Shown: positions 1 through 64,000 of the stretch, one piece after another
How the letters are laid out: each line of letters begins with the position of its first letter
How positions within the stretch are numbered: position 1 is the first letter of the stretch
Assembly: GCF_026712205.1 (NCBI RefSeq)
Contig: NZ_JAPPUW010000019.1
Coordinates: 1-64,000, forward strand
Direction of reading: 5' to 3'
Length of the DNA stretch: 64,000 nt
Source: Pelomonas aquatica
Lineage (GTDB): Bacteria > Pseudomonadota > Gammaproteobacteria > Burkholderiales > Burkholderiaceae_C
Made by a program: the position numbers and the translations under genes
The notes under the pieces: model-generated
The model's input: the letters and a program-made list of their open reading frames with translations, nothing else
The model's database searches: none
What the model was told of the DNA's origin: nothing

Positions 1-80
1 TACATAAAGAGAATTCAAGGCATTTACATGCCTACAAAATGAAGTCCGATCAAAGGCCTAACTCGTTGATCTGCAAGGGA

Positions 81-890
81 TCAGTCGCCAATCTGACGGC
101 CTGATTGACCGGAACTTCGGATTAGCGCGGCCCAGGCCGCGAGGGCCGTGGCGCCCAGCATCGCGGTCATGTGGGCGCCCACCGCGGCGAGCGCCAGCGC
201 GAGCGAGCCCGACGCCGTGATCTCGCGGGCCGGCGAGGCGCTCAGGCACAGCGGCAGCAGCGCCGGCAGCAGCATCAGCCCGCTGCCATGGGCGGTGGCG
301 ACGCTGAAGGACCACAGGCCTAGGAGCGTGGGCGGCAGAGATAGCGGCCCGCGCCGGGGCGAGTTGCGGGGCCAGTCAAGACGCCGGCGAGGCGTTGGAT
401 GGGGGCCAACAACGAGCCGGCAACGCAGGATGGCCCCGCAAATCGCCCCGGCCCGAAGGGTTGAGCCCGCATGGGGGGCGATTCGGCGTTGCGCCGCTGG
501 CCCGGGCGGCAAGCCCGGGCTGCGCACCGCGCCTTGCTTCGCCCCCCATGCGGGCTCAACGCGGGCCGCAATCTCTGCCGCCCACGCTCCTGCCCCGACC
601 GGCCCGCCCCGGCGCGCGAGCCCCAGCCGCAGCAGCAGGCCCGCGAATCCGGCGCCGGCCAGCCAGGGCAGGCGGTCCATGGCCAGCCCGGCGGCCACCA
701 GCGCCGCCACCAGCCCCACCGACGCCGCATGCCCGAGGGCCAGCGGCAGCAGCGCGCGCCATGCCAGGCGGCGGTCGCGCCGCCCGCAGGCCGCCGCCAG
801 CGCCCAGCCGGTGCAGGGGTTGAGGCCGTGCAGCGCACCGGCGCCGGCCACGGCCAGCCAGGGCCAGATGCCGATGCCGCCGCCGCTCAT
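81..890 (-). CDS. Small polytopic membrane protein carrying an in-frame palindromic insertion
   Basis: The 269-residue frame begins 5 bases after the stop of the upstream DUF899 gene, so the two are probably co-transcribed. Residues 1-100 and 191-269 are hydrophobic membrane segments with motifs such as HGLNPCTGW near the N-terminus and LWSFSVATAHGSG after the insertion. This resembles a family of about 180-residue inner-membrane proteins of unknown function. Residues 101-190 are entirely encoded by a 270-bp inverted-repeat element (322-591) and are basic and proline-rich, with no membrane character. Removing exactly 270 bp restores a 179-residue frame reading GGPVGAGLWSF across the junction. 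Whether the enlarged loop is tolerated or the protein is inactive cannot be told from sequence. The function is unknown; transport of a small solute is only a guess. Confidence 0.65.
   Translation of the reverse strand: MSGGGIGIWPWLAVAGAGALHGLNPCTGWALAAACGRRDRRLAWRALLPLALGHAASVGLVAALVAAGLAMDRLPWLAGAGFAGLLLRLGLARRGGPVGAGAWAAEIAARVEPAWGAKQGAVRSPGLPPGPAAQRRIAPHAGSTLRAGAICGAILRCRLVVGPHPTPRRRLDWPRNSPRRGPLSLPPTLLGLWSFSVATAHGSGLMLLPALLPLCLSASPAREITASGSLALALAAVGAHMTAMLGATALAAWAALIRSSGQSGRQIGD
322..591. repeat. 270-bp nested inverted-repeat (MITE-like) element inside a gene
   Basis: The outer arms 322-342 and 571-591 are perfect 21-base inverted copies. With mismatches allowed, the pairing extends inward over GCGGCCCGCG-like sequence. 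A second perfect 22-base inverted pair lies inside at 460-481 and 539-560, enclosing a short GC-rich hairpin. There is no room for a transposase. The length is divisible by three, so the host reading frame stays open through it. No clear target-site duplication is visible beyond one ambiguous base. Confidence 0.8.
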
Positions 891-895
891 GACGC

Positions 896-1651
896 TCAGG
901 CCTTGGCGCCGCAGCAGCTCGCTGCCGGCGCGGCCAGGTCCTCGTAGCGGTCGTGGTGGCGCACCCAGGCCATGCCGCCGCCGCCCGCCTCGTCGCGGCC
1001 CTTGGGCGTCAGGTCCACCAGCCTGTAGGCGCCCATCATCACTTCCACGCCGCGCCCGAAGGTGGAGTAGGTGTGGAAGACCTGGCCGGCATCGTCCCTG
1101 CAGAAGATGCTGATGCCGGGCGCCTCCTCCAGCGGGAAGGGCGTCATGTGGAAGTTGTAGTAGACCGCGCCGTCGACGCGGTCCGCCGACGTGAAGCTGA
1201 CGTGGAAGTCGCGGTTGAAGTCGTTGCCGTGCGACGAGGCCCAGGCGAACTGCCAGCCCATGCGGCGCTTGAAGGCCTCGATCTCGTCCAGCGGCGCGCG
1301 CGACACGGCAAGCAGCGCGATGTCGCGATGGGCCAGGTGGGGGGCCATGCCGTCGAGGTGGTCGGCCATGAAGGAGCAGCTCTTGCAGCCCTGCTCCCAG
1401 CCCAGCGCCAGCATGAAGTGCTGCACCAGCAGCTGGCGCCGGCCCTGGAAGAGCTCGGACAGCCGGCGCGGGCCGGCCGGCGTGTCGAACACATAGGCGG
1501 TGTCGTCCAGCTTGACCCAGGGCAGCGCGCGGCGCTCCTGCGCGATGCGGTCGCCAAGCCGGGTCAGCTCCTTCTCGCGGGCGAGCAGGGCCTTGCGTTC
1601 GGCGATCCAGCGGTCGCGGGTGACGATGGGGTGGGGTGTGGGGGCGTTCAT
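896..1651 (-). CDS. DUF899 family thioredoxin-like protein
   Basis: The 251-residue product matches the DUF899 family, whose members have a thioredoxin-like fold and no firmly assigned reaction. Family-typical segments are visible: a charged N-terminus (VTRDRWIAERKALLAREKEL), the GCKSCSFMADHLDG segment with a CxxC pair near residue 95, HRDIALLAVSRAPL, and a C-terminal block ending in WVRHHDRYE. No signal peptide is seen, so it is probably cytoplasmic. The length is normal for the family. The ATG start at 1651 is preceded by a purine-rich AAAGAGAGAC stretch that can serve as ribosome binding site. It lies directly upstream of the membrane-protein gene in the same direction. Confidence 0.85.
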   Translation of the reverse strand: MNAPTPHPIVTRDRWIAERKALLAREKELTRLGDRIAQERRALPWVKLDDTAYVFDTPAGPRRLSELFQGRRQLLVQHFMLALGWEQGCKSCSFMADHLDGMAPHLAHRDIALLAVSRAPLDEIEAFKRRMGWQFAWASSHGNDFNRDFHVSFTSADRVDGAVYYNFHMTPFPLEEAPGISIFCRDDAGQVFHTYSTFGRGVEVMMGAYRLVDLTPKGRDEAGGGGMAWVRHHDRYEDLAAPAASCCGAKA

Positions 1652-1750
1652 GGTGTCTCTCTTTGGGTTGGATCAGCTCTGTGAGGAAATGCAGCGGCTC
1701 CACCCGGCCGGGTGGGGCGCGTTGCTCGGGGGGAATCAATGGGGGGTCTT

Positions 1751-1890
1751 CGGGCCGAGCGCCGGGCCGCTCCCAAGCCGGCCCGTCAGGCGATGTGCTT
1801 GCCGGTCGAGCCGGCAAGCATCGCCGTCCCCTCGGGGGACCGACCAGGCTGGCCCGCGTTCAGCGGGGCGAGGCTGGGCGAGGGGGCTTT
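1751..1890. repeat. Mosaic palindromic intergenic repeat, copy 1
   Basis: The stretch starts CGGGCCGAGCGCCGGGCC and ends near CGAGGCTGGGCGAGGGGGC, so it shares both ends with the larger repeats at 10763-11001 and 13228-13447. It carries its own internal hairpin TGCTTGCCGG/CCGGCAAGCA (1796-1805 with 1811-1820) and a GTCCCC/GGGGGAC pair. A perfect 14-base palindrome CACCCGGCCGGGTG lies just before it at 1701-1714. The last part overlaps the stop and C-terminal codons of the neighbouring beta-propeller gene. The rest of 1652-1859 holds no gene. Confidence 0.75.
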
Positions 1891-2516
1891 TTCACCGCGC
1901 GGACCTTGCTGGAGTTGCCGCCGCCGGCGTAGAACAAGTCGGCGCCATCGGACTCCAGGCCGCTAACGGCGGTACCGGGCGGCATCTGCAGGCGCTCCAG
2001 CACGGCGCCGCTGCCGGGGTCGATGCGGCGGATGTCGCTCGCCTCGCCCTCCCAGGTGCCGTGCCAGAGCTCGCCGTCGACCCAGGTCACGCCGGTCACG
2101 AAACGGTCGGACTCGATGCTGCGCAGGATGGCGCCCGTCGCCGGGTCGATCTGGTGGATCTTGCGCCCGCGGTGCTGGCCCACCCAGAGGCTGCCCTCGG
2201 CCCAGGCCAGGCCGGAGTCGCCGCCCTGGCCCGGCGCCGGGATGGACGACACGATCTCGCCGCTGGCGGGGTCGATCTTGTCGATGCGGGATTCGGCGAT
2301 CTGGTAGAGGTAGCGGCCGTCGAAGGCCGTGCCCGCGTCGGCCGCGCGGGCAATACGCCTCACGACCTCGCCGCTCGCCGGGTCGATGGCCAGCAGCGCC
2401 GCGCCGGCAGCGGCCCAGACGCATTCGCCGTCATGCGTGACGCCGCCGATGTTGGCAACGCCGGCAAAGGGGCCGTATTCGCGCACGATCTCGGCGGTCT
2501 GGGTCTTGGTGCTCAT
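1860..2516 (-). CDS. Beta-propeller (YncE/streptogramin-lyase-like) protein
   Basis: The 218-residue protein consists of repeated blocks of about 40 residues with the pattern ID-PASGE-(I/V), for example AIDPASGEVVRRI, KIDPASGEIVSSI, QIDPATGAILRSI and RIDPGSGAVLERL. This is the hallmark of blade repeats in the YncE, Vgb and glutamine-cyclotransferase-like superfamily. No signal peptide is visible, so a cytoplasmic sensor or binding role is more likely than secretion. Its closest neighbour is the HTH regulator gene 44 bases upstream on the same strand, which suggests that the pair works together. The last dozen residues (KKPPRPASPR) are basic and partly encoded by the palindromic repeat, so the native C-terminus may have been replaced. 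Confidence 0.75.
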   Translation of the reverse strand: MSTKTQTAEIVREYGPFAGVANIGGVTHDGECVWAAAGAALLAIDPASGEVVRRIARAADAGTAFDGRYLYQIAESRIDKIDPASGEIVSSIPAPGQGGDSGLAWAEGSLWVGQHRGRKIHQIDPATGAILRSIESDRFVTGVTWVDGELWHGTWEGEASDIRRIDPGSGAVLERLQMPPGTAVSGLESDGADLFYAGGGNSSKVRAVKKPPRPASPR

Positions 2517-2560
2517 GGGTCGCTCCTGGCGGCGCGCCGTGTTTGGCGCATGACCGAAAT

Positions 2561-3781
2561 CTACTCAGGCGGCAGCGCGGCGGGGAGTAACAAGATCGTC
2601 GTGAAACCCGTCAGCGGCGGCGCCAGCCAGCGTCGCGCCCGGGTCTGGCCGATGGCGCGCACGCGGCCGGCGGCCTCCAGCTCGGCCAGCTCGCGCTGCA
2701 CCGTGCGCTGGCTGGCACCCAGGGCCTGGGCCAGGGCCGAGGTCGACCAGGCCGCGCCGTCGGCCAGCAGCGCCACCAGCTCGCCCTGCTCGCCGTCCAT
2801 CGGCGGCGCCAGCGCCGCCACCTCGCGCCCGTCGCGGGGACGCAGCGCGAAGCCGCGTGGCGTGGCCTCGATGTCGGCCAGGCCTGCCACCAGTGCGCGC
2901 AGCCGGCCCATCTCGACGCGCAGCCGCGCACGATGGGTCTCGTCGGCCTCGCGCAGGCGGAAGGCCCGCGCGATCAGCGCATCCCGGCCCGCGTCGCCCG
3001 GCCAGGCCTCGGCCAGCGCCCGCAGCAGCGTGAACAGGATGGGCCGGCGCGCCAGCGGCAGCACCGCGTCGCCTGCGCGCAGCGCATGCCGGCATGCATC
3101 CACGACGAGGGCATCCGAGCCGAGCAGCGCGGCCACCTCGTGCAGGCGCAGCGGCTGCGGCGCGCCGCCGTCCATGCGCCGCGCGGCCGGCTGCAGCAAC
3201 AGGGCCTGGGCCTGCGCGACCTCGGCCTGCAGGGCCGGGATGCCGGCACGCCGCGCCGCATCTTCGGCTCGCGCGAGCGCGGCCCGGGCGTCGGCCATGC
3301 GCAGCGGACGCAGGGCCAGCTCCGCCGCCGCCAGCGCGGCCACGGCCGCCGGCAGCGGCGGCAGGCCCAGCGTGTCGACCGGCGCGAGCAGCGCGGCGGC
3401 CTCGTCCAGCCGGCCCAGCAGCAGGCAGCGCCGCGCCGCGATCAGCCGCGCCTGCAGCGCGTTCGTGCGGTCGCCATGCGCCTCCAGCGTGGCCATCGCG
3501 GTGGCCAGCGCGCGCGGCGGAGCGCCGAACTCGCGCTGCGCCAGCGCCACCTCGGCCTCGGCAACGACGCAGCGTGCCCGCGCCAGCCCCTCGTGCGCAC
3601 CGAAGCCGCGCGCCGCGCGCTTCAGTAGCTCGCGCGAGCGCGCCAGCTCGCCGAGCTGGGCCATCGCAATGCCGCGCAGCGCCAGCGCCGGCGGGTCGTC
3701 CCGCAGCGCGACATGCTTGAGCGCCCGCAGCGCGTCGCCGGCGGCGAGGGCGCGTGCGGCGGCGGAGATCAGCGAGTCCAT
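2561..3781 (-). CDS. HTH transcriptional regulator with TPR-like helical array
   Basis: The 406-residue protein has an alanine- and leucine-rich helical array over about the first 300 residues that looks like degenerate TPR repeats. A C-terminal winged-helix DNA-binding segment follows, around residues 345-390 (STSALAQALGASQRTVQRELAELEAAGRVR). The sequence STSALAQALGASQRTVQREL is a clear HTH of the DeoR/MarR-like type. The protein is probably cytoplasmic and regulates the propeller gene downstream, either alone or with that protein as ligand sensor. This is inferred from adjacency only. The strand shows strong third-position G/C bias along its full length, supporting this frame over the equally long antisense and shifted ones. 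Confidence 0.7.
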   Translation of the reverse strand: MDSLISAAARALAAGDALRALKHVALRDDPPALALRGIAMAQLGELARSRELLKRAARGFGAHEGLARARCVVAEAEVALAQREFGAPPRALATAMATLEAHGDRTNALQARLIAARRCLLLGRLDEAAALLAPVDTLGLPPLPAAVAALAAAELALRPLRMADARAALARAEDAARRAGIPALQAEVAQAQALLLQPAARRMDGGAPQPLRLHEVAALLGSDALVVDACRHALRAGDAVLPLARRPILFTLLRALAEAWPGDAGRDALIARAFRLREADETHRARLRVEMGRLRALVAGLADIEATPRGFALRPRDGREVAALAPPMDGEQGELVALLADGAAWSTSALAQALGASQRTVQRELAELEAAGRVRAIGQTRARRWLAPPLTGFTTILLLPAALPPE

Positions 3782-3832
3782 CCCTCAAGGCTAACTTGCC
3801 GGGCCTGCGCTGCCCGGCCGCCGCCCGGGCGT

Positions 3833-4114
3833 TCAGTCGGCGGGCTCGTAGCGCCGCTCGCCGCTATGTGGGTCGTAGAACACCTGCATCGCCTGCCCCG
3901 ACTCGGGGTCGATGAAGCGCTCGTCGGTCTTCTGCCAGCCGTCGCCGTCCTCGGTGCGGCGGTCCTTGTAGCGCCAGCGCTCCACCAGCACGGCCGCGGC
4001 GATCATGCCGCCCCAGATCGCAAGGGGCGTCGCGTCGCGATGGCCGGCCAAGCGGGCGCCCAGGCCGACCGCGCCGACCGCCAGCGCGACGATGAGCAGC
4101 AGCCTGCGCAGCAT
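3833..4114 (-). CDS. Small inner-membrane protein of unknown function
   Basis: The 93-residue product starts with two hydrophobic segments (residues 3-20 and 30-44). A hydrophilic tail follows, containing DERFIDPESGQAMQVFYDP and SGERRYEP, a conserved-looking charged domain. It begins 3 bases after the stop of the YbjQ gene and is almost certainly in the same transcript. I do not recognise the family. The tail probably faces the cytoplasm, judging from the positive residues after the second helix. Confidence 0.7.
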   Translation of the reverse strand: MLRRLLLIVALAVGAVGLGARLAGHRDATPLAIWGGMIAAAVLVERWRYKDRRTEDGDGWQKTDERFIDPESGQAMQVFYDPHSGERRYEPAD

Positions 4115-4117
4115 GGC

Positions 4118-4444
4118 TCAGGCCGGCAGCTTTTCGACCACCACGGCCGTGCCGTAGGCGACGATCTCGCTCATCGTCTGGCCCATCTCCGACGAGTCGA
4201 AGCGCATCATGACGACGGCATTGCCGCCCATCAGGCTGGCGTTCCTGACCATGCGGTCGATGGCGTGGCGGCGGGCTTCCTCCAGCAGCAGCGTGTACTC
4301 GGTGATCTCGCCGCCGACGAGGGAGCGCAGCCCCGCCAGGATGTTGCCCGCCAGCCCGCGGCTGCGCACGACGACGCCGAAGACCTGGCCCCTGACCTCG
4401 ACGACGCGGTGGCCGGCGAGGTTTTCCGTGGTGACGATGAGCAC
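4118..4444 (-). CDS. ybjQ: YbjQ / UPF0145 family protein
   Basis: Family-typical text is visible: IVTTENLAGHRVVEVRG, GGEITEYTLLLEEAR and GGNAVVMMRFDSS. Members are small heavy-metal-binding-like proteins of unknown function that form pentamers. I place the start at the GTG at 4444, preceded by AAGGAGAGCAGC. This gives 108 residues, the usual length for the family, and begins with the conserved VLIVTTE strand. A longer ATG start 48 bases upstream at 4492 would add a low-complexity tail and has no ribosome binding site. It is followed after 3 bases by the small membrane-protein gene. Confidence 0.85.
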   Translation of the reverse strand: MLIVTTENLAGHRVVEVRGQVFGVVVRSRGLAGNILAGLRSLVGGEITEYTLLLEEARRHAIDRMVRNASLMGGNAVVMMRFDSSEMGQTMSEIVAYGTAVVVEKLPA

Positions 4445-4547
4445 GCTGCTCTCCTTGGGACTGGGGTGAGTCGATGCTAGGCGCGCCGGCATCAGGAATT
4501 CGTTAGGACGGCCGCCGGCGATTCACGTCGCCGGACAATCCACCGCG

Positions 4548-4742
4548 ATGACCGCGCCCCCCGATCCCGATCCCGACCCCATGCCCCAGCCGCCGCCGGA
4601 GCCCGACTTCGACGCCTGCTGCGGCAACGGCTGCTCGCCCTGCATCTTCGACCTGCACGACCTCGCGATGGACGAGTACCGCCGGGCGCTGCGGGCGTGG
4701 CGCGAGCGCTCGCAAACCCGCTTTGGCGGGCGCCCGGGCTGA
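4548..4742 (+). CDS. Oxidoreductase-like domain protein
   Basis: This 64-residue protein has a proline- and acid-rich N-terminus followed by CCGNGCSPCIFDLHD and an AMDEYRRALRAW helix. It is the compact cysteine motif of the oxidoreductase-like domain (Oxidored-like, Pfam family), found alone in many proteobacteria and as an N-terminal part of eukaryotic proteins. The four cysteines suggest metal or Fe-S binding, but no reaction is established. It is divergent from ybjQ with a 100-base gap. Confidence 0.8.
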   Translation: MTAPPDPDPDPMPQPPPEPDFDACCGNGCSPCIFDLHDLAMDEYRRALRAWRERSQTRFGGRPG

Positions 4743-4788
4743 CGTAGGCTGCCGCCACCCCTGAAACCTCCAACCCGAGGAGTCAGCG

Positions 4789-4878
4789 ATGCCCAAGCTC
4801 TTGTCCCTGGTGGTCTGCACGGCGGTCTGGATGGTCGGCATCGCGGGCCTGGGCCTGATGATCTTGGGCATGCGCTGA
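4789..4878 (+). CDS. 29-residue single-pass membrane peptide
   Basis: An ATG at 4789 is preceded by CCGAGGAGTCAGCG, an excellent ribosome binding site at good spacing. It opens a 29-codon frame ending in TGA at 4876-4878. The peptide is nearly all hydrophobic (LLSLVVCTAVWMVGIAGLGL) with one lysine at position 3 and a terminal arginine, as expected of a small integral membrane protein. It sits between the oxidoreductase-like gene and the single-pass membrane protein gene, all on the same strand. The call rests on the ribosome binding site and the composition only. Confidence 0.5.
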   Translation: MPKLLSLVVCTAVWMVGIAGLGLMILGMR

Positions 4879-4915
4879 AGCACAATCGCCGCGCCCACCG
4901 CTGCCACCCTCCGCC

Positions 4916-5332
4916 ATGCGCCTGAAGATCGCCCTGTCCGTCGTCGCCCTGCTGCTGCTGATCGCGGCCTGGTTCGCCTTTGCCTGGCGCTGGAGCTATT
5001 CGGAGGGCGAGCGCGCCGGCTGGGTGCAGAAGTTCTCGCGCAAGGGCTGGGTCTGCAAGACCTGGGAGGGCGAGCAGGCCCTCGTGTCCCTGCCCGGCAC
5101 CAGCACGGTCGAGAAGTTCCAGTTCACCGTGCACGACGCGGCCACGGCCGAGGCCATCAACAAGGTCATGGGCAAGCGCGTGAACCTGCACTACGAGGAG
5201 AAGGTCGGCCTGCCGGGCTCCTGCTTCGGCGAGACGCGCTATTTCGTCACCGGCGTCACCGCGGCCGACGAGATCTCGCTGACGCCCGGCGTCGTCGTGC
5301 CGGTGCCGCCGGCCTCGGCCGCCAGCCACTGA
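4916..5332 (+). CDS. Single-pass membrane protein, conserved hypothetical
   Basis: The 138-residue protein has one N-terminal membrane helix (residues 5-24, ALSVVALLLLIAAWFAFAW) that anchors a periplasmic domain. That domain contains YSEGERAGWVQKFSRKGWVCKTWEGE and a central block KRVNLHYEEKVGLPGSCFGE, with two cysteines that could pair. Homologues are common in Burkholderiales and are often mislabelled as 6-phosphogluconate dehydrogenase, but nothing here resembles that enzyme. The function is unknown. Confidence 0.75.
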   Translation: MRLKIALSVVALLLLIAAWFAFAWRWSYSEGERAGWVQKFSRKGWVCKTWEGEQALVSLPGTSTVEKFQFTVHDAATAEAINKVMGKRVNLHYEEKVGLPGSCFGETRYFVTGVTAADEISLTPGVVVPVPPASAASH

Positions 5333-5436
5333 TACGGCTTCGCAATCAAAGCGCTCACTGCGTTGCTTCGCCTTGCCGTGCCAAAGCACTGTCTGCGGCT
5401 TCGCGCCTTGTTATCACTTTGATTGCAAACCCGTAT
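5332..5436. repeat. 105-bp imperfect palindromic repeat
   Basis: The arms ATACGGCTTCGCAATCAAAG (5332-5351) and CTTTGATTGCAAACCCGTAT (5417-5436) match in 18 of 20 positions when one is reversed. The element begins inside the stop codon of the upstream gene and fills most of the gap before the ABC exporter. When transcribed it would fold into a long hairpin and could end transcription. It contains no gene. Confidence 0.75.
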
Positions 5437-5505
5437 GAGCCGTCGAGGCCAGGCCCGCGGGCCTGATGCCATGCGCTGGCAGCACTGCCCGGCGACACTC
5501 GCCGG

Positions 5506-7372
<1,867 letters not shown>

Positions 7373-7377
<5 letters not shown>

Positions 7378-7540
7378 GAGCTTGAGAGTCTTTCACCCCT
7401 GCCCGCCTTGCACGCCAAAACACCCCCGCTCGTCGTTGCAAATGCTCGCCATAGCCCGAGCTATGGCTGTGCTTTGCGCCTAGATCGGCGGCGTTTTGAC
7501 GCGCCTTTCGGGCACGGCCGAAAAACTCTCAAGCTCTGAG
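7373..7540. repeat. 168-bp imperfect palindrome between convergent genes
   Basis: The outer arms CTGAGAGCTTGAGAGTCTTTC (from 7373) and GAAAAACTCTCAAGCTCTGAG (7520-7540) match in 19 of 21 positions. Inside are a second imperfect pair built around CCAAAAC/GTTTTG and a central hairpin GCCATAGC-CCGA-GCTATGGC. It begins at the stop of the ABC exporter and ends just before the stop of the convergent lipoprotein gene. It could therefore act as a bidirectional terminator. The 12 bases right after it (7541-7552, CCTAGAAACGGC) are identical to the end of the element at 22238. Confidence 0.75.
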
Positions 7541-7551
7541 CCTAGAAACGG

Positions 7552-8565
7552 CTAACGTGCCGAAAGCGCGGTGCTGACCGGCATCGTCGCGCCGCGCAGC
7601 TGCGCATCGATGAAGGCCGTGCTGAGCCGGAAGCCCTCGCCCACGTCGGACTGGGCCGCCTCCGTCGCGCTGCCGCTGCGCGGGCCGCGTGCGCCACCGC
7701 CGGCCGGTCCCTGCGGGCCGCCGCCCTCCGCGGCGCCCCGCCTGCGGCCGCTCGTGCCGCCGCCCATCCCGCCGTTCTGCATGCGGTGCTGGTCCTGCGC
7801 ATGCCAGCCCTCGGGCGCCAGCGTGCCGGCAAGGGCCGCATGCGACACGCCGCCCAGCGTCAACAGCCAGCCGCTGCCCAGCGCGAAGCCGTCGAAGGCC
7901 TGGCGGCGCTCGGCCGGGCGGTGCAGCAGGCCGAGCGGGTCCTGGTCGAGCTCGCTGGTGACGAGCAGCGTGGCCGCGCCGCCGGCGGGCGCCCGCATGG
8001 CCGGCGGGCTGATCGCGACGATGGCCTGCCAGCCGGCGTCGGCGCGTGCATCCAGCGCCGTCTGCGCGCCGGTCTCGTAGCCGGCCAGCGCGGCATGGCC
8101 CCAGTCCAGCGCCGGTTGCGCAGCGCGTAGCGCGGGCAGCAGGCGGCGCAATGCGTCCAGCCGCTCGGCGCGCAGCGCGTCGCCGTAGTGCAGCAGGCCC
8201 AGCTCGCGGAACTCGCCCGTGCGCGCCAGCTCGGAGCGCCAGGCCGCCGCATCGGCCTCCAGCGGCTGCACGGCCAGCACCGTGTAGCCGGCCTGGGCCC
8301 AGGCCGACGCCCAGCGCTGGCCGCTGTCGTGCGCCTGGCTGCCCTGGCCGAGGCCGGGCAGGTAGACGATGACGGGCGTTGCGGCCGGCGCAGCGGCGCT
8401 GCGGGTCAGGCTGACATGCCGGCCCTGCACCTCGAAGCCCGCCAGCGCCAGGTGCAGCTGCTGCGTCGCCGTCTCGGCCCAGGGCTTGGGCGCCGGCGGG
8501 CCGCCGACGCAGGCGGCCAGCAGGGCACAGGGCAGCAGGACGGTGGCGAGGCGCGACAGGAGCAT
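7552..8565 (-). CDS. Putative lipoprotein alpha/beta hydrolase
   Basis: The chosen ATG at 8565 gives 337 residues starting with a lipoprotein signal (MLLSRLATVLLPCALLAAC); the cysteine of LLAAC would be acylated. The body has a YLPGLGQGSQAHDSGQRW segment and a later ISPPAMRAP/LVTSELDQDPLG region that resemble the serine-hydrolase fold. DUF3530-like lipoproteins are one possibility. The nucleophile is not clear: no perfect GxSxG is seen, and GYETG stands where it would be expected. A glycine- and arginine-rich linker (residues about 260-300) interrupts the C-terminal part. It is probably anchored in the outer membrane. An upstream ATG at 8592 is in frame but would disrupt the signal peptide. 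Confidence 0.65.
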   Translation of the reverse strand: MLLSRLATVLLPCALLAACVGGPPAPKPWAETATQQLHLALAGFEVQGRHVSLTRSAAAPAATPVIVYLPGLGQGSQAHDSGQRWASAWAQAGYTVLAVQPLEADAAAWRSELARTGEFRELGLLHYGDALRAERLDALRRLLPALRAAQPALDWGHAALAGYETGAQTALDARADAGWQAIVAISPPAMRAPAGGAATLLVTSELDQDPLGLLHRPAERRQAFDGFALGSGWLLTLGGVSHAALAGTLAPEGWHAQDQHRMQNGGMGGGTSGRRRGAAEGGGPQGPAGGGARGPRSGSATEAAQSDVGEGFRLSTAFIDAQLRGATMPVSTALSAR

Positions 8566-8662
8566 GGCGGCGGGCGGCAGTGGATGGGGCAACCATAGCC
8601 CGGCCGTGTCGCTACTTTGTGTCTCGGCGCCTGCGGAAAAACGCGACGCTTAGACTTCGCGC

Positions 8663-9475
8663 ATGAGTTCCCAAGTGATTGCCTTCATCGGCGGCGGCAA
8701 CATGGCCAGCGCCATCATCGGCGGCCTGCTGCGGGCCGGCCTGGCACCCGCGCAGCTGCACGTCGTCGAGCCGCATGCACCGCAGCGCGACAAGCTGCGG
8801 GCCGAGTTCGGCCTGCAGGCGCTGGCCGCGGGCGACGCCAGCTTGGGGCGTGCCGGCACCGTGGTCTGGGCCGTCAAGCCCCAGCTCTTTGCCGAGGCGG
8901 CCGCGCCGCTGCGGGCCTGGGTGGGCGGCGCGCTGCAGCTGTCGGTGATGGCCGGCATCCCTTCCGCCTCGATCGCGCGGGCCAGCGGCAGCGAGCGCGT
9001 CGTGCGCAGCATGCCCAACACGCCGGCGCTGATCGGCCAGGGCATTGCCGGGCTGTATGCGCGGCCGGCGGTGTCGGCCGAGGAGCGCGCCACCATTGAG
9101 GGCCTGCTGGCGCCGACCGGCCAGACGCTGTGGGTGGAGCGCGAAGAGGACCTCGACGCGGTCACCGCGCTGTCGGGTTCGGGTCCGGCCTATTTCTTCT
9201 TCTTCGTCGAGGCCATGATGGCCGCGGCCGTGGACATGGGCCTGACGGCCGAGCAGGGCCGGCGCCTCGCGCTGGCGACCTGCGCTGGCGCCGCGGCCCT
9301 GGGCCTGGCCTCCGACGAATCGCCGACGACGCTGCGCGAGCGCGTGACCAGCAAGGGCGGCACGACGCATGCGGCCATCACGGCCATGCAGGCGGATGCC
9401 GTCGACGCGGCCATCCGCCGCGCGGTGCTGGCCGCGCAGAAGCGTGCGGCGGAACTCGGTCGCGAGTTTGGCTGA
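8663..9475 (+). CDS. proC: Pyrroline-5-carboxylate reductase
   Basis: The enzyme catalyses the last step of proline synthesis, NAD(P)H-dependent reduction of pyrroline-5-carboxylate. The Rossmann motif FIGGGNMASAIIGGL is at residues 8-22. The catalytic and substrate region VTALSGSGPAYFFFFVEA lies near 168-185, and the C-terminal signature reads RERVTSKGGTTHAAI. The 270-residue length is normal for the family and all key segments are intact. The next gene, ubiC, begins with GTG directly after the proC stop, so translation is likely coupled although the pathways are unrelated. Confidence 0.95.
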   Translation: MSSQVIAFIGGGNMASAIIGGLLRAGLAPAQLHVVEPHAPQRDKLRAEFGLQALAAGDASLGRAGTVVWAVKPQLFAEAAAPLRAWVGGALQLSVMAGIPSASIARASGSERVVRSMPNTPALIGQGIAGLYARPAVSAEERATIEGLLAPTGQTLWVEREEDLDAVTALSGSGPAYFFFFVEAMMAAAVDMGLTAEQGRRLALATCAGAAALGLASDESPTTLRERVTSKGGTTHAAITAMQADAVDAAIRRAVLAAQKRAAELGREFG

Positions 9476-10018
9476 GTGGGCATTGCGACCAGAGACAGCC
9501 TGCGCGACTGGCTGCGCGCACCGGGCTCGCTGAGCCGCCGTCTGGCCAAGCTGGGCGCGCGCTTCGAGGTGCAGCTGCTGCGCCAGGGCGTCGCGCCCTT
9601 CCGGGCTCTGGAGCGGCTGGCCCTGGGCCTGCCGCCGCGTGGGCTGACGGTGGTGCGCGAGGTCATCCTGCGCGTCGACGGCGAGCCGCTGGTCTGGGCA
9701 CGCTCGGCCGTGCACCAGCGCGCGACGACCGGCCCCTGGCGCGCGCTGAAGGGCCTGGGCAGCCGGCCGCTGGCCCATCTGCTCTACGACGACTACCGCA
9801 TCCATCGCAGCGAGCTGCAGCCGCGCCGCCTGGCCCGCCAGGGCCACACGCGCCGGCACGCGGCGCGCCAGTGGCAGGCCGCCGTCGGCGCGCCGCTGCC
9901 GGCGCAGATGCAGTGGTCGCGCAACTCGGTGTTCAGCCGCGGCGGCGCGCAGCTGCGCGTGATGGAGCTGTTCGCTCCGGCCCTGGCCGGCCAACGCCCG
10001 GGGCGGCCGCGCCGCTAG
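9476..10018 (+). CDS. ubiC: Chorismate lyase
   Basis: This 180-residue protein would convert chorismate to 4-hydroxybenzoate and pyruvate, the first committed step of ubiquinone synthesis. Family features are SLRDWLRAPGSLSRRL near the N-terminus, a central REVILRVDGEPLVWARSAV strand pair, and GPWRALKGLGSRPLAHLLYDD. The product-site glutamate appears in the late VMELF segment. The start is GTG at 9476, abutting the TGA of proC with no gap. The partner enzyme UbiA is encoded about 5 kb downstream at 15196-16104. Confidence 0.88.
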   Translation: MGIATRDSLRDWLRAPGSLSRRLAKLGARFEVQLLRQGVAPFRALERLALGLPPRGLTVVREVILRVDGEPLVWARSAVHQRATTGPWRALKGLGSRPLAHLLYDDYRIHRSELQPRRLARQGHTRRHAARQWQAAVGAPLPAQMQWSRNSVFSRGGAQLRVMELFAPALAGQRPGRPRR

Positions 10019-10202
10019 CGGCGTCCCCCGCCCGATGGGTCCGTCGGCTGTCGCTGAGCTGACGCTGTGGGGATGGAAGTGTTTTTACGGAGTCATAAAT
10101 TCGCGACTCGACCATAAACGCTTCTAAACTCAACCGCACCAGAGGGGCGTTAGACGACCTGCCGCGCACCGCGACGGCGGGCGATAGAAGAAGGGGCAAA
10201 AC

Positions 10203-10751
10203 ATGAAGACCCGGGACGTGGTGATCTTCAGCGGCGAACGCTTTGTCGTGCCGCAGTGCATTCAACGGATCGACCATCTGTCGACACATGGCTGGCAGCT
10301 GCGCTACGGCGGCACCAAGCTCTACTCCGACCATAGCCAGGATGGCAGCGGCGCCCGCAAGGCGCTGGCACTGGCCACCAAGGAGCTGCTCAAGCGCATC
10401 GCGACGATGCCGGCGCCGTCCAGGCTGCGCCGCACGCCGAGCCGCAAGAAGCAGAGCGACCTGCCCTCGGGCATCTCCGGCCCCATCGTGCGCCAGCGCG
10501 CCGGCAGCCGGGTGCGCGACTGCAGCTTCGCCGTCACCTTGCCGCGCTTCGGCGAAACGCCGCTGGCGCGCAGCGTCTACATCGGCACCGAGAACACCTA
10601 CACGGTGGAGCGCTACCAGGAGGCGCTGGAGCGCGCCGTGGCGCTGCGCGAGAAGGCCGAGGTCGCCTACCAGCGCGCCGCGACCAAGGAGCGCCGCGCC
10701 CAGGCCGTGACGCTGAAGGCGCAGATGAGCGGGCTGCTCGGTAAAGGCTAG
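10203..10751 (+). CDS. Conserved hypothetical, possibly AP2-like basic protein
   Basis: The 182-residue product is basic, without signal peptide or membrane segments. The N-terminal part (VIFSGERFVVPQCIQRID, WQLRYGGTKLYSDH) and a C-terminal part (CSFAVTLPRFGETPLARSV, then YQEALERAVALREKAEVAYQ) are separated by an RRTPSRKKQ stretch. The W-x-(V/L)-x-YGG-x-K-x-(Y/F)-SD pattern followed by an alanine-rich helix recalls AP2-type DNA-binding folds, but the match is weak. It is preceded by 184 bases that are AT-richer than the surroundings (10078-10140) and probably hold its promoter. It is read alone; a repeat follows. Confidence 0.6.
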   Translation: MKTRDVVIFSGERFVVPQCIQRIDHLSTHGWQLRYGGTKLYSDHSQDGSGARKALALATKELLKRIATMPAPSRLRRTPSRKKQSDLPSGISGPIVRQRAGSRVRDCSFAVTLPRFGETPLARSVYIGTENTYTVERYQEALERAVALREKAEVAYQRAATKERRAQAVTLKAQMSGLLGKG

Positions 10752-10762
10752 CAGGGGTATTC

Positions 10763-11001
10763 CGGGCCGAGCGCCGGGCCTGCCATTGGCCGGAGGCCAA
10801 TGGCCTTCCGTAGGCACAAGCAGTCCGCAGGGACTGCCTGTGTCCGACTCCAGTTCCCAAGCCGGCCCGCCTGAGGCCGGACACGGCAAGTCCTGTGGAC
10901 TTGTCGTGCCTGCCGAAGAGCAGCGCGCGCCGTCGGCTGCGCGGTCTGCAAGACCGGCCGGACTCGCCCGCGTTCAGCGCGGCGAGACCAGACGAGGGGC
11001 T
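10763..11001. repeat. Mosaic palindromic repeat, copy 2 (direct orientation)
   Basis: The element runs from CGGGCCGAGCGCCGGGCC to GACGAGGGGCT and is a chain of hairpins: CCATTGGCC/GGCCAATGG, a GCAGTCC/GGACTGC pair, AAGTCC/GGACTT and GGTCTTGC-type arms. About 155 bases, from the left end to TGCCTGCCGAAG, are identical to the inverted copy at 13228-13447. The remaining part carries different small palindromes. It fills the gap between the hypothetical gene and the HPP-CBS gene and contains no gene. Confidence 0.85.
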
Positions 11002-11081
11002 CCATGAAACCCGTTTGAACCGGCAACGGCGCCGGTGGCGGACACAATCGGCGGCCTGGCCTTCCTGCCCTGCCGCCGCCC

Positions 11082-12233
11082 ATGCCCGACACCGCTGCCC
11101 CGTTGCCCGACCGCGTTCTCGCCTGGCTGAACGCGCTGCGGCCTGCGCCGCAGGCGGTCAATGCGCGCGAGCGGCTGCGTGTCGTGCTCGGCGCCGGCCT
11201 CGGCCTGCTGCTCGCGGGGCTGCTCAGCCATGCGGCGATGGCGCCGGGCCTGCCCTGGCTCGTCGCGCCGCTGGGCGCGAGCGCGGTGCTCATCTTCGGT
11301 GTGCCTGCCAGCCCGCTGGCCCAGCCCTGGGCCGTGGTGGGCGGCAACACGCTGTCGGCCCTGGTCGGCATCGCCTGCATGCAGTGGCTGCCGCTGCCGC
11401 CGCTGATGGTGGCAGCCGTCGCCGTGGCCCTGGCCATCGCCGTGATGTTCACGCTGCGCTGCCTGCACCCGCCCGGCGGCGCGGCCGGCCTGCTGATGGT
11501 GCTGACCGCGACGCACGACTGGCATTTCGCCTTCGTGCCCGTGGCGCTGAACTCGCTGCTGCTGGTGCTGGCCGGCATGGCCTACAACACGCTCACCGGC
11601 CGCCGCTACCCGCATGCCCAGCAGGCGCATGCGCCGCAGCCGCAGGGCGCCAGCGTCGCGCCGCCGCGCTTCGGCGATGCCGAGCTGGACGCCGTGCTGG
11701 CCCGCTACAACCAGGTGCTGGACGTGCCGCGCGACGACCTCGCCGACCTGCTGCACGAGGCCGAGCTGCTGAGCTACCGCAACCGCCTCGGCGGCCTGCG
11801 CTGCGCGGACATCATGTCCAGCCCCGTCATCAGCGTCGAGTTCGGCACGCCGCTGGCCGAGGCCTGGGCGCTGCTGCAGCAGCACGGCATCAAGGCCCTG
11901 CCGGTGGTGGACCGCGTGCAGCGCATCGTCGGCATCGTCACGCGGGCCGACTTCATGCGCGCCGCGGAGGCCGAGCAGCGCGAGGGCCTGGCCGGCCGGC
12001 TGCAGGCGCTGCTGCGGCCGTCGCCGGCCACGCACTCGACCAAGCCCGAGGTCGTCGGCCAGATCATGAGCCGCCAGGTGCGCGTGGCCAGCGCCGAGCG
12101 CGCCATCGCCGAGCTGGTGCCGCTGTTCTCCGACACCGGCCACCACCACATCCCCATCGTCGGCGAGCAGGCGCGGCTCGTCGGCATCCTCACGCAATCC
12201 GACCTCGTGAAGGCACTCAGCCATGGCCCGTGA
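11082..12233 (+). CDS. HPP-family membrane protein with tandem CBS domains
   Basis: The 383-residue protein has four or five membrane helices in the first 175 residues, including the family motif LHPPGGAAG from residue 128. After a linker come two CBS domains: about 235-300 (CADIMSSPVISVEFGTPL, KALPVVDRVQRIVGIVTRAD) and 318-380 (IMSRQVRVASAERAI, HHHIPIVGEQARLVGILTQS). HPP proteins with CBS domains are thought to be nitrite or other anion transporters controlled by adenine nucleotides. Only the fold is clear here. The last 11 bases overlap the start of the oxidoreductase gene, so the two are co-translated. Confidence 0.85.
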   Translation: MPDTAAPLPDRVLAWLNALRPAPQAVNARERLRVVLGAGLGLLLAGLLSHAAMAPGLPWLVAPLGASAVLIFGVPASPLAQPWAVVGGNTLSALVGIACMQWLPLPPLMVAAVAVALAIAVMFTLRCLHPPGGAAGLLMVLTATHDWHFAFVPVALNSLLLVLAGMAYNTLTGRRYPHAQQAHAPQPQGASVAPPRFGDAELDAVLARYNQVLDVPRDDLADLLHEAELLSYRNRLGGLRCADIMSSPVISVEFGTPLAEAWALLQQHGIKALPVVDRVQRIVGIVTRADFMRAAEAEQREGLAGRLQALLRPSPATHSTKPEVVGQIMSRQVRVASAERAIAELVPLFSDTGHHHIPIVGEQARLVGILTQSDLVKALSHGP

Positions 12234-13227
12234 CGATATCTTCCGCTGGGGCGTCATCGGCCCCGGCGGCATCGCCAACCGTTTTGCCGGCGCGCTGGCC
12301 GCCGTGCCGGGCGCGCACCTGGCTGCCGTGTTCGCGCGCGACGCGGCCAAGGGGCAGGCCTTTGCCGAGCAGTGGCGCCACGGCGGCGAGCCCGCCCGCG
12401 TGACGACGGACCTCGCCGAGCTGCTGGCCGACGCCACGGTGGACGCCGTCTACATCGCGACGCCGCATTCCCACCACGCCGAATACGTCCGCGCGGCCCT
12501 GCTCGCGGGCAAGCCGGTGCTGTGCGAGAAGCCCCTGGTCACGTCGCTGGACGAGGGCCAGGCCCTCGTGGACCTGGCGCGCGAGCGGCACGTCTTCCTG
12601 ATGGAGGCGCTGTGGACGCGCTTCCTGCCCGCCTACGAGCTGGCCGGCCGCTGGCTGCGCGAGGGCGCCATCGGCGAGCTGCGCGCGATGCAGTCGAGCT
12701 TCTGCTTCTCGGCGCGCTACGACCCGCAGCACCGCGCCTTCAACCCGGCGCTGGCCGGCGGCGCGCTGTGGGACATCGGCATCTACAACCTGGCCGTCAC
12801 GCGCTGGGTGTTGCAGCAGATGAACGACGGCGCCTGTCCCGAGCCGGTCGCGCTGGACGTGCAGGCCCAGCTGGCGCCGACCGGCGTCGACGCCGCCGTC
12901 CACGTGACGCTGCATTTCCCGGGCGGCGTGGTCTCGCAGTTCCGCTGCGGCTTCGACGCCCACTCGATGAATGCCTTCGAGGCGCTGGGCACCCAGGCGG
13001 CGCTGCGCTTCCCGACCGACTTCTGGCAGGCCGAGGCCGTCGAACTCGTCGTGCGCAAGGCGCCGATGCAGCGCGAGGCGGCGCCCTTCGTCGCCAACGG
13101 CTTCGAGGGCGAGATCGCCGAGGCCCAGGCCTGCATCCGCGCCGGCCTGCCGGAGAGCCCGCGCATGCCCCACGCCGAAACTCTGGCCCTGCTGCGCTGG
13201 ATGGACGCGATCCGCGCCCGCTTTTGA
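12223..13227 (+). CDS. Gfo/Idh/MocA family NAD(P)-dependent oxidoreductase
   Basis: A 334-residue protein. The N-terminal Rossmann fold (residues 8-125) contains WGVIGPGGIANRFAGAL, the YIATPHSHHAEYV segment and the family signature CEKPLVTS around residue 105. The C-terminal alpha/beta domain contains GGALWDIGIYNL. It probably oxidises a sugar or cyclitol such as a dihydrodiol; the trans-1,2-dihydrobenzene-1,2-diol dehydrogenase-like branch is likely. The substrate is not deducible. It overlaps the HPP-CBS gene by 11 bases, and its stop is followed at once by the inverted repeat copy. Confidence 0.85.
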   Translation: MARDDIFRWGVIGPGGIANRFAGALAAVPGAHLAAVFARDAAKGQAFAEQWRHGGEPARVTTDLAELLADATVDAVYIATPHSHHAEYVRAALLAGKPVLCEKPLVTSLDEGQALVDLARERHVFLMEALWTRFLPAYELAGRWLREGAIGELRAMQSSFCFSARYDPQHRAFNPALAGGALWDIGIYNLAVTRWVLQQMNDGACPEPVALDVQAQLAPTGVDAAVHVTLHFPGGVVSQFRCGFDAHSMNAFEALGTQAALRFPTDFWQAEAVELVVRKAPMQREAAPFVANGFEGEIAEAQACIRAGLPESPRMPHAETLALLRWMDAIRARF

Positions 13228-13447
13228 AGCCCCTCGTCCAAGGTCTACCTTGGCCGGTCTTGCAGACCGCGCCGCGGCTTGCGCCGCAGCCCTTCGGCAG
13301 GCACGACAAGTCCACAGGACTTGCCGTGTCCGGCCTCAGGCGGGCCGGCTTGGGAACTGGAGTCGGACACAGGCAGTCCCTGCGGACTGCTTGTGCCTAC
13401 GGAAGGCCATTGGCCTCCGGCCAATGGCAGGCCCGGCGCTCGGCCCG
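13228..13447. repeat. Mosaic palindromic repeat, copy 3 (inverted orientation)
   Basis: This is the reverse complement of copy 2, with about 155 identical bases (roughly 13292-13447). Its proximal part has different small palindromes, for example CCAAGGTCTACCTTGG and GCGGCTTGCGCCGC. It starts on the base after the stop codon of the oxidoreductase gene. Together with copy 2 it brackets the two-gene unit as a pair of inverted repeats about 2.2 kb apart. It probably folds as terminator-like hairpins. It contains no gene. Confidence 0.85.
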
Positions 13448-13466
13448 CAGAATTCCGACACGAGCC

Positions 13467-15080
13467 CTAACGCGGCAGCAGCACGGCGTTGCTGCGCCCC
13501 GGATGTCGCCTGGGCAGCAGTGGCACGGCGCCTTCGCCGGTGGCCGTGCTCTGCGCATGCATGGTGGCAGCCGCGGCGCCCGGCAGGACCGGGCAGCTGC
13601 CCTTGTCCAGGTGGCCCAGGGCCGTCGCCAGCATGGCCTCGGACGGGTCGCCCAGCGCATGCGCGAAGTCGTCGCCGACGCTGCAGCCGTGCACGAAACG
13701 CTTGCCGGTGTCGGCGCCCGCCGTGGGCTCGAAGCCGTCGGCGTAGTCGCCGAAGCCCTTGTCGTTGACGCCGGCGAACTCGATCGGCAGATAGCTGACG
13801 CCGCAGTTGTCCCTGGCCGTGAAGCCATAGGGCTTGCCGCAGGTCTTGCCGCCCACCAGCACCACGTCGACATTGACGCCGCGCAGGCCGTTGATGAGGG
13901 TCTCGCTGGCCGAGCAGGTGCCCGACTGCGCCAGCACATAGACGCGCGTCAGGTTCAGCGCCGGCAGCGGCTGTGCGTTCGTGCAGTTGTTGCCGACGAG
14001 ATAGCAGGACTTGCTCTGGAAGGGCGTCGACGTGTTGTCGCCGCTGCGCCGCGCGTTGTAGGTCAGCGACTCGAAGTTGTGGCCGCTGGTGGCGACGGTG
14101 CCGGCGATCATCGTGGCCAGTTCGCTGGCAATGTAGAGATAGCCACCGCCGTTGTAGCGCAGGTCCAGCACCAGCTCGCGCAGGCCCTGGGCCTGGAAGC
14201 CCTGCATGGCCGTGATGAGCTGGGCCTCGGACGGCGCGATGTGGTCGTTGAAGACCAGATAGCCCGCCCGCGTGCCGGCCGGCGTCGTGACGATGCGGGC
14301 GATGGGCACGGGCGTCTTCGTGACGTTCGCGCTGGTCAGGCTGCGGTTGACCGTCGCGCCGTTGGCGCGCGTGAACACGAAGCTGTGCGGCGCGTTCAGC
14401 GCGCTGGGGAACAGGGCCGCGTTCAGCGCGTCCACGCCGGCCTGGTCGGCGGCATCGGCGCTGGTGCCGTCCACGCTGACGAGCTGGTCGCCGCGCATCA
14501 GGCCGGCCTGCTCGGCCGGGCTGCCCGGCTCGACGTAGGCGATGCGGATCTGCCGCGGCGGCGTCGTGTTCGTCAGCTTCCACTCGATGCCGTAGCCGGC
14601 CTCGACGGCGTCGGCGAACAGCGCGTTCCAGGACGCGGTCGAGATCGTGAAGCTGAAGCGGTCGCGCTTCCGGCCGCTGTCGGTCAGCTGCGTCGTCTTC
14701 AGCGCCTGGAAGTAGTTGTCCATCGCGACATAGGCGTCGCTGCCGCCGTAGGCCGCGCCGCTCGGGTCCACGGCGGGCACCTGATCGCGCCAGAGGTAAG
14801 CCTCGTCGAAATAGGCGCGCAGCCACTTCTTCTCGGTGTCCAGCGTGGACGTGCGCAGGTTGGCGGCGGCCAGCGTGTTGCTGGCGGCGCACTGCTGCGC
14901 GAAGCTCGACGAGGGGCCGGCCGGGCCGAACGAGGCGCTGCCCGAGGAAGAGCCGGACGACCCGGACGAGCCCGAGCTGCCGCCGAACATCGGCGTGCCG
15001 GCCGGGCCGCCGCCACCGCCGCAGCCGCCCAACACCAGGCCCAGGACCAACGCCGCAACGCCGCGGATCGGATTCGACAT
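13467..15080 (-). CDS. S41 family C-terminal processing-type peptidase lipoprotein
   Basis: I start at the ATG at 15080, preceded by GCAGGGAGTGATGCG. It yields 537 residues beginning with a lipoprotein signal (AALVLGLVLGGCGGGG). A serine/glycine low-complexity linker (GSSGSSGSSGSSSGS) follows. A PDZ-like domain carries YVEPGSPAEQAGLMRGDQLV. The S41 core has LRELVLDLRYNGGGYLYIA and the catalytic serine in QSGTCSASETLINGL. It would be an envelope serine protease anchored by lipid and exposed to the periplasm or cell surface. Substrates are unknown. An in-frame ATG 75 bases upstream at 15155 would place a polar stretch before the signal and is less likely. Six cysteines after the PDZ region suggest disulfides. 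Confidence 0.85.
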   Translation of the reverse strand: MSNPIRGVAALVLGLVLGGCGGGGGPAGTPMFGGSSGSSGSSGSSSGSASFGPAGPSSSFAQQCAASNTLAAANLRTSTLDTEKKWLRAYFDEAYLWRDQVPAVDPSGAAYGGSDAYVAMDNYFQALKTTQLTDSGRKRDRFSFTISTASWNALFADAVEAGYGIEWKLTNTTPPRQIRIAYVEPGSPAEQAGLMRGDQLVSVDGTSADAADQAGVDALNAALFPSALNAPHSFVFTRANGATVNRSLTSANVTKTPVPIARIVTTPAGTRAGYLVFNDHIAPSEAQLITAMQGFQAQGLRELVLDLRYNGGGYLYIASELATMIAGTVATSGHNFESLTYNARRSGDNTSTPFQSKSCYLVGNNCTNAQPLPALNLTRVYVLAQSGTCSASETLINGLRGVNVDVVLVGGKTCGKPYGFTARDNCGVSYLPIEFAGVNDKGFGDYADGFEPTAGADTGKRFVHGCSVGDDFAHALGDPSEAMLATALGHLDKGSCPVLPGAAAATMHAQSTATGEGAVPLLPRRHPGRSNAVLLPR

Positions 15081-15195
15081 CGCATCACTCCCTGCAAATT
15101 CGTTCATCGAAGGGCGGTCGCTGCCGCCTCGGGACGAATGTAATGGGAATTTCATGCGCCTCTGCTAAGGGCTCTGCGGCGCAGGCCCCTGGGCA

Positions 15196-16104
15196 TCAAT
15201 GGCGCAGCGCGAGGTCCAGCACCGTGCCGGCGAAGAGGGCGAAGCCCAGCCAGTGGTTGGCGCGGAAGGCGCGGAAACAGGGCTCGCGCTCGCGCCCGCG
15301 GATCAGCACGAAATGCCAGGCCGCCTGCGCCGCCGCCACGGCCACGCCGAGCAGGAACCAGCGCCCGAGGCCCAGCCGCAGGCTCAGCCAGGTCCACAGC
15401 CCGAGGTGGAGGGCGTAGAAGGCCATGATGCCCGCCACGTCGAAGCGGCCCAGCGCGACGGCCGAGGAGCGCACGCCGATCTGCAGGTCGTCGTCGCGGT
15501 CCACCATCGCGTATTCGGTGTCGTAGGCCAGCACCCAGAACAGATTGGCCACCAGCAGCGCCCAGGCCGACAGCGGCACCGAGCGCAGATTCCACTCCGT
15601 GCCGCCCAGCGCCGCCGCGAAGGCCATCGGGATGCCGAAGGAGAAGGCCACGCCGAGCACGGCCTGCGGCATGGCCAGCACGCGCTTGGCGAAGGGGTAG
15701 GCGATGGCCACGGCCAGCGCCGCGAAGCTCAGCACGATGGTGGGCGGGTTGGTCGTCAGCACCAGGCCGAAGGACAGCAGGGCCAGGGCCGCGCCGAGCC
15801 CCAGCGCCTCCTTCACCGACACGGCGCCCGTCGTCACCGGGCGCTGGGCGGTGCGTTTCACGTGGCGGTCGAAGTCGCGGTCGGCCACGTCGTTGACGCA
15901 GCAGCCCGCCGAACGCATCAGCACCGTGCCGAGGGTGAACACGGCCAGCAGATGCCAGCCGGGGAAGCCGTCCGCAGCGATCCACAGCGCCGACAGCGTC
16001 GGCCACAGCAGCAGCAGCCAGCCGGCGGGGCGGTCCCAGCGGATCAGCTGCAGATAGAGGGCCAGCCTGGACGGGGGCGTGGCGGTGGGGGAGGGAGAAG
16101 ACAT
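15196..16104 (-). CDS. ubiA: 4-hydroxybenzoate octaprenyltransferase
   Basis: A 302-residue inner-membrane prenyltransferase that attaches the polyprenyl tail to 4-hydroxybenzoate, the step after UbiC. Both aspartate-rich motifs are present: [22 protein letters not shown] (NDxxDxxxD) near residue 75 and [19 protein letters not shown] near 200. About eight hydrophobic helices are visible. The ATG at 16104 is the first start giving the usual length, although the ribosome binding site is weak. It lies upstream of the S41 peptidase gene on the same strand with a 115-base gap. It faces away from the NTF2-like gene. Confidence 0.93.
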
Positions 16105-16177
16105 GCGGGCATTTTCACGCCGCCCGGCGGGCGCTTTGTTGGCATAGTCGGCGCAGGCCCACCCCGACCCGCCCGCC

Positions 16178-16552
16178 ATGAGCCTGTCGACCCGCGACCT
16201 CGTCCTCCGCCACTGGCAGCTCGCCAACGCGCACGACTGGGTCGCGTTCGCCCGGCTGCTGCACCCCGCCCTGGTCTACGAGGCGCCGCAGAGCCGCGAG
16301 CGCATCCGCGGCGCGCTGGGCTATGTGGACTACTATGCCACCTGGCCCCAGCCCTGGCGGGTCGAGGTGCAGAAGTGCATCGCCGACGACGCCGGCGCGA
16401 TGACCCGCATCGACTTCGTCAGCAGCGCACCGACGATGACGGGGCTGACGATCTTCGACATCCAGGACGGCCTGATCGCGCGCGTGACCGACTACTGGCC
16501 CGACCCCTACGAGCCGGGGCCGCGGGCGTCGGTGCACGTCGAGCGCTACTGA
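16178..16552 (+). CDS. NTF2-like (SnoaL-type) protein
   Basis: The 124-residue protein shows the cone-shaped NTF2 fold pattern: an N-terminal helix ([19 protein letters not shown]), then [26 protein letters not shown] and a final beta hairpin [20 protein letters not shown]. Such proteins may be isomerases, hydratases or ligand binders. No catalytic assignment is possible. It is divergent from ubiA and is followed 61 bases later by a GST gene on the same strand. Confidence 0.75.
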
Positions 16553-16613
16553 AACGGCTTGCGTAGACCCCATGCGCCGCAGGCCATGGCAGCGGCGCCT
16601 ACAGTCGCCCGCC

Positions 16614-17327
16614 ATGACAGACCTCAGCGCCTTCCCCATCACGAAGAAGTGGCCCGCCGCCCACCCGGACCGCCTGCAGCTCTACTCCCTGCCCACGCCC
16701 AACGGCGTGAAGGTGAGCATCATGCTGGAGGAGACCGGCCTGGCCTACGAGCCCCATCTCGTCAGCTTCGACGGCAACGACCAGCTCAGCCCCGAGTTCC
16801 TGTCGCTGAACCCGAACAACAAGATCCCGGCCATCATCGATCCCGACGGCCCGGGCGGCGCGCCGCTGCCGCTGTTCGAGAGCGGCGCCATCCTGGTCTA
16901 CCTGGCCGACAAGACCGGCCGGCTGCTGCCTTCACTTGAGCAAGACCCGGCGCGGCGCTACGCGGCGCTGCAGTGGCTGATGTTCCAGATGGGTGGCATC
17001 GGGCCGATGTTCGGCCAGGTCGGCTTCTTCCACAAATTCGCCGGCAAGGACTTCCAGGACAAGCGCCCGCGCGACCGCTACGCGGCCGAGGCGCGCCGGC
17101 TGCTCGCCGTGCTGGATGCGCAGCTGAAGGGCAAGGCCTGGCTGCTGGGCGACGAGTACGGCATCGCCGACATCGCCACCTTTCCCTGGGTCAACAACCT
17201 GATCGGCTTCTACGGCGCCGGCGAGCTGGTCGGTTATGCCGGCTTCCGCGAGGTCGACCGCGTGCTGCAGGCCTTCCTTGCGCGGCCGGCCGTGCAGCGC
17301 GGGCTCAGGATTCCGGCGCGGGGCTAG
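16614..17327 (+). CDS. Nu-class glutathione S-transferase (YfcG/YghU-like)
   Basis: A 237-residue protein with a thioredoxin-like N-terminal domain containing YSLPTPNGVKVSIMLEE, the SLNPNNKIPAIIDPDGPGG segment and LFESGAILVYLADKTGRLLP. A helical C-terminal domain has LQWLMFQMGGIGPMFGQVG. These match the nu-class enzymes YfcG and YghU, which use bound glutathione and act mainly as disulfide-bond reductases rather than classic transferases. The ATG at 16614 is preferred to one 42 bases upstream, because the latter only adds an arginine-rich leader. The last 23 bases overlap the convergent DUF2145 gene. Confidence 0.88.
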   Translation: MTDLSAFPITKKWPAAHPDRLQLYSLPTPNGVKVSIMLEETGLAYEPHLVSFDGNDQLSPEFLSLNPNNKIPAIIDPDGPGGAPLPLFESGAILVYLADKTGRLLPSLEQDPARRYAALQWLMFQMGGIGPMFGQVGFFHKFAGKDFQDKRPRDRYAAEARRLLAVLDAQLKGKAWLLGDEYGIADIATFPWVNNLIGFYGAGELVGYAGFREVDRVLQAFLARPAVQRGLRIPARG

Positions 17328-18198
17328 CGCGGTGCCGGTCCCCGGCCTGCGGCAGGCAGCCGGCGGAAAGCGGCGCGCCGTCATCGCGGCTCAGCACCCC
17401 CTGCGGGCCATGGCAGAACTCGACGCGCCGCGCGGCGGGCCAGCGCCGCGCCGCGAAGGCCTCCAGGCTGGCCGGCAGGCTGGTCTGCACGATGCCGGCG
17501 TTGAGCTGCTCGGCCGGGTGGTCGCCGAAATGCAGCCAAGGCACGAAGCGGCCGGCCAGCATCAGCCAGGGCGAGGCCTGCACCGGTTCGGGCGCATAGC
17601 CCTCGCGCCTCAGCCAGGACTGGGCCTCCTCGCGGCTCGCGCTGCCGGCCGTGGCTGCGGCCATCAGCTCCGCGACCCACTGGTTGCAGTTCTGGAACAT
17701 CGTGCTGAAGGGATAGGCGTTGGCGCTGTAGCGCGCATTCAGCAGGCCGAGCGCGATGCCCTTGTCCAGCGTCGCCGCGGCCAGCGGTGCGGCGGCTTCG
17801 GGCGGCAGCAGCAGCAGGCTGACATGGCCGAGGTCGGCGTCGTCGCTGCCCGACACGAAGCCGGCCAGGCCCTGGTCGAACAGGCGCGGCGCGCCTTCGG
17901 CGCAGGCGTAATAGAGCTGGCGCACGGCCCAGGGGCTGCCCAGGCCGTCGGCCAGCGCGATGCCGGCGTGCGAGTAGCGCAGGCCGAAGCGCGACAGGTC
18001 GGTGCCCGAGCGCGAGATCAGCGCGGCCCGGGCGCCGGACTGGGCCAGCGCCTCGCGGATGACGGCCGCGAAGCGCAGCAGCCGGTCCTGCTGCGTAGCC
18101 GTGATGTCATGGCTGCGGTCGCAGCCGCGCGGCGGCGAGCCGGCCTGAGCCGTGTGCGCAGCCAGCGCGAAGGCCGCCGCCGCGGCGACGCGGATCAA
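17305..18198 (-). CDS. DUF2145 family periplasmic protein
   Basis: The 297-residue protein has a clear signal peptide (RVAAAAAFALAAHTAQA) and then matches the DUF2145 family. It carries LRYSHAGIALAD with a conserved histidine and FQNCNQWVAELM with a conserved cysteine. This Cys/His pair resembles the NlpC/P60-like YiiX/LRAT group of papain-fold enzymes, so hydrolase activity on an envelope amide bond is a reasonable guess. It overlaps the preceding gene on the same strand by 4 bases (ATGA), implying a translationally coupled pair. It converges on the GST gene. Confidence 0.8.
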   Translation of the reverse strand: MIRVAAAAAFALAAHTAQAGSPPRGCDRSHDITATQQDRLLRFAAVIREALAQSGARAALISRSGTDLSRFGLRYSHAGIALADGLGSPWAVRQLYYACAEGAPRLFDQGLAGFVSGSDDADLGHVSLLLLPPEAAAPLAAATLDKGIALGLLNARYSANAYPFSTMFQNCNQWVAELMAAATAGSASREEAQSWLRREGYAPEPVQASPWLMLAGRFVPWLHFGDHPAEQLNAGIVQTSLPASLEAFAARRWPAARRVEFCHGPQGVLSRDDGAPLSAGCLPQAGDRHRASPAPES

Positions 18199-18629
18199 GG
18201 CGTGACGACGCGCGCCGCCAGCTCGCGATGCCAGGCGTCTTCCAGCACGAGGTAGAAGGCCTGGCCGGTGTCGGCATGCGCGAACGCGGTGCCATAGGGC
18301 TGGGGCGTGGCCTGCACCTCGTCGCCGACGTTGACGGCGCGCGCGGCCAGCGCCTGCCGGGGCAGGGTCAGCTCGACCGGCTCGGCGCCGTCGCGCCTGA
18401 GCGTCAGGCGCAGCTTGCCGGCCTCCTCGGCCCGCGCCACCTCGGTGACGCGGTAGCGGCCCTCGGCGTGGCGTTCGCCGCCGCTGCTGCTGCCGGAGGA
18501 CTGCTTGAAGGACTCCGACACGCTGCCCGACGAGGCCGAGCCGGCGCCGGCAGCGGAGGAGACAAAGGAATCGGCCTGCGCGGCCGTGGCGGCGGCAAGG
18601 GCCAGCGTGGTGATGAGGACGAGGCGCAT
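18195..18629 (-). CDS. Exported hypothetical protein coupled to DUF2145
   Basis: The product has 144 residues from the ATG at 18629. A signal peptide (MRLVLITTLALAAATAAQA) precedes a serine/glycine-rich stretch (SGSVSESFKQSSGSSSGG). A compact beta domain follows, with RYRVTEVARAEEAGKLRLTL, PVELTLPRQAL and VQATPQPYGTAFAHADTGQ. I recognise no named family. The four-base overlap with the DUF2145 gene, and the fact that both are exported, suggest that they act together in the periplasm. Confidence 0.7.
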   Translation of the reverse strand: MRLVLITTLALAAATAAQADSFVSSAAGAGSASSGSVSESFKQSSGSSSGGERHAEGRYRVTEVARAEEAGKLRLTLRRDGAEPVELTLPRQALAARAVNVGDEVQATPQPYGTAFAHADTGQAFYLVLEDAWHRELAARVVTP

Positions 18630-18719
18630 CGTGGGGCTCGCGGGTGATGGGACGACAGGCCGACGATAGCGCGGCCAGCCGTCGCGGCGTTGACAGTCAG
18701 CCCCGCGCGCCTGCACCCA

Positions 18720-19095
18720 TCACTTCGGCGCGTCCAGCTTCAGGATCCAGCCCACCAGTTGCCGCGCATCCGCCTCCTTGATCGCGACCTCGTTGGGCGG
18801 CATGGCCAGGCCGCTGACCTTGCCCTTCCAGTGGCTGCTGTAGGGGTTGGAGCCGGTCATCACGGTGCGGGTCAGCTGGTCCTGCGCGCCGGCCACGCTG
18901 CGTACTTCACCGCCACGTCGCGCCGATGGGCCCGAGCCCGTCCGGGCCCGTGGTGCCGGGTTCGATGTGGTGGCAGATCATGCAGCCGCTGCCGGTGGCC
19001 AGCTTGAGCATGGCGGCGTCATCGGGGGCAGGCGCTGTCCAGGCCGGCACCGCGGCCCTCGACATCGCGGGCAGTGAACACAAGCGTGATTTCAT
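18720..19095 (-). pseudogene. Class I cytochrome c gene, frameshifted
   Basis: The 5' part encodes a single haem-binding motif CMICH in ATGSGCMICHHIEPG, then GPIGATWR, and hits a stop. The 3' part continues in another frame with VAGAQDQLTRTVMTGSNPYS and the axial-methionine region SGLAMPPNEVAIKEADAR, ending at 18720. About 13 bases separate the two coding halves where a family member would need some 20-24, so a short deletion has destroyed the frame near 18895-18915. The signal peptide is also poor in hydrophobic residues. Intact relatives are about 100-residue periplasmic electron carriers of the c551/c552 type. A single sequencing error could mimic the last shift but not the missing codons. 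Confidence 0.75.
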
Positions 19096-19160
19096 GGGTA
19101 TCTCTCCGTGGATGAAAGCCGAGTTCGCATGCAGGCTAGGAGCGCCCGGTTGGCCCGGCT

Positions 19161-19174
19161 TTGACCACCGTCAA
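19161..19174. promoter_or_regulatory. Possible FNR/DNR-type operator
   Basis: The sequence TTGACCACCGTCAA is a perfect TTGAC-N4-GTCAA palindrome, one base per half-site away from the FNR consensus. It lies 66-79 bases upstream of the cytochrome c start codon, a sensible activator position for an oxygen- or NO-controlled cytochrome. The surrounding 19096-19331 holds no gene that I can support. Confidence 0.4.
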
Positions 19175-19331
19175 CCGCGCCGACGGAATTGCCACCGTGG
19201 AACAACCGCATGGCACCGCGGCCACGCCGGCGTCCCGGGCTGGAGCAGCGCGGGCCGGGCCAGGTGTCACGGTTCGGGACAGTGCTCGCGGTGCCGTTGA
19301 CGGAGAGGGCGATAGTCGCGACGAAGCCCGG

Positions 19332-19898
19332 TCAGCGATAGCGGTCCCAGGCCGGCCGCGCCAGCGCCGCCAGCATGGCCACGCCCGTGTAGTGGCCGAC
19401 GAGCTGGGTCATCTCGATCAGGGCCGGCTCGTCGAAGTGCTCGCGCAGCGCGGCCCAGGTCGCGTCGTCCACGGCGATGCGAGTGACGAGGCCGTCCACC
19501 AGGCGTAGCGCGGCGATCAGGGCCGGCGTCCACAGCACCGGGTCGGGTGCGGGCCGGCGCAGGTCTTCGATCTGTGCGCTGCTCAGGCCCATGCGGCGGG
19601 AGATGGTCTGCTCGTGCAGGTTGAACTCGTAGTCGCAGCGCGCCATCGTGCAGGTGCGCAGGACCAGCGCCTCGCGCAGCAGGGGCGGCAGGCGTCGGCG
19701 GTCCGCCAGGCCGGTCGGGCCGAGGAAGCCGCTGTCCACCATCTCCATGAACAGCTCGCCGTGGCGGGCCACGGTCAGGAAGATCTGCGGCGGCGCCACG
19801 CCGGGTGGCAGCAGCCGGGCCATGCGCTCGGCGAGCTCGGGCGGCAGGGGCAGCGTGCGGGGCGCAATGCGGGGTGCGGCGGTCGTTGGGTCGTTCAT
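19332..19898 (-). CDS. Carboxymuconolactone decarboxylase (AhpD-like) family protein
   Basis: A 188-residue all-helical protein. The middle reads PLLREALVLRTCTMARCDYEFNLHEQ, which corresponds to the AhpD/CMD core where a C-x-x-C or equivalent and a following histidine are used. Only the pattern C-x(3)-C with the E-F-N-L-H segment is present here. Members are either gamma-carboxymuconolactone decarboxylases or alkylhydroperoxidase-like proteins; the second is more likely for this length. It is divergently transcribed from an HxlR regulator 63 bases away, so it is probably the regulated target. Confidence 0.75.
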   Translation of the reverse strand: MNDPTTAAPRIAPRTLPLPPELAERMARLLPPGVAPPQIFLTVARHGELFMEMVDSGFLGPTGLADRRRLPPLLREALVLRTCTMARCDYEFNLHEQTISRRMGLSSAQIEDLRRPAPDPVLWTPALIAALRLVDGLVTRIAVDDATWAALREHFDEPALIEMTQLVGHYTGVAMLAALARPAWDRYR

Positions 19899-19962
19899 GC
19901 TTCGAAATCAGAAGCGTTGAGGTGTGCGAACTCTAGCCGCAGCCGCTTCTAAAATCAAAGCA
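19898..19962. promoter_or_regulatory. Divergent promoter with 19-bp inverted operator arms
   Basis: The arms TGCTTCGAAATCAGAAGCG (19898-19916) and CGCTTCTAAAATCAAAGCA (19944-19962) are inverted copies. The ends TGCTT and AGAAGCG are identical and only the centre differs. They touch the start codons of the divergent CMD and HxlR genes. HxlR-family proteins bind such paired sites as dimers, so this is the likely operator for both genes. Confidence 0.55.
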
Positions 19963-20336
19963 TGACGACAAAGCGCCTGGAACGGATCGCGGCGGCCGGG
20001 GAGCCGCCTTCGGGCAAGGACGCGATCAACGCGGCGCTGGAGCTCTTCCACCGCCGCTGGACGCTGCGCATCCTGTGGGAGCTGCGCGCCGAGGACACGA
20101 GCCTGAACTTCCGCGCGCTGCAGGCCGCCTGCGGCGACCTGTCGGCCTCGGTGCTGAACCAGCGCCTGGCCGAGCTGCGGGCCGTGCTGCTGGTGGAGCA
20201 CGACGCCGGCAGCGGCTACCGGCTGGCCGCGCAGGGGCGCTCGCTGATGGTGGCGATCACGCCGCTGCTGAAATGGGCGCCGCCGTGGGCGCGCGAGGTG
20301 CAGCGAAGCCACCAGGGGCGACAGCATGTCGATTAG
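19962..20336 (+). CDS. HxlR family transcriptional regulator
   Basis: This 124-residue winged-helix protein contains the HxlR core: ALELFHRRWTLRILWELR, FRALQAACGDLSASVLNQRLAELR and VEHDAGSGYRLAAQGRSL. It probably senses thiol or electrophile stress and controls the divergent CMD/AhpD-like gene through the inverted repeat between them. Family members usually have a cysteine before the first helix; here the N-terminus (AAGEPPSGKDAIN) has none, so a non-redox ligand is possible. Its last 11 bases overlap the start of the next gene. Confidence 0.85.
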   Translation: MTTKRLERIAAAGEPPSGKDAINAALELFHRRWTLRILWELRAEDTSLNFRALQAACGDLSASVLNQRLAELRAVLLVEHDAGSGYRLAAQGRSLMVAITPLLKWAPPWAREVQRSHQGRQHVD

Positions 20337-21153
20337 CGGTGCAGGCGTTCTCGACAGTGATGCGGCTCACGACCTCTATCAGGGCGTGTTGGACCGCTAC
20401 GACGCGGGGATGCCGCTGGAGCAGATTTGTGAGTGGATTGCGGCTTTCGAGGCCCAGGCGGTCGACGCGCTGGAACTGGAATGCCTGCTTGCTGCCGGCG
20501 TAAAGGTGCTGTGGGAGATTGGACATCCCGACGATGTATTGCTCGCGCGCCTGTTGCGGGTCCTCGACAGCGGCGAGAGCCGTGCATTGTGGTTCAGCGA
20601 TGGCGGCACACCCGACCTTGCCAAGGCCAGGGATGGCGTACTGAATCGGCTGTTGAAGCAAATTGCTCAGCCCAAGGTCAAGCCGCGTCCGCGCCGGCGG
20701 TATCCGCAAGTCAAGCGGCGGCTGTTCGAGCTGGGCGATTGCCTTGAATTGACGATGGTCGGCCAGAAGACCTATCGCGGCGTCGTCTGCAAGATCGATC
20801 AGCGGCGCGGACGCTGCGAGTACGCAGTGCTCGTGATGGCGAATCTGCCGGATTCGGCCCCGGACTCGTTTCGCGCCGGTACATATTTCGGCCACTACAT
20901 CCATCACTTCGCCGTTGGCAGGCTGGCAGGACCGCATGTGATCCGCATGGACCACGCGATGCTCGTCAGAGAGCAGTGCCCATTCCGCGTGGTAGGGCGT
21001 GTGGACCTTGACCCGGAAAGCTACTCCCCGGGCAGTTGGGGTGGCGTCCTGTGCATGCAGCACGTCGTCGACGACTTCGAACGCACGCTGGCGAACGACA
21101 TGGGCGCGTTCCGCAAGCAACGTCTGCCGCTCTCCAATCTGCTGCGACGTTGA
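20326..21153 (+). CDS. Unknown protein of lower GC content, possibly acquired
   Basis: The 275-residue product has no signal peptide or membrane segment. The first half is acidic and helical (AAHDLYQGVLDRYDAGMPLE, EWIAAFEAQAVDALELE). The second half, after a basic PKVKPRPRRRYPQVKRR linker, looks like a beta-rich domain with LFELGDCLELTMVGQKTYRG, RAGTYFGHYIHHFAVGR and VVGRVDLDPESYS. I recognise no family. Codon third positions are visibly less G/C-rich than in its neighbours, suggesting horizontal transfer. Its start overlaps hxlR by 11 bases, with an AGGGG ribosome binding site. Immunity-type proteins have similar composition, but nothing proves that role. Confidence 0.65.
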   Translation: MSISGAGVLDSDAAHDLYQGVLDRYDAGMPLEQICEWIAAFEAQAVDALELECLLAAGVKVLWEIGHPDDVLLARLLRVLDSGESRALWFSDGGTPDLAKARDGVLNRLLKQIAQPKVKPRPRRRYPQVKRRLFELGDCLELTMVGQKTYRGVVCKIDQRRGRCEYAVLVMANLPDSAPDSFRAGTYFGHYIHHFAVGRLAGPHVIRMDHAMLVREQCPFRVVGRVDLDPESYSPGSWGGVLCMQHVVDDFERTLANDMGAFRKQRLPLSNLLRR

Positions 21154-21160
21154 ACCCGGT

Positions 21161-22201
21161 TCACGCCGGCACGCGCACCGCGAGCCGGGCCTGTTCGATG
21201 GCGGCCAGCAGGGCTTCCTCGGAGAAGGGCTTGCCGAGCAGCTGGGTCACGCCGGCGGTGGCGGCGGCTTCCTGCTTGTCGTCGGAGGATGTGATCATCA
21301 GCACCGGCAGCGTGGCCGTGGTGGCGGTGGCGCGCACCTGGCGGGTCAGCTCGAAGCCGTCGATGCCGGGCATCTCGACGTCGGTGATGAGCACATGCGG
21401 GCGCTCGGCGGCCATCAGTTCCAGCGCCTGCTCGCCGCTCTCGGCCAGCGCGACGCGGTAGCGCCGCGTGGCCAGCAGCCGGCTGAGCTTGACGCGCACG
21501 ATCTTGGAGTCGTCGGCCACCAGCACCAGGGTTTCGTCGGCGCGCAGCTCGCGGGCCGCGGCGGCGGCCTGCTGCTCGGCCTGCTCGCGCGCCAGGCGCT
21601 CGGCGTCGGCGCGGGCCGCGGCTTCGGCCGCCGCGCGCCGGGCCGCCGCAGCGGCTTCCTGCTCGGCGCGTTCGCGCGCCAGGCGGGCCTGCTCGGCGGC
21701 CTCGGCGGCTTCCCGTTCGGCCTGCTCGCGGGCCTCGGTTTCGGCGGTGATGCGTGAGGCCTCGTCCGCGGCGGCCTGGCGGGCGGCCTCTGCCGCGGCC
21801 TCCCGTGCGGCGCGTTCGGCCCTTGCGGCGGCCTCGCGCTCGGCCTGCTCGCGGGCCAGGCGCTCCGCCTCGGCGCGGGCCGCGGCCTCGACGGCAACCC
21901 GGGCGGCCTCGGCCTCGTCGGCCCGACGGGCGGCCTCACGGGCTTCGAGCGCCTCGCTTGCGCGGCGCTCCGCTTCTTCCTGGGCCTGGCGTGCGGCCAG
22001 CTGGCGTGCATGCGCCTGCTCGGCCTCGCGCCGGGCCGCCTCGGCGGCTTCGTGCTCGGCCTGCTCCAGCGCGATGCGCTGGGCCTCGCGGTGGGCGGCG
22101 GCGTCGCGCACACGCCGCTGGCGCCGACGGCCCAGCCACAGCAGCCAAACAAACACCACCGCGAGCGCGGCGCCCAGGATCCAGATCAACAGCTCATTCA
22201 T
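21161..22201 (-). CDS. Membrane-anchored coiled-coil protein with receiver domain
   Basis: The ATG at 22201 gives 346 residues. Residues 3-22 form one membrane helix (LLIWILGAALAVVFVWLLWL). About 190 residues follow that consist of Ala, Glu, Arg and Gln only (REQAEREAAEAAEQARLARE-type repeats), a long continuous coiled coil. From about 222 there is a complete response-regulator receiver domain with LVLVADDSKIVRVKLSRLL, the phosphorylated aspartate in HVLITDVEMPGIDGFEL, LPVLMITSS and the conserved lysine in LLGKPFSEEAL. There is no output domain, so phosphorylation may act through the coiled coil. No kinase is encoded nearby. The arrangement resembles TolA- or PilZ-less scaffold proteins. Confidence 0.8.
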   Translation of the reverse strand: MNELLIWILGAALAVVFVWLLWLGRRRQRRVRDAAAHREAQRIALEQAEHEAAEAARREAEQAHARQLAARQAQEEAERRASEALEAREAARRADEAEAARVAVEAAARAEAERLAREQAEREAAARAERAAREAAAEAARQAAADEASRITAETEAREQAEREAAEAAEQARLARERAEQEAAAAARRAAAEAAARADAERLAREQAEQQAAAAARELRADETLVLVADDSKIVRVKLSRLLATRRYRVALAESGEQALELMAAERPHVLITDVEMPGIDGFELTRQVRATATTATLPVLMITSSDDKQEAAATAGVTQLLGKPFSEEALLAAIEQARLAVRVPA

Positions 22202-22237
22202 CGTCGGGGAGGCCACTCGTGCAGCGAACGCCAAATC

Positions 22238-22457
22238 ATCCTAGAAACGGCAGTTGACCGCTTTCTACCCATCGAAAGTCTCAGCGCATCAAGACCTGGC
22301 TCAGGGCGCCAGCAACGCTGCAGGCCCGCTGGTCCGCCGCTTCGGGCCGCTGGCTGCGTTGCTCCTTCTCGTGGGCATGAGCCCACTTCGTCGTCGCGCC
22401 TTGCCAGCCGCCCGCCTCGGCGTGCCCTCGGGCCTGCCCAACTGCCGTTTCTAGGAT
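22238..22457. repeat. 220-bp element with perfect 19-bp terminal inverted repeats
   Basis: The ends ATCCTAGAAACGGCAGTTG (22238-22256) and CAACTGCCGTTTCTAGGAT (22439-22457) are perfect inverted copies. The interior contains GC-rich partial hairpins (for example TCGGGCC, GGCATGAGCCC) but no reading frame worth calling. It occupies most of the gap between the receiver protein gene and pbpC. It looks like a non-autonomous mobile element or a structured intergenic repeat. Confidence 0.75.
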
Positions 22458-22479
22458 CATCGGGCCCAGGGATGGCAGC

Positions 22480-24903
22480 TTAGCGAAGAGCGGCGGGGCT
22501 GAGGCCCGTCATGGGCGCCGGCGTGGCAGTTTTGCTCGCCCGCGCCGCTGTGCCGGCCTGCAGCTCGAAGCCGACGCGCGCCCAGCGGCCGCGGCCGTCC
22601 ATGGCCGTCAGCGCATGGGCGCCGGGCTGCTGCAGCGTCAGCACCTGCAGCGCGCCGCCTTTGTCGCTGCTGCCGACGAGCTGGCCGTCCAGCAGCCAGT
22701 TCAGGCCCTGCTGGGCGCCGATGGCCTGCAGGCGCAGCGTCACGTCGCGCAGCCCGGGGGCCGGGCGCAGCACGGTGCCGGGCTCCAGGCCGACGATGCG
22801 CAGGGCCTGCGCCGTCGCGGTGCGCGGTGCGCAGCCGGGCGCCCAGGGCAGGCGCTCGACGGGGTCCAGCCGGGATGCATCGAGAAACGGGCCGAGCAGC
22901 GTGGGCCAGCGCACGGCCTCGACCCGCGTCGCGTCGGGCGCGCAGTCGGGGCGCACGCGCTGTTGGCCGTGGGTCCAGGCGGCTTCGACGAGACCGCCGG
23001 GCTGCAGGCGGTCGGGCAGCGTCGGCGGCACGGCACCGTCCAGCGTCCAGGCGGTGCGGCGCTGCAGGCAGTGCGCGGGCGGCGTGCCGGCCTCGGCCAG
23101 GCCCAGCGGCCAGCAGATGGCGGTGGCGCTCACGCTGTCGGGCTGGCGGCGCGGGGCCAGCTGTTGGCGGGCCTCGCCGGGGCCTAACGCGGCGGCGATG
23201 TCGCGCAGCAGCGGTGCCGAGGTGTTGGCGCCGAAATGGCCGGGGTTGGGCGTGCCGTCGGGCCGGCCGACCCAGACGCCGAAGCTGTAGCGGTCGGTCA
23301 CGCCCAGCGCCCAGGCGTCGCGGAAGCCGAAGCTGGTGCCGGTCTTCCAGGCCACGCGCTGGCTGGTCTTGCGAAACGGGCTGCCGGGCCGGCCGCCGTT
23401 CTCGAGGATCTCGCGCACGATGAAGGCGGCGCCTTCGCTCATCAGCCGCGTCTCGCGGGCGGGCACGTCGGGCGCATTGGGCGTGAGCCGGGGCCGCCCC
23501 GCGAGGCCGCCGCGCGCCAGCGCCGTGTAGGCGCCGACCAGTTCCTCCAGCGAGGTGCTGCCGCCACCGAGGATGAGGCTGAGGTTGGGCGCCGCGTTGG
23601 CCGGCATGCGCAGCCTCAGGCCTGCGTGGCGCAGCCGGCCGGCGAAGCGCTCGGGGCCGAGGCGGTCCAGCAGGTCCACGGCGGGCACGTTGAGCGAGCG
23701 CTGCAGGGCCTCAGCAACGCTGACCGGCCCGGAGAAGTCCGCCTGGAAATTGCCCGGCGCATAGCCGCCGAAGTTCTGCGGCGCGTCGATCAGCAGGCTC
23801 TCGGAATGGATCAGCCCCTCGTCCAGCGCCATGCCGTACAGGAAGGGCTTGAGCGTCGAGCCCGGCGAGCGCTGGGCGCGCACCATGTCCACATGGGCGC
23901 CGCGGCGCGGGTCCGTGAAGTCGGCCGAGCCGACATAGCCGCGCACCTCCAGCGTGCGGTTGTCGACGACCAGGGCGGCCAGGGACACCGCGTCGGGCAG
24001 GCTGTTCAGGCGGTCGGTCAGCAGTTGCTCCAGGCGGGCCTGCAGGCCGGCGTCCAGCGTGGTCTGGATGACGGCCTCGGCTCGGCCCTCGCGCCTGGCC
24101 TGCTGGCGCAGCCGCTCGGCCGCCAGCGGCGCCAGCCAGCGGGCGCGCAGCGGCGGCGCGAAGACGCGCTCCAGCCTGGCATCGGCCACCACGGCGGCGG
24201 GCCAGACGCCCAGCGTCTGCATGCGCGTCAGTACCTTGTCGCGTGCGGCCTGGGCGGCCTGCACCGCGCGGTCGGGGCGCAGCCGGGTGGGCGACTGCGG
24301 CAGCGCCACCAGCAGCGCGGCCTCGGCGGGCGACAGCTCGGCGGCGCCCTTGCCCAAATAGGCGCGGCTGGCCGTCTCCACGCCCTCCAGCGGCCCGCCC
24401 ATCGGCGCGAGGTTCAGGTAGAGCGTCAGGATCTCGCGCTTGCTGCAATGCAGCTCCAGCTGCAGCGCGCGGGCGATCTGGCGCAGCTTGGCCGGGATGC
24501 TGCGGCCCGCGGCTTTCTCGTCGACAAGGCGCGCGACCTGCATCGTCAGCGTGGACCCGCCCGACACGATGCGCCCGTGCCGCGCCCACTGCCAGGCCGC
24601 GCGGGCCAGCGCCACCGGGTTCACGCCCGGGTGCCAGCGGAACCAGCGATCCTCGTAGTGCAGCAGCGCCTCCAGGTAGCGCGGCGACACGGCCTCGGGC
24701 GTCGTCGGCTGGCGCTGCGCGCCGTCCTCGCTGGCCCAGCTGCGCAGCGGCGTGCCGTCGGCGGCCAGCACCGTCAGCGTGGGCGATTCGGCGGCGGGCT
24801 GGGGCAGCGGGAAGGCGAAGTCCAGCGCGAGGACGGCCAGCAGCAGCGCGGCGAGGGCGAGCTCGAAGCGGCGCAGGCGCCGGCCGGGGCCGGATGGGCT
24901 CAA
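22480..24903 (-). CDS. pbpC: Penicillin-binding protein 1C
   Basis: An 807-residue inner-membrane enzyme with one N-terminal helix and a glycosyltransferase domain with the catalytic glutamate in LLHYEDRWFRWHPGVNP and the GGSTLTMQVARL motif. The transpeptidase domain has SPGSTLKPF (SxxK), RSLNVPA (SxN) and AWKTGTSFG (KTG). The C-terminal BiPBP_C domain is also present. All catalytic motifs are intact. The start at 24903 is TTG, the first base of TTGA, and the TGA belongs to the toxin gene upstream. This makes pbpC the last gene of a translationally coupled series. PbpC and alpha-2-macroglobulin are classically adjacent; here three small genes lie between them. Confidence 0.93.
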   Translation of the reverse strand: MSPSGPGRRLRRFELALAALLLAVLALDFAFPLPQPAAESPTLTVLAADGTPLRSWASEDGAQRQPTTPEAVSPRYLEALLHYEDRWFRWHPGVNPVALARAAWQWARHGRIVSGGSTLTMQVARLVDEKAAGRSIPAKLRQIARALQLELHCSKREILTLYLNLAPMGGPLEGVETASRAYLGKGAAELSPAEAALLVALPQSPTRLRPDRAVQAAQAARDKVLTRMQTLGVWPAAVVADARLERVFAPPLRARWLAPLAAERLRQQARREGRAEAVIQTTLDAGLQARLEQLLTDRLNSLPDAVSLAALVVDNRTLEVRGYVGSADFTDPRRGAHVDMVRAQRSPGSTLKPFLYGMALDEGLIHSESLLIDAPQNFGGYAPGNFQADFSGPVSVAEALQRSLNVPAVDLLDRLGPERFAGRLRHAGLRLRMPANAAPNLSLILGGGSTSLEELVGAYTALARGGLAGRPRLTPNAPDVPARETRLMSEGAAFIVREILENGGRPGSPFRKTSQRVAWKTGTSFGFRDAWALGVTDRYSFGVWVGRPDGTPNPGHFGANTSAPLLRDIAAALGPGEARQQLAPRRQPDSVSATAICWPLGLAEAGTPPAHCLQRRTAWTLDGAVPPTLPDRLQPGGLVEAAWTHGQQRVRPDCAPDATRVEAVRWPTLLGPFLDASRLDPVERLPWAPGCAPRTATAQALRIVGLEPGTVLRPAPGLRDVTLRLQAIGAQQGLNWLLDGQLVGSSDKGGALQVLTLQQPGAHALTAMDGRGRWARVGFELQAGTAARASKTATPAPMTGLSPAALR

Positions 24904-25196
24904 GGCCGTTCCAACCAGTAGCCAGGTGCGCGCCGCTGGTGGGCGACCGCGTAAATCGCCAGCCCCCGTTGCGGGTCGGCCTCGTAGATGACCGTGTAGG
25001 GAAAGCGCTCGAAGTGGTAGAGCCTGAAGCCGGCATCGCCGATTGGCCCGCGCTCTGGGTTTTCGGCCAGCAGCTCGCAGACCCGCTCAAACTCCAGCAG
25101 AAAGGCCTCGGCGATGGAGCGGCTGCCGTGCTGCGCGTAGTAGATGGCTGCGTCACCCAACTCGGCTTCGGCCTCGGGGTGCAGCCAGTGCTTCAT
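24900..25196 (-). CDS. RelE/ParE family toxin
   Basis: A 98-residue protein with the typical ParE layout: an N-terminal helical hairpin (HPEAEAELGDAAIYYAQHGS, AFLLEFERVCELLAENPERG), then strands FRLYHFERFPYTVIYEAD and LAIYAVAHQRRAPGYW. The conserved arginine and the terminal AxAHxRRxPGYW motif are intact, so it is probably active. It acts on gyrase (ParE-type) or on ribosome-bound mRNA (RelE-type); the helical-hairpin form favours ParE. It overlaps its antitoxin gene by four bases upstream. Its stop codon overlaps the TTG start of pbpC. Confidence 0.88.
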   Translation of the reverse strand: MKHWLHPEAEAELGDAAIYYAQHGSRSIAEAFLLEFERVCELLAENPERGPIGDAGFRLYHFERFPYTVIYEADPQRGLAIYAVAHQRRAPGYWLERP

Positions 25197-25417
25197 GCCA
25201 GCCGGGTCCGCACACGAGCCAGTGCCGCATCCGCCGGCACCAACTGAACCTCTCCTGACCGCACGGTTTCGCGGCGCCGCTGGGCCTCGGCGATCCAGGC
25301 CTGCTGCGCCGGCGTCCGAGGTTCCAGGCTGGCGATCAGCAGCTCCAGCAGACGCGCCCGTTCTGCTTCCGGCAAGCCCAGCACTTGGGCTTGAAGGTCA
25401 TCGGTCGAGATCGACAT
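25193..25417 (-). CDS. Addiction-module antitoxin
   Basis: The ATG at 25417 is preceded by CCGGAGAACTGCCC and gives 74 residues. The family-typical antitoxin start SISTDDLQAQVLGLPEAERA is followed by LLELLIASLEPRTPAQQAWI, a charged helix and a C-terminal toxin-binding tail. This matches the addiction-module (stabilisation protein) antitoxin family that pairs with ParE-like toxins. The stop overlaps the toxin start by four bases. An in-frame ATG 72 bases upstream lacks a ribosome binding site. Confidence 0.85.
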   Translation of the reverse strand: MSISTDDLQAQVLGLPEAERARLLELLIASLEPRTPAQQAWIAEAQRRRETVRSGEVQLVPADAALARVRTRLA

Positions 25418-25593
25418 GGGCAGTTCTCCGGGTGTCGGCGGGGCTGGCGGATGGAGTCGGTATTGGACTTCGACGTCGCGCACCGGCACCCACTGGGCAG
25501 TGCCGGGAACGCAGTGTGCTCAGGCCAGGCTCCCGATTTTGAACCCGCCCGACTGTCGCTTCGCGCGAGCCGCCATCGCCATCATGCATCGCG

Positions 25594-25827
25594 TCAGCGT
25601 CCGTGCGGCCAGGTCGAGCGTTTGGTGGGGGCCTTGGCCGCCTTGCCCTTGGCCGCCCACAGCTTGTAGGCCGAAGGCGTCAGTTCGCGCTTCAGCAGCG
25701 CCACCAGCTCGCCGTGGCCGATGCCATGCTCCAGCATGACCTTGCTGAAGGGCGGCGTGTCGTCCCAGGCGGTGGCGATCACGCGCTTGAGTTCTTCGGC
25801 TGTGAGTTTGGGAGCGGGTTTGGCCAT
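25594..25827 (-). CDS. DUF2805 (TIGR03643) family protein
   Basis: A 77-residue basic protein starting MAKPAPKLTAEELKRVIATA and containing WDDTPPFSKVMLEHGIGHGE and LLKRELTPSAYKLWAAKGKA. These are the conserved helical features of the TIGR03643/DUF2805 family, which looks like a small HTH but has no assigned function. It lies between the alpha-2-macroglobulin gene (132 bases upstream) and the antitoxin gene (176 bases downstream) on the same strand. The flanking gaps hold nothing that I can support. Confidence 0.8.
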   Translation of the reverse strand: MAKPAPKLTAEELKRVIATAWDDTPPFSKVMLEHGIGHGELVALLKRELTPSAYKLWAAKGKAAKAPTKRSTWPHGR

Positions 25828-25959
25828 GGGGGATTGTGTGTCGCACAACGAAATGCGGACCGATCTCATTTGTCTTCGGGAACGATGAACTTGGTGATCC
25901 GTCATTCCGTGTCGGCGCAATGCACGCCGCCCTATCGATGTGATGCTTGGTTCCGTGAA

Positions 25960-28900
25960 CTAGCGGGACTTGTCGACGATGGCGATGTCGCTCTCCACCT
26001 TCCCAACCCCCCTCACCTCCGGCCGATACATATCCTCCGCAAACGTCGCCGGCACCACATATTTACCCGGCGTCACGGCCCGGACCAGGTAGAACAGCTC
26101 CAGCGGCTGTCCCAGCTGGGCGGCGGCCACGAAGCGGTCGTCGCGGTATTCGGTGTGGACGATGCGCTCGTTCGCATTCGCCTGGGCGATGTTGACGCCC
26201 TCCACCGTGAACTCGCCGGCCTGGGGGCCCTGGCTGAGGTTGAGGTTCTCGATCTCGAAGCCGGCCGGGATGCGGTCCACGACGAGGCCGTCCTTGATGG
26301 TCTGGCTGGCCTTCACGCGCAGGCGGACGATGAACATCTCGCCGGTCGTGAATTGCCGGGCCGTGACCGGCTTGCCTTCCGTCGTGAACATCGCGCGGTC
26401 GACGGCGATGCGGTCGCTGCTCGGCGCCGGTGGTTTGGTCGGGTAGCCCTGGGCCGTGATGTCGACGAACAGCGGCGCGGCGCCGTCGTTCTTCAGCGCG
26501 ATGCCGGACTTGAGCTGCGCGACGCCGAAGCTCTGCCGGCCCACGCCGTTACCGGTCCAGGGGTCGGCCTTGGCGCCCACGGTGACGGCGGTCTTCCAGC
26601 TGTCGTCCTTGGCGGCCCCGGCGGCCTGCACGGCCAGGAACAGGGCCAGGCGCTCCTGCGTGGAGTAGTAGTTGCGGGTACGGAAGTCGTCGGACAGGTC
26701 GAACAGCAGGTTCTCGCGTCGCTCGTGCTGCACCTTGTGGCGCAGCAGCAGCGCATAGGCCAGGGCGCGGTCGCGCACGCGTGAGCCGTAGTCGCCCAGC
26801 CACTGGCCCCACCAGGTGTTGCCCGGGTCGTCGGGCTGGTAGCCGTAGCCGCGGCTCATCGCATCGTCCAGCGCGGCCTTGGCGCGGGGCTCGTCGCCCA
26901 TCAGCTTCAGCGCCAGGCTCAGCTGCACCAGCGGCAGGGGCGACAGCGCGTTGCCGCGGTACTGGTCGTGCAGCGTGCGCAGCGTGGCCAGCGGCGCCTT
27001 CTGCTCGCGGGCCAGGATGTAGCCGGCGTGCGCGGCCTCGGCAAAGCGCTGGTGGGCGATGCGCATCAGCTCGGTGTCGCGGTAGTCGGCCAGCCGGCCC
27101 TTGTCGTCGCGCCTGGGGGCCTTGGGCGGCATGCTCTGCTGCGCGGGGCTGCGCTGGAACTGCTCCAGCAGGTTGTCCAGCGAGCGCTTCAGCATGGCCT
27201 CGGGCACCGCGAAGCCGGCGTCGCGCGAGTCCTGCAGGAAGCCGGTGACGTAGGCGCTCAGCCAGGCCTCGTAGGGGCTGCTGGCGGCCCACAGGCCGTA
27301 GCCGCCCTTGGGCTGCTGCATGCCGGCGAGCCGCGCGAAGGCGCCGTCCAGCCGCTTGGCGCGTTCCTCGCGGGGCACGGGCGTCAGGCCCCAGCGCCTG
27401 GCGGCCTCGTCGTCGATGAAGACCAGCGGATAGGCGCTGGACGTCGTCTGCTCCAGGCAGCCGTAGGGGTACATCAGCAGGCCCTGCACCTGGTCCCTGA
27501 TGGCTATGGGCGGCGTGTTGGAGACGGTCAGGGCCACCGTGGCCGAGCCGTTCCAGTAGGCGTCCAGCAGCGCCTTGTCCAGCGCCTGCGTGGCGCCGGG
27601 CTCCAGGCGCAGGCGGCGGCTCTCGCGAGTCAGCGGCGTGACGGGCTGCACCTGCAGCGCGGCCTGGCGCGTGAGGCTCAGGGCGCCGGCGCTGACCTTG
27701 ACCTCGATGGGTGCCAGGCCATACGCGTCCAGCGCCTCGGCCTGGAAGCGCAGGATCTGGCGCTGCTTGTCCGCAAGCCTGATCGTGTCGGCACTGCCGG
27801 TGATGCGCACCGGGCCGGTGGACGAGACCGCCACCTTGACCTCCTGCGGCGCGCCGCTGAGGTTGGTCACGTCCAGCGCAATCGTCGCCTTGTCGCCGGG
27901 CGACACGAAGCGCGGCATGTTCAGCTCGGCCACCAGCGGCGCGGCGACCACCGTCTCGGCCTGGGCCGAGGCATAACTGTCTGCGCTGCTGACCACGGCC
28001 ATCACGCGCAGCGTGCCGTTGAAGTCGGGCAGCTTCAGGTTGACGGTGGCCTCGCCCTTGGCGTCCAGCTGCACGGGGCCGCTGAACAGGTCCACGAGCA
28101 GCAGCTTGCGCGGCATGGACTGCGAATCGCGCTTGCCCGCGTCGCCACCGAAGCGCTGCCTGGCGGCGTTGCCTTCCATCTTCTCGATCAGGCGGCCGTA
28201 GAGGTCCAGCATGTCGGCGCCGTAGCGGTGCTTGCCGAAGAAGAAGTCCTGCGGGTCGGGCGTCTTGAAGTTGGTGATGTTCAGGATGCCCACGTCCACC
28301 GCGCTCACGGTGACGATGGCCGGCTTGCCGGCCAGCTGGGGCACCTTGACGCCTACGCTCAGCGGCGTGGACGGCACGGCCTTGGCCGGCGCGGTCAGCG
28401 TGAGCTTGGGCTTGCGGTCCTCGCGGTTCAGCGGCAGGTGCACCAGGCCCAGCGCGCGCGCCGGCGTCACGCGGTCGCCCTCGCTGCCGGGGCGGAAGGC
28501 GGCGACCGTGATGTAGAGGTCGTGGCGGGCCCAGGCGGCATCCACCGGGATCTCCAGCGCCGTGCCCGAGGCCTTCACGGCCATGCGCCTGGCCCACAGC
28601 ACCTTGTCGCCCTCCACCGTGACGATGGCCTCGCCATCGTGCGGCGGCTTGATGGCGAGCCTGGCCACGTCGCCCGGCTTGAAGGGGGCGCCCTGCAGCT
28701 TGAGCTGCACGCGGTCGGGGCGGTTGCCGACGTCGTCGGCGTCCTGCGCGCCGTAGCCGGCGTAGAAGGCATAGCGCGTCGTCAGCCTGGACTCGGGGTC
28801 GGTCAGCTCCAGCCGGTAGCGGCCCCAGCGCACGGGCAGGGCGATCTTGGTGCGGGCCGACAGTGCCAGCGTGCGTGCCTCCACCAGTTCGTCGGTGGTG

Positions 28901-31038
28901 TTGAAGCCCGAGTTCCAGCCGCGGCCGTCGTCATAACGCCAGTACCACTGGCGCTCCTCGTAGATGAGCTTGAGGTCCAGCGCCTTGGCCGGCTTGAACC
29001 GGCCCTGGGTGTCCACGCGCACCAGCTCGAACTCGGCCAGCGCGCCCTCGGCGGCCACGTTGCGGTCGAACAGCGGGCGCAGGCCCACCAGCACCGGCGC
29101 CGGCCACCAGACGCGCTCCAGCGTGCGCACCACCGGCCGGCCGCCGCTCTCCAGCAGGCTGAAGGCCGCACGCAGCTTCATCGGCGATTTGCGCTCGGCC
29201 AGCTGCGGCGTCAGCGTCATCTCGGCATGGCCCTGCCCGTCGAGGTCCTGGGCCTCCAGGTCCTGGCGGTTCCTGGCCTTGTCGTCGTCCAGCGTGCCGA
29301 AGATGAAGCCGGGCAGCTGCTGCGGCAGGGGGTTCAGCAGGCGCTCGCTGAAGGCGCTGGCCTGCAGCCGGTTGCCGGCGGCGGGGGCGCCGTAGAGATA
29401 GTCGCCCTGCACCTGCATGGGCAGCGCGCCGTCGCCCTGCATCGGGCCTTCGGCGGCCGTCAGCGCGAGCTTCATGCGCTCGGGCAGGAACTCCTCGACC
29501 TTGAAAGCCCATTGCGCATCCGGCGTCCTGGCCGCGGGGTCGATGCGGGCCTGGACCGTCCAGCCGCCGGTGGGCGCGTCGGCAGGCAGCGCGATGCCCT
29601 GCAGGTAGTAGCCGCTGCCCAACTTGCCGGGTTGGACGAGCTGCTCGACGAGCTTGCTGCCGTCGGGCTTCTTGACCGTGACGGTGACGGGCAGCGGCTT
29701 GGGCAGGGGCTTGCCGTCGGCATCGCGCGCCAGCACCGACAGCTGGAAGTTTTCGCCGGGCCGGTACAGGTCGCGGCCGGCGTAGACGAAGAGCTTGTTG
29801 TTGCGCGAGGGGTAGCCGGTGGCCTCGAATTCGGTCAGGTCCAGCGCGGCGTCGCGCAGCGACAGCACGGACATTTCCTTGCCGTCGCGGCGCGCCAGCA
29901 CCGCGCGGGCCTTGTCGCTGCTGCCGCTGAAGACCGTATGGCCATCGTCATCGCTCTGCGCCTGGGCCAGCACCTTGCCGGCGTCGTCCACCAGGCTCAG
30001 CTCGATGCCCGACATCGCCTTGCCGCTCTTCAGCGAGGTCGTGAACACGTCCAGCTGCGCGGCGTGGCGGCGCAGGTGCAGGCCGATGTCGGTCACGTAG
30101 TAGTGCGTGACCTGGTAGTCCCAGCCGAAGCGGCCGGGCGTGTTCATCACCGCGACATAGATGCCCGGCTCCTGCAGCGCCTTGATGCCCTCCACGGGCA
30201 GGAAGCTGACGTTGCGGCGGTTGGGCCGCGCATCGGTCGTGAAGCGGGTGATGTAGACGCTGTCGCTCATCGCGCGCAGCTCGTCCAGCACCCAGCCGCC
30301 GACGGTGCCCTTCAGGCGGCGCTGGTTGTCGCTGTAGCCGTCGTAGAAACAGTCTTCCTGGCAGTCGTCGGCGCCGGTGACCGGATTGACGCGCTTGCGA
30401 AGGCCGCCTACCTGCTCCAGGAAGGCCGGCAACGAGGCCGGCTTGATGCGCAGGAACTGCACGTCCACCTCGGGCGTGTTGACCGTGACGATGGGCAGGC
30501 CGCCGTTCTGGCCGGCCGGCAGCACGAGGCCCTTGCTGGCGAAGTAGTAGCTGGCCGGCATGGCCTCGCTGACGGCCTCGCAGCCTTGCGGCGTCGCCAG
30601 CTTGGCGCCGCCGCGCGAGGCGATGTCGGCCTTCAGCGCGATACGGTAGCTGCGGTCGGGCGTGACATAGGGCAGGTAGAGCACGCGTGGGTTGTCGGCC
30701 AGCACCCAGCGCGCGGCCAGCGGCTTGAAGCTGGTGTCGGCCGGGGGCGTCTTGCTGCCGTCGTCCCTGGCCTTGGGCGCGTCGCCCTCGCTGGCGGTCA
30801 GCAGAGCGCCGAAATCCTGCCTGGGGTTCAGCGGCTGCGTGAAGACGACCGCGATGGCGGGCGAGCCGTCGAAGAGGCGCGCCCTGCACTCGCTGAACGC
30901 GAAGGCCTGTTCGCTGCCGATCTCGGCGCTGCTGGGCAGGCCGGGCGCCTGGTGGCGCTGCCAGGCGAAATACCCCGCCACGGCCGCGCCGGCCACGAAC
31001 ACGGCCGCCGCGGCGGCCTTCACGATGCTGGATGCCAT
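25960..31038 (-). CDS. Bacterial alpha-2-macroglobulin family protein
   Basis: A 1692-residue envelope protein with an N-terminal membrane segment or signal (residues 7-25, AAAAAVFVAGAAVAGYFAW). A chain of MG beta-sandwich domains follows, then a bait-like region and the thioester domain. The thioester motif YGCLEQTTSSAYP is intact, with Cys1194 and Gln1197. A helical complement-like domain (PKGGYGLWAASSPYEAWLSA) and a C-terminal receptor-binding-like domain close the protein. It would trap foreign proteases in the periplasm and, with PbpC, protect or repair the wall. No lipobox is seen, so it is either released or held by the N-terminal helix. The length is normal for the large bacterial class. 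Confidence 0.93.
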   Translation of the reverse strand: MASSIVKAAAAAVFVAGAAVAGYFAWQRHQAPGLPSSAEIGSEQAFAFSECRARLFDGSPAIAVVFTQPLNPRQDFGALLTASEGDAPKARDDGSKTPPADTSFKPLAARWVLADNPRVLYLPYVTPDRSYRIALKADIASRGGAKLATPQGCEAVSEAMPASYYFASKGLVLPAGQNGGLPIVTVNTPEVDVQFLRIKPASLPAFLEQVGGLRKRVNPVTGADDCQEDCFYDGYSDNQRRLKGTVGGWVLDELRAMSDSVYITRFTTDARPNRRNVSFLPVEGIKALQEPGIYVAVMNTPGRFGWDYQVTHYYVTDIGLHLRRHAAQLDVFTTSLKSGKAMSGIELSLVDDAGKVLAQAQSDDDGHTVFSGSSDKARAVLARRDGKEMSVLSLRDAALDLTEFEATGYPSRNNKLFVYAGRDLYRPGENFQLSVLARDADGKPLPKPLPVTVTVKKPDGSKLVEQLVQPGKLGSGYYLQGIALPADAPTGGWTVQARIDPAARTPDAQWAFKVEEFLPERMKLALTAAEGPMQGDGALPMQVQGDYLYGAPAAGNRLQASAFSERLLNPLPQQLPGFIFGTLDDDKARNRQDLEAQDLDGQGHAEMTLTPQLAERKSPMKLRAAFSLLESGGRPVVRTLERVWWPAPVLVGLRPLFDRNVAAEGALAEFELVRVDTQGRFKPAKALDLKLIYEERQWYWRYDDGRGWNSGFNTTDELVEARTLALSARTKIALPVRWGRYRLELTDPESRLTTRYAFYAGYGAQDADDVGNRPDRVQLKLQGAPFKPGDVARLAIKPPHDGEAIVTVEGDKVLWARRMAVKASGTALEIPVDAAWARHDLYITVAAFRPGSEGDRVTPARALGLVHLPLNREDRKPKLTLTAPAKAVPSTPLSVGVKVPQLAGKPAIVTVSAVDVGILNITNFKTPDPQDFFFGKHRYGADMLDLYGRLIEKMEGNAARQRFGGDAGKRDSQSMPRKLLLVDLFSGPVQLDAKGEATVNLKLPDFNGTLRVMAVVSSADSYASAQAETVVAAPLVAELNMPRFVSPGDKATIALDVTNLSGAPQEVKVAVSSTGPVRITGSADTIRLADKQRQILRFQAEALDAYGLAPIEVKVSAGALSLTRQAALQVQPVTPLTRESRRLRLEPGATQALDKALLDAYWNGSATVALTVSNTPPIAIRDQVQGLLMYPYGCLEQTTSSAYPLVFIDDEAARRWGLTPVPREERAKRLDGAFARLAGMQQPKGGYGLWAASSPYEAWLSAYVTGFLQDSRDAGFAVPEAMLKRSLDNLLEQFQRSPAQQSMPPKAPRRDDKGRLADYRDTELMRIAHQRFAEAAHAGYILAREQKAPLATLRTLHDQYRGNALSPLPLVQLSLALKLMGDEPRAKAALDDAMSRGYGYQPDDPGNTWWGQWLGDYGSRVRDRALAYALLLRHKVQHERRENLLFDLSDDFRTRNYYSTQERLALFLAVQAAGAAKDDSWKTAVTVGAKADPWTGNGVGRQSFGVAQLKSGIALKNDGAAPLFVDITAQGYPTKPPAPSSDRIAVDRAMFTTEGKPVTARQFTTGEMFIVRLRVKASQTIKDGLVVDRIPAGFEIENLNLSQGPQAGEFTVEGVNIAQANANERIVHTEYRDDRFVAAAQLGQPLELFYLVRAVTPGKYVVPATFAEDMYRPEVRGVGKVESDIAIVDKSR

Positions 31039-31113
31039 CCGAGTCCCCTCCCTGGGTGCGCAGGGAGTGTAGGGAGGCTCGGCGGCGGATTCGGACGGAG
31101 AAATTCCCCAGGT

Positions 31114-31245
31114 TCAGCGCAGCGGCGCCTGCATGGACAGCAGCGCGCCCAGCTGGCCGGTCTCGGGCGTGTCCAGCGTCAGAACGAAGCCCAGCAGCGA
31201 CACCAGCAGCGTGGCGGCGAACCTGAGGCGGGCGAGCGTGAGCAT
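31114..31245 (-). CDS. Possible 43-residue membrane protein
   Basis: A short frame from the ATG at 31245 encodes a basic start (MLTLARLRF), one hydrophobic helix (AATLLVSLLGFVLTL) and a short tail. It lies just upstream of the alpha-2-macroglobulin gene on the same strand, with 75 bases between them. The ribosome binding site is weak. I include it as a tentative small gene; the gap 31246-31322 shows nothing else. Confidence 0.3.
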   Translation of the reverse strand: MLTLARLRFAATLLVSLLGFVLTLDTPETGQLGALLSMQAPLR

Positions 31246-31322
31246 GGCGCGATGGTGGACCACGGCGCGGCCCGGCGCGCCCCCTAACTTGCTGGTGAAT
31301 GCTGACGGCGTGGTGGCAGCAG

Positions 31323-32228
31323 TCAGCGGCCGCCGAGGGCGCGCCGCAACTGGCCCGGCGTCGCGCCGACGCCGGCCTTGAAGCGCTGGCTCAGGTGGCT
31401 GGCGCCCGCATAGCCGCAGGCGGCGGCGATGTCGGCCAGCGGCAGCGCGCTGCCGCGCAGCAGCGCACGGGCGCGGTCCAGGCGGCGCGTGGCCACCCAG
31501 TCGTGCACCGTGCAGCCCATGGACGCGCGGAACATGCGCGCGAAGTGGAACTCCGACAGATGGGCCTCGGCGGCCAGGCGCGGCAGGCTCAGGTCGGCCT
31601 GGTCCAGATGGGCGTCGACAAAGGCCAGCACGCGCCGCCGCGCCGTGCCCGACAGGCCGCCGGCGCCGCCGCGTTCGGCGCGCTCGCGCAGCCTCGGCCT
31701 TGCCGCCTGCAGCACGAGGCGGTCCAGCGCGGCCTGGCTCAGCGCGTCGATGCGCAGGCGCTCGGCCGGGTCCTGCCAGTCCAGTGCGGCGACGCCCTTG
31801 GCCCAGGCGGCCAGCACGGCGTCCGCGCCGAAGATGCGCTGCTCCAGCGTGAAGGCGCGCGGCTCGGCGTCCAGCAGGCGCACGACGCGGTGGCCCCAAG
31901 CCTCGGCCGACAGATAGAGGTGGACGAAGCGCAGCGGCCCGGCGACGTTCCAGCGCGATTCGTGCTCGGCCGGCAGCACGCAGTGGCAGCCTGGCGAGCC
32001 GGTCTGGCCGGGCGTGTCGACGAGGTGGGTCGCATGCCCGCCCTGCAGGTAGACCGACAGCGTGTGGTGGCCCGGCCGCCGGTAGTCGATGCGGCCGCCG
32101 TGGTTGCACCACTGCACCAGGCGCAGGCCGTCGGCGAGCGCGAGCTCGCGCTCGCGGCGCGCGCTGGAGCGGCCCAGCACATCGAAGACGGGCTGGTGGG
32201 TGGTGGCGCCGGCGGTCGGGTTGGCCAT
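31323..32228 (-). CDS. AraC family transcriptional regulator
   Basis: A 301-residue protein whose N-terminal cupin-like domain (residues 1-180) contains HTLSVYLQGG, PGQTGSPGCHCVLPAEHES and LRFVHLYLSAEAW. The C-terminal part (about 205-300) carries two AraC HTH motifs: LSLPRLAAEAHLSEFHFARM and DIAAACGYAGASHLSQRFK, followed by the GATPGQLRR ending. The layout fits an effector-binding regulator. It is divergent from an EamA transporter gene with about 100 bases between starts. That transporter is its probable target. Confidence 0.88.
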   Translation of the reverse strand: MANPTAGATTHQPVFDVLGRSSARRERELALADGLRLVQWCNHGGRIDYRRPGHHTLSVYLQGGHATHLVDTPGQTGSPGCHCVLPAEHESRWNVAGPLRFVHLYLSAEAWGHRVVRLLDAEPRAFTLEQRIFGADAVLAAWAKGVAALDWQDPAERLRIDALSQAALDRLVLQAARPRLRERAERGGAGGLSGTARRRVLAFVDAHLDQADLSLPRLAAEAHLSEFHFARMFRASMGCTVHDWVATRRLDRARALLRGSALPLADIAAACGYAGASHLSQRFKAGVGATPGQLRRALGGR

Positions 32229-32329
32229 GGCGCGATGCTAGGGCCGAAGCCCGTGCCGGGGCTGGCGCGGGGGCAAGGATGCGCAGGAATCTGCAATCGC
32301 GCCGTCGGCCGCCGCGCGATGCTGGTGGC

Positions 32330-33241
32330 ATGAATGCCTTGCTCTACCTGCTCGTCGTGCTGATCTGGGGCACGACCTGGATCGCGCTGAAATGGCAGCT
32401 CGGGCCCGTGCCCATCGCGCTGTCCATCGCCTACCGCTTCGGCCTGGCGGCGCTGCTGCTGTTCGCGTGGCTGATCTGGCGGCGCCAGCTCCTCGTGCCG
32501 CGCGGCCGGGCGCGCGCGTGGGTGCTGGCCCAGGGCCTGTGCCTGTTCTGCCTGAACTTCGTCTGCTTCCTGAACGCCAGCCGGACGGTGGCCAGCGGCC
32601 TCGTGGCCGTCGTGTTTTCCAGCGCGGCGCTGTGGAATGCGCTGCTGGCCCGCGTCGTGCACGGCCGCGCCATCGCGCCCCAGGTGCTGGCCGGCGGCGC
32701 GCTGGGGCTGGCGGGGCTGGTGCTGCTGTTCTGGCCGGAGATCAGCGCCGGCCATGCCAGTGCGGCCGGCCTGGCCTGGGCGCTGGGCGGCACGCTGTGC
32801 TTCTCGACCGGCAACCTGCTGTCGGCCGCGCTGCAGGCCCGGGGCCTGAAGCCGGTGCAGACCAATGCCTGGGGCATGGCCGTCGGCACGGCCATCCTGC
32901 TGGGCCATGCGCTCGTGACGGGCGCGCCGCTGGTGTTCGACGCCAGCCCGCGCTATGTCGGTGCGCTGCTCTACCTCGCCGTCCCGGGCTCGGTCATCGG
33001 CTTCACGGCCTATCTGACGCTGGTGGGGCGGCTGGGGCCGGAGCGGGCGGCCTACAGCACGGTGCTGTTCCCGGTCGTCGCGCTGAACGTGTCGGCCTGG
33101 GCCGAGGGCTACCGCTGGACGGCGCCGGCGCTGCTGGGGCTGCTGCTGGTGATGGCCGGCAATGTGCTGGTGTTCAGGAAGAAGCCGGCGTCCGGCGCTT
33201 CTCCAGCAAGGCCATCGCCTCGCCCACCAGCCCGCGCCTGA
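32330..33241 (+). CDS. EamA/DMT family transporter
   Basis: A 303-residue protein with ten hydrophobic helices arranged as two EamA repeats, starting LYLLVVLIWGTTWIALKWQL and with RTVASGLVAVVFSSAALWNA in the first repeat. The second repeat includes GSVIGFTAYLTLVGRLGPER and LLGLLLVMAGNVLVF. Such proteins export amino acids or other metabolites. The start at 32330 places the first helix at the N-terminus; earlier in-frame codons would add an arginine-rich leader. The tail (SGASPARPSPRPPARA) overlaps the 3' end of the convergent livM gene by 68 bases. Confidence 0.88.
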   Translation: MNALLYLLVVLIWGTTWIALKWQLGPVPIALSIAYRFGLAALLLFAWLIWRRQLLVPRGRARAWVLAQGLCLFCLNFVCFLNASRTVASGLVAVVFSSAALWNALLARVVHGRAIAPQVLAGGALGLAGLVLLFWPEISAGHASAAGLAWALGGTLCFSTGNLLSAALQARGLKPVQTNAWGMAVGTAILLGHALVTGAPLVFDASPRYVGALLYLAVPGSVIGFTAYLTLVGRLGPERAAYSTVLFPVVALNVSAWAEGYRWTAPALLGLLLVMAGNVLVFRKKPASGASPARPSPRPPARA

Positions 33242-34157
33242 AGGCCAGCACGCAGACGATGAAGATCAGCCCGGTCACGAGGCTGACCGATTCGCCCAGG
33301 CCCTGGAACCAGGCCACGCCGGTCAGGTCGGCCAGCAGGTTGCCGAGGTCGCCGATCTTGTTCTCCAGCGCGATGATGACCAGCGCGCCCGCCATCGGGC
33401 CGACGAGGGTGCCCATGCCGCCCACCAGCGTCATCAGGATGACCAGGCCGGAGGTGGTCCAGATCGCGTCGGTCAGCGTCGCGAAGCCCAGCACCAGGGT
33501 CTTGGTGGCCCCGGCCAGGCCGGCCAGCGCGGCGGACAGCACGAAGGCCAGCAGCTTGAACTGGGCCGTGTCATAGCCCAGCGACGTGGCGCGGGCCTCG
33601 TTCTCGCGGATGGAGGTCAGCACCTGGCCGAAGGGCGAATGCACGATGCGGTAGATGAGCCAGAACGCGGCGATGAAGATGCCGAGCACGACGTAGAACA
33701 GCACCAGGTCGTTGTCCAGGCTCAGGCCGAGGAAGCTGCCGCGCGGCACCGACTGCAGGCCGTCCTCGCCGCCGGTGAAGGGCGCCTGCAGGAAGAAGAA
33801 GTACAGCATCTGCGCCAGCGCGAGCGTGATCATCGAGAAGTAGATGCCCGAGCGCCGGATGGCCAGCAGCCCGAACGCCAGGCCGACGACGGCCGCGCCG
33901 CCCGTGCCCAGCAGCAGGCCCACCGGCGTGGGCAGGCCCCAGACCTTGAGCGCATGGCCGCACACATAGGCCGCCGTGCCGAGGAAGGCCGCATGGCCGA
34001 AGGACAGCAGGCCGGTGAAGCCCACCAGCAGGTTGAAGGCGCAGGCGAACAGCGCGTAGCACAGCACCTTCATGACGAAGACGGGGTAGGCGCCGAGCGC
34101 CGGCAGCAGCGCGATGCCGACGAAAAGGGCGGCGTAGCCAACGAGCTTCTTGTTCAT
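33174..34157 (-). CDS. livM: Branched-chain amino acid-type ABC permease LivM
   Basis: The 327-residue inner-membrane protein has about ten helices. LivM signatures are LLVGFTGLLSFGHAAFLGTA, the EAA-like cytoplasmic loop SIRENEARATSLGYDTAQFK and LVGGMGTLVGPMAGALV. It pairs with LivH to form the channel of a HAAT importer. Its start overlaps the livH stop by four bases (ATGA), and it is the last gene of livG-livF-livK-livH-livM. Substrates of such systems include branched-chain amino acids, amides, urea and aromatic acids; the adjacent hydrolase hints at a non-standard solute. Confidence 0.92.
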   Translation of the reverse strand: MNKKLVGYAALFVGIALLPALGAYPVFVMKVLCYALFACAFNLLVGFTGLLSFGHAAFLGTAAYVCGHALKVWGLPTPVGLLLGTGGAAVVGLAFGLLAIRRSGIYFSMITLALAQMLYFFFLQAPFTGGEDGLQSVPRGSFLGLSLDNDLVLFYVVLGIFIAAFWLIYRIVHSPFGQVLTSIRENEARATSLGYDTAQFKLLAFVLSAALAGLAGATKTLVLGFATLTDAIWTTSGLVILMTLVGGMGTLVGPMAGALVIIALENKIGDLGNLLADLTGVAWFQGLGESVSLVTGLIFIVCVLAFRRGLVGEAMALLEKRRTPASS

Positions 34158-35041
34158 TTCTCTTTGCCGAACAGGCCAGCGGGGCGCACCAGCAAGACGA
34201 TGGCCATGACGACGAAGACGACCGTGTTGGACGCCTCGGGATAGAAGACCTTGGTCAGCCCCTCGACCAGGCCGAGGCCCAGGCCGGTCAGGATGGAGCC
34301 GAGGATGGAGCCCATGCCGCCGATGACGACGACGGCGAAGACCACGATGATGAGGTTGGAGCCCATCAGCGCCGACACCTGCAGGATGGGCGCGGCCAGC
34401 ACGCCGGCGAAGGCCGCCAGCGCCACGCCGCCGGCATAGGTCAGCGTGACCATGCGCGGCACATTGATGCCGAAGGCCTGTACGAGCTTGGGGTTCTCGG
34501 TGCCGGCGCGCAGCTTGGCGCCCAGCGAGGTCTTCTCGATCAGTGCCCACACGGCGAAGCAGACCACCAGCGACGCGGCGACGACCCAGCCGCGGTAGTT
34601 GGGCAGGATCATGAAGCCGAGGTTGGTGGCGCCGGCGAGCTGGTCGGGCACCGAGTAGGGCTGGCCGGACACGCCGTAGACCGAGCGGAACACACCCTCG
34701 ATGACGAGGGTGATGCCGAAGGTCAGCAGCAGGCCGTAGAGGTGGTCCAGCTTGTAGAGCCACTGCAGCATCGTGCGCTCGATGACGATGCCGATGAGTC
34801 CGACGGCGAGCGGCGCGAGGCCGAGCATGAACCAGTAGTTCAGGCCCAGGTATTCCAGCCCCATCCAGGCGAAGAAGGCCCCCATCATGTACAGCGCTCC
34901 GTGGGCGAAGTTGATGATGTTGAGCATGCCGAAGATGACCGCCAGGCCCAGCGACAGCATCGCGTAGAACGAGCCGTTGACCAGGCCGAGCAGCAGCTGG
35001 CCCAAGAGGGCCGGCAGGGGAATACCGAAGAACTCAGTCAT
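34154..35041 (-). CDS. livH: Branched-chain amino acid-type ABC permease LivH
   Basis: A 295-residue permease with LivH hallmarks: GLVNGSFYAMLSLGLAVIFG, MLNIINFAHGALYMMGAF, the cytoplasmic loop RAGTENPKLVQAFGINVPRM, and FAVVVIGGMGSILGSILTGL near the C-terminus. Eight or so helices are expected. It forms the heterodimeric channel with the LivM encoded directly downstream in a four-base overlap. The binding-protein gene ends 20 bases upstream. Confidence 0.92.
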   Translation of the reverse strand: MTEFFGIPLPALLGQLLLGLVNGSFYAMLSLGLAVIFGMLNIINFAHGALYMMGAFFAWMGLEYLGLNYWFMLGLAPLAVGLIGIVIERTMLQWLYKLDHLYGLLLTFGITLVIEGVFRSVYGVSGQPYSVPDQLAGATNLGFMILPNYRGWVVAASLVVCFAVWALIEKTSLGAKLRAGTENPKLVQAFGINVPRMVTLTYAGGVALAAFAGVLAAPILQVSALMGSNLIIVVFAVVVIGGMGSILGSILTGLGLGLVEGLTKVFYPEASNTVVFVVMAIVLLVRPAGLFGKEK

Positions 35042-35061
35042 CGCGCAGCGCTCTCAGCGGA

Positions 35062-36258
35062 TCACTTCTTGACCAGGGGGCACTTGGAATCGGCCAGCTT
35101 GGTGAAGGCCTCGTCGCCCGGGATGCGCGTCACGACCTTGTAGTAGTCCCAGGGCTCGGTCGACTCCTTGGCCGACTTCACCTGCATCAGGAACATGTCG
35201 TGGATGCCGCGGCCGTCTTCCTTGCGGATCGTGCCCTTGGTGTAGAAGTCGTTGATCGGCGTGGCCTTCATCCTGGCCAGGACCTTGTCGGCGTCGTCGG
35301 TCTTCAGCGCGTCGACGGCCTGCAGATAGTGGGTCACGGCCGAGTAGTCGGCGGCCTGCAGCGACGAGGGCATGCGCTTCATCTTCTCGAAGAAGCGGCG
35401 GCTCCAGGCGCGGGCCTCGGGGCTCTGGTTCCAGTACCAGGAGTCGGTCAGGTACATGCCCTCGGTCGTCTTCAGGCCCAGCGAGTGGATGTCGTTGATG
35501 AACATCAGCAGGCCGGCGAGCTTCATGCCCTTGGTGATGCCGAACTCGTTGGCGGCCTTGACCGCGTTGATCGCGTCGCCGCCGGCATTGGCCAGGCCCA
35601 GGATCTGCGCGCCCGAGCTCTGGGCCTGCAGCAGGAAGCTGGAGAAGTCGCTGGCGTTGAGTGGATGCTTGACGCTGCCCTTGACCGTGCCGCCGCTCTT
35701 GGCCACGACGGCGGCCGTGTCGGCCTGCAGCGCCGCGCCGAAGGCGTAGTCGGCGGTCAGGAAGAACCAGGTCTTGCCGCCGGCCTTGGTCACGGCCGCG
35801 CCGGTGCCGTTGGCCAGGGCCACCGTGTCGTAGGCGTAGTGGATGGTGTAGGGCGTGCAGTTGGCGTTGGTCAGCGCCGAGCTGCCGGCGCCGATGGAGA
35901 TGAAGGGTTTCTTCTTCTCGGCGGCCACGGTGGCCATGGCCAGGTTGGCGCCGGAGTTGGTGCCGCCGATCAGCACGTCCAGGCCCTGGGTGTCGATCCA
36001 CTCGCGCGCCTTGGCGGAGGCGACGTCGGCCTTGTTCTGATGGTCGGCGAAGATGAACTCGATCTTCTTGCCGGCGGCCATGCCCTTCATGTCGGCGATG
36101 GCCATCTTGATGGCCTCCACGCCGCCGGCGCCGTCGATGTCGGCATAGACGCTGGACATGTCGGTCAGGAAGCCGACCTTGATGACGTCGCCCGAGACCT
36201 GCGCCTGGGCAGCGAGGCCACAGCTGGCGAGAGTGGCGGCTATGAGAGTCTTCTTCAT
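35062..36258 (-). CDS. ABC transporter substrate-binding protein (LivK-like)
   Basis: A 398-residue periplasmic binding protein. The signal peptide MKKTLIAATLASCGLAAQA is followed by VIKVGFLTDMSSVYADIDGA, the type-I bilobed fold. GGTNSGANLAMATVAAEKK and KTWFFLTADYAFG are recognisable. It belongs to the peripla-BP-6 group that feeds HAAT importers. This is the only binding protein in the 33-41.5 kb region, so both permease sets may depend on it. The sequence resembles proteins for aromatic or amide substrates as much as leucine-binding proteins; the ligand cannot be set. Confidence 0.9.
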   Translation of the reverse strand: MKKTLIAATLASCGLAAQAQVSGDVIKVGFLTDMSSVYADIDGAGGVEAIKMAIADMKGMAAGKKIEFIFADHQNKADVASAKAREWIDTQGLDVLIGGTNSGANLAMATVAAEKKKPFISIGAGSSALTNANCTPYTIHYAYDTVALANGTGAAVTKAGGKTWFFLTADYAFGAALQADTAAVVAKSGGTVKGSVKHPLNASDFSSFLLQAQSSGAQILGLANAGGDAINAVKAANEFGITKGMKLAGLLMFINDIHSLGLKTTEGMYLTDSWYWNQSPEARAWSRRFFEKMKRMPSSLQAADYSAVTHYLQAVDALKTDDADKVLARMKATPINDFYTKGTIRKEDGRGIHDMFLMQVKSAKESTEPWDYYKVVTRIPGDEAFTKLADSKCPLVKK

Positions 36259-36281
36259 GGTGTCTCCAGGGGGTTGTCGGG

Positions 36282-36994
36282 TTAGACGCTGAGCAGCTCG
36301 TCCAGCTTGTCCTGGTGGGCGGGCAGTTCGGCGGCGGGGAAGGACAGCACGACCTCGCCGTGCTCGATGACGATGAAATGGTCGGCCAGCGGTGCCGCGA
36401 AGCGGAAGTTCTGCTCCACCATGACGATGGTGAAGCCCTGCTTCTTCAGCTCGCGGATCATGCGGGCCAGGGCCTGGACGATGACGGGGGCCAGGCCTTC
36501 GGAGATCTCGTCCAGCAGCAGGATGTCGGCCCCAGTACGCAGGATGCGCGCGACGGCCAGCATCTGCTGCTCCCCGCCCGACAGCCGCGTGCCGGGGCTG
36601 TGGCGGCGCTCCGCGAGGTTGGGGAACATCGCGTAGATCTCCTGCTCCGACATCAGCTTGCCGCGCTTGACCTTGAGCGGCGGCGGCAGGCGCAGGTTCT
36701 CCTCGGTCGTCAGCGACGCGAAGATGCCGCGCTCCTCGGGGCAGTAGCCCAGGCCCAGCTGCGCGACGCGGTGCGTGGACAGGCCGATGGCCTCCTCGCC
36801 GTGGATCTTGATCGAGCCCTTGCGGGCGCCGGTCAGGCCCATGATGGCGCGCAGCGTCGTCGTGCGGCCCGCGCCGTTGCGGCCCAGCAGCGTGACGACC
36901 TGGCCGGGCTGCACGTTCAGGTTGATGCCGTGCAGGATGTGGCTTTCGCCGTACCAGGCGTGGAGGTCCTTGATTTCAAGCGCTGGCGTTGCCA

Positions 36995-36998
<4 letters not shown>
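36282..36998 (-). CDS. livF: HAAT ABC ATPase LivF with altered Walker A
   Basis: A 238-residue ATPase with signature RLSGGEQQMLAVARIL, Walker B ADILLLDEISEGLAP and an intact switch region MVEQNFRFA. The Walker A reads GRNGAGRTTT: the normally invariant lysine that contacts the ATP phosphates is arginine. The codon is CGC, clearly readable at 36868-36870. The protein otherwise looks normal and overlaps livG by four bases. LivG in the same operon has a standard GPNGAGKTT. The heterodimer may therefore work with one weakened site. Confidence 0.9.
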
Positions 36999-37765
<767 letters not shown>

Positions 37766-37825
37766 GGACTTGGGGGTTGGCTGCGCGACTCTAGGGCTTG
37801 AAACCTGACACTGGCTTACGGGCAT

Positions 37826-38671
37826 TCACGGGGTCTGGACGTCGGCGCAGAGGAAGCGCTCGATCAGGCCGATCTGCTCGGCCGTGTTCAGGGCGGGCGC
37901 ATGGCCGCAACCGGGAATCAAGGCCACCGCCGCGCGCGGCCCGCGCTCACGCATCGCCTGGGCGGTCTCGGCGGTCAGCAGCGTCGAGGCCTCGCCGCGC
38001 AGGCAGAGCACGGGCAGGTCGAGCTGGTCCCAGGCGGCCCACAGCACATAGTCGTCCGGGTGGTGCTCGAACTGCTGCACCAGGGCCGGGTCGTAGTGCG
38101 TCGTCAGCCGGCCGTCGGGCAGGCGGCGCAGCGAGGTCTCGGTCAGGTGGCGCCATTGGCTGTCGCTCAGGTGACCGAAGCTCGCATAGATCTCGCGGAA
38201 ATAGGCCTCCAGCTCGGTGACCGTCGCAAAGCTCGGCGGTTGGCCGGCATAGGTCTGGATGCGCGCCAGCGCCGGCGCGGCCAGCTCGGGGCCGTTGTCG
38301 TTGAGGACCAGGCGGCGGATGCGGCCGCGCAGCCGGGTGGCCGCGCCCAGCGTGCCGATGGCGCCGCCCATGGACGTGCCGACCCAGTGCACCTTCTGCA
38401 GGCCGAGCTGGTCCAGCAGGGCCTCGGCCTGCTCCACGTAGAAATCCAGGCAGTATTCGCGCGCCGGGTCGACGGCCCATTGCGACAGGCCGCGGCCCAG
38501 GGTGTCGGGGCAGACGATGCGCCAGCGAGCGCTGAGCGCGGCGGCGAAGTCGTCGAAGTCGCGGCCGCTGCGTGCGAGGCCGTGCCAGGCGATGACGGGC
38601 GGCGCGCTTTCGTCACCCCATTCGGTGACGTGCAGCTCGCGGCCCAGGCAGTTGACGTAGCGGGACCTCAT
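37826..38671 (-). CDS. Alpha/beta hydrolase in the liv locus
   Basis: A 281-residue cytoplasmic enzyme with all the fold's landmarks: oxyanion strand PPVIAWHGLARSGRDF, nucleophile WVGTSMGGAIGTLGA, a cap region of about 90 residues and the late histidine in LIPGCGHAPALN. It overlaps livM2 upstream by four bases and precedes livG. It resembles MhpC- or RsbQ-like carbon-carbon or ester hydrolases. Its position between two transporter sets suggests that it processes the imported compound. The reaction is unknown. Confidence 0.88.
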   Translation of the reverse strand: MRSRYVNCLGRELHVTEWGDESAPPVIAWHGLARSGRDFDDFAAALSARWRIVCPDTLGRGLSQWAVDPAREYCLDFYVEQAEALLDQLGLQKVHWVGTSMGGAIGTLGAATRLRGRIRRLVLNDNGPELAAPALARIQTYAGQPPSFATVTELEAYFREIYASFGHLSDSQWRHLTETSLRRLPDGRLTTHYDPALVQQFEHHPDDYVLWAAWDQLDLPVLCLRGEASTLLTAETAQAMRERGPRAAVALIPGCGHAPALNTAEQIGLIERFLCADVQTP

Positions 38672-39762
38672 GTTGTGCTTCTCCTCCCGTTCCTGCCGCG
38701 GGCCCAGGCCGCGAGCCGCAGCCGCCCGACGATGCCGCCGGGGAAGTGGTAGACGGCCAGCACGAACAGCAGGCCCAGCCACAGCAGCCAGCGGTCCGGC
38801 GACACCAGCGTGCCGGCGACCGGCAGGCCTTCCACGAGGCCGCCGGCCCACTTCAGCAGCGCCTGCAGATAGTTCTGCGCGACGATGAAGAGCACGCTGC
38901 CGATGATGGCGCCGTAGATGGAGCCCATGCCGCCGATGACGACGATGAGCAGCAGGTCCAGCATGATCTCCATGCTCATGGCCGTCTCGGGCCCCGTGTA
39001 GCGCAGCCACAGCGCCAGCAGCGCGCCGCCGCAGCAGGCCAGCAGGGCCGCGATGATGTTGGCGCCGGTACGGTAGACGACGGGCCGGTAGCCGATGGCC
39101 TCGGCGCGGAACTCGTTCTCGCGGATGGCCTGCAGCACGCGGCCGAAGGGCGAATTGACGATGCGCAGCAGCAGCGCGACCAGGGCCGCGACGGCGACGA
39201 ACAGCAGGTAGTAGGTCAGCAGCCGGCCGTCGAGCGTGACGCCCAGCACCGGCTCCTCCATGAATTCGGTGGACGGCCGAAGCGCTTCAGGCAGCTGGAA
39301 GTTCAGCCCGTCCTCGCCGCCGGTGAAGTCGCTCAGCTGCGACGCCAGCGTCATGAAGGCCGACGCGACGGCCAGCGTGATCATCGCAAAGAAGATGGCC
39401 TTCACGCGCAGGCTGGCCAGGCCCATCGCCAGCGCCAGCGCGGCGCTCAGCGCCAGCGCGGCGGCGAAGCCGATGGCCAGCGAGCTCCAGTCCGGGCCCA
39501 GCCTGGTTGCCGCGATCGCGATGCCATAGGCGCCGATGCCGACGAACATCGTGTGCGCAAAGCTGACGATGCCGGTGTAGCCCAGCAGCAGGTCGTAGCT
39601 GGCGACGAGCAGGATGAAGACCAGGATCTTGGCCGCGACATTGAGCGCCTGCGTGCCCGGGAAGATGAAGGGCGCGCCGAGCAGGCCGACGAAGCAGGCG
39701 ATGAGCAGCGCGCCGAGGATGCGGCTGCGCGGCAGGTCGTGGGAGAGCAGTGCGCGGATCAT
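38668..39762 (-). CDS. Second LivM-type ABC permease
   Basis: The 364-residue protein has the same motif set as LivM: DLLLGYTGIVSFAHTMFVGI, AIRENEFRAEAIGYRPVVYR and LLIVVIGGMGSIYGAIIGSV. A longer C-terminal tail ends in an arginine-rich GRLRLAAWARGRNGRR. It overlaps livH2 by four bases upstream and the hydrolase gene by four bases downstream. It is distinct in sequence from the livM at 33174-34157, so it is a separate transporter and not a duplication. Confidence 0.9.
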   Translation of the reverse strand: MIRALLSHDLPRSRILGALLIACFVGLLGAPFIFPGTQALNVAAKILVFILLVASYDLLLGYTGIVSFAHTMFVGIGAYGIAIAATRLGPDWSSLAIGFAAALALSAALALAMGLASLRVKAIFFAMITLAVASAFMTLASQLSDFTGGEDGLNFQLPEALRPSTEFMEEPVLGVTLDGRLLTYYLLFVAVAALVALLLRIVNSPFGRVLQAIRENEFRAEAIGYRPVVYRTGANIIAALLACCGGALLALWLRYTGPETAMSMEIMLDLLLIVVIGGMGSIYGAIIGSVLFIVAQNYLQALLKWAGGLVEGLPVAGTLVSPDRWLLWLGLLFVLAVYHFPGGIVGRLRLAAWARGRNGRRSTT

Positions 39763-40735
39763 TTGGCCCCCACCGGGTAGAGGCCCTGCGGGCGCCACAG
39801 CAGCACGGCGACCATCAGCCCTATGTTGGAGAACAGCGCCGCCTTGGGCGCGAGGAAGCCGGCGTAGTTGGCCATCAGCCCGACGAGCAGCGCGCCGACC
39901 AGGCAGCCCAGCGTCGAGCCCAGGCCGCCGATGATGATGACGATGAAGAGCAGCAGGTTGACTTGGCCGCCGATTTGCGGCGTGACGCCCTGCTGCACCA
40001 GGCCCCACAGCACGCCGCCCAGGCCCGCGAGTGCGGAGCCGGCGACGAAGACGCCGACGAAGAGGCGCCGGATGCGGTAGCCCAGCGCCTCGACCATCTC
40101 GCGGTCCTGCACGCCGGCGCGGATCAGCAGGCCGATCTTGGTGCGGTTCAGCACCCCCAGCAGCGCGACGAGGACGGCCAGGCCGATGACGCAGGCCAGC
40201 AGGCGGAACTTCTCGACGGCGACGTCACCGATCAGGAAGATGCCGCGCAGCGTCTCCGGCATGGGCAGAGGGATGAGCTGGGCGCCCCAGCTCGCCTTGA
40301 TGAGTTCCTCGCCGATGATCATGCCGCCCATCGTGATGAGGATCTGCTTCAGGTGCTGGCCGTAGACGGGGCGCACCAGCACGCGCTCGAACACGACGCC
40401 GACGGCGGCGGAGACGGCCATGCCGGCGGCGCAGGCGGCGGCGAGGGCCGCGAGGTTGGCGGCGACGCTGTTGCTGCCGGCCCAGGGAGCGAGGGCGGCC
40501 AGCACGGTGGTGGCCATGAAGGCGCCGAGCGCGATGAAGACGCCGTGGCCGAAGTTCAGCACGTCCATCAGGCCGAAGACCAGCGTCAGGCCGGAGGCGA
40601 TGACGAAGACGATGAGGCCCATCGCGAGGCCGGCCAGGGTCAGGTTGGCCCAGGTGCTGGGGCTGCCGGTCAGCGGCAGCGCGAGCAGCATGAGGGCGGC
40701 CAGCAGGGTGAGGGGTTTGGGGTCGAGCTTCATGT

Positions 40736-40739
<4 letters not shown>
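39759..40739 (-). CDS. Second LivH-type ABC permease
   Basis: A 326-residue permease with ANLTLAGLAMGLIVFVIASG, TLVFGLMDVLNFGHGVFIAL and LVGALLVGLMANYAGFL. The cytoplasmic loop RAGVQDREMVEALGYRIRRL is the LivH-type coupling loop. The start ATGAATG at 40739 overlaps the TGA of the ATPase gene upstream. It pairs with the second LivM. The lack of a livG and a binding-protein gene next to it means that it either shares them with the other cluster or has lost them. Confidence 0.9.
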
Positions 40740-41554
<815 letters not shown>

Positions 41555-41561
41555 TGGGCAA

Positions 41562-41800
41562 CCTCCTGCTTGTTGACATCGACGAGGAGGTGGACCGAGG
41601 GTAGGAACTGACTTCCGTGCCCCCATGGTGACTGCCTGCGGCGCTGGCCTCGCGAAGGCCCGTATGAGACCTGCAGCCCATGGGGTGCCGGAAGGCCGTG
41701 ACGGGCCACTGGATGTAGCGCCAAGCCTTCACCGCCGGAGCGCCAATCAATGAGCTCCCCGCCGGGCCTTCCGACACGGGCAGTCATACCGCAACTCCAA
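41562..41800 (+). ncRNA. Candidate IS110 bridge RNA region
   Basis: This noncoding left end of the IS110 element folds into three clear stems. The first is CCTCCT/AGGAGG (41562-41567 with 41585-41590). The second is CCCCATGG/CCATGGGG (41621-41628 with 41678-41685), enclosing a GGCCT-CGCGA-AGGCC hairpin. The third is CGGAAGGCC/GGCCTTCCG (41689-41697 with 41765-41773). One 5' stem followed by two large internal-loop stems is the layout described for IS110/IS621 bridge RNAs, with a target loop and then a donor loop. An AAGGAG ribosome binding site for the transposase follows at about 41800. The exact RNA ends are not visible. Confidence 0.5.
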
Positions 41801-41811
41801 GGAGTCTGTCT

Positions 41812-43029
41812 ATGAGTACTCAAGTCTTTTGCGGATTGGACTGGGCCACGCAAACGCATGCGGTGTGCATCATCGACACCGCCGGCCAGGTCCTGGAACG
41901 CTTCGAGGTCAGCCACGACCACGATGGCCTGGCTGCGCTGGCACACCGCCTTGCCCGCTACGGCGCGAACTTGCGCATCGCCATCGAGCGTCCCTCGGGC
42001 CTGATCGTCGATGCGCTGGTCGAGGCCGCTCATCAGGTCTTTGCGATCCATCCCAATGCCGTCAAGGCCAGCCGTCCGCGTTACCGCAGTCACGGCGCCA
42101 AGAGCGACGCCTCGGATGCTTATCTGCTTGCCGATCTGCTGCGCACCGATGGACATCGCTGGTCCGCGCTGTCCCCACAGTCGGACTCCATCCGCGCTCT
42201 GCGTGCCTTGGTGCGCGCTCGCGATGATCTGGTGGCCACTCGCATCGCTCTGGCCAATCAATTGCACTCCACACTCGACGCCTTCTGGCCTGGCGGCGCC
42301 CGCATCTTTGCAGCCGTGGACTCGCCCATCGGCTTGGCGTTCCTCAAACGCTATCCATCGCCAGCTTCGGCCGCCGGCCTGAACGAATCTCGCCTGCAGC
42401 GCTTCTGTCGTGCCCAGCACTACAGCGGCCGCCGCAGCCCTGCCGAACTCCTCGGGCGACTGCAGGCCGCCGCGCGCGGCATGGCCCCTGCATTGACGGC
42501 CCAGGCCATGGCCGACGTGGTGCTCTCGCTGGTCGACGTCTTGACACCCTTGGTCGAACAGATCGCCGCTTTGACTCATCGCATCGAGCGTTTCATCGAA
42601 TCGCTTCCCGACGGACAAATCATCATGTCCTTCCCTCGGGCCGGACACATCTGCGCCGCTCAGATCCTGGCCGAACTGGGTGATGTCCGTGAGCGATTCC
42701 CCAGCGATGACCGACTCGCCGCCGAGGCTGGCGTCGTGCCTGTCACCTATCAATCGGGCAAGACCCGCTGCGTGAGCTTTCGCTGGGCCTGCAATCATCG
42801 GCTGCGCAAAGCCATCACCTGCATGGCCGACAACTCGCGCCACACCAATCTCTGGGCTCGCGGCTTGTACGCAGCAGCTCGACAACGAGGCTGCGATCAT
42901 CCCCATGCCATCCGTATCCTTGCCCGGGCCTGGTTGCGCGTGCTCTGGCGCGCCTGGACCGATCGCAAGACTTACGACGCCAGCCTTCATCTGTCCGCCC
43001 TCAAAGCCACTTCTTCTGGCGGGGGTTGA
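41812..43029 (+). CDS. IS110 family transposase
   Basis: A 405-residue recombinase. The N-terminal RuvC-like DEDD domain has GLDWA (Asp10), IERPSG (Glu59) and KSDASDAY (Asp99 and Asp102). The C-terminal Tnp domain has FPRAGHICAAQILAELGD, AAEAGVVPVTYQSGKTRCVS with the candidate catalytic serine near residue 315, and RKAITCMADNSRH. All catalytic positions are intact, so the element may be active. It would act with the bridge RNA encoded just upstream. Confidence 0.93.
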   Translation: MSTQVFCGLDWATQTHAVCIIDTAGQVLERFEVSHDHDGLAALAHRLARYGANLRIAIERPSGLIVDALVEAAHQVFAIHPNAVKASRPRYRSHGAKSDASDAYLLADLLRTDGHRWSALSPQSDSIRALRALVRARDDLVATRIALANQLHSTLDAFWPGGARIFAAVDSPIGLAFLKRYPSPASAAGLNESRLQRFCRAQHYSGRRSPAELLGRLQAAARGMAPALTAQAMADVVLSLVDVLTPLVEQIAALTHRIERFIESLPDGQIIMSFPRAGHICAAQILAELGDVRERFPSDDRLAAEAGVVPVTYQSGKTRCVSFRWACNHRLRKAITCMADNSRHTNLWARGLYAAARQRGCDHPHAIRILARAWLRVLWRAWTDRKTYDASLHLSALKATSSGGG

Positions 43030-43040
43030 CACTGGATGTC

Positions 43041-43685
43041 TCATTCGTGGTCCAGCAGCTCGCGCAGGTCGTGCGCAAAGCCTTCGAGGTCGGCCTCGCT
43101 GGCCGCGACGAGCTTGCCGAAGACGTTGTAGGCCAGCACGGCAGGGATCGCCACTGCCAGGCCGGCGGCCGTCATGATCAGCGCCTCGCCGACCGGGCCG
43201 GAGATCTTCTCGATCGTGATGTTGCCGGCCGCCGAGATGCCGACCAGCGCGTGGTAGATGCCCCAGACGGTGCCGAACAGGCCGACGAAGGGCGCCGTCG
43301 CGCCGATGGAGGCCAGCAGCACCTGGCCGAACTGCAGCCTCGCGAGCACCGCGTGCAGCGCGTCGCGCAGGCGGCGGGTCAGGCGGGACTCGCGCCGGCC
43401 GGCGGCCGCCAGCGTCGCGGCCTGCGTCTCGGCCGTCGCGGCGTCGAGCAGCGGCAGCAGCAGCGCCTCGGTGTCGAAGCTCTGCAGCGCGCCGCGGCCC
43501 TCGGCCACGCCGGCCGCAGACCAGAAGGCCGGCACCGCGCGGACCAGGCCGCGGCGGGCGCGGCGCAGCAGCCAGGTTTTCCACAGGATCAGCGCCCAGG
43601 CGCTGACCGACATGGCTAGCAGCAGCAGCGCCACGGCGCGGCCGACCAGGTCGCTCTGGGCCCAGAAGTCCGCGAAGCCACCCAT
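43041..43685 (-). CDS. exbB: MotA/TolQ/ExbB proton channel family protein
   Basis: A 214-residue inner-membrane protein with three helices. The family signature is present: SIGATAPFVGLFGTVWGIYH and GPVGEALIMTAAGLAVAIPAVLAYN. It would use the proton gradient to energise a TonB-type or Tol-type partner. A small exbD/tolR gene is almost always the next gene; here the reading direction runs straight into the IS110 element and no exbD is seen. The upstream gene is dapB, 2 bases away. Confidence 0.88.
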   Translation of the reverse strand: MGGFADFWAQSDLVGRAVALLLLAMSVSAWALILWKTWLLRRARRGLVRAVPAFWSAAGVAEGRGALQSFDTEALLLPLLDAATAETQAATLAAAGRRESRLTRRLRDALHAVLARLQFGQVLLASIGATAPFVGLFGTVWGIYHALVGISAAGNITIEKISGPVGEALIMTAAGLAVAIPAVLAYNVFGKLVAASEADLEGFAHDLRELLDHE

Positions 43686-43687
43686 GC

Positions 43688-44422
43688 TCAGGCGAAACCC
43701 AGCACGTCGGCCATGCCGAACAGGCCTGTCGCCTTGCCCGCCAGGAAGCGCGCCGCGCGCAGGCTGCCCTGGGCGTAGATGGCGCGGCTGCTGGCCTTGT
43801 GGCTGATCTCGATGCGCTCGCCGGTGCCGGCGAACAGCACGGTGTGGTCGCCGATGATGTCGCCGCCGCGCACGGTGGCGAAGCCGATGGTGGACGGGTC
43901 GCGCATGCCGGTGACGCCCTCGCGGCCGTAGACGGCGCAGGCCTTGAGGTCGCGGCCCAGCGCATTGGCGACGACCTGGCCCATCTGCAGCGCGGTACCG
44001 CTGGGCGCGTCGACCTTGTTGCGGTGGTGGGCCTCGACGATCTCGATGTCGAAGCCCTCGTGCATCGCGCGGGCGGCCATGTCGAGCAGCTTCAGCACGA
44101 CGTTGACGCCGACGCTCATATTCGGCGCGAAGACGATGGCCGTGCGCTCGGCGAGCCTGGCGATCTCGGCCTTCTGCGCGGCATCGAAGCCGGTCGTGCC
44201 GATGACGGCCTTCACGCCCAGATCGGCGCAGGCGGCCAGGTGGGCCAGCGTCGCCTCGGGGCGGGTGAAGTCGATCATCACGTCGGCGCCGGCCAGGCCC
44301 GCGCGGACTTCGTCGCCCTTGTCCAGCGTGACGTGCAGCCTGCAGTCGTCGGCGGCCTGAAAGGCCTCGATCAGCATCCTGCCCATGCGCCCGGAGGCGC
44401 CCATCACGGCGACCTTCAGCAT
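43688..44422 (-). CDS. dapB: 4-hydroxy-tetrahydrodipicolinate reductase
   Basis: A 244-residue enzyme of the lysine and diaminopimelate pathway. The nucleotide motif [14 protein letters not shown] is at residues 4-17. [26 protein letters not shown] and the catalytic [17 protein letters not shown] are all present and normal. It overlaps the bamE stop by one base on the same strand. Diaminopimelate links it functionally to cell-wall synthesis. Confidence 0.95.
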
Positions 44423-45003
44423 CACGAGCCCGCCCTGGCCGGCAGGGCGTCCAGCGGCGGGTAGACCCGCCCCGGGGCCGGGCCTTCGGCGGCGGCGGTC
44501 GGCGCGGCCTCGGCGCTCGGCTTGGGCGGCGGCAGCGCGTCGCGCTCGGCCTGGCTCAGCGCCAGCTTGGGCTCCTTCTTGCCGGGCTTGAAGGTGTTGA
44601 CGGAGGCGACGAATTCGTTCTCGGTCGGCAGGTCGTCGGGCACTTCCAGCGTCTTCAGCTTGTCGCCGTCGAAGCTCGCGACGACGAGGCGCCGCTGCGC
44701 CGGCGCACCCTGGCGGCGGATCGTGAAGACATAGTCCCAGCGCGCCTCGTGGAAGACGTCGGCCAGCAGCGGCGAGCCGAGCAGGTCGCGCACCTGGGCC
44801 TTGGGCATGCCGGGCTTCACGCGGGCGACCATCTCCTTGGTCAGCACATTGCCCTGCACGACCTCGACGCGGTAGGGCGTCAGCACGCCCAGCACCTTGT
44901 CGCCGGTGACGGAGGGCAGGGAATCCCAGGTGGGCAGATAGGAGCAGCCGCCAAGCAGCGCGAGCGACGCGAGCAGGGGGAGGGAGGCAGGCAGGGGGCG
45001 CAT
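44422..45003 (-). CDS. bamE: Outer membrane assembly lipoprotein BamE
   Basis: The 193-residue lipoprotein has signal and lipobox [16 protein letters not shown] and then the BamE domain. [40 protein letters not shown] and YVFTIRRQG follow in order. It is part of the BAM complex that inserts beta-barrels. A proline- and alanine-rich tail of about 50 residues extends beyond the canonical domain, as is common in Burkholderiales. It is divergent from fur with about 100 bases between, the usual arrangement in this order. Confidence 0.92.
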
Positions 45004-45105
45004 GGGCGGCTGGCAGAAGGGACTTGAAACACCCGCCGGAGGCCCGGCTGGCTATGATCGCGCGGATTCTAGCGGGGCCCATCCCGGCCCCTCGCGCACC
45101 CCGCC

Positions 45106-45552
45106 ATGCCCAGCTCCTCCGCCAAGAACCAGACCAGCGACATCAAGAACAGCGGCCTCAAGGCGACGTTGCCGCGCATCAAGATCCTCGAGATCTTCCA
45201 GCGCGCCGAGCAGCGCCACATGACGGCCGAGGATGTCTACAAGGCCCTGCTCGGCGAGGGTGCCGACATCGGCCTGGCGACGGTCTACCGCGTGCTGCAG
45301 CAGTTCGAGCAGGCCGGCCTGCTGAGCCGCAACCATTTCGAGACCGGCAAGGCCGTCTACGAGCTCAACGAGGGCCGCCACCACGACCACCTCGTCTGCC
45401 TGACCTGCGGCAAGGTCGAGGAGTTCTTCGACGCCGGCATCGAGGAGCGCCAGCATGCGATCGCGCGCGAGCGCGGCTTCCAGCTGCAGGAGCACTCGCT
45501 GGCGCTCTACGCCAGCTGCGTGAAGGCGGACTGCCCGAACCGGGGCAGCTAG
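45106..45552 (+). CDS. fur: Ferric uptake regulator
   Basis: A 148-residue protein with the winged-helix part [20 protein letters not shown] and [20 protein letters not shown]. The dimerisation and metal part has [18 protein letters not shown] and a late cysteine pair CVKADC. The metal-binding histidines and the CxxC are intact. It is the global iron repressor. It is divergent from bamE. Its last four bases overlap the convergent hypothetical gene. Confidence 0.95.
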
Positions 45553-46148
45553 CGCCTGACGTAGCGCGTCGCCGTCAGCGCGTCCGACACCACGCTGCTC
45601 TTGTTGTCCACATAGCCCCAGCCGCGCATCGCCGTGCGCACCTCGGCCTCCGACGGGAATGCGCCCGGGCCCTTGGCATGCACGACCCAGACGGTCTTGC
45701 AGATCATCGTCGCGTGGAACTCGGCCATGCGCTCCAGCTCGCCCGGCTTGCTGATGACGGCCACCAGCATGCGCGCCGTCTTGACATTGCCCGTCAGCCC
45801 CTGGGACAGCGCCTCGGCGAGGGCCGGGTCCAGCGTGCCGACGGTGGGGCCGATCAGCAGCGCCGGGTTCGCGGCGCTGACGCCGAGCCTGGCGGCCAGC
45901 GTGGGCGGCGGGGTCTGCAGCTTCTTCAGCCAGCGCTCGCCCTCCTTCGCGCCCAGCTCAAGGGCGACGGCCTCGCCGTCCGCGTCGAAGCACAGCGCCT
46001 CGCCGTCCAGGCGCAGCTTCTGCAGCGCGGCGACGGCCCAGCGGCGCCTGAGCGCGCCGCGCAGCACGATGGCGGTCGATTCGAGCAGGGCGGTGGCCTC
46101 GGCGGTTTCCTGCCCGACGCGGGCGGTGCAAAGGGCTTCACGTCCCAT
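45549..46148 (-). CDS. Conserved hypothetical protein
   Basis: A 199-residue soluble protein without a signal peptide. It opens with an N-terminal helical stretch ([40 protein letters not shown]). A central part has [20 protein letters not shown] and a C-terminal part has [20 protein letters not shown] and [17 protein letters not shown] do not recognise a family with confidence. It follows the rhombosortase gene with an 11-base overlap, implying co-translation. Confidence 0.7.
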
Positions 46149-46728
46149 GCGGGCTCCTGGTTGGTCTTTCGAGGGCGCACATTGTCAGCGCCCAGGCGAT
46201 GGCGCCCGACAGCGCGCCGCTCAGATGGGCGAAGGGCGCGACCGGGAAGTCGAAATCGGGTGTCGCGCGCAGCACCGGGCCGAGCGGGTGTTCGAGCACG
46301 AGCTTGGCGGCGAGGCCGACCAGGATGCCGGCACCGATCCAGCGTTCGCGGCCGCCGCGCATCAGCAGCGTCGGCGCCGCGATGGCGACCAGCGCATGCA
46401 GCACGCCGGACAGGCCGGCATAGTGCAGCAACTCGGGCCGCAGCAGCAGGCCGAGCTGGGTCAGCGGCAGCGCGACGAGGCCGGCCGCGACCGCCCGCCC
46501 GCCGAGCGCGGCGCGCCAGCCCAGCAGCGCGATGACGGCGCAGCCCGCCAGGTTGGCGCCCAGGTGGAGGGGCGTCCAGTGCACGAAGGCGGCCGTGACG
46601 GCGCGCCAGGGCTGGGCCGCGACCAGCGCGGGCTGCCAGTCGAGCCATTCGCGGGGCAGCGGCCAGGCCAGCAGGGCCAGGGCGGCAAGCGCGGCGCACA
46701 GGGCCGGCCAGCGGAAAGGGCGTGTCAT
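46138..46728 (-). CDS. Rhombosortase (rhomboid-family serine protease)
   Basis: A 196-residue protein with about six membrane helices. The rhomboid N-terminal HLGANLAGC segment, the catalytic serine in HYAGLSGVLHALV and the catalytic histidine in APFAHLSGALSGA are visible. Small rhomboids of this pattern are rhombosortases that process GlyGly-CTERM proteins in the envelope. No GlyGly-CTERM substrate is encoded in this window. It overlaps the following hypothetical gene by 11 bases. Confidence 0.82.
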   Translation of the reverse strand: MTRPFRWPALCAALAALALLAWPLPREWLDWQPALVAAQPWRAVTAAFVHWTPLHLGANLAGCAVIALLGWRAALGGRAVAAGLVALPLTQLGLLLRPELLHYAGLSGVLHALVAIAAPTLLMRGGRERWIGAGILVGLAAKLVLEHPLGPVLRATPDFDFPVAPFAHLSGALSGAIAWALTMCALERPTRSPHGT

Positions 46729-46860
46729 CGGTGGGACTGGGTTGTCGAGGGTGGCAGTTTGGCATCGGCCTCCCCGGGCCGGCGCGGCGCGGGTACGCTC
46801 TCGCCTTTGCGCGGGGCCGGCCGGTTCGGCGCTTTCGTGAACACCGTCCCACCCCGGCCC

Positions 46861-48012
46861 ATGAGCGACCTCCCCGGCGACACCGAATTCGCGCCCGACG
46901 ACCGCACCACCATCATGAAGACGGTGGCCCGGCCCCGCCCGCCGGCGGGCGACGCGCGCGAGCACTATCTGGTGCAGCTGGATGGCAGCGAGCCCGGGCG
47001 GCGCATCCTGTTCGGCCGCCAGCCGCTGCGCCTGGGCCGGCGCGCGCCGGCGGAGGTGCTGCTGTCCGATGGCGAGGTGTCGGGCCTGCATTGCGAGGTG
47101 GTGGCGCGCGGCTCGGTCGGCGATGCGCTGGTGACCGACCTGGGCTCCACCAACGGCACCTTCGTCAACGGCCGGCGCGTGCAGGGCAGCGTGCGGCTGA
47201 CGCAGGGCATGCGCCTGCAGCTGGGCCGCCAGGTGTTCGTGCACGAGTTCCGCACGCCGGCCGAGGTGGCCCATGCGGAGGAACTGGCCCACGACCTGGA
47301 GAAGGCCGGCCGCTATGTGCAGTCGCTGCTGCCCGTGCGGCTGCTGCAGGGCGCCATCCTGACCGACTGGTGCTTCCAGCCGTCCACCGCGCTCGGCGGC
47401 GATGCCTTCGGCCACTTCATGCTGGACGAGCACCGCTTCGCCTGCTACCTGATCGACGTGTCCGGCCATGGCGCCGGCGCGGCCATGCACAGCGTGTCGG
47501 TCATGAACGTGCTGCGCCAGCGCGTGCTGCCCGGCACCGACTTCGCCGACCCGGCCCAGGTGCTGCGGCAGCTGAACGCGATGTTCCAGATGGACGCCCA
47601 CGACGGCCTGGTGTTCTCGATCTGGTACGGCGTGTTCGACCGCCGCGACCGCCGGCTGCGCTATGCCTCCGGCGGTCACCACCCGGCCTTCCTGGAGGCG
47701 CCCGGCGCGGCCGCGCTGGCGTCGCTGCGGACGCGCAGCCTCATCATCGGCGCGATGCCCGATGCCGGCTACGTGGCGGCCGTGGCCGAGGTGCCGGCGG
47801 GCGCGCGGCTCTTCCTGTTCAGCGACGGCGTGTTCGAGCTGCATGCCCGCGACGGCAGCGCCTGGGCGCTGGCCGACCTGCTGCCCTGGCTGGGCCGCGT
47901 GCCGCCGGGCGACGGGGCACCCGCCCACTGGCTGCAGCGCGCCGTGCTGGAGCAGGCCCGGCCGGGCCCGCTGGACGACGACTTCTCGCTGTTGGCCGTC
48001 ACATTCCTGTAG
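46861..48012 (+). CDS. FHA domain / SpoIIE-type PP2C phosphatase
   Basis: A 383-residue cytoplasmic protein. An FHA domain at about residues 45-135 contains LRLGRRAPAEVLLSDGEVSG, LHCEVVARG and TDLGSTNGTFVNGRRV. A PP2C/SpoIIE domain from about 165 carries DWCFQPSTALGGDAFGHFML, YLIDVSGHGAGAAM and PLDDDFSLLAVTFL, with metal-binding aspartates in place. The N-terminus has a DDRTTIMKTV motif that could be a phosphothreonine ligand for an FHA domain. It is followed by STAS and HATPase genes, giving a complete partner-switch (Rsb-like) set. Confidence 0.9.
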   Translation: MSDLPGDTEFAPDDRTTIMKTVARPRPPAGDAREHYLVQLDGSEPGRRILFGRQPLRLGRRAPAEVLLSDGEVSGLHCEVVARGSVGDALVTDLGSTNGTFVNGRRVQGSVRLTQGMRLQLGRQVFVHEFRTPAEVAHAEELAHDLEKAGRYVQSLLPVRLLQGAILTDWCFQPSTALGGDAFGHFMLDEHRFACYLIDVSGHGAGAAMHSVSVMNVLRQRVLPGTDFADPAQVLRQLNAMFQMDAHDGLVFSIWYGVFDRRDRRLRYASGGHHPAFLEAPGAAALASLRTRSLIIGAMPDAGYVAAVAEVPAGARLFLFSDGVFELHARDGSAWALADLLPWLGRVPPGDGAPAHWLQRAVLEQARPGPLDDDFSLLAVTFL

Positions 48013-48056
48013 TGCGGCCCGGTTAGAAGGAAAGATTGATCTCGCGAGGCCTGCCC

Positions 48057-48401
48057 ATGGAAATCGAAGTCACAACGCTGGACCCCACCGTCAACTGCCT
48101 GCGCCTGCAGGGCCGGCTGGACGCGGTCGCCGTGGACCGCATCGAGGTCAGGCTCAATGCCGTCGCCGTGGCGCCCGGCCACGACCTGCTGGTGGACCTG
48201 AGCGCCGTGGACTTCCTGGCCTCGCTGGGCATCCGCATGCTGATCACCGCGGCGCGCTCGCTGAAGGCCAAGGGCGCCCGCATGGTGCTGTTCGGCGCCC
48301 AGCCGCTGGTGCACGAGGTGCTGGAGCATGTGGCCATCGACCAGATCATCCCGGTCGTGGCCGACCAGGCCCAGGCCCGCGCGCTGCTGGCCACCGACTG
48401 A
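48057..48401 (+). CDS. STAS domain anti-anti-sigma factor
   Basis: A 114-residue single STAS domain: VNCLRLQGRLDAVAVDRI, HDLLVDLSAVDFLASLGIRM and VLFGAQPLVHEVLEHVAI. The phosphorylatable serine would be in the DFLASLGIRM segment, at the family position. It is probably dephosphorylated by the FHA-PP2C upstream and phosphorylated by the HATPase protein downstream. The start at 48057 is chosen over an earlier ATG because of spacing to a GAGG motif. Confidence 0.9.
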   Translation: MEIEVTTLDPTVNCLRLQGRLDAVAVDRIEVRLNAVAVAPGHDLLVDLSAVDFLASLGIRMLITAARSLKAKGARMVLFGAQPLVHEVLEHVAIDQIIPVVADQAQARALLATD

Positions 48402-48414
48402 ATCGCCATTGCCA

Positions 48415-48873
48415 ATGACGACGCGGGGCGCCACCGCCGCCGGGCTGCCGCCCGGCCCGCCCGCGCTGTCGCTGCTGCTGCGCTGCGAGCTGGCCTCCTG
48501 CGCGGTCGCCCACGAGGCGCTGCAGCGGCTGCTGGCGCCCCACCAGCCCTCGGCCCGGGCCAGCTTCGGGCTGGACGTGGTGCTGGAGGAGCTGCTGATG
48601 AACCAGATCCTGCATGCCCACCCGGCCGCGGTCGAGCCCGCGTCGGTGGCCCTGCAGGCCTGGGTGGCCGACGACGCGCTGGTGCTGCGGCTGGCCGACC
48701 GGGGCATCGCCTTCGACCCGCTGTCGCGCCCCGCGCCGGTCAAGCCGGCCAGCCTGGACGAGGCCAGGCCGGGTGGCCTGGGCATCCATCTGCTGCGGCG
48801 TTATGCCAGCGCGCTGGCCTACCAGCGCGTCGGCGGCGAGAACCAGCTGACCATCGTGCTGGCGCTGCGCTGA
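48415..48873 (+). CDS. HATPase-type serine kinase / anti-sigma factor
   Basis: 152 residues of the HATPase_c_2 (RsbW-like) family. ASFGLDVVLEELLMNQILHA corresponds to the N-box and LRLADRGIAFDP to the G1 box. The later GGLGIHLLRRYASALAYQRV is the G2 box. ATP-binding residues are present. It starts 13 bases after the STAS gene stop. The regulated sigma factor or other target is not encoded nearby. Confidence 0.88.
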   Translation: MTTRGATAAGLPPGPPALSLLLRCELASCAVAHEALQRLLAPHQPSARASFGLDVVLEELLMNQILHAHPAAVEPASVALQAWVADDALVLRLADRGIAFDPLSRPAPVKPASLDEARPGGLGIHLLRRYASALAYQRVGGENQLTIVLALR

Positions 48874-48889
48874 ACGCGACCGCCGCAGA

Positions 48890-51610
48890 TCAAGCGAACA
48901 CGGCCCGCCACAGCGCGCGCACGGCGTCGCGGTGCGGGGCCAGCGGCGCGGCGGCCTGCTCGTCCAGCGCGGTGGACTGCTCGTCCAGCCTGGCCTTGTG
49001 CTGCACGCGGCGCAGCTCGCGGTAGGCATTGGCCGCGCCGACGCCCACGCCGGCCGGCAGCAGGCCGACGGCCTCGCAGCGCTGCAGCAGCGCGATATTG
49101 CCGAGGTTGTCCAGCAGCTCGGGGTGGTCGGCGCCATTGGCCAGCACCAGGGTCTGCAGCGCGAACTCGGCGTCCATCATGCCGCCCTCGCTGTGCTTCA
49201 CGTCGAAGAGGCCCTCGCGCACCGGCCGCGCGGCGCGCACCTTCTCGCGCATGGCCCGCACCTCGCGCCCGAGGGCCTCGGCGTCGCGCGGCGCCGTCAG
49301 CACCTGGCGGCGCACGGCCTCGCAGTGCTCGGCCAGGTCGGCGTCGCCCGCGCAGAAGCGCGCCCGCGTGATGGCTTGGTGCTCCCAGGTCCAGGCGGTG
49401 TTGCTGCCCCGGCCGGTCTGGTAGGCCTCGAAGTGGGCCAGCGACGTGACCAGCAGGCCCGAGTTGCCGTTGGGCCGCAGCGCGGTGTCGATGTCGAAAA
49501 GCTCGCCGGCCGCGGTGCGCAGCGTCAGCCAGGTGATGAGGCGGCGCACGAAGGCGCCGTAGATCTCGGCCGCGTTCTCGTCCTCGTCGTCGAAGACAAA
49601 GACGACGTCCAGGTCGCCGCCATAGCCCAGCTCCTTGCCGCCCAGCTTGCCGTAGGCGATGACGGCCAGGCGCGGCTCGGCGCGGTGGGCCTTGCCGAAG
49701 CGGGCCCAGGCCCACTGGATGGCGACCTGCAGCACGGCGTCGGCCAGCAGGCTCAGGTCGTCGGCCACCTGCTCGACCGTGATGCGGCCCTCGACGTCGC
49801 GCACCAGCGTGCGGAAGACCTCGGCATGGTGGGCGCGGCGCAGCGTGTCCAGCAGCGCCTCCTCGTCGGCCTCGCCGCTGCGCGCCCAGCCGCGTTCGCG
49901 ATCCTGCAGGTCGGCGATGAAGGCCGCGCGGTCGAAGCGGGCCGTCAGCAGCAGCGGGTCGGCCAGCTCGTCGATGACGCCGGGGTGCTGCATCAGATAG
50001 CGCATCGGCCAGCGCGCCAGGTCCAGCAGGCGCAGCAGGCGCTGCTGCACGGCGGGGCGCTCGACGAGCAGCGCGAGATAGCTCTCGCGGCGCAGCAGCG
50101 GCTCGACCCAGTCGACGAAGCGCAGCGCGGCGTCCAGCGAGCACTCGCCGGCCGTCACGGCCTGGGCGGCGCGGTGGAAGAGCTTGGCCAGGCGCTGGCG
50201 CGATTCCTCGCGCAGGCCCTGCACGCGCGGCGTCTCGGCCAGCGCGCGCACGGCCGCGGCCAGCTGCGGCGGCAGCCCGTTCAGGAAATCCTCGCCGTCG
50301 ACGGCCGGCTTCGGCCCGCCGCACTGGCCACCTCTGCAGCCGCCGGACTGCTGGGGCGTGCCGTGCAGCAGCGCGTCGAATTCGGTGGCGACAAGCTCGC
50401 GCACCTCGCCGAGTTTTTCGAACAGCTCGCAGGCCTCGCGGCTGCACTGCATGCCCAGCGACGCGGCGATCCAGGCCAGGTCGGCGTCGGCCTGCGGCAG
50501 GCAATGGGTCTGCTGGTCATCCAGGAACTGGATGCGGTGCTCGACGCGGCGCAGGAAGACATAGGCGTCGGCCAGGCGCTGCGCCGTGTCGGGCTTCATC
50601 AGCCCGCCGGCCGCGAGCTGGGCCAGGGCCTTGACGGTGGAGCGGGTGCGGATCTCGGGGAACTGGCCGCCGCGCACGACCTGCAGCAGCTGCACGATGA
50701 ACTCGATCTCGCGGATGCCGCCGCGCGACAGCTTCACGTCGTTGGCGCGCTCGGGCCGGCCGGCCGCGCGGGCCTTGGCCTCGCTGCGGATCTTGCCGTG
50801 CAGCTGGCGCAGGCTCTCGAAGACGCCGTAGTCCAGATAGCGCCGGTAGACGAAGGGCGTGACGAGGTGGCGCAGCTGCAGCGTGCGCGGGTCGCCCGGC
50901 GCGCCGGGGCCCGACAGCGGCGCGACGGCGCGGCTCTTCAGCCACGCGAAGCGCTCCCACTCGCGGCCCTGCACGAAGAAGTATTCCTCCAGCATGGCCA
51001 GGCTGACGACCGGCGGGCCGCTCTTGCCGTTGGGCCGCAGCGCCAGGTCGACGCGGAAGACCTGGCCGTCGTCGGTCACGTCGCCGATCAGCGCGTAGAG
51101 CCGCCTGGCGACGGACGAAAAATATTCGTGCGCCGTGACCGGCCGCGAGCCGTGCGTGGCGCCATCGTCCTCGTAGACGTAGATGAGGTCGATGTCGGAC
51201 GACACATTGAGCTCGCGCGCGCCAAGCTTGCCCATGCCCAGCACCCAGAACGCGATGTCCTGGCCGTCGGCCGTGCGCGGCTCGCCGTGGATCGCGTCCA
51301 GCTCGGCGCGGGCCGCGCGCAGCGCGATGTCCAGCGTGACCTCGGCCAGATGGGTCATCGCCAGCGTGACATCGGTCACGCTGGCGCCCTGCTCGATGTC
51401 CAGCACCGCCAGCCGCTCCAGCACCAGATGGCGGGCCACGCGCAGCGTGCTGGCCAGCGGTCGGTCCGCGGCCAGCGTGTCGATCAGCGCCGCGACGGCG
51501 GCGCGGTCGGGCAGGCCGGGCGGCAGCAGCGCCAGCTCGGCGCCGTAGCGGCGGCGCACGCGCTGCACATAGCGGCTGTGTTCAGCAACGACGGGAAACA
51601 GTGCGCTCAT
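48890..51610 (-). CDS. glnE: Bifunctional glutamine-synthetase adenylyltransferase/deadenylase
   Basis: A 906-residue enzyme that attaches AMP to, or removes it from, glutamine synthetase, in response to PII protein. The N-terminal deadenylylase half contains GMGKLGARELNVSSDIDLIY, a GxD-type nucleotidyltransferase motif. The C-terminal adenylylase half contains AYGKLGGKELGYGGDLDVVF. Both acidic pairs are intact. The length is slightly below the E. coli enzyme (946 residues), mainly at the N-terminus. Its start lies 37 bases from that of the divergent yhdP, so both promoters must overlap coding DNA. Confidence 0.93.
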   Translation of the reverse strand: MSALFPVVAEHSRYVQRVRRRYGAELALLPPGLPDRAAVAALIDTLAADRPLASTLRVARHLVLERLAVLDIEQGASVTDVTLAMTHLAEVTLDIALRAARAELDAIHGEPRTADGQDIAFWVLGMGKLGARELNVSSDIDLIYVYEDDGATHGSRPVTAHEYFSSVARRLYALIGDVTDDGQVFRVDLALRPNGKSGPPVVSLAMLEEYFFVQGREWERFAWLKSRAVAPLSGPGAPGDPRTLQLRHLVTPFVYRRYLDYGVFESLRQLHGKIRSEAKARAAGRPERANDVKLSRGGIREIEFIVQLLQVVRGGQFPEIRTRSTVKALAQLAAGGLMKPDTAQRLADAYVFLRRVEHRIQFLDDQQTHCLPQADADLAWIAASLGMQCSREACELFEKLGEVRELVATEFDALLHGTPQQSGGCRGGQCGGPKPAVDGEDFLNGLPPQLAAAVRALAETPRVQGLREESRQRLAKLFHRAAQAVTAGECSLDAALRFVDWVEPLLRRESYLALLVERPAVQQRLLRLLDLARWPMRYLMQHPGVIDELADPLLLTARFDRAAFIADLQDRERGWARSGEADEEALLDTLRRAHHAEVFRTLVRDVEGRITVEQVADDLSLLADAVLQVAIQWAWARFGKAHRAEPRLAVIAYGKLGGKELGYGGDLDVVFVFDDEDENAAEIYGAFVRRLITWLTLRTAAGELFDIDTALRPNGNSGLLVTSLAHFEAYQTGRGSNTAWTWEHQAITRARFCAGDADLAEHCEAVRRQVLTAPRDAEALGREVRAMREKVRAARPVREGLFDVKHSEGGMMDAEFALQTLVLANGADHPELLDNLGNIALLQRCEAVGLLPAGVGVGAANAYRELRRVQHKARLDEQSTALDEQAAAPLAPHRDAVRALWRAVFA

Positions 51611-51647
51611 GACCCTGTGCTAGATTGCCTGCCGGCCGGTTTTCAGC

Positions 51648-54600
51648 GTGCCCAAAGACAACGTGTCTGACTTCTTCTCGGCCGCCCTCCATCACTGCTC
51701 CCGCGCCGCCGGCTGGCCCCTGCGCCTGTGCTGGCACGGCCTGCGTTGGCTGCTGCTGCTGCTGGCCCTGCTGTGGGCGGTGGGGGTGGTGGCCTGGAGC
51801 GTGTTGCACTGGGCCATTCTCCCGCACGCCAATGACTGGCGCCCCTGGCTGGAAAAGGAAGCCTCAAAGGCTCTGGGGGTAGAGCTGCGCATCGGCCGCA
51901 TCACGGTCGAATCGGGCGGCTGGATGCCGCGCATGGAGCTGGGCGAGGTGCGCGTGCTGGACGCCGCCGGCCGCCCGGCGCTGCAGCTGCCGCGCGTGGC
52001 GGCCGTGCTGTCGGCCCAGTCGCTGATCGCGCTGGAGCCGCGCTTCTCCCAGCTTCTCATCGACGCGCCGGAGCTGACCATCCGCCGCGACGCCCAGGGC
52101 CGCATCTTCATCGGCGGCATGGGCCTGGACGCGGCGGAGCATGCCGACACCGGCACCACCGAGGCCGGCCTGGACTGGCTGTTCAGCCAGCCCGAGCTCG
52201 CCATCGTGCACGGCCGCGTGCGCTGGGTGGACGAGAAGCGCGCCGACGCCCGGCCGCTGGAGCTGTCGGAGCTGAACTTCATCCTGCGCAACGGCCTGCG
52301 CCGCCACGCGCTGCGCCTGGACGCCACGCCGCCCCGGGACTGGGGTGAGCGCTTCACGCTGCGCGGGCGCTTCACGCAGAGCCTGCTGAAGCGGCCCGGC
52401 GAGTTCCAGCACTGGAGCGGCCAGCTCTACGCCGACCTGCCGCGCGCCGACCTGAGCCAGCTGCGCCGCCACGTCGACCTGCCCTTCCAGCTCGGCGAGG
52501 GCGACGGCGCCGTGCGCGCCTGGGCCGAGCTGAGGGACGGCCAGCCCACCGGCGCGACGCTGGACCTGGCGCTGCGCTCGGTGCGGCTGAGGCTGCTCGA
52601 ATCCGCGCCCGAGCTGAACCTGGACCACATCGAAGGCCGGCTGGACCTGGCCCGCGCCAAGGACCGCCTGAGCCTGCAGGCCCGGCAGCTCGGCTTCGTC
52701 AGCACGGACCCCAATGGCAGCGGCATCGCCTGGCCGCGTTCGGACTGGGGCGTCAGCCTGCAGCTCGGCAAGGGCGACGCCGTGCTGGGCGGCGAGGTCA
52801 ACGCGCAGCGCCTGGACTTCGCGCTGATGGCGCAGATCGCGCAGCGCCTGCCGCTCGGCGAGCGCGCCCACCAGCTGCTGGCCGAGCTCGACCCCCACGG
52901 CGTACTGACCGCCCTCGCCGGCCAGTGGCAGGGTCCGCTGGACGCGCCGCAGAGCTATCGCGTCAAGGCCCAGCTCGACGGCCTGGCCATCGCGGCCAAG
53001 GCCGCCAGCCAGCCGGACCAGCTCGGCCGTCCCGGCCTGCGCGGCGCCAGCCTGGAACTCGACGCCAGCGAGCGCGGCGGCAGCGCCCGCCTCGCGGTGC
53101 ACCAGGGCGAGGTCGAGCTGCCGGGCCTGTTCGAGGAGCCGGTGCTGCCCATCACCCGGCTCGCCACGCAGATGAGCTGGAAGCTGCCCGCACCCGGCGC
53201 CAGGCCGGGCGGCGAGGTCGAGCTGCGCCTGCGCGACCTGCAGCTGCAGACGCCCGACCTGAGCGGCGACTTCGAGCTGCTGTGGCGGCGCGCGGCCGGC
53301 GCGGCGACGCCCGGCTACCTTGACCTCAGCGGCCGCGCCCAGCGCGCCGAGGCCACCCGCATCGCCCGCTACATCCCGCTGAGCCTGCCCGCCACGCGCA
53401 GCTATGTCTCGCGGGCGGTGCTGGGCGGCGAGGCACGCAACATCAGCGTGCGCCTGAAGGGCGAGCTCAACGACTTCCCGTTCGACGGCCCGCGCGCCAG
53501 CGGCGTCTTCCGCGTGGCCACCCAGGCCCAGGGCGTGCTGCTGGCCTATGTGCCGCCCAGCGACGTGGGCGCGAACTGGCCGGCGATGGAGGGCGTGGAC
53601 GCCGAGCTCGTCTTCGAGCGCGCCGGCATGCAGATCCGCAACGGCCATGCCAAGGTGCTGGGCTACGAGCTGGCCGGCGTGAATGGCGGCATCAAGGATC
53701 TGCACCACGGTCGCGTGCTGGCCCTGGACGGCACCGGCCGCGGTGCCGGCGCCGACCTGCTGCGCTTCGTGCGCGGCTCGCCGCTGGACGAATGGCTGGG
53801 CCACGCCCTCACGACGGCCACGGCCCAGGGCCCGGCCGGGCTGAAGCTGGGCATAGCCATCCCGCTGGACGACGTGAACCAGACGACGCTCAAGGGCCAG
53901 CTGCAGCTCGGCGGCGTGGACCTGAAGCTGCGCCCCGAGCTGCCGGCGCTGGCCGGCGCGCGCGGGCGCATCGACTTCGACCGCAAGGGCCTGCAGCTCA
54001 CCGGCATGACGGCCCGCCTGCTCGGCGGCGACGCCGGCATCGACGGCGGCACGCAGCGCGACGGCAGCCTGCGCTTCGCGGTGCAGGGCCAGGCCACGGC
54101 CGAGGGCCTGCGCCGCGCGCCCGAGCTGGGTGCCGTCGCGCGGCTGGCCCAGGCCGCCAGCGGCCAGGCCGCCTACCGCTTCCAGCTCGCCGTCGGCAAG
54201 GACGGCCAGAGCGAACTCAGTGTGGCCAGCAGCCTGCAGGGCCTGGGCCTGGACCTGCCGGCGCCGGCCCGCAAGGAGGCCGACGCCGCACTGCCGCTGC
54301 GCCTGCTGATGACGCCCACCACCGCGGGCCGCGACGAGATCCGGCTGGAGCTCGGCGCCGGCGCGGCGCCGCTGCTGCAGGCCCAGCTGCAGCGCGACAT
54401 CGCCGGCGCCGGCTCGCATGTGCTGCGCGGCGCGCTGGCCGTGCAGGACCGGCTGCCCGCGCTGCCGGCCAGCGGCGTGCTGCTGCAGGCCAGTGTCGCC
54501 GCGCTGGACCTGGACGCCTGGCAGCAGCGCCTGGGCGCGCTGGGCGGCGGCAGCGGCGCGGGTGGTGACGACGGCGACGCCGCCGGCCTGCTGCCCAGCC

Positions 54601-55727
54601 AGGTCGCGCTGCGCAGCCAGGCGCTCAAGGTCGGCGGGCGCCAGCTCGGCCGTGTCAACGCCCAGGTCGCGCGCGACGGCGCGGCCTGGCGCCTCAACCT
54701 CGACGCCGAGCAGCTGGCCGGCCGCATCGAGCTGCGCGGCGTTAACCTGGGTAGAGGCAGCGTCGACGCCGTGCAGGCGCGGCTCACGCGGCTGTCGCTG
54801 CCGCGCGCCGAGGCCGACTCCTTCAGCGAGCTGATCGACCCGGGCAAGGCCGCGGCCAGCAGCAGCCCGCTGCCGTCGCTGGACATCGAGGTCGACGACT
54901 TCGAGCTGCGCGGCAAGCGCCTGGGCCGGCTGGAGGTGCTGGCCCAGGCGCCGGCCGCCGCGCGCGACTGGAAGCTGGACAGGCTGCTGATCCAGTCGCC
55001 CGACGCGACGCTGAACGCCAGCGGGCTGTGGACCGCCATCAAGGGCGGCGACGGCCGCCGCCGCACCCAGCTCGACTGGAAGCTCGACATCGCCGACGCC
55101 GGCAAGCTGCTGGAGCGCCTGGGCCAGGGCCAGAAGGACAGCCCCGTGTTGCGCGGCGGCAAGGGCGTGATGGCCGGCCAGATCGGCTGGGACGGCTCTC
55201 CGCTGGCGCCCCACTACCCCAGCATGGCCGGCGCGCTGAACATCCAGCTCGACACCGGCACCTTCCTGAAGGCCGAGCCCGGCGTCGGCCGGCTGCTGGG
55301 CGTGCTCAGCCTGCAGTCCCTGCCGCGCCGGCTGCTGCTGGACTTCCGCGACGTCTTCGCCGAGGGCTTCACCTTCGACGGCGTGACCGGCGACGTGAAG
55401 ATCGCCGCCGGCGTGGCCCGCAGCGACAACATCCGCATCCGCGGCCTGCAGGCCGCCGTGCTGGTGGACGGCAGCACCGACCTCGCCGCCGAGACGCAGA
55501 AGCTGCGCGTCGTCATCGTGCCCGAGGTGTCGGCCGGCGGCGCCTCGCTGGCCTATGCGGCCATCAACCCGGCCATCGCGCTGGGCGCCTTCCTGGCCCA
55601 GCTGATCCTGAGCCGCCCGGTGGCCGCGGCCAACACGCGCGAGTTCCACATCAGCGGCAGCTGGGACGACCCCAAGGTCGAGAAGGTCGAGAACCCGGCG
55701 GCGGCCAGGCCGGCCAGCGCGCCGTAG
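51648..55727 (+). CDS. YhdP family AsmA-like envelope protein
   Basis: A 1359-residue protein with a single N-terminal membrane helix (LRWLLLLLALLWAVGVVAWS). A long periplasmic beta-groove of AsmA/TamB-like repeats follows, including a DUF3971-type middle and the C-terminal motif GTFLKAEPGVGRLLGVLSLQ. YhdP and relatives bridge the inner and outer membranes and carry phospholipids. The start is GTG at 51648, because no ATG gives the N-terminal helix. The length matches the family. It is divergent from glnE. Confidence 0.88.
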   Translation: MPKDNVSDFFSAALHHCSRAAGWPLRLCWHGLRWLLLLLALLWAVGVVAWSVLHWAILPHANDWRPWLEKEASKALGVELRIGRITVESGGWMPRMELGEVRVLDAAGRPALQLPRVAAVLSAQSLIALEPRFSQLLIDAPELTIRRDAQGRIFIGGMGLDAAEHADTGTTEAGLDWLFSQPELAIVHGRVRWVDEKRADARPLELSELNFILRNGLRRHALRLDATPPRDWGERFTLRGRFTQSLLKRPGEFQHWSGQLYADLPRADLSQLRRHVDLPFQLGEGDGAVRAWAELRDGQPTGATLDLALRSVRLRLLESAPELNLDHIEGRLDLARAKDRLSLQARQLGFVSTDPNGSGIAWPRSDWGVSLQLGKGDAVLGGEVNAQRLDFALMAQIAQRLPLGERAHQLLAELDPHGVLTALAGQWQGPLDAPQSYRVKAQLDGLAIAAKAASQPDQLGRPGLRGASLELDASERGGSARLAVHQGEVELPGLFEEPVLPITRLATQMSWKLPAPGARPGGEVELRLRDLQLQTPDLSGDFELLWRRAAGAATPGYLDLSGRAQRAEATRIARYIPLSLPATRSYVSRAVLGGEARNISVRLKGELNDFPFDGPRASGVFRVATQAQGVLLAYVPPSDVGANWPAMEGVDAELVFERAGMQIRNGHAKVLGYELAGVNGGIKDLHHGRVLALDGTGRGAGADLLRFVRGSPLDEWLGHALTTATAQGPAGLKLGIAIPLDDVNQTTLKGQLQLGGVDLKLRPELPALAGARGRIDFDRKGLQLTGMTARLLGGDAGIDGGTQRDGSLRFAVQGQATAEGLRRAPELGAVARLAQAASGQAAYRFQLAVGKDGQSELSVASSLQGLGLDLPAPARKEADAALPLRLLMTPTTAGRDEIRLELGAGAAPLLQAQLQRDIAGAGSHVLRGALAVQDRLPALPASGVLLQASVAALDLDAWQQRLGALGGGSGAGGDDGDAAGLLPSQVALRSQALKVGGRQLGRVNAQVARDGAAWRLNLDAEQLAGRIELRGVNLGRGSVDAVQARLTRLSLPRAEADSFSELIDPGKAAASSSPLPSLDIEVDDFELRGKRLGRLEVLAQAPAAARDWKLDRLLIQSPDATLNASGLWTAIKGGDGRRRTQLDWKLDIADAGKLLERLGQGQKDSPVLRGGKGVMAGQIGWDGSPLAPHYPSMAGALNIQLDTGTFLKAEPGVGRLLGVLSLQSLPRRLLLDFRDVFAEGFTFDGVTGDVKIAAGVARSDNIRIRGLQAAVLVDGSTDLAAETQKLRVVIVPEVSAGGASLAYAAINPAIALGAFLAQLILSRPVAAANTREFHISGSWDDPKVEKVENPAAARPASAP

Positions 55728-55731
55728 GCGC

Positions 55732-56889
55732 CTAGATCACATTGGCTTCGAGCAGCGGCCTGCCGTCGAGCAGCCGCTGCGGCGTCAGCGCCTGGATGAG
55801 GGGCGCTGCCTCGCCCGCCAGCAGCTTCGCCATCGACCAGCCGACCGCCGGCGCCTGCTGCATGCCGTGGCCGGAGAAGCCGCAGGCCGTGAAGGCATTG
55901 GCCCAGCCCGGCAGGCGGCCGGCCAGGCCGTTGTGGTCGAAGGCGTTCATCTCGTAGTAGCCGGCCCAGGCGGAGCGCACGCGCAGCGCCTGCAGCGCCG
56001 GCACGCGGGCCGCGAGCGTGGGCCAGAGCCGTTCGTCGAACAGGCCGTGGTCGATGCGGTCCAGCGGCGCGTCGTCAACATCCTCGCCGCGTGGCGGGCC
56101 GCCGGCCAGGATCAGCGCGCCCTCGGAGCGGAACCAGAAGCCGCTCGGGTCGATGACCAGCGGGCAGCCGGGCAGGGCGGCCGGCGTCTCCAGCACGAAG
56201 ACGTCGCGCTTCTTCGCATGCACGGGCAGCGCGACGCCGAGCGCCTCGCCCAGCGGCGCGCTCCAGGCGCCGGCCGTGATGGCGAAGGCGTCGCCGCCGA
56301 TGCGGGCGCCGTCCGCGCAGCGCACGGCGCTCACGCGCTCGCCGGCGGTGTCGAAGCCGACGGCGTCCGCCGTGACGAAGCGCGCGCCGCAGGCGCTGGC
56401 CTTGCGGCGGAAGGCGCGGTGCAGGGCCGGGCCGTCGAACCAGCCTTCGCCGCCGAGGCCCAGCGAGCCGAGCGCGAGGTCGTCCGTCGCCAGCCAGGGG
56501 AAGCGCGCGGCCAGCGCGGCCGGGTCCAGCAGCGCCACGTCCACGCCCTCGGCGCGCTGCAGCGCATGCAGGCCGCGCAGCGCGGCCGCGCCCGCGGCGG
56601 TCGCGAGGTAGAGGTAGCCGGGCTCGACGAGGCCCAGCGCCGGCCTGTCGTCGGCCACGGCGAGCTCGTCCGCTGCGCGGCGCAGGAAGGCCAGGCTCCA
56701 GCGTGACAGCGCGATGTTGGCCGGCTGCGAGAACTGCTGGCGGATGGAGCTCAGCGACAGCGAGCTGGATGCCCGCGCATACGAGGGATCGCGCTCGACG
56801 ACGGTCACGTCCGCGCCGTGGTCGCGGGCCAGGAAGCAGGCGGTCGCCGCGCCCATCACGCCGCCGCCGATGAGGGTCACCTTGGACAT
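55732..56889 (-). CDS. FAD-dependent oxidoreductase (DAO/FOXRED1-like)
   Basis: A 385-residue flavoenzyme with the FAD motif TLIGGGVMGAATACFLARDHG at the N-terminus and SSSLSLSSIRQQFSQPANI. Near the end, TACGFSGHGMQQAPAVG is the family's C-terminal glycine signature. It belongs to the amino-acid oxidase / sarcosine-dehydrogenase-like group; relatives include mitochondrial FOXRED1. The substrate is not deducible. It converges on yhdP with 4 bases between stops and is divergent from the EamA gene. Confidence 0.87.
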   Translation of the reverse strand: MSKVTLIGGGVMGAATACFLARDHGADVTVVERDPSYARASSSLSLSSIRQQFSQPANIALSRWSLAFLRRAADELAVADDRPALGLVEPGYLYLATAAGAAALRGLHALQRAEGVDVALLDPAALAARFPWLATDDLALGSLGLGGEGWFDGPALHRAFRRKASACGARFVTADAVGFDTAGERVSAVRCADGARIGGDAFAITAGAWSAPLGEALGVALPVHAKKRDVFVLETPAALPGCPLVIDPSGFWFRSEGALILAGGPPRGEDVDDAPLDRIDHGLFDERLWPTLAARVPALQALRVRSAWAGYYEMNAFDHNGLAGRLPGWANAFTACGFSGHGMQQAPAVGWSMAKLLAGEAAPLIQALTPQRLLDGRPLLEANVI

Positions 56890-56907
56890 GCTGGCAGCAT
56901 AGAGGGC

Positions 56908-57795
56908 ATGACCCGTCACTCGCACCTCGACCCCCGCGCCATCTCGCTGCTGCTGCTGTGCTGCCTGCTGTGGGGCATCAACCAGGTCGCCGCCAAGGCG
57001 GCGCTGACCGAGATCACGCCGCTGTGGCAGGCCGGGCTGCGCTCGGCCGTGGCGGGGCTGCTGGTGTGGCTGTGGTCGCTGTGGCGCGGCATCCGCCTGT
57101 TCGAGCGCGACGGCAGCCTGTGGGGCGGCCTGCTGGCCGGCGCGCTGTTCGCGGCCGAGTTCGCCTGCATCTTCGTCGGCCTGCAATACACCAGCGCGTC
57201 GCGCATGGTCGTCTTCATCTATCTGTCGCCCTTCGTCGTGGCCCTGGGCATGCCGTGGATCGCGCAGGGCGAGAAGCTGTCCGGCCGCCAGTGGGCCGGC
57301 CTGGTGCTGGCCTTCGGCGCGGTGGCCTTCGCGTTCGCGGAGGGCTTCGCGGCGCCGCAGGGCTCGCTGCAGTGGTGGGGCGACGCGCTGGGCGTGGCCG
57401 CGGCCCTGCTCTGGGGCGGCACGACGCTGGCCATCCGTGCGACGCGGCTGGGCTCGGCGCCGGCCGAGAAGACGCTGCTCTACCAGCTCGGCGTGTCGGC
57501 GCTGGCCCTGTGCGCCGCGGCCGCGTTCGCCGGCGAGGCCCTGCCGACGCAGTGGTCGCCGCGGCTGCTGGGCCTGTTCGGCTTCCAGGCCGTCATCGTG
57601 TCCTTCGCGAGCTATCTGGCCTGGTTCTGGCTCATCCGCCACTACGCGGCCACCAGGCTCGCCGTCTTCACGCTCAGCACGCCGCTGTTCGGGCTGCTGG
57701 CCGGCGCGCTGCTGCTGGGCGAGGGCGTCAGCGCCCGGCTGGTGGCCGCCCTGGTGGCGCTGGCGGCGGGCATCGTGCTGGTCAGTCGCCGATGA
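56908..57795 (+). CDS. EamA/DMT family transporter
   Basis: A 295-residue ten-helix protein with two EamA halves: LLLLCCLLWGINQVAAKAAL, LQYTSASRMVVFIYLSPFVV, then LWGGTTLAIRATRLGSAPAE and ATRLAVFTLSTPLFGLLAGA. The start is an ATG 18 bases from the divergent oxidoreductase start. It is probably a metabolite exporter. It is not closely similar to the EamA protein at 32330-33241. Confidence 0.88.
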   Translation: MTRHSHLDPRAISLLLLCCLLWGINQVAAKAALTEITPLWQAGLRSAVAGLLVWLWSLWRGIRLFERDGSLWGGLLAGALFAAEFACIFVGLQYTSASRMVVFIYLSPFVVALGMPWIAQGEKLSGRQWAGLVLAFGAVAFAFAEGFAAPQGSLQWWGDALGVAAALLWGGTTLAIRATRLGSAPAEKTLLYQLGVSALALCAAAAFAGEALPTQWSPRLLGLFGFQAVIVSFASYLAWFWLIRHYAATRLAVFTLSTPLFGLLAGALLLGEGVSARLVAALVALAAGIVLVSRR

Positions 57796-57864
57796 CTGTC
57801 GCCACCGCGCCAGGGCCGGCATTGCGCCCTGCATAGACTGCCTGCTTCATCCCTGGAGACACCC

Positions 57865-58509
57865 ATGATCACGCTGTGCGGCTTCCCGCTGTCGAACTAC
57901 TACAACAAGGTCAAGCTGGTCCTGCTGGAGAAGGGCATCCCCTTCGCCGAGGAATACACCAAGGCGCATTCGCACGACGAGGCCGTCCTGAGCCGCTCGC
58001 CGCTGGGCAAGGTGCCCTTCATCAAGACGCCGCAGGGCGCGCTGTGCGAGAGCCAGGTCATCGTCGACTACCTCGAAGCCGCCTACCCCGACGCGCCGCG
58101 GCTGATCCCCGCCGATGCCTGGCAGGCGGCCAAGGTGCGCGAGCTGGTCACCTATGTCGAGCTGCATCTTGAGCTGGTCGCGCGCGAGCTGTATCCCGAG
58201 GCCTTCTTCGGCGGCCAGGTCAGCGAGGGCACGAAGAAGCGCGTGGCCCGCCTGCTGCCCGAGAACATCGCCGCGTTCAAGCGCCTGGCCAGGTTCGGCC
58301 CCTACCTGGCCGGCGACACGTTCACGATGGCCGACTGCGCCGGCTGGGTCAGCCTGCCGCTGGTGGGCCTGGCCACCAAGACCATCTACGGCGAAGATTT
58401 CCTGGCCGCCGCCGGCGTGGACTGGAAGCCCTATGCCAGGCTGATCGGCGAACGGCCGCATGCCGTCAAGGTGGCGGCGGATCGCAAGGCGGATCAGATG
58501 CCGAAATGA
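57865..58509 (+). CDS. Glutathione S-transferase family protein
   Basis: A 214-residue protein with a thioredoxin-like N-terminal domain, starting LCGFPLSNYYNKVKLVLLEK, then SPLGKVPFIKTPQGALCES (the cis-proline and glutathione-binding SES-like region) and QVIVDYLEAAYP. A helical C-terminal domain has YLAGDTFTMADCAGWVSLP. Typical of beta/theta-like bacterial GSTs. A SGAGAC-type ribosome binding site (GGAGACACCC) precedes the ATG. Confidence 0.88.
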   Translation: MITLCGFPLSNYYNKVKLVLLEKGIPFAEEYTKAHSHDEAVLSRSPLGKVPFIKTPQGALCESQVIVDYLEAAYPDAPRLIPADAWQAAKVRELVTYVELHLELVARELYPEAFFGGQVSEGTKKRVARLLPENIAAFKRLARFGPYLAGDTFTMADCAGWVSLPLVGLATKTIYGEDFLAAAGVDWKPYARLIGERPHAVKVAADRKADQMPK

Positions 58510-58523
58510 AACCCCAAGGCAAC

Positions 58524-58589
58524 CACAGAGGCTCAGAGACACAGAGGACACGCGGAGAACGCAGCCCTCTGTGGCTCTATGCCTCTGTG
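58524..58589. repeat. CACAGAGG-type inverted repeat
   Basis: The arms 58524-58547 and 58566-58589 are 24-base inverted copies, CACAGAGG at both ends, matching in 20 positions. They enclose a short GC-rich loop. It lies between the GST gene and the CYTH-CHAD gene. Repeats of this CACAGAGG type are common in proteobacterial genomes. It may work as a terminator and may have separated the CYTH-CHAD gene from its original start. Confidence 0.7.
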
Positions 58590-58648
58590 ATTGCATTTCT
58601 GCATTCGTTTCATCCGCTGCGGGTGGTGCGCAATGCCATGGAACCGAT

Positions 58649-60124
58649 TTGGACGCTCACACCGAGATCGAGCTGAAGTTCCTCGTGCCCGCGGGCGCAC
58701 GCGCCGCGCTCGCGGCCGAGCTGGCGGCGCGCGGCCAGCCGCGGCGGGCCTGGCGGACCTCGGCCTATCTCGACACGCCGGACCTGCGCCTCGCCCGCGC
58801 CGGCCTGGCCTGGCGCATGCGCCGCGAGGGCGGGCGCTGGGTGCAGGCGCTGAAGGCCGCGCGGGGCGGCGCGCTGGCACGCTTCGAGCACGAGGTCCTG
58901 CGCCCCGATGCCAGCCCCGACCCTGCCGCCCATGCCGACACCGAGCCCGGCCGCAAGCTGCTGGCGCTGCTTGCCGAGGCGCGCGAGGCCGGCCTGGAGG
59001 CCTGCGTGCGCTTCCAGACCCAGGTGCGCCGCCTCACGCGCCGCGTGCGCACGCGCGGCGCCGTCGTCGACATCGCGCTGGACGAGGGCCGGCTGACGGC
59101 GGCCGGCGCGGTGCAGAAGCTCTGCGAGCTGGAGTTCGAGCTGGTGTCGGGCTCGGCCGTCGCGATGCTGGCGCTGGCGGAGCGCTGGCGCGCCCGCTTC
59201 GGCCTCGTGCTCGACCCGCGCAACAAGGCCGAGCGCGGCTTCCACCTCGCGGCCGGCTCGCCCCACCCGGCGCTGCGCAAGGCCGCGTTGCCCGGCTATG
59301 CGGCGGATGCCGGCGCGACGGCGGCCTTGGGCGCCGTGCTGGACGAATGCCTGGACCAGATCGGTCGCAATGCGATCGGCCTGGCCGAGGGCGACCCGGC
59401 CCTGCGCGCCGAGCATGTGCACCAGCTGCGCGTCGGCATCCGCCGGCTGCGCAGCGGGCTGCGCGCCTTCCGCGGCTGGGCGGTGGAGCCGCCGGCCGAA
59501 CTGGTCGATGGCCTGCGCGCGCTGTTCGCCGCGCTGGGCGCCACGCGCGACCGCGATGTGCTCGGCAGCGGCGTCTCGGCCGAGCTGGCGCGCGCCGGTG
59601 CGCCGGCGCTGGCCCTGCCCGCCGCGGTCGACGCGCCCGACCCCGCCACCCTCGTGCGGGCCGCCGACGCGCAGCGGCTGCTGCTGGCCTGGGTCGCCTG
59701 GCGCGCCGCGCTCGACCCGCAAGCCCCCGCGCCGGACGCGCTGAAGCGCCTCGCGCGCCAGCGCCTGCGCGGCTGGCACAAGGCCATCGCCGAGAGCTGC
59801 CGGGCCTTCGACGAACTCGACGGCCCGGCCCTGCACGAACTGCGCAAGCGCGTGAAGCGCCAGCGCTATGCGCTGGAGTTCTTCGCGCCGCTGCTGCCGC
59901 GCAAGGCCGCCGCCTGCCATCTGCAGGCGCTGGCCGCGGCCCAGCTCGGCCTGGGCGAGATCAACGACCTCGGCGTCGCCCGCGCGCACTACCAGGCCCT
60001 CGTGGCCCGCGACCCGGCCGCCTGGTTCGCCGTGGGCTGGCTGACGGCCCGCATCGCCGAGGTGCGCGAGGGGGCTCGCGAGGACATGGCGCGGCTGGGT
60101 GCTGTCGCGGCGCTGCCGCGTTGA
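58649..60124 (+). CDS. CYTH-CHAD domain protein (inorganic triphosphatase-like)
   Basis: Residues 1-200 form a CYTH triphosphate tunnel: the ExExK motif in TEIELKFLVP at the very N-terminus, then YLDTPDLRLARAGLAWRMRR and ELEFELVSGS. Residues about 215-490 form the CHAD helical domain with conserved histidines (EHVHQLRVGIRRLRSGLRAF, LHELRKRVKRQRYALEFF). Such proteins bind or cleave polyphosphate and other triphosphates. The start is uncertain: the only in-frame start near the ExExK motif is TTG at 58649, with GGAA five bases before it. A nearby ATG at 58638 is in the wrong frame. Confidence 0.85.
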   Translation: MDAHTEIELKFLVPAGARAALAAELAARGQPRRAWRTSAYLDTPDLRLARAGLAWRMRREGGRWVQALKAARGGALARFEHEVLRPDASPDPAAHADTEPGRKLLALLAEAREAGLEACVRFQTQVRRLTRRVRTRGAVVDIALDEGRLTAAGAVQKLCELEFELVSGSAVAMLALAERWRARFGLVLDPRNKAERGFHLAAGSPHPALRKAALPGYAADAGATAALGAVLDECLDQIGRNAIGLAEGDPALRAEHVHQLRVGIRRLRSGLRAFRGWAVEPPAELVDGLRALFAALGATRDRDVLGSGVSAELARAGAPALALPAAVDAPDPATLVRAADAQRLLLAWVAWRAALDPQAPAPDALKRLARQRLRGWHKAIAESCRAFDELDGPALHELRKRVKRQRYALEFFAPLLPRKAAACHLQALAAAQLGLGEINDLGVARAHYQALVARDPAAWFAVGWLTARIAEVREGAREDMARLGAVAALPR

Positions 60125-60155
60125 GAGGCCGTCGGGCGGTTCGCGGCCGCACGGG

Positions 60156-60373
60156 TTAACCGTGGGCGTCTCGGCGCGCTGCCATCCGCGTCACGGCTTC
60201 GGCCAGCGCTGGCTCGACTCGGCCAAGGTCTGCAGATTGCGGATCACTGCATCCTGCACAAGACGCGAACCCTCGAAGCGCGCACGTTCGGCGTTCGTGT
60301 ATTCGTGGATTCTTCCCAGGCAGTCGCGCATGTGCGCGAGCAGCACCTTGTCCGCCTCGGGGCCGGGGTTCAC
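60156..60373 (-). pseudogene. HEPN (HepT-like) toxin gene, internally deleted
   Basis: The first 55 residues read normally for a HepT/DUF86 protein (PEADKVLLAHMRDCLGRIHE, FEGSRLVQDAVIRNLQTLAE). The frame then jumps to a stop at 60191. The bases right after encode ALAEAVTRMAARRDAHG, ending in TAA at 60156, in another frame. This looks like the last residues of the same protein. The conserved RxxxxH catalytic region of about 40 residues is gone, so the toxin cannot work. The fusion point lies in the CAGCGCTGG sequence near 60207-60215, and the deletion may have used short homology there. Confidence 0.7.
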
Positions 60374-60663
60374 AGCGGTACGGCGTCCGCCATCACGCGC
60401 TCGCGCAACGCCGGATGCAGGCCCGCTTCGGTCACGACATCCACGCGGCGGCCGAGCAGCTCCTGGGCATCCAGCAGCAGGCCGCCCAGGGCGAGCGCGC
60501 TGGTCCCGGGGGCCAGGGTCACGAGCAGGTCAACGTCGCTGTCTGCGTCGGCGCCGCTGCCGTCGCCCCGACTCATCGAGCCAAAGACCCGCACCGCCGT
60601 CATGCCACGCATGCGTGCCAAGGCCAACAGTCTGGCGCGGTGGGTTTCGATCAGCGGGTGCAT
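60370..60663 (-). CDS. mntA: MntA-type nucleotidyltransferase antitoxin
   Basis: A 97-residue minimal nucleotidyltransferase. RVFGSMSRGDGSGADADSDV contains the GS-x-SRG motif and the D-x-D pair required for AMP transfer. MntA proteins inactivate HepT-type HEPN RNases by adding AMP to them. The catalytic residues are intact. It overlaps the toxin gene by four bases, as is standard for this pair, but the toxin is broken, leaving an orphan antitoxin. The upstream gap 60664-60714 shows nothing. Confidence 0.88.
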   Translation of the reverse strand: MHPLIETHRARLLALARMRGMTAVRVFGSMSRGDGSGADADSDVDLLVTLAPGTSALALGGLLLDAQELLGRRVDVVTEAGLHPALRERVMADAVPL

Positions 60664-60714
60664 GGTTCCAGTGTAGTCACGCCCCCGCCGGCCTGCTCTC
60701 CACGCAGGCAGTGC

Positions 60715-61032
60715 TCAGGGCGACGACAGCTTCAGCCCCACGATCCCCGCCACGATGAGGCCCACGCTGACAAGGCGAGCCACGGTGGCCGGCTCGCCCA
60801 GCAGAACTATGCCCAGCACCACGGTGCCGACCGCGCCGACGCCGACCCACACGCCGTAGGCCGTGCCCACCGGCAGGGTCTTCATCGCCAGGCCCAGCAG
60901 CCACAGGCTGACGATCATCGCCAGCACGGTACCGACGCTGGGCCACAGCCGCGTGAAGCCCTCGGTGTACTTCAGGCCGATGGCCCAGCCGACCTCGCAC
61001 AGGCCGGCAATGATCAACAGCATCCAGGCCAT
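60715..61032 (-). CDS. gdx: Guanidinium exporter (SMR family, Gdx/SugE)
   Basis: A 105-residue four-helix proton antiporter. [20 protein letters not shown] has the essential glutamate in the first helix and the Gdx-type GLKYT motif. [20 protein letters not shown] and [20 protein letters not shown] complete the SugE subtype. It exports guanidinium ion and not the wide drug range of EmrE. It starts 11 bases after the selD stop on the same strand, so it is expressed with the selenium genes. No guanidine riboswitch is seen before it. Confidence 0.9.
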
Positions 61033-61043
61033 GCTCCGCGCCC

Positions 61044-62117
61044 TCAGGCGGCGACGCGCAGCGCCTGGCCCTGGCGCGGCAGCACGCGGCCGGCGACGGC
61101 GGCGGCGCCGAAGCCATGGCGTGCGAAGGTGGCGAGCACCGCGTCCACGGCGGCCGGCTCGCAGGACACGAGCAGGCCGCCGCTGGTCTGCGGGTCGGTC
61201 AGCAGCGCGCGGTCTTCGGTGGCGAAGCCGGCGGGCAGTTCCACGTCGGCGCCATAGCCGGCCCAGTTGCGGCCCGACGCGCCGGTGACGAAGCCGCGCC
61301 CGGCCAGCTCGCGCACGCCGGGCAGCAGGGGCACGGCGCGCCAGTCGATCTCGACCGTGCAGCCCGCGCCGCGCGCGAGCTCCAGCGCATGGCCGGCCAG
61401 GCCGAAGCCGGTCACGTCGGTCAGCGCATGCACGCCGGCCAGTTCGGCCAGCTCGGGGCCGGGCGTGTTCAGCTTGGTCGTCGTGTCGATCATGCGGGCA
61501 TAGCCCTCGGCGCCGAGCTGCTCCTTCTTCAGCGCCGCGCTCATCACGCCCACGCCCAGCGGCTTGCCGAGCACGAGCACGTCGCCCGGCCGCGCGTCCG
61601 CATTGCGCTTCACGCGCCTGGGGTGCACGAGGCCGAGGGCGACGAGGCCGTAGATGGCCTCGACCGAGTCGATGGTGTGGCCGCCGGCGATGGGGATGCC
61701 GGCCGCGCGGCAGACCGCCGCGCCGCCTTCCAGCACGCGGGCTATGGTCTGCGTGGACAGCACATTGATCGGCATGCCCACCAGGGCCAGCGCGAGGATG
61801 GGCCGGCCGCCCATCGCATAGACGTCGCTGATGGCGTTCGTCGCGGCGATGCGGCCGAAATCGAAGGGGTCGTCGACGATGGGCATGAAGAAGTCCGTCG
61901 TCGCGATCAGGGCCTGCTCGTCGTTGAGCTGGTAGACGGCCGCGTCGTCCGCGGTCTCGATGCCGACCAGCAGCTCCTTGGGCACGGGCAGGGCCGTCGT
62001 GCCCTTCAGGATCTCGGACAGCACGCCCGGCGCGATCTTGCAGCCGCAGCCGCCGCCGTGGGACAGCGACGTGAGGCGGGGTTCGGCGGACGGGGCAGGG
62101 CAGGCGGGAGCGTTCAT
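61044..62117 (-). CDS. selD: Selenophosphate synthetase (SelD / SenC)
   Basis: A 357-residue enzyme that makes selenophosphate from selenide and ATP. The catalytic segment [11 protein letters not shown] has Cys24 and Lys27 in place, so this is the cysteine form without selenocysteine. The ATP-binding aspartates in [17 protein letters not shown] and the GxGLxGH-like [15 protein letters not shown] segment are intact. It overlaps senB upstream by four bases. In selenoneine clusters this gene is called senC. No selA or selB is visible here, so a role in selenoneine synthesis is likely, though selD may also serve other pathways. Confidence 0.92.
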
Positions 62118-63085
62118 GGCGTGGGGCGCGCGAGCAGCGCGGCGACGATGCGGTGCAGGGAGGCCCGCTCGGCCTCGGGCGCGAACAGCGCCACGCGCGG
62201 GGCCAGTTGGGCGGTGAGCCGGGGCAGCATATCGGCATCGTCGCGGGCGCGCGCGAGCAGGGCGGCAAGCCCCGCGTCGTCGCCGGGTTCGAAGACGCCC
62301 TCGTAGCCGGCGCCCAGCAGGCCCAGGTTGCCTTCTATGCGCGAGGCCAGCACCGGCGTGCCGCTGCGGATGGCCTCGATGACGACGTGGGCGCCGCCCT
62401 CCATGCGGCTGGCATGCACCAGCACATGGGCGGCCTGGATGTGGCGGCGCGCCAGGGCATGCGGCAGGCCGCCCAGCCAGCGGAAGCGCGGCAGCGCCGC
62501 CGCCAGCGCGGCGGCCTCGGCGCCGAGGGCCGGGTCGAGGGCGGCACCGATGTGGTCGAGCCGGATGTCGGGCCTTGCGCCGAGGCGGCGCGCGGCGCGC
62601 CAGTAGGTGCGCGGGTCCTTCTCGTCGCGCAGGTGGCCGACCATGACGGCGCGCAGGTGCCGCCGCGCATGCGCCAGCGGTGCGCGCGCCGCGCAGGACT
62701 GCAGCACGATCTCGGCCTTGGCGCGCAGCGCCTCGGGCAGGCCGAGCGGCCCCAGCTCGTTCAGCACGACGAGGGTGTCGGCGAGATCCAGCGAGCGCTG
62801 CGCGCTGGCGTCGCTGGCGATGTCGCGGTAGAGGTCGGTGCCCGTCAGCACCAGCACGGCGGGCCGCGCCGGATGCGCCGCGCGCCAGGCGGCCAGCGAG
62901 GCCGCCGAGCGCCGCGCATGCAGCGCGATCAGCAGCGCGCCGCCATCGCCCTCGCGCCACTGCGCGGCCAGGCGCACGCGGTAAGCTGGCCGCAGCAGCC
63001 GCGCCCAGCGCTGCGCCGTCTGCCAGTTGCCGTTGTTGGCCTGGGCCAGCGCCGGCGTCACGATGACGAGGGAATCACGATGCAC
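62114..63085 (-). CDS. senB: Selenosugar synthase SenB (TIGR04348-type glycosyltransferase)
   Basis: A 323-residue GT-B glycosyltransferase-like protein. [20 protein letters not shown] at the N-terminus and a C-terminal nucleotide-sugar binding part with [20 protein letters not shown] are typical of the TIGR04348 family. SenB is known to join selenophosphate to UDP-GlcNAc or UDP-Glc to give a selenosugar. The start must be the GTG at 63085: a stop codon lies just upstream in frame and no other start keeps the first strand. The start codon overlaps the first six bases of the divergent senA. Confidence 0.87.
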
Positions 63086-64000
63086 GACGCGAGCCTAACG
63101 CGGGCCGCCCGCGACGCCCGCCAGGGCGGACCCGCAGCCCTGGCCGAGGCGCTGGCGGCCAGCCGCGCCGACACACTGGCCCGCTTCGCCGCCTGCGAGC
63201 GCGCTCTGCCCGGCCTGGCCGTGCCGCTGCGCGCCGAGCTCAACCCGCCGCTGTGGGAGCTGGGCCACATCGGCTGGTTCCAGGAGTTCTGGATCGCGCG
63301 CAACCCCGAGCGCGGGCGCGGCTGGCGGGCCGACCCGGACGCGCCGCGCCTCGCGCCGCTGCGGGCCGATGCCGATGCGCTCTACGACTCCAGCCGCGTG
63401 CCGCACGACAGCCGCTGGCAGCTGCCCCTGCCCGATGCCGCCGCGACGCGCGACGACCTCGAACGCCAGCTCGCGCGCACGCTGGCCCTGCTGGGCGAGG
63501 CCGGCCGAGTGAATGGGGACAGTGACGACGCGCTCTACTTCTTCCGCCTCGCGCTGCTGCACGAGGACATGCACCACGAGGCCGCGCTCTACATGGCCCG
63601 CGGCCTGGGCCTGGCCGTGGACGACGCGCGCTGGCAGCCGCGCGCGCTGCCCGAGCCGCCGCCGGAGCTGGCCTTCGATGCCGGCCCCTGGCGCCTGGGC
63701 AGCGCGGCCGGCGCGGGCTTTGCGTTCGACAACGAGCTGCCGGCCCACGAGGTCGCGCTGCCGGCCTGCCGCATCGATGCGCAGGCGCTGCGCTGGGCCG
63801 AATACCTGCCCTTCGTCGAGGCCACCGGCCAGGCCGCGCCGCGCCATCTGCGCTGCGACGGCGGCCGCTGGCAGCAGTGGCTGCACGGCGGATGGCAGGC
63901 CCTGGACCTCGGCCTGGCCGCCTGCCACCTGACCCGCGACGAGGCCCTGGCCTGGTGCTGCTGGGCCGGCCGGCGCCTGCCGACCGAGGCCGAGTGGGAG
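63080..64000 (+). CDS. senA: Selenoneine synthase SenA (EgtB-like), 5' part only
   Basis: The gene runs off the window after 307 complete codons. The DinB-like N-terminal domain has His63 (LWELGHIGWFQEFW) and His161/His165 (LHEDMHHEA), the same three-histidine iron triad as EgtB. The formylglycine-generating-enzyme-like domain begins near residue 200 and reaches RRLPTEAEWE at the edge. SenA oxidatively joins the selenosugar to hercynine. The ATG at 63080 has a good GAGGGA ribosome binding site at 63068-63073, inside senB. EgtB-type ergothioneine synthases are close relatives, but the adjacent senB and selD favour SenA. Confidence 0.85.
   Translation, partial: MHDASLTRAARDARQGGPAALAEALAASRADTLARFAACERALPGLAVPLRAELNPPLWELGHIGWFQEFWIARNPERGRGWRADPDAPRLAPLRADADALYDSSRVPHDSRWQLPLPDAAATRDDLERQLARTLALLGEAGRVNGDSDDALYFFRLALLHEDMHHEAALYMARGLGLAVDDARWQPRALPEPPPELAFDAGPWRLGSAAGAGFAFDNELPAHEVALPACRIDAQALRWAEYLPFVEATGQAAPRHLRCDGGRWQQWLHGGWQALDLGLAACHLTRDEALAWCCWAGRRLPTEAEWE

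What the first reader, a model, noticed from the sequence alone, without database searches (positions are those of the whole stretch)
41562..41800. Candidate bridge RNA with two guide-type internal-loop stems
The noncoding left end folds into a 5' stem and two large stems with internal hairpins or loops. This order is described for IS110-family bridge RNAs that specify target and donor DNA. The flanks here give a natural target to read the guides against.
Basis: partly seen in the sequence, partly recalled or inferred. Interest (0 to 1): 0.65.

Follow-up and report, generated by a model that had tools for sequence, protein, structure and literature searches.

The report
Bridge RNA of an IS110 element
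A jumping DNA element carries a guide RNA that steers it to places where one bacterial gene ends and the next begins, and the whole element keeps an open reading frame running the other way, which may let it sit inside operons while doing little harm.

Summary
The interval holds a genuine bridge RNA (about 41608-41787, +) of an IS110-group insertion sequence (41550-43039; DEDD transposase 41812-43029). A covariance model built on 10 relatives finds it once in the window, finds 13 of 13 held-out relatives and none of 20 other IS110-type loci. Stems are kept by compensating changes. An unbiased scan ranks all four guides first of 446 windows, in the IS621 order and strand pattern. Corrections: the proposed 5' stem (about 41562-41593) is not conserved and overlaps a putative promoter; instead the RNA's 5' and 3' ends pair. 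The two flanks come from different insertion sites (livG|livF, tolQ|exbD). The RNA is a new member of a known kind. Less expected: the guides read G(C/T)ATGAGCGCC, often a gene stop/start junction. In 17 of 18 elements the whole element is one antisense reading frame in fixed register with both junctions, and left-end indels keep that frame. IS900's hed is a known precedent. I infer a translational pass-through that limits polarity in operons; this is not shown.

The parts
41550..43039 (+). IS110-group insertion sequence, 1490 bp counting one copy of the core
   Evidence: Ends from 7 left and 7 right junctions in the same genome and relatives
41550..41551 (+). Left core CT, within the shared CTCAT 41550-41554
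   Evidence: Junction comparison
43040..43041 (+). Right core CT, within the shared CTCAT 43040-43044
   Evidence: Junction comparison
41608..41787 (+). Bridge RNA, extent of covariance model R1 (transcript ends not measured)
   Evidence: 200.6 bits, the only match in the window and in the assembled genome; the window copy is one of the 10 sequences the model was built from
41610..41619 (+). Closing helix P1, 5' strand
   Evidence: 4 of 10 pairs with compensating changes
41775..41785 (+). Closing helix P1, 3' strand
41621..41685 (+). Target-binding stem-loop
   Evidence: 6 of 12 stem pairs and 2 of 4 hairpin pairs with compensating changes
41637..41645 (+). Left target guide (same sense as top strand, ends in core CT)
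   Evidence: Best of 446 scanned windows; cognate beats permuted, 1 of 300 as high
41661..41668 (+). Right target guide, reverse complement CTCATACG
   Evidence: Best of 446; 0 of 300
41689..41773 (+). Donor-binding stem-loop
   Evidence: 2 of 8 and 2 of 5 stem pairs with compensating changes
41708..41716 (+). Left donor guide, identical to 43031-43039 at the right end
   Evidence: Best of 446; 0 of 300; 9 of 9 identical in this element
41748..41754 (+). Right donor guide, pairs with CTCATTG at the left end
   Evidence: Best of 446; 0 of 300; all 7 positions paired (G-U allowed) in 9 of 9 elements
41573..41602 (+). Putative promoter: TTGACA, 18-nt spacer, GAGGGT
   Evidence: TTGAC, 18 nt, then a hexamer with A at position 2 and T at position 6 in 6 of 9 proteobacterial elements; the two Variovorax elements have TTGACG without such a hexamer at 16-18 nt, L034 has no TTGAC in its left end. 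The strict consensus scan found nothing. Inference.
41812..43029 (+). DEDD recombinase, 405 aa; D10, E59, D99, D102 and S315 assigned by motif
   Evidence: motif positions; PDB ISCro4 transposase 9t56 E=8.5e-6
41551..43044 (-). Full-length antisense reading frame (IS900 hed-like), 497 codons, ATG at right junction to TGA at left junction
   Evidence: no Pfam match
41561..41567 (-). Shine-Dalgarno match AGGAGGT, 6 nt before the start codon at the left junction
   Evidence: no chance control was run

Best explanation
An IS110-group bridge RNA made from the left end. Its first loop base-pairs with the target on both strands around a CT core (LTG TGCGGCG-CT, RTG CGTATGAG). Its second loop base-pairs with the joined ends of the excised circle (LDG ACTGGATGT, RDG CAATGAG). 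The DEDD/serine recombinase then exchanges strands at CT. Shown here: structure, guides, and co-variation of guides with target and ends. Inferred from IS621: transcription, RNA binding, circle formation, strand exchange. The target it reads is G(C/T)ATGAGCGCC; in this genome 6 of 7 right junctions are the stop codon of a long open frame, and the insertion keeps that stop codon and the ATG on the other side. Where flanking genes are clear, the transposase points against them.
For: Transposase domains; 7 left and 7 right junctions share CTCAT; compensating changes; unbiased guide scan over nine elements; permutation test over 17 elements, 0 of 5000 for each of four guides; the model built on 10 sequences hits 13 of 13 held-out elements at 44.8 to 83.6 bits and 0 of 20 other IS110-type loci; corresponding empty sites livG|livF and tolQ|exbD in congeners.
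Against: No expression or binding data. One of the five pairing measures, further pair types, does not exceed shuffles (28 against 26.7, 173 of 500), and the structure tested there was derived from the same alignment. Left-target pairing is only moderate: 2 to 6 of 8 identical among the 7 copies in this genome, 2 at L008 and 4 at L009. The strict promoter scan found none. No Rfam family matches above its cut-off. Guides of actinobacterial elements were picked by eye, and the left donor guide fits poorly in two Mycobacterium elements with the register used. L057 was left out of the guide test.
Confidence: 0.95

Rival explanations
1. The structured left end is a 5' leader or attenuator that regulates the transposase, not a guide RNA.
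For: It lies directly upstream of the transposase start and could be co-transcribed; strong structure.
Against: A leader has no reason to match target flanks and element ends; all four loops do, and they change with them.
Confidence: 0.02
2. The ends are DNA-level recognition sites whose repeats only mimic guides; the RNA fold is a by-product.
For: The donor guides are near copies of the ends, so short repeats alone would give matches.
Against: Compensating changes in stems outside the repeats, the RTG matching host DNA outside the element, and the same RNA model upstream of distant transposases.
Confidence: 0.02
3. For the antisense frame: it is a by-product of high G+C, where frames in register with a coding strand are often open.
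For: Other IS110-type transposases of the same bacterial family also lack TTA/CTA/TCA codons: 4 seen against about 46 expected in 12 of the 13 control loci read (the thirteenth, L084, 10 against 8.8). One of 4 control elements is open throughout. Chance of an open left end is 0.09-0.39 per element.
Against: Element length is 2 mod 3 in 18 of 18 elements (11 different lengths); left ends have 0 stops in this frame against 18 to 60 in each of the other five; gaps among 8 left ends are multiples of 3, apart from a +1/-1 pair in one; in 17 of 18 the frame ends at or one codon before the junction stop.
Confidence: 0.12
4. The antisense frame encodes a functional protein (hed).
For: IS900 has an antisense ORF spanning the element, named hed, of unknown function (PMC8141618 passage).
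Against: In the left end, synonymous and nonsynonymous changes are about the same in this frame as in other frames; no Pfam match.
Confidence: 0.2

Closest known systems
IS621 bridge RNA and recombinase (IS110 group), PMC11208160 (three sections and passages read) and PMC11208158 (three sections and passages read)
   Same: Left-end RNA (177 nt in IS621, about 180 nt modelled here), target loop then donor loop, guides in order bottom/top/bottom/top, CT core, DEDD plus serine recombinase
   Different: Here the 5' and 3' ends of the RNA pair into a closing helix, where IS621 is described with a separate 5' stem-loop; target is often a gene stop/start junction; the candidate promoter lies inside the left end
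IS900 of Mycobacterium avium subsp. paratuberculosis with its hed ORF (PMC8141618, passages; Doran 1997 seen only as a citation)
   Same: Targets translation start signals (by the title of Doran 1997); antisense ORF spans the whole element and lacks its own start
   Different: IS900 target motif is CATGNNNNNNTCTCCTT; here the guides read GRC-ATGAG-CGCC-type sites and the element brings a Shine-Dalgarno match for the downstream gene. IS900 itself was not compared here
IS1111-group seekRNA elements (PMC11187229, abstract and passages)
   Same: DEDD recombinase with an RNA guide
   Different: IS1111 elements have the RNA usually downstream, subterminal inverted repeats and reversed guide order; here the RNA is upstream and the order is that of IS110
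ISCro4 transposase, PDB 9t56
   Same: Only solved structure found by sequence (E=8.5e-6 for the whole sequence)
   Different: Distant: two weak stretches (56-152 and 269-395), neither passing the cut-off on its own

Membership tests
IS110-group element with bridge RNA | RuvC-like DEDD domain PF01548 and Tnp domain PF02371 with conserved serine | tested here: met
   D10, E59, D99, D102, S315 assigned by motif
IS110-group element with bridge RNA | Long noncoding left end, short right end | tested here: met
   262 and 10 nt
IS110-group element with bridge RNA | Structured RNA with target and donor internal loops, conserved by covariation | tested here: met
IS110-group element with bridge RNA | Guides complementary to target and donor around a core dinucleotide | tested here: met
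   CT here; GT inferred in two Mycobacterium relatives
IS110-group element with bridge RNA | Separate 5' stem-loop before the two guide stems (IS621) | tested here: not met
The feature describes IS621; structures in the family are reported as diverse
IS110-group element with bridge RNA | Promoter rebuilt across the joined ends | tested here: inconclusive
   TTGAC sits 13-14 nt before the right core in 17 of 17 elements run (18 have both ends; L051 not run), but no good -10 follows
IS110-group element with bridge RNA | RNA expressed and bound by the recombinase; circular intermediate | not testable with these tools
   No expression data
IS1111 group | RNA in the right end and subterminal inverted repeats | tested here: not met
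   Right end is 10 nt, so it cannot hold the RNA; inverted repeats were not searched for
IS900-type hed organisation | Antisense ORF spanning the element, start supplied at the junction | tested here: met

The most novel reading that the evidence does not exclude
A clade of IS110 elements spanning Proteobacteria and Actinomycetota has programmed its bridge RNA to gene stop/start overlaps and made itself translationally transparent. The element, bridge RNA gene included, is one antisense reading frame that starts where the upstream gene stops and stops where the downstream gene starts, and in the proteobacterial members it adds a Shine-Dalgarno for that gene. Selection keeps the frame, not the amino acids. 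Ribosomes passing through would prevent polarity and make insertion into operons nearly harmless, so a guide RNA evolves under a reading-frame constraint on its opposite strand.
Probability: 0.5. Interest if true: 0.8.

Novelty: new variant of a known kind. Interest (0 to 1): 0.55.

Why it matters
It adds an independently supported bridge RNA with natural reprogramming visible across relatives (targets CTCATRC, CTCACTTG, CTCACAGG, CTCATCG follow their guides), useful for finding active bridge recombinases. If the frame reading holds, it shows how an RNA-guided element lowers its cost to the host, suggests a reason for the hed ORF of IS900, whose function is given as unknown, and makes a testable claim about translation through insertion sequences.

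Tried and rejected
Single-sequence folding gave a different minimum-energy fold and was set aside for the alignment. Rfam gave one chance hit below its cut-off on the other strand. A scan of viral contigs for close relatives found none; samples of 369 genomes of the class and 398 of the phylum, at strict cut-offs, added none besides the own genome. The codon-avoidance argument for the antisense frame (1 forbidden codon against 85.2 expected over 18 elements) was rejected as specific evidence, because control IS110-type transposases show the same deficit (that script ended in an error after 13 loci, and a few of its ORF choices are doubtful). An idea that the target motif alone marks gene starts was weak: of 18 unoccupied GGCGCTCATRC sites, 3 have more than 200 open codons before the TGA, against 6 of 7 used sites. 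Pfam found nothing for the antisense product. Rows dropped before end-based counts: Mesorhizobium L045-L047 (no left end found); L061 (left end split from the transposase by another element); L060 (broken transposase, length 1 mod 3, 9 stops in the antisense frame); L054 and L055 (ends not determined); L039 (partial element). Repeat copies of one element (L035; L040-L042) were not counted as distinct. No structure prediction was run.

Full report
The element. The window carries an IS110-group insertion sequence. A 405-aa transposase at 41812-43029 (+) matches PF01548 (9.6e-38) and PF02371 (9.8e-16). The same genome holds seven left junctions and seven right junctions, all but the window's own pair at contig ends, so about seven copies collapsed by the assembly. 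All seven left junctions read ..CTCAT|TGGGC and all seven right junctions read ACTGGATGT|CTCAT... This fixes the core (CT within CTCAT), a 262-nt left end and a 10-nt right end. Rfam has no match above its cut-off.

The RNA. The consensus fold has a closing helix between the 5' and 3' ends, a target-type stem-loop and a donor-type stem-loop. In that structure 94.3% of cells pair, against 37-43% when partners are slid. There are 16 pairs and 30 cells with both sides changed, against shuffled means of 6.7 and 9.4, and 0 of 500 shuffles reach either; further pair types do not exceed shuffles (28 against 26.7, 173 of 500). The structure was derived from the same alignment, which favours it over slid versions. 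A covariance model from these ten (E-values rough) matches the window once at 200.6 bits; the window copy is a training sequence. It matches 13 of 13 held-out loci with transposases of this kind (12 actinobacterial, 1 Mesorhizobium; 44.8-83.6 bits, E 3e-7 or better) and 0 of 20 IS110-type loci of other kinds. Those 20 were taken from the 29 control loci, and some are cut by contig ends, so their silence counts for a little less. The assembled genome has one match; the other copies are cut by contig ends. In the Rhodococcus locus L061 the model lands on the far side of an IS3-family transposase gene from the IS110 transposase.

The guides. For nine elements with both ends I scored every alignment window against the left target, right target, left donor and right donor, in both orientations (446 windows each, G-U allowed). 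The best window was, in order along the RNA, 41637-41645 (left target, same sense as top strand), 41661-41668 (right target, complementary to top strand), 41708-41716 (left donor) and 41748-41754 (right donor). Each beat permuted pairings: 1, 0, 0 and 0 of 300 as high. This is the order and strand pattern reported for IS621 (PMC11208160, sections read). Over 17 elements the cognate paired fractions were 0.675, 0.878, 0.837 and 0.866, against permuted 0.537, 0.717, 0.636 and 0.748, 0 of 5000 each; for the nine proteobacterial elements alone 20, 0, 3 and 1 of 5000. Within six Streptomyces/Embleya elements only the two target guides vary, and they still follow their targets (87 and 86 of 5000); the donor guides do not vary and give no signal. 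Natural reprogramming is visible: RTG CAAGTGAG with target CTCACTTG (L037), CCTGTGAG with CTCACAGG (L032), ACGATGAG with CTCATCG (L056, L059). Weak points: left-target identity is 2 to 6 of 8 over the seven copies here; the actinobacterial guides were chosen by eye; of 18 elements with both ends, L057 was not in the guide test.

The 5' stem, taken as the first hairpin (41562-41593), contains TTGACA (41573-41578). Relatives do not share it (consensus -3.0 kcal/mol over five elements), and four of the nine elements compared have a left end 96-141 nt longer, carrying a long palindrome. TTGAC, an 18-nt spacer and a hexamer with A at position 2 and T at position 6 occur in 6 of 9 proteobacterial elements; the two Variovorax elements have TTGACG without such a hexamer, and L034 has none. 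The strict promoter scan found nothing, so the promoter is an inference. The two flanks do not form one site. In congeners the livG end was found at 8 of 9 livF loci read, each time with TGA overlapping the next ATG, and L102 has the corresponding ATGAGCGCC site; tolQ is followed by exbD in 9 of 9 loci read (each search had one further congener match whose DNA was not held). In this genome the missing partners lie at other contig ends next to IS ends: livG at L005, exbD at L002. The livF-IS-tolQ arrangement is therefore recombination between copies or an assembly join.

Where it inserts. In this genome 6 of 7 right junctions are the TGA stop of a long open frame (260 to over 500 codons; L006 has 74), named by my reading of the translations as TadB, LivG, TolQ, a PfkB-type kinase, a sugar permease and a cupin-like protein (only the window's TolQ-like and LivF-like proteins were run against Pfam). 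The left junction is the ATG of livF and of a TadC-like protein in two copies; in four (C32, C25, C7, C21) it opens a repeat that precedes the next gene; in C1 it opens an unidentified frame of over 500 codons. Among 20 copies in relatives, 12 have at least 100 open codons before the right junction stop and 9 have an open frame of at least 100 codons from the left junction start. So the gene junction is common, not universal: L037, L032, L043, L044, L048 and L049 have neither. In Streptomyces plasmids the annotated left neighbour starts exactly at the junction in L050, L051, L056 and L059, and in L051 and L059 the right neighbour ends exactly there. In Mesorhizobium L060 the broken copy sits between sctT and an sctU-type gene.

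The antisense frame. In 17 of 18 distinct elements (transposase identity 100 to 43%) the frame that starts with ATG/GTG at the right junction runs without a stop to the left junction, ending at the junction stop (9) or one codon before it (8). The exception, L057, has one internal stop. Element length is 2 mod 3 in 18 of 18, over 11 different lengths. In the left ends, which do not encode transposase, this frame has 0 stops while the other five have 29, 36, 43, 18 and 60. Among eight left ends of the window's clade all gaps are multiples of three (3 to 132 nt) except a +1/-1 pair in L036 that restores the frame. Amino-acid conservation is not seen: in that set synonymous/nonsynonymous codon changes are 210/942 in this frame and 212/914 and 232/928 in the others; in the Streptomyces set 37/259 against 40/259 and 76/228. 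Nine of nine proteobacterial elements carry a 4-7-nt Shine-Dalgarno match 5-7 nt before the left-junction start codon (AGGAGGT in the window); in most of the nine actinobacterial ones the match is short or distant. No chance control was run for this.

Against this: openness alone is cheap at high G+C. Control transposases show the same lack of TTA/CTA/TCA, one of four control elements is fully open, and per-element chance for the left end is 0.09-0.39. The elements are related, so counts are not independent, and no control on indels in other IS110 clades was run. What carries the argument is the fixed register and the frame-keeping indels. IS900's hed, an antisense ORF spanning that element without its own start, is the precedent (PMC8141618, passages), with target motif CATGNNNNNNTCTCCTT. 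Six searches (lists of 47, 89 and 90 were capped at 15 of 40, 15 of 38 and 20 of 58) showed, in the titles and abstract beginnings listed, no description of this organisation beyond IS900; a find in the main text of the IS621 paper gave no 'start codon', 'antisense' or 'hed'. Most subscription papers are not in that library.

How it likely works. Shown: structure, guides, targets, register. Inferred: the circle forms, the RNA pairs target and donor, the recombinase exchanges strands at CT as in IS621, and ribosomes finishing the upstream gene continue through the antisense frame and reach the downstream gene, limiting polarity. A corollary, also inferred, is that transcription of the host operon makes RNA complementary to the bridge RNA.

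Noticed in passing
window 41551-43044 (-) and 17 other elements: Whole element is one antisense reading frame in fixed register with both junctions (one relative, L057, has an internal stop); left-end indels keep the frame
   Followed up: yes
window 41550 and 43040: Left flank (livF) and right flank (tolQ) belong to two different insertion sites; either recombination between copies or an assembly join
   Followed up: partly
L032, L033, L037, L038 left ends: Four relatives carry a near-perfect palindrome of about 65 nt (GGGTTG..CAACCC) between the terminus and the bridge RNA; absent from the window element
   Followed up: partly
window 41500-41549 and many places in the genome: Dispersed repeats (GCGCCG.. 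after ATGAG) that abut the left junction at five of seven copies
   Followed up: partly
L048, L049: Mycobacterium plasmid relatives appear to use GT instead of CT as core, with guides changed to match
   Followed up: partly
L061: Rhodococcus copy in which an IS3-family transposase gene lies between the bridge RNA and the IS110 transposase
   Followed up: no
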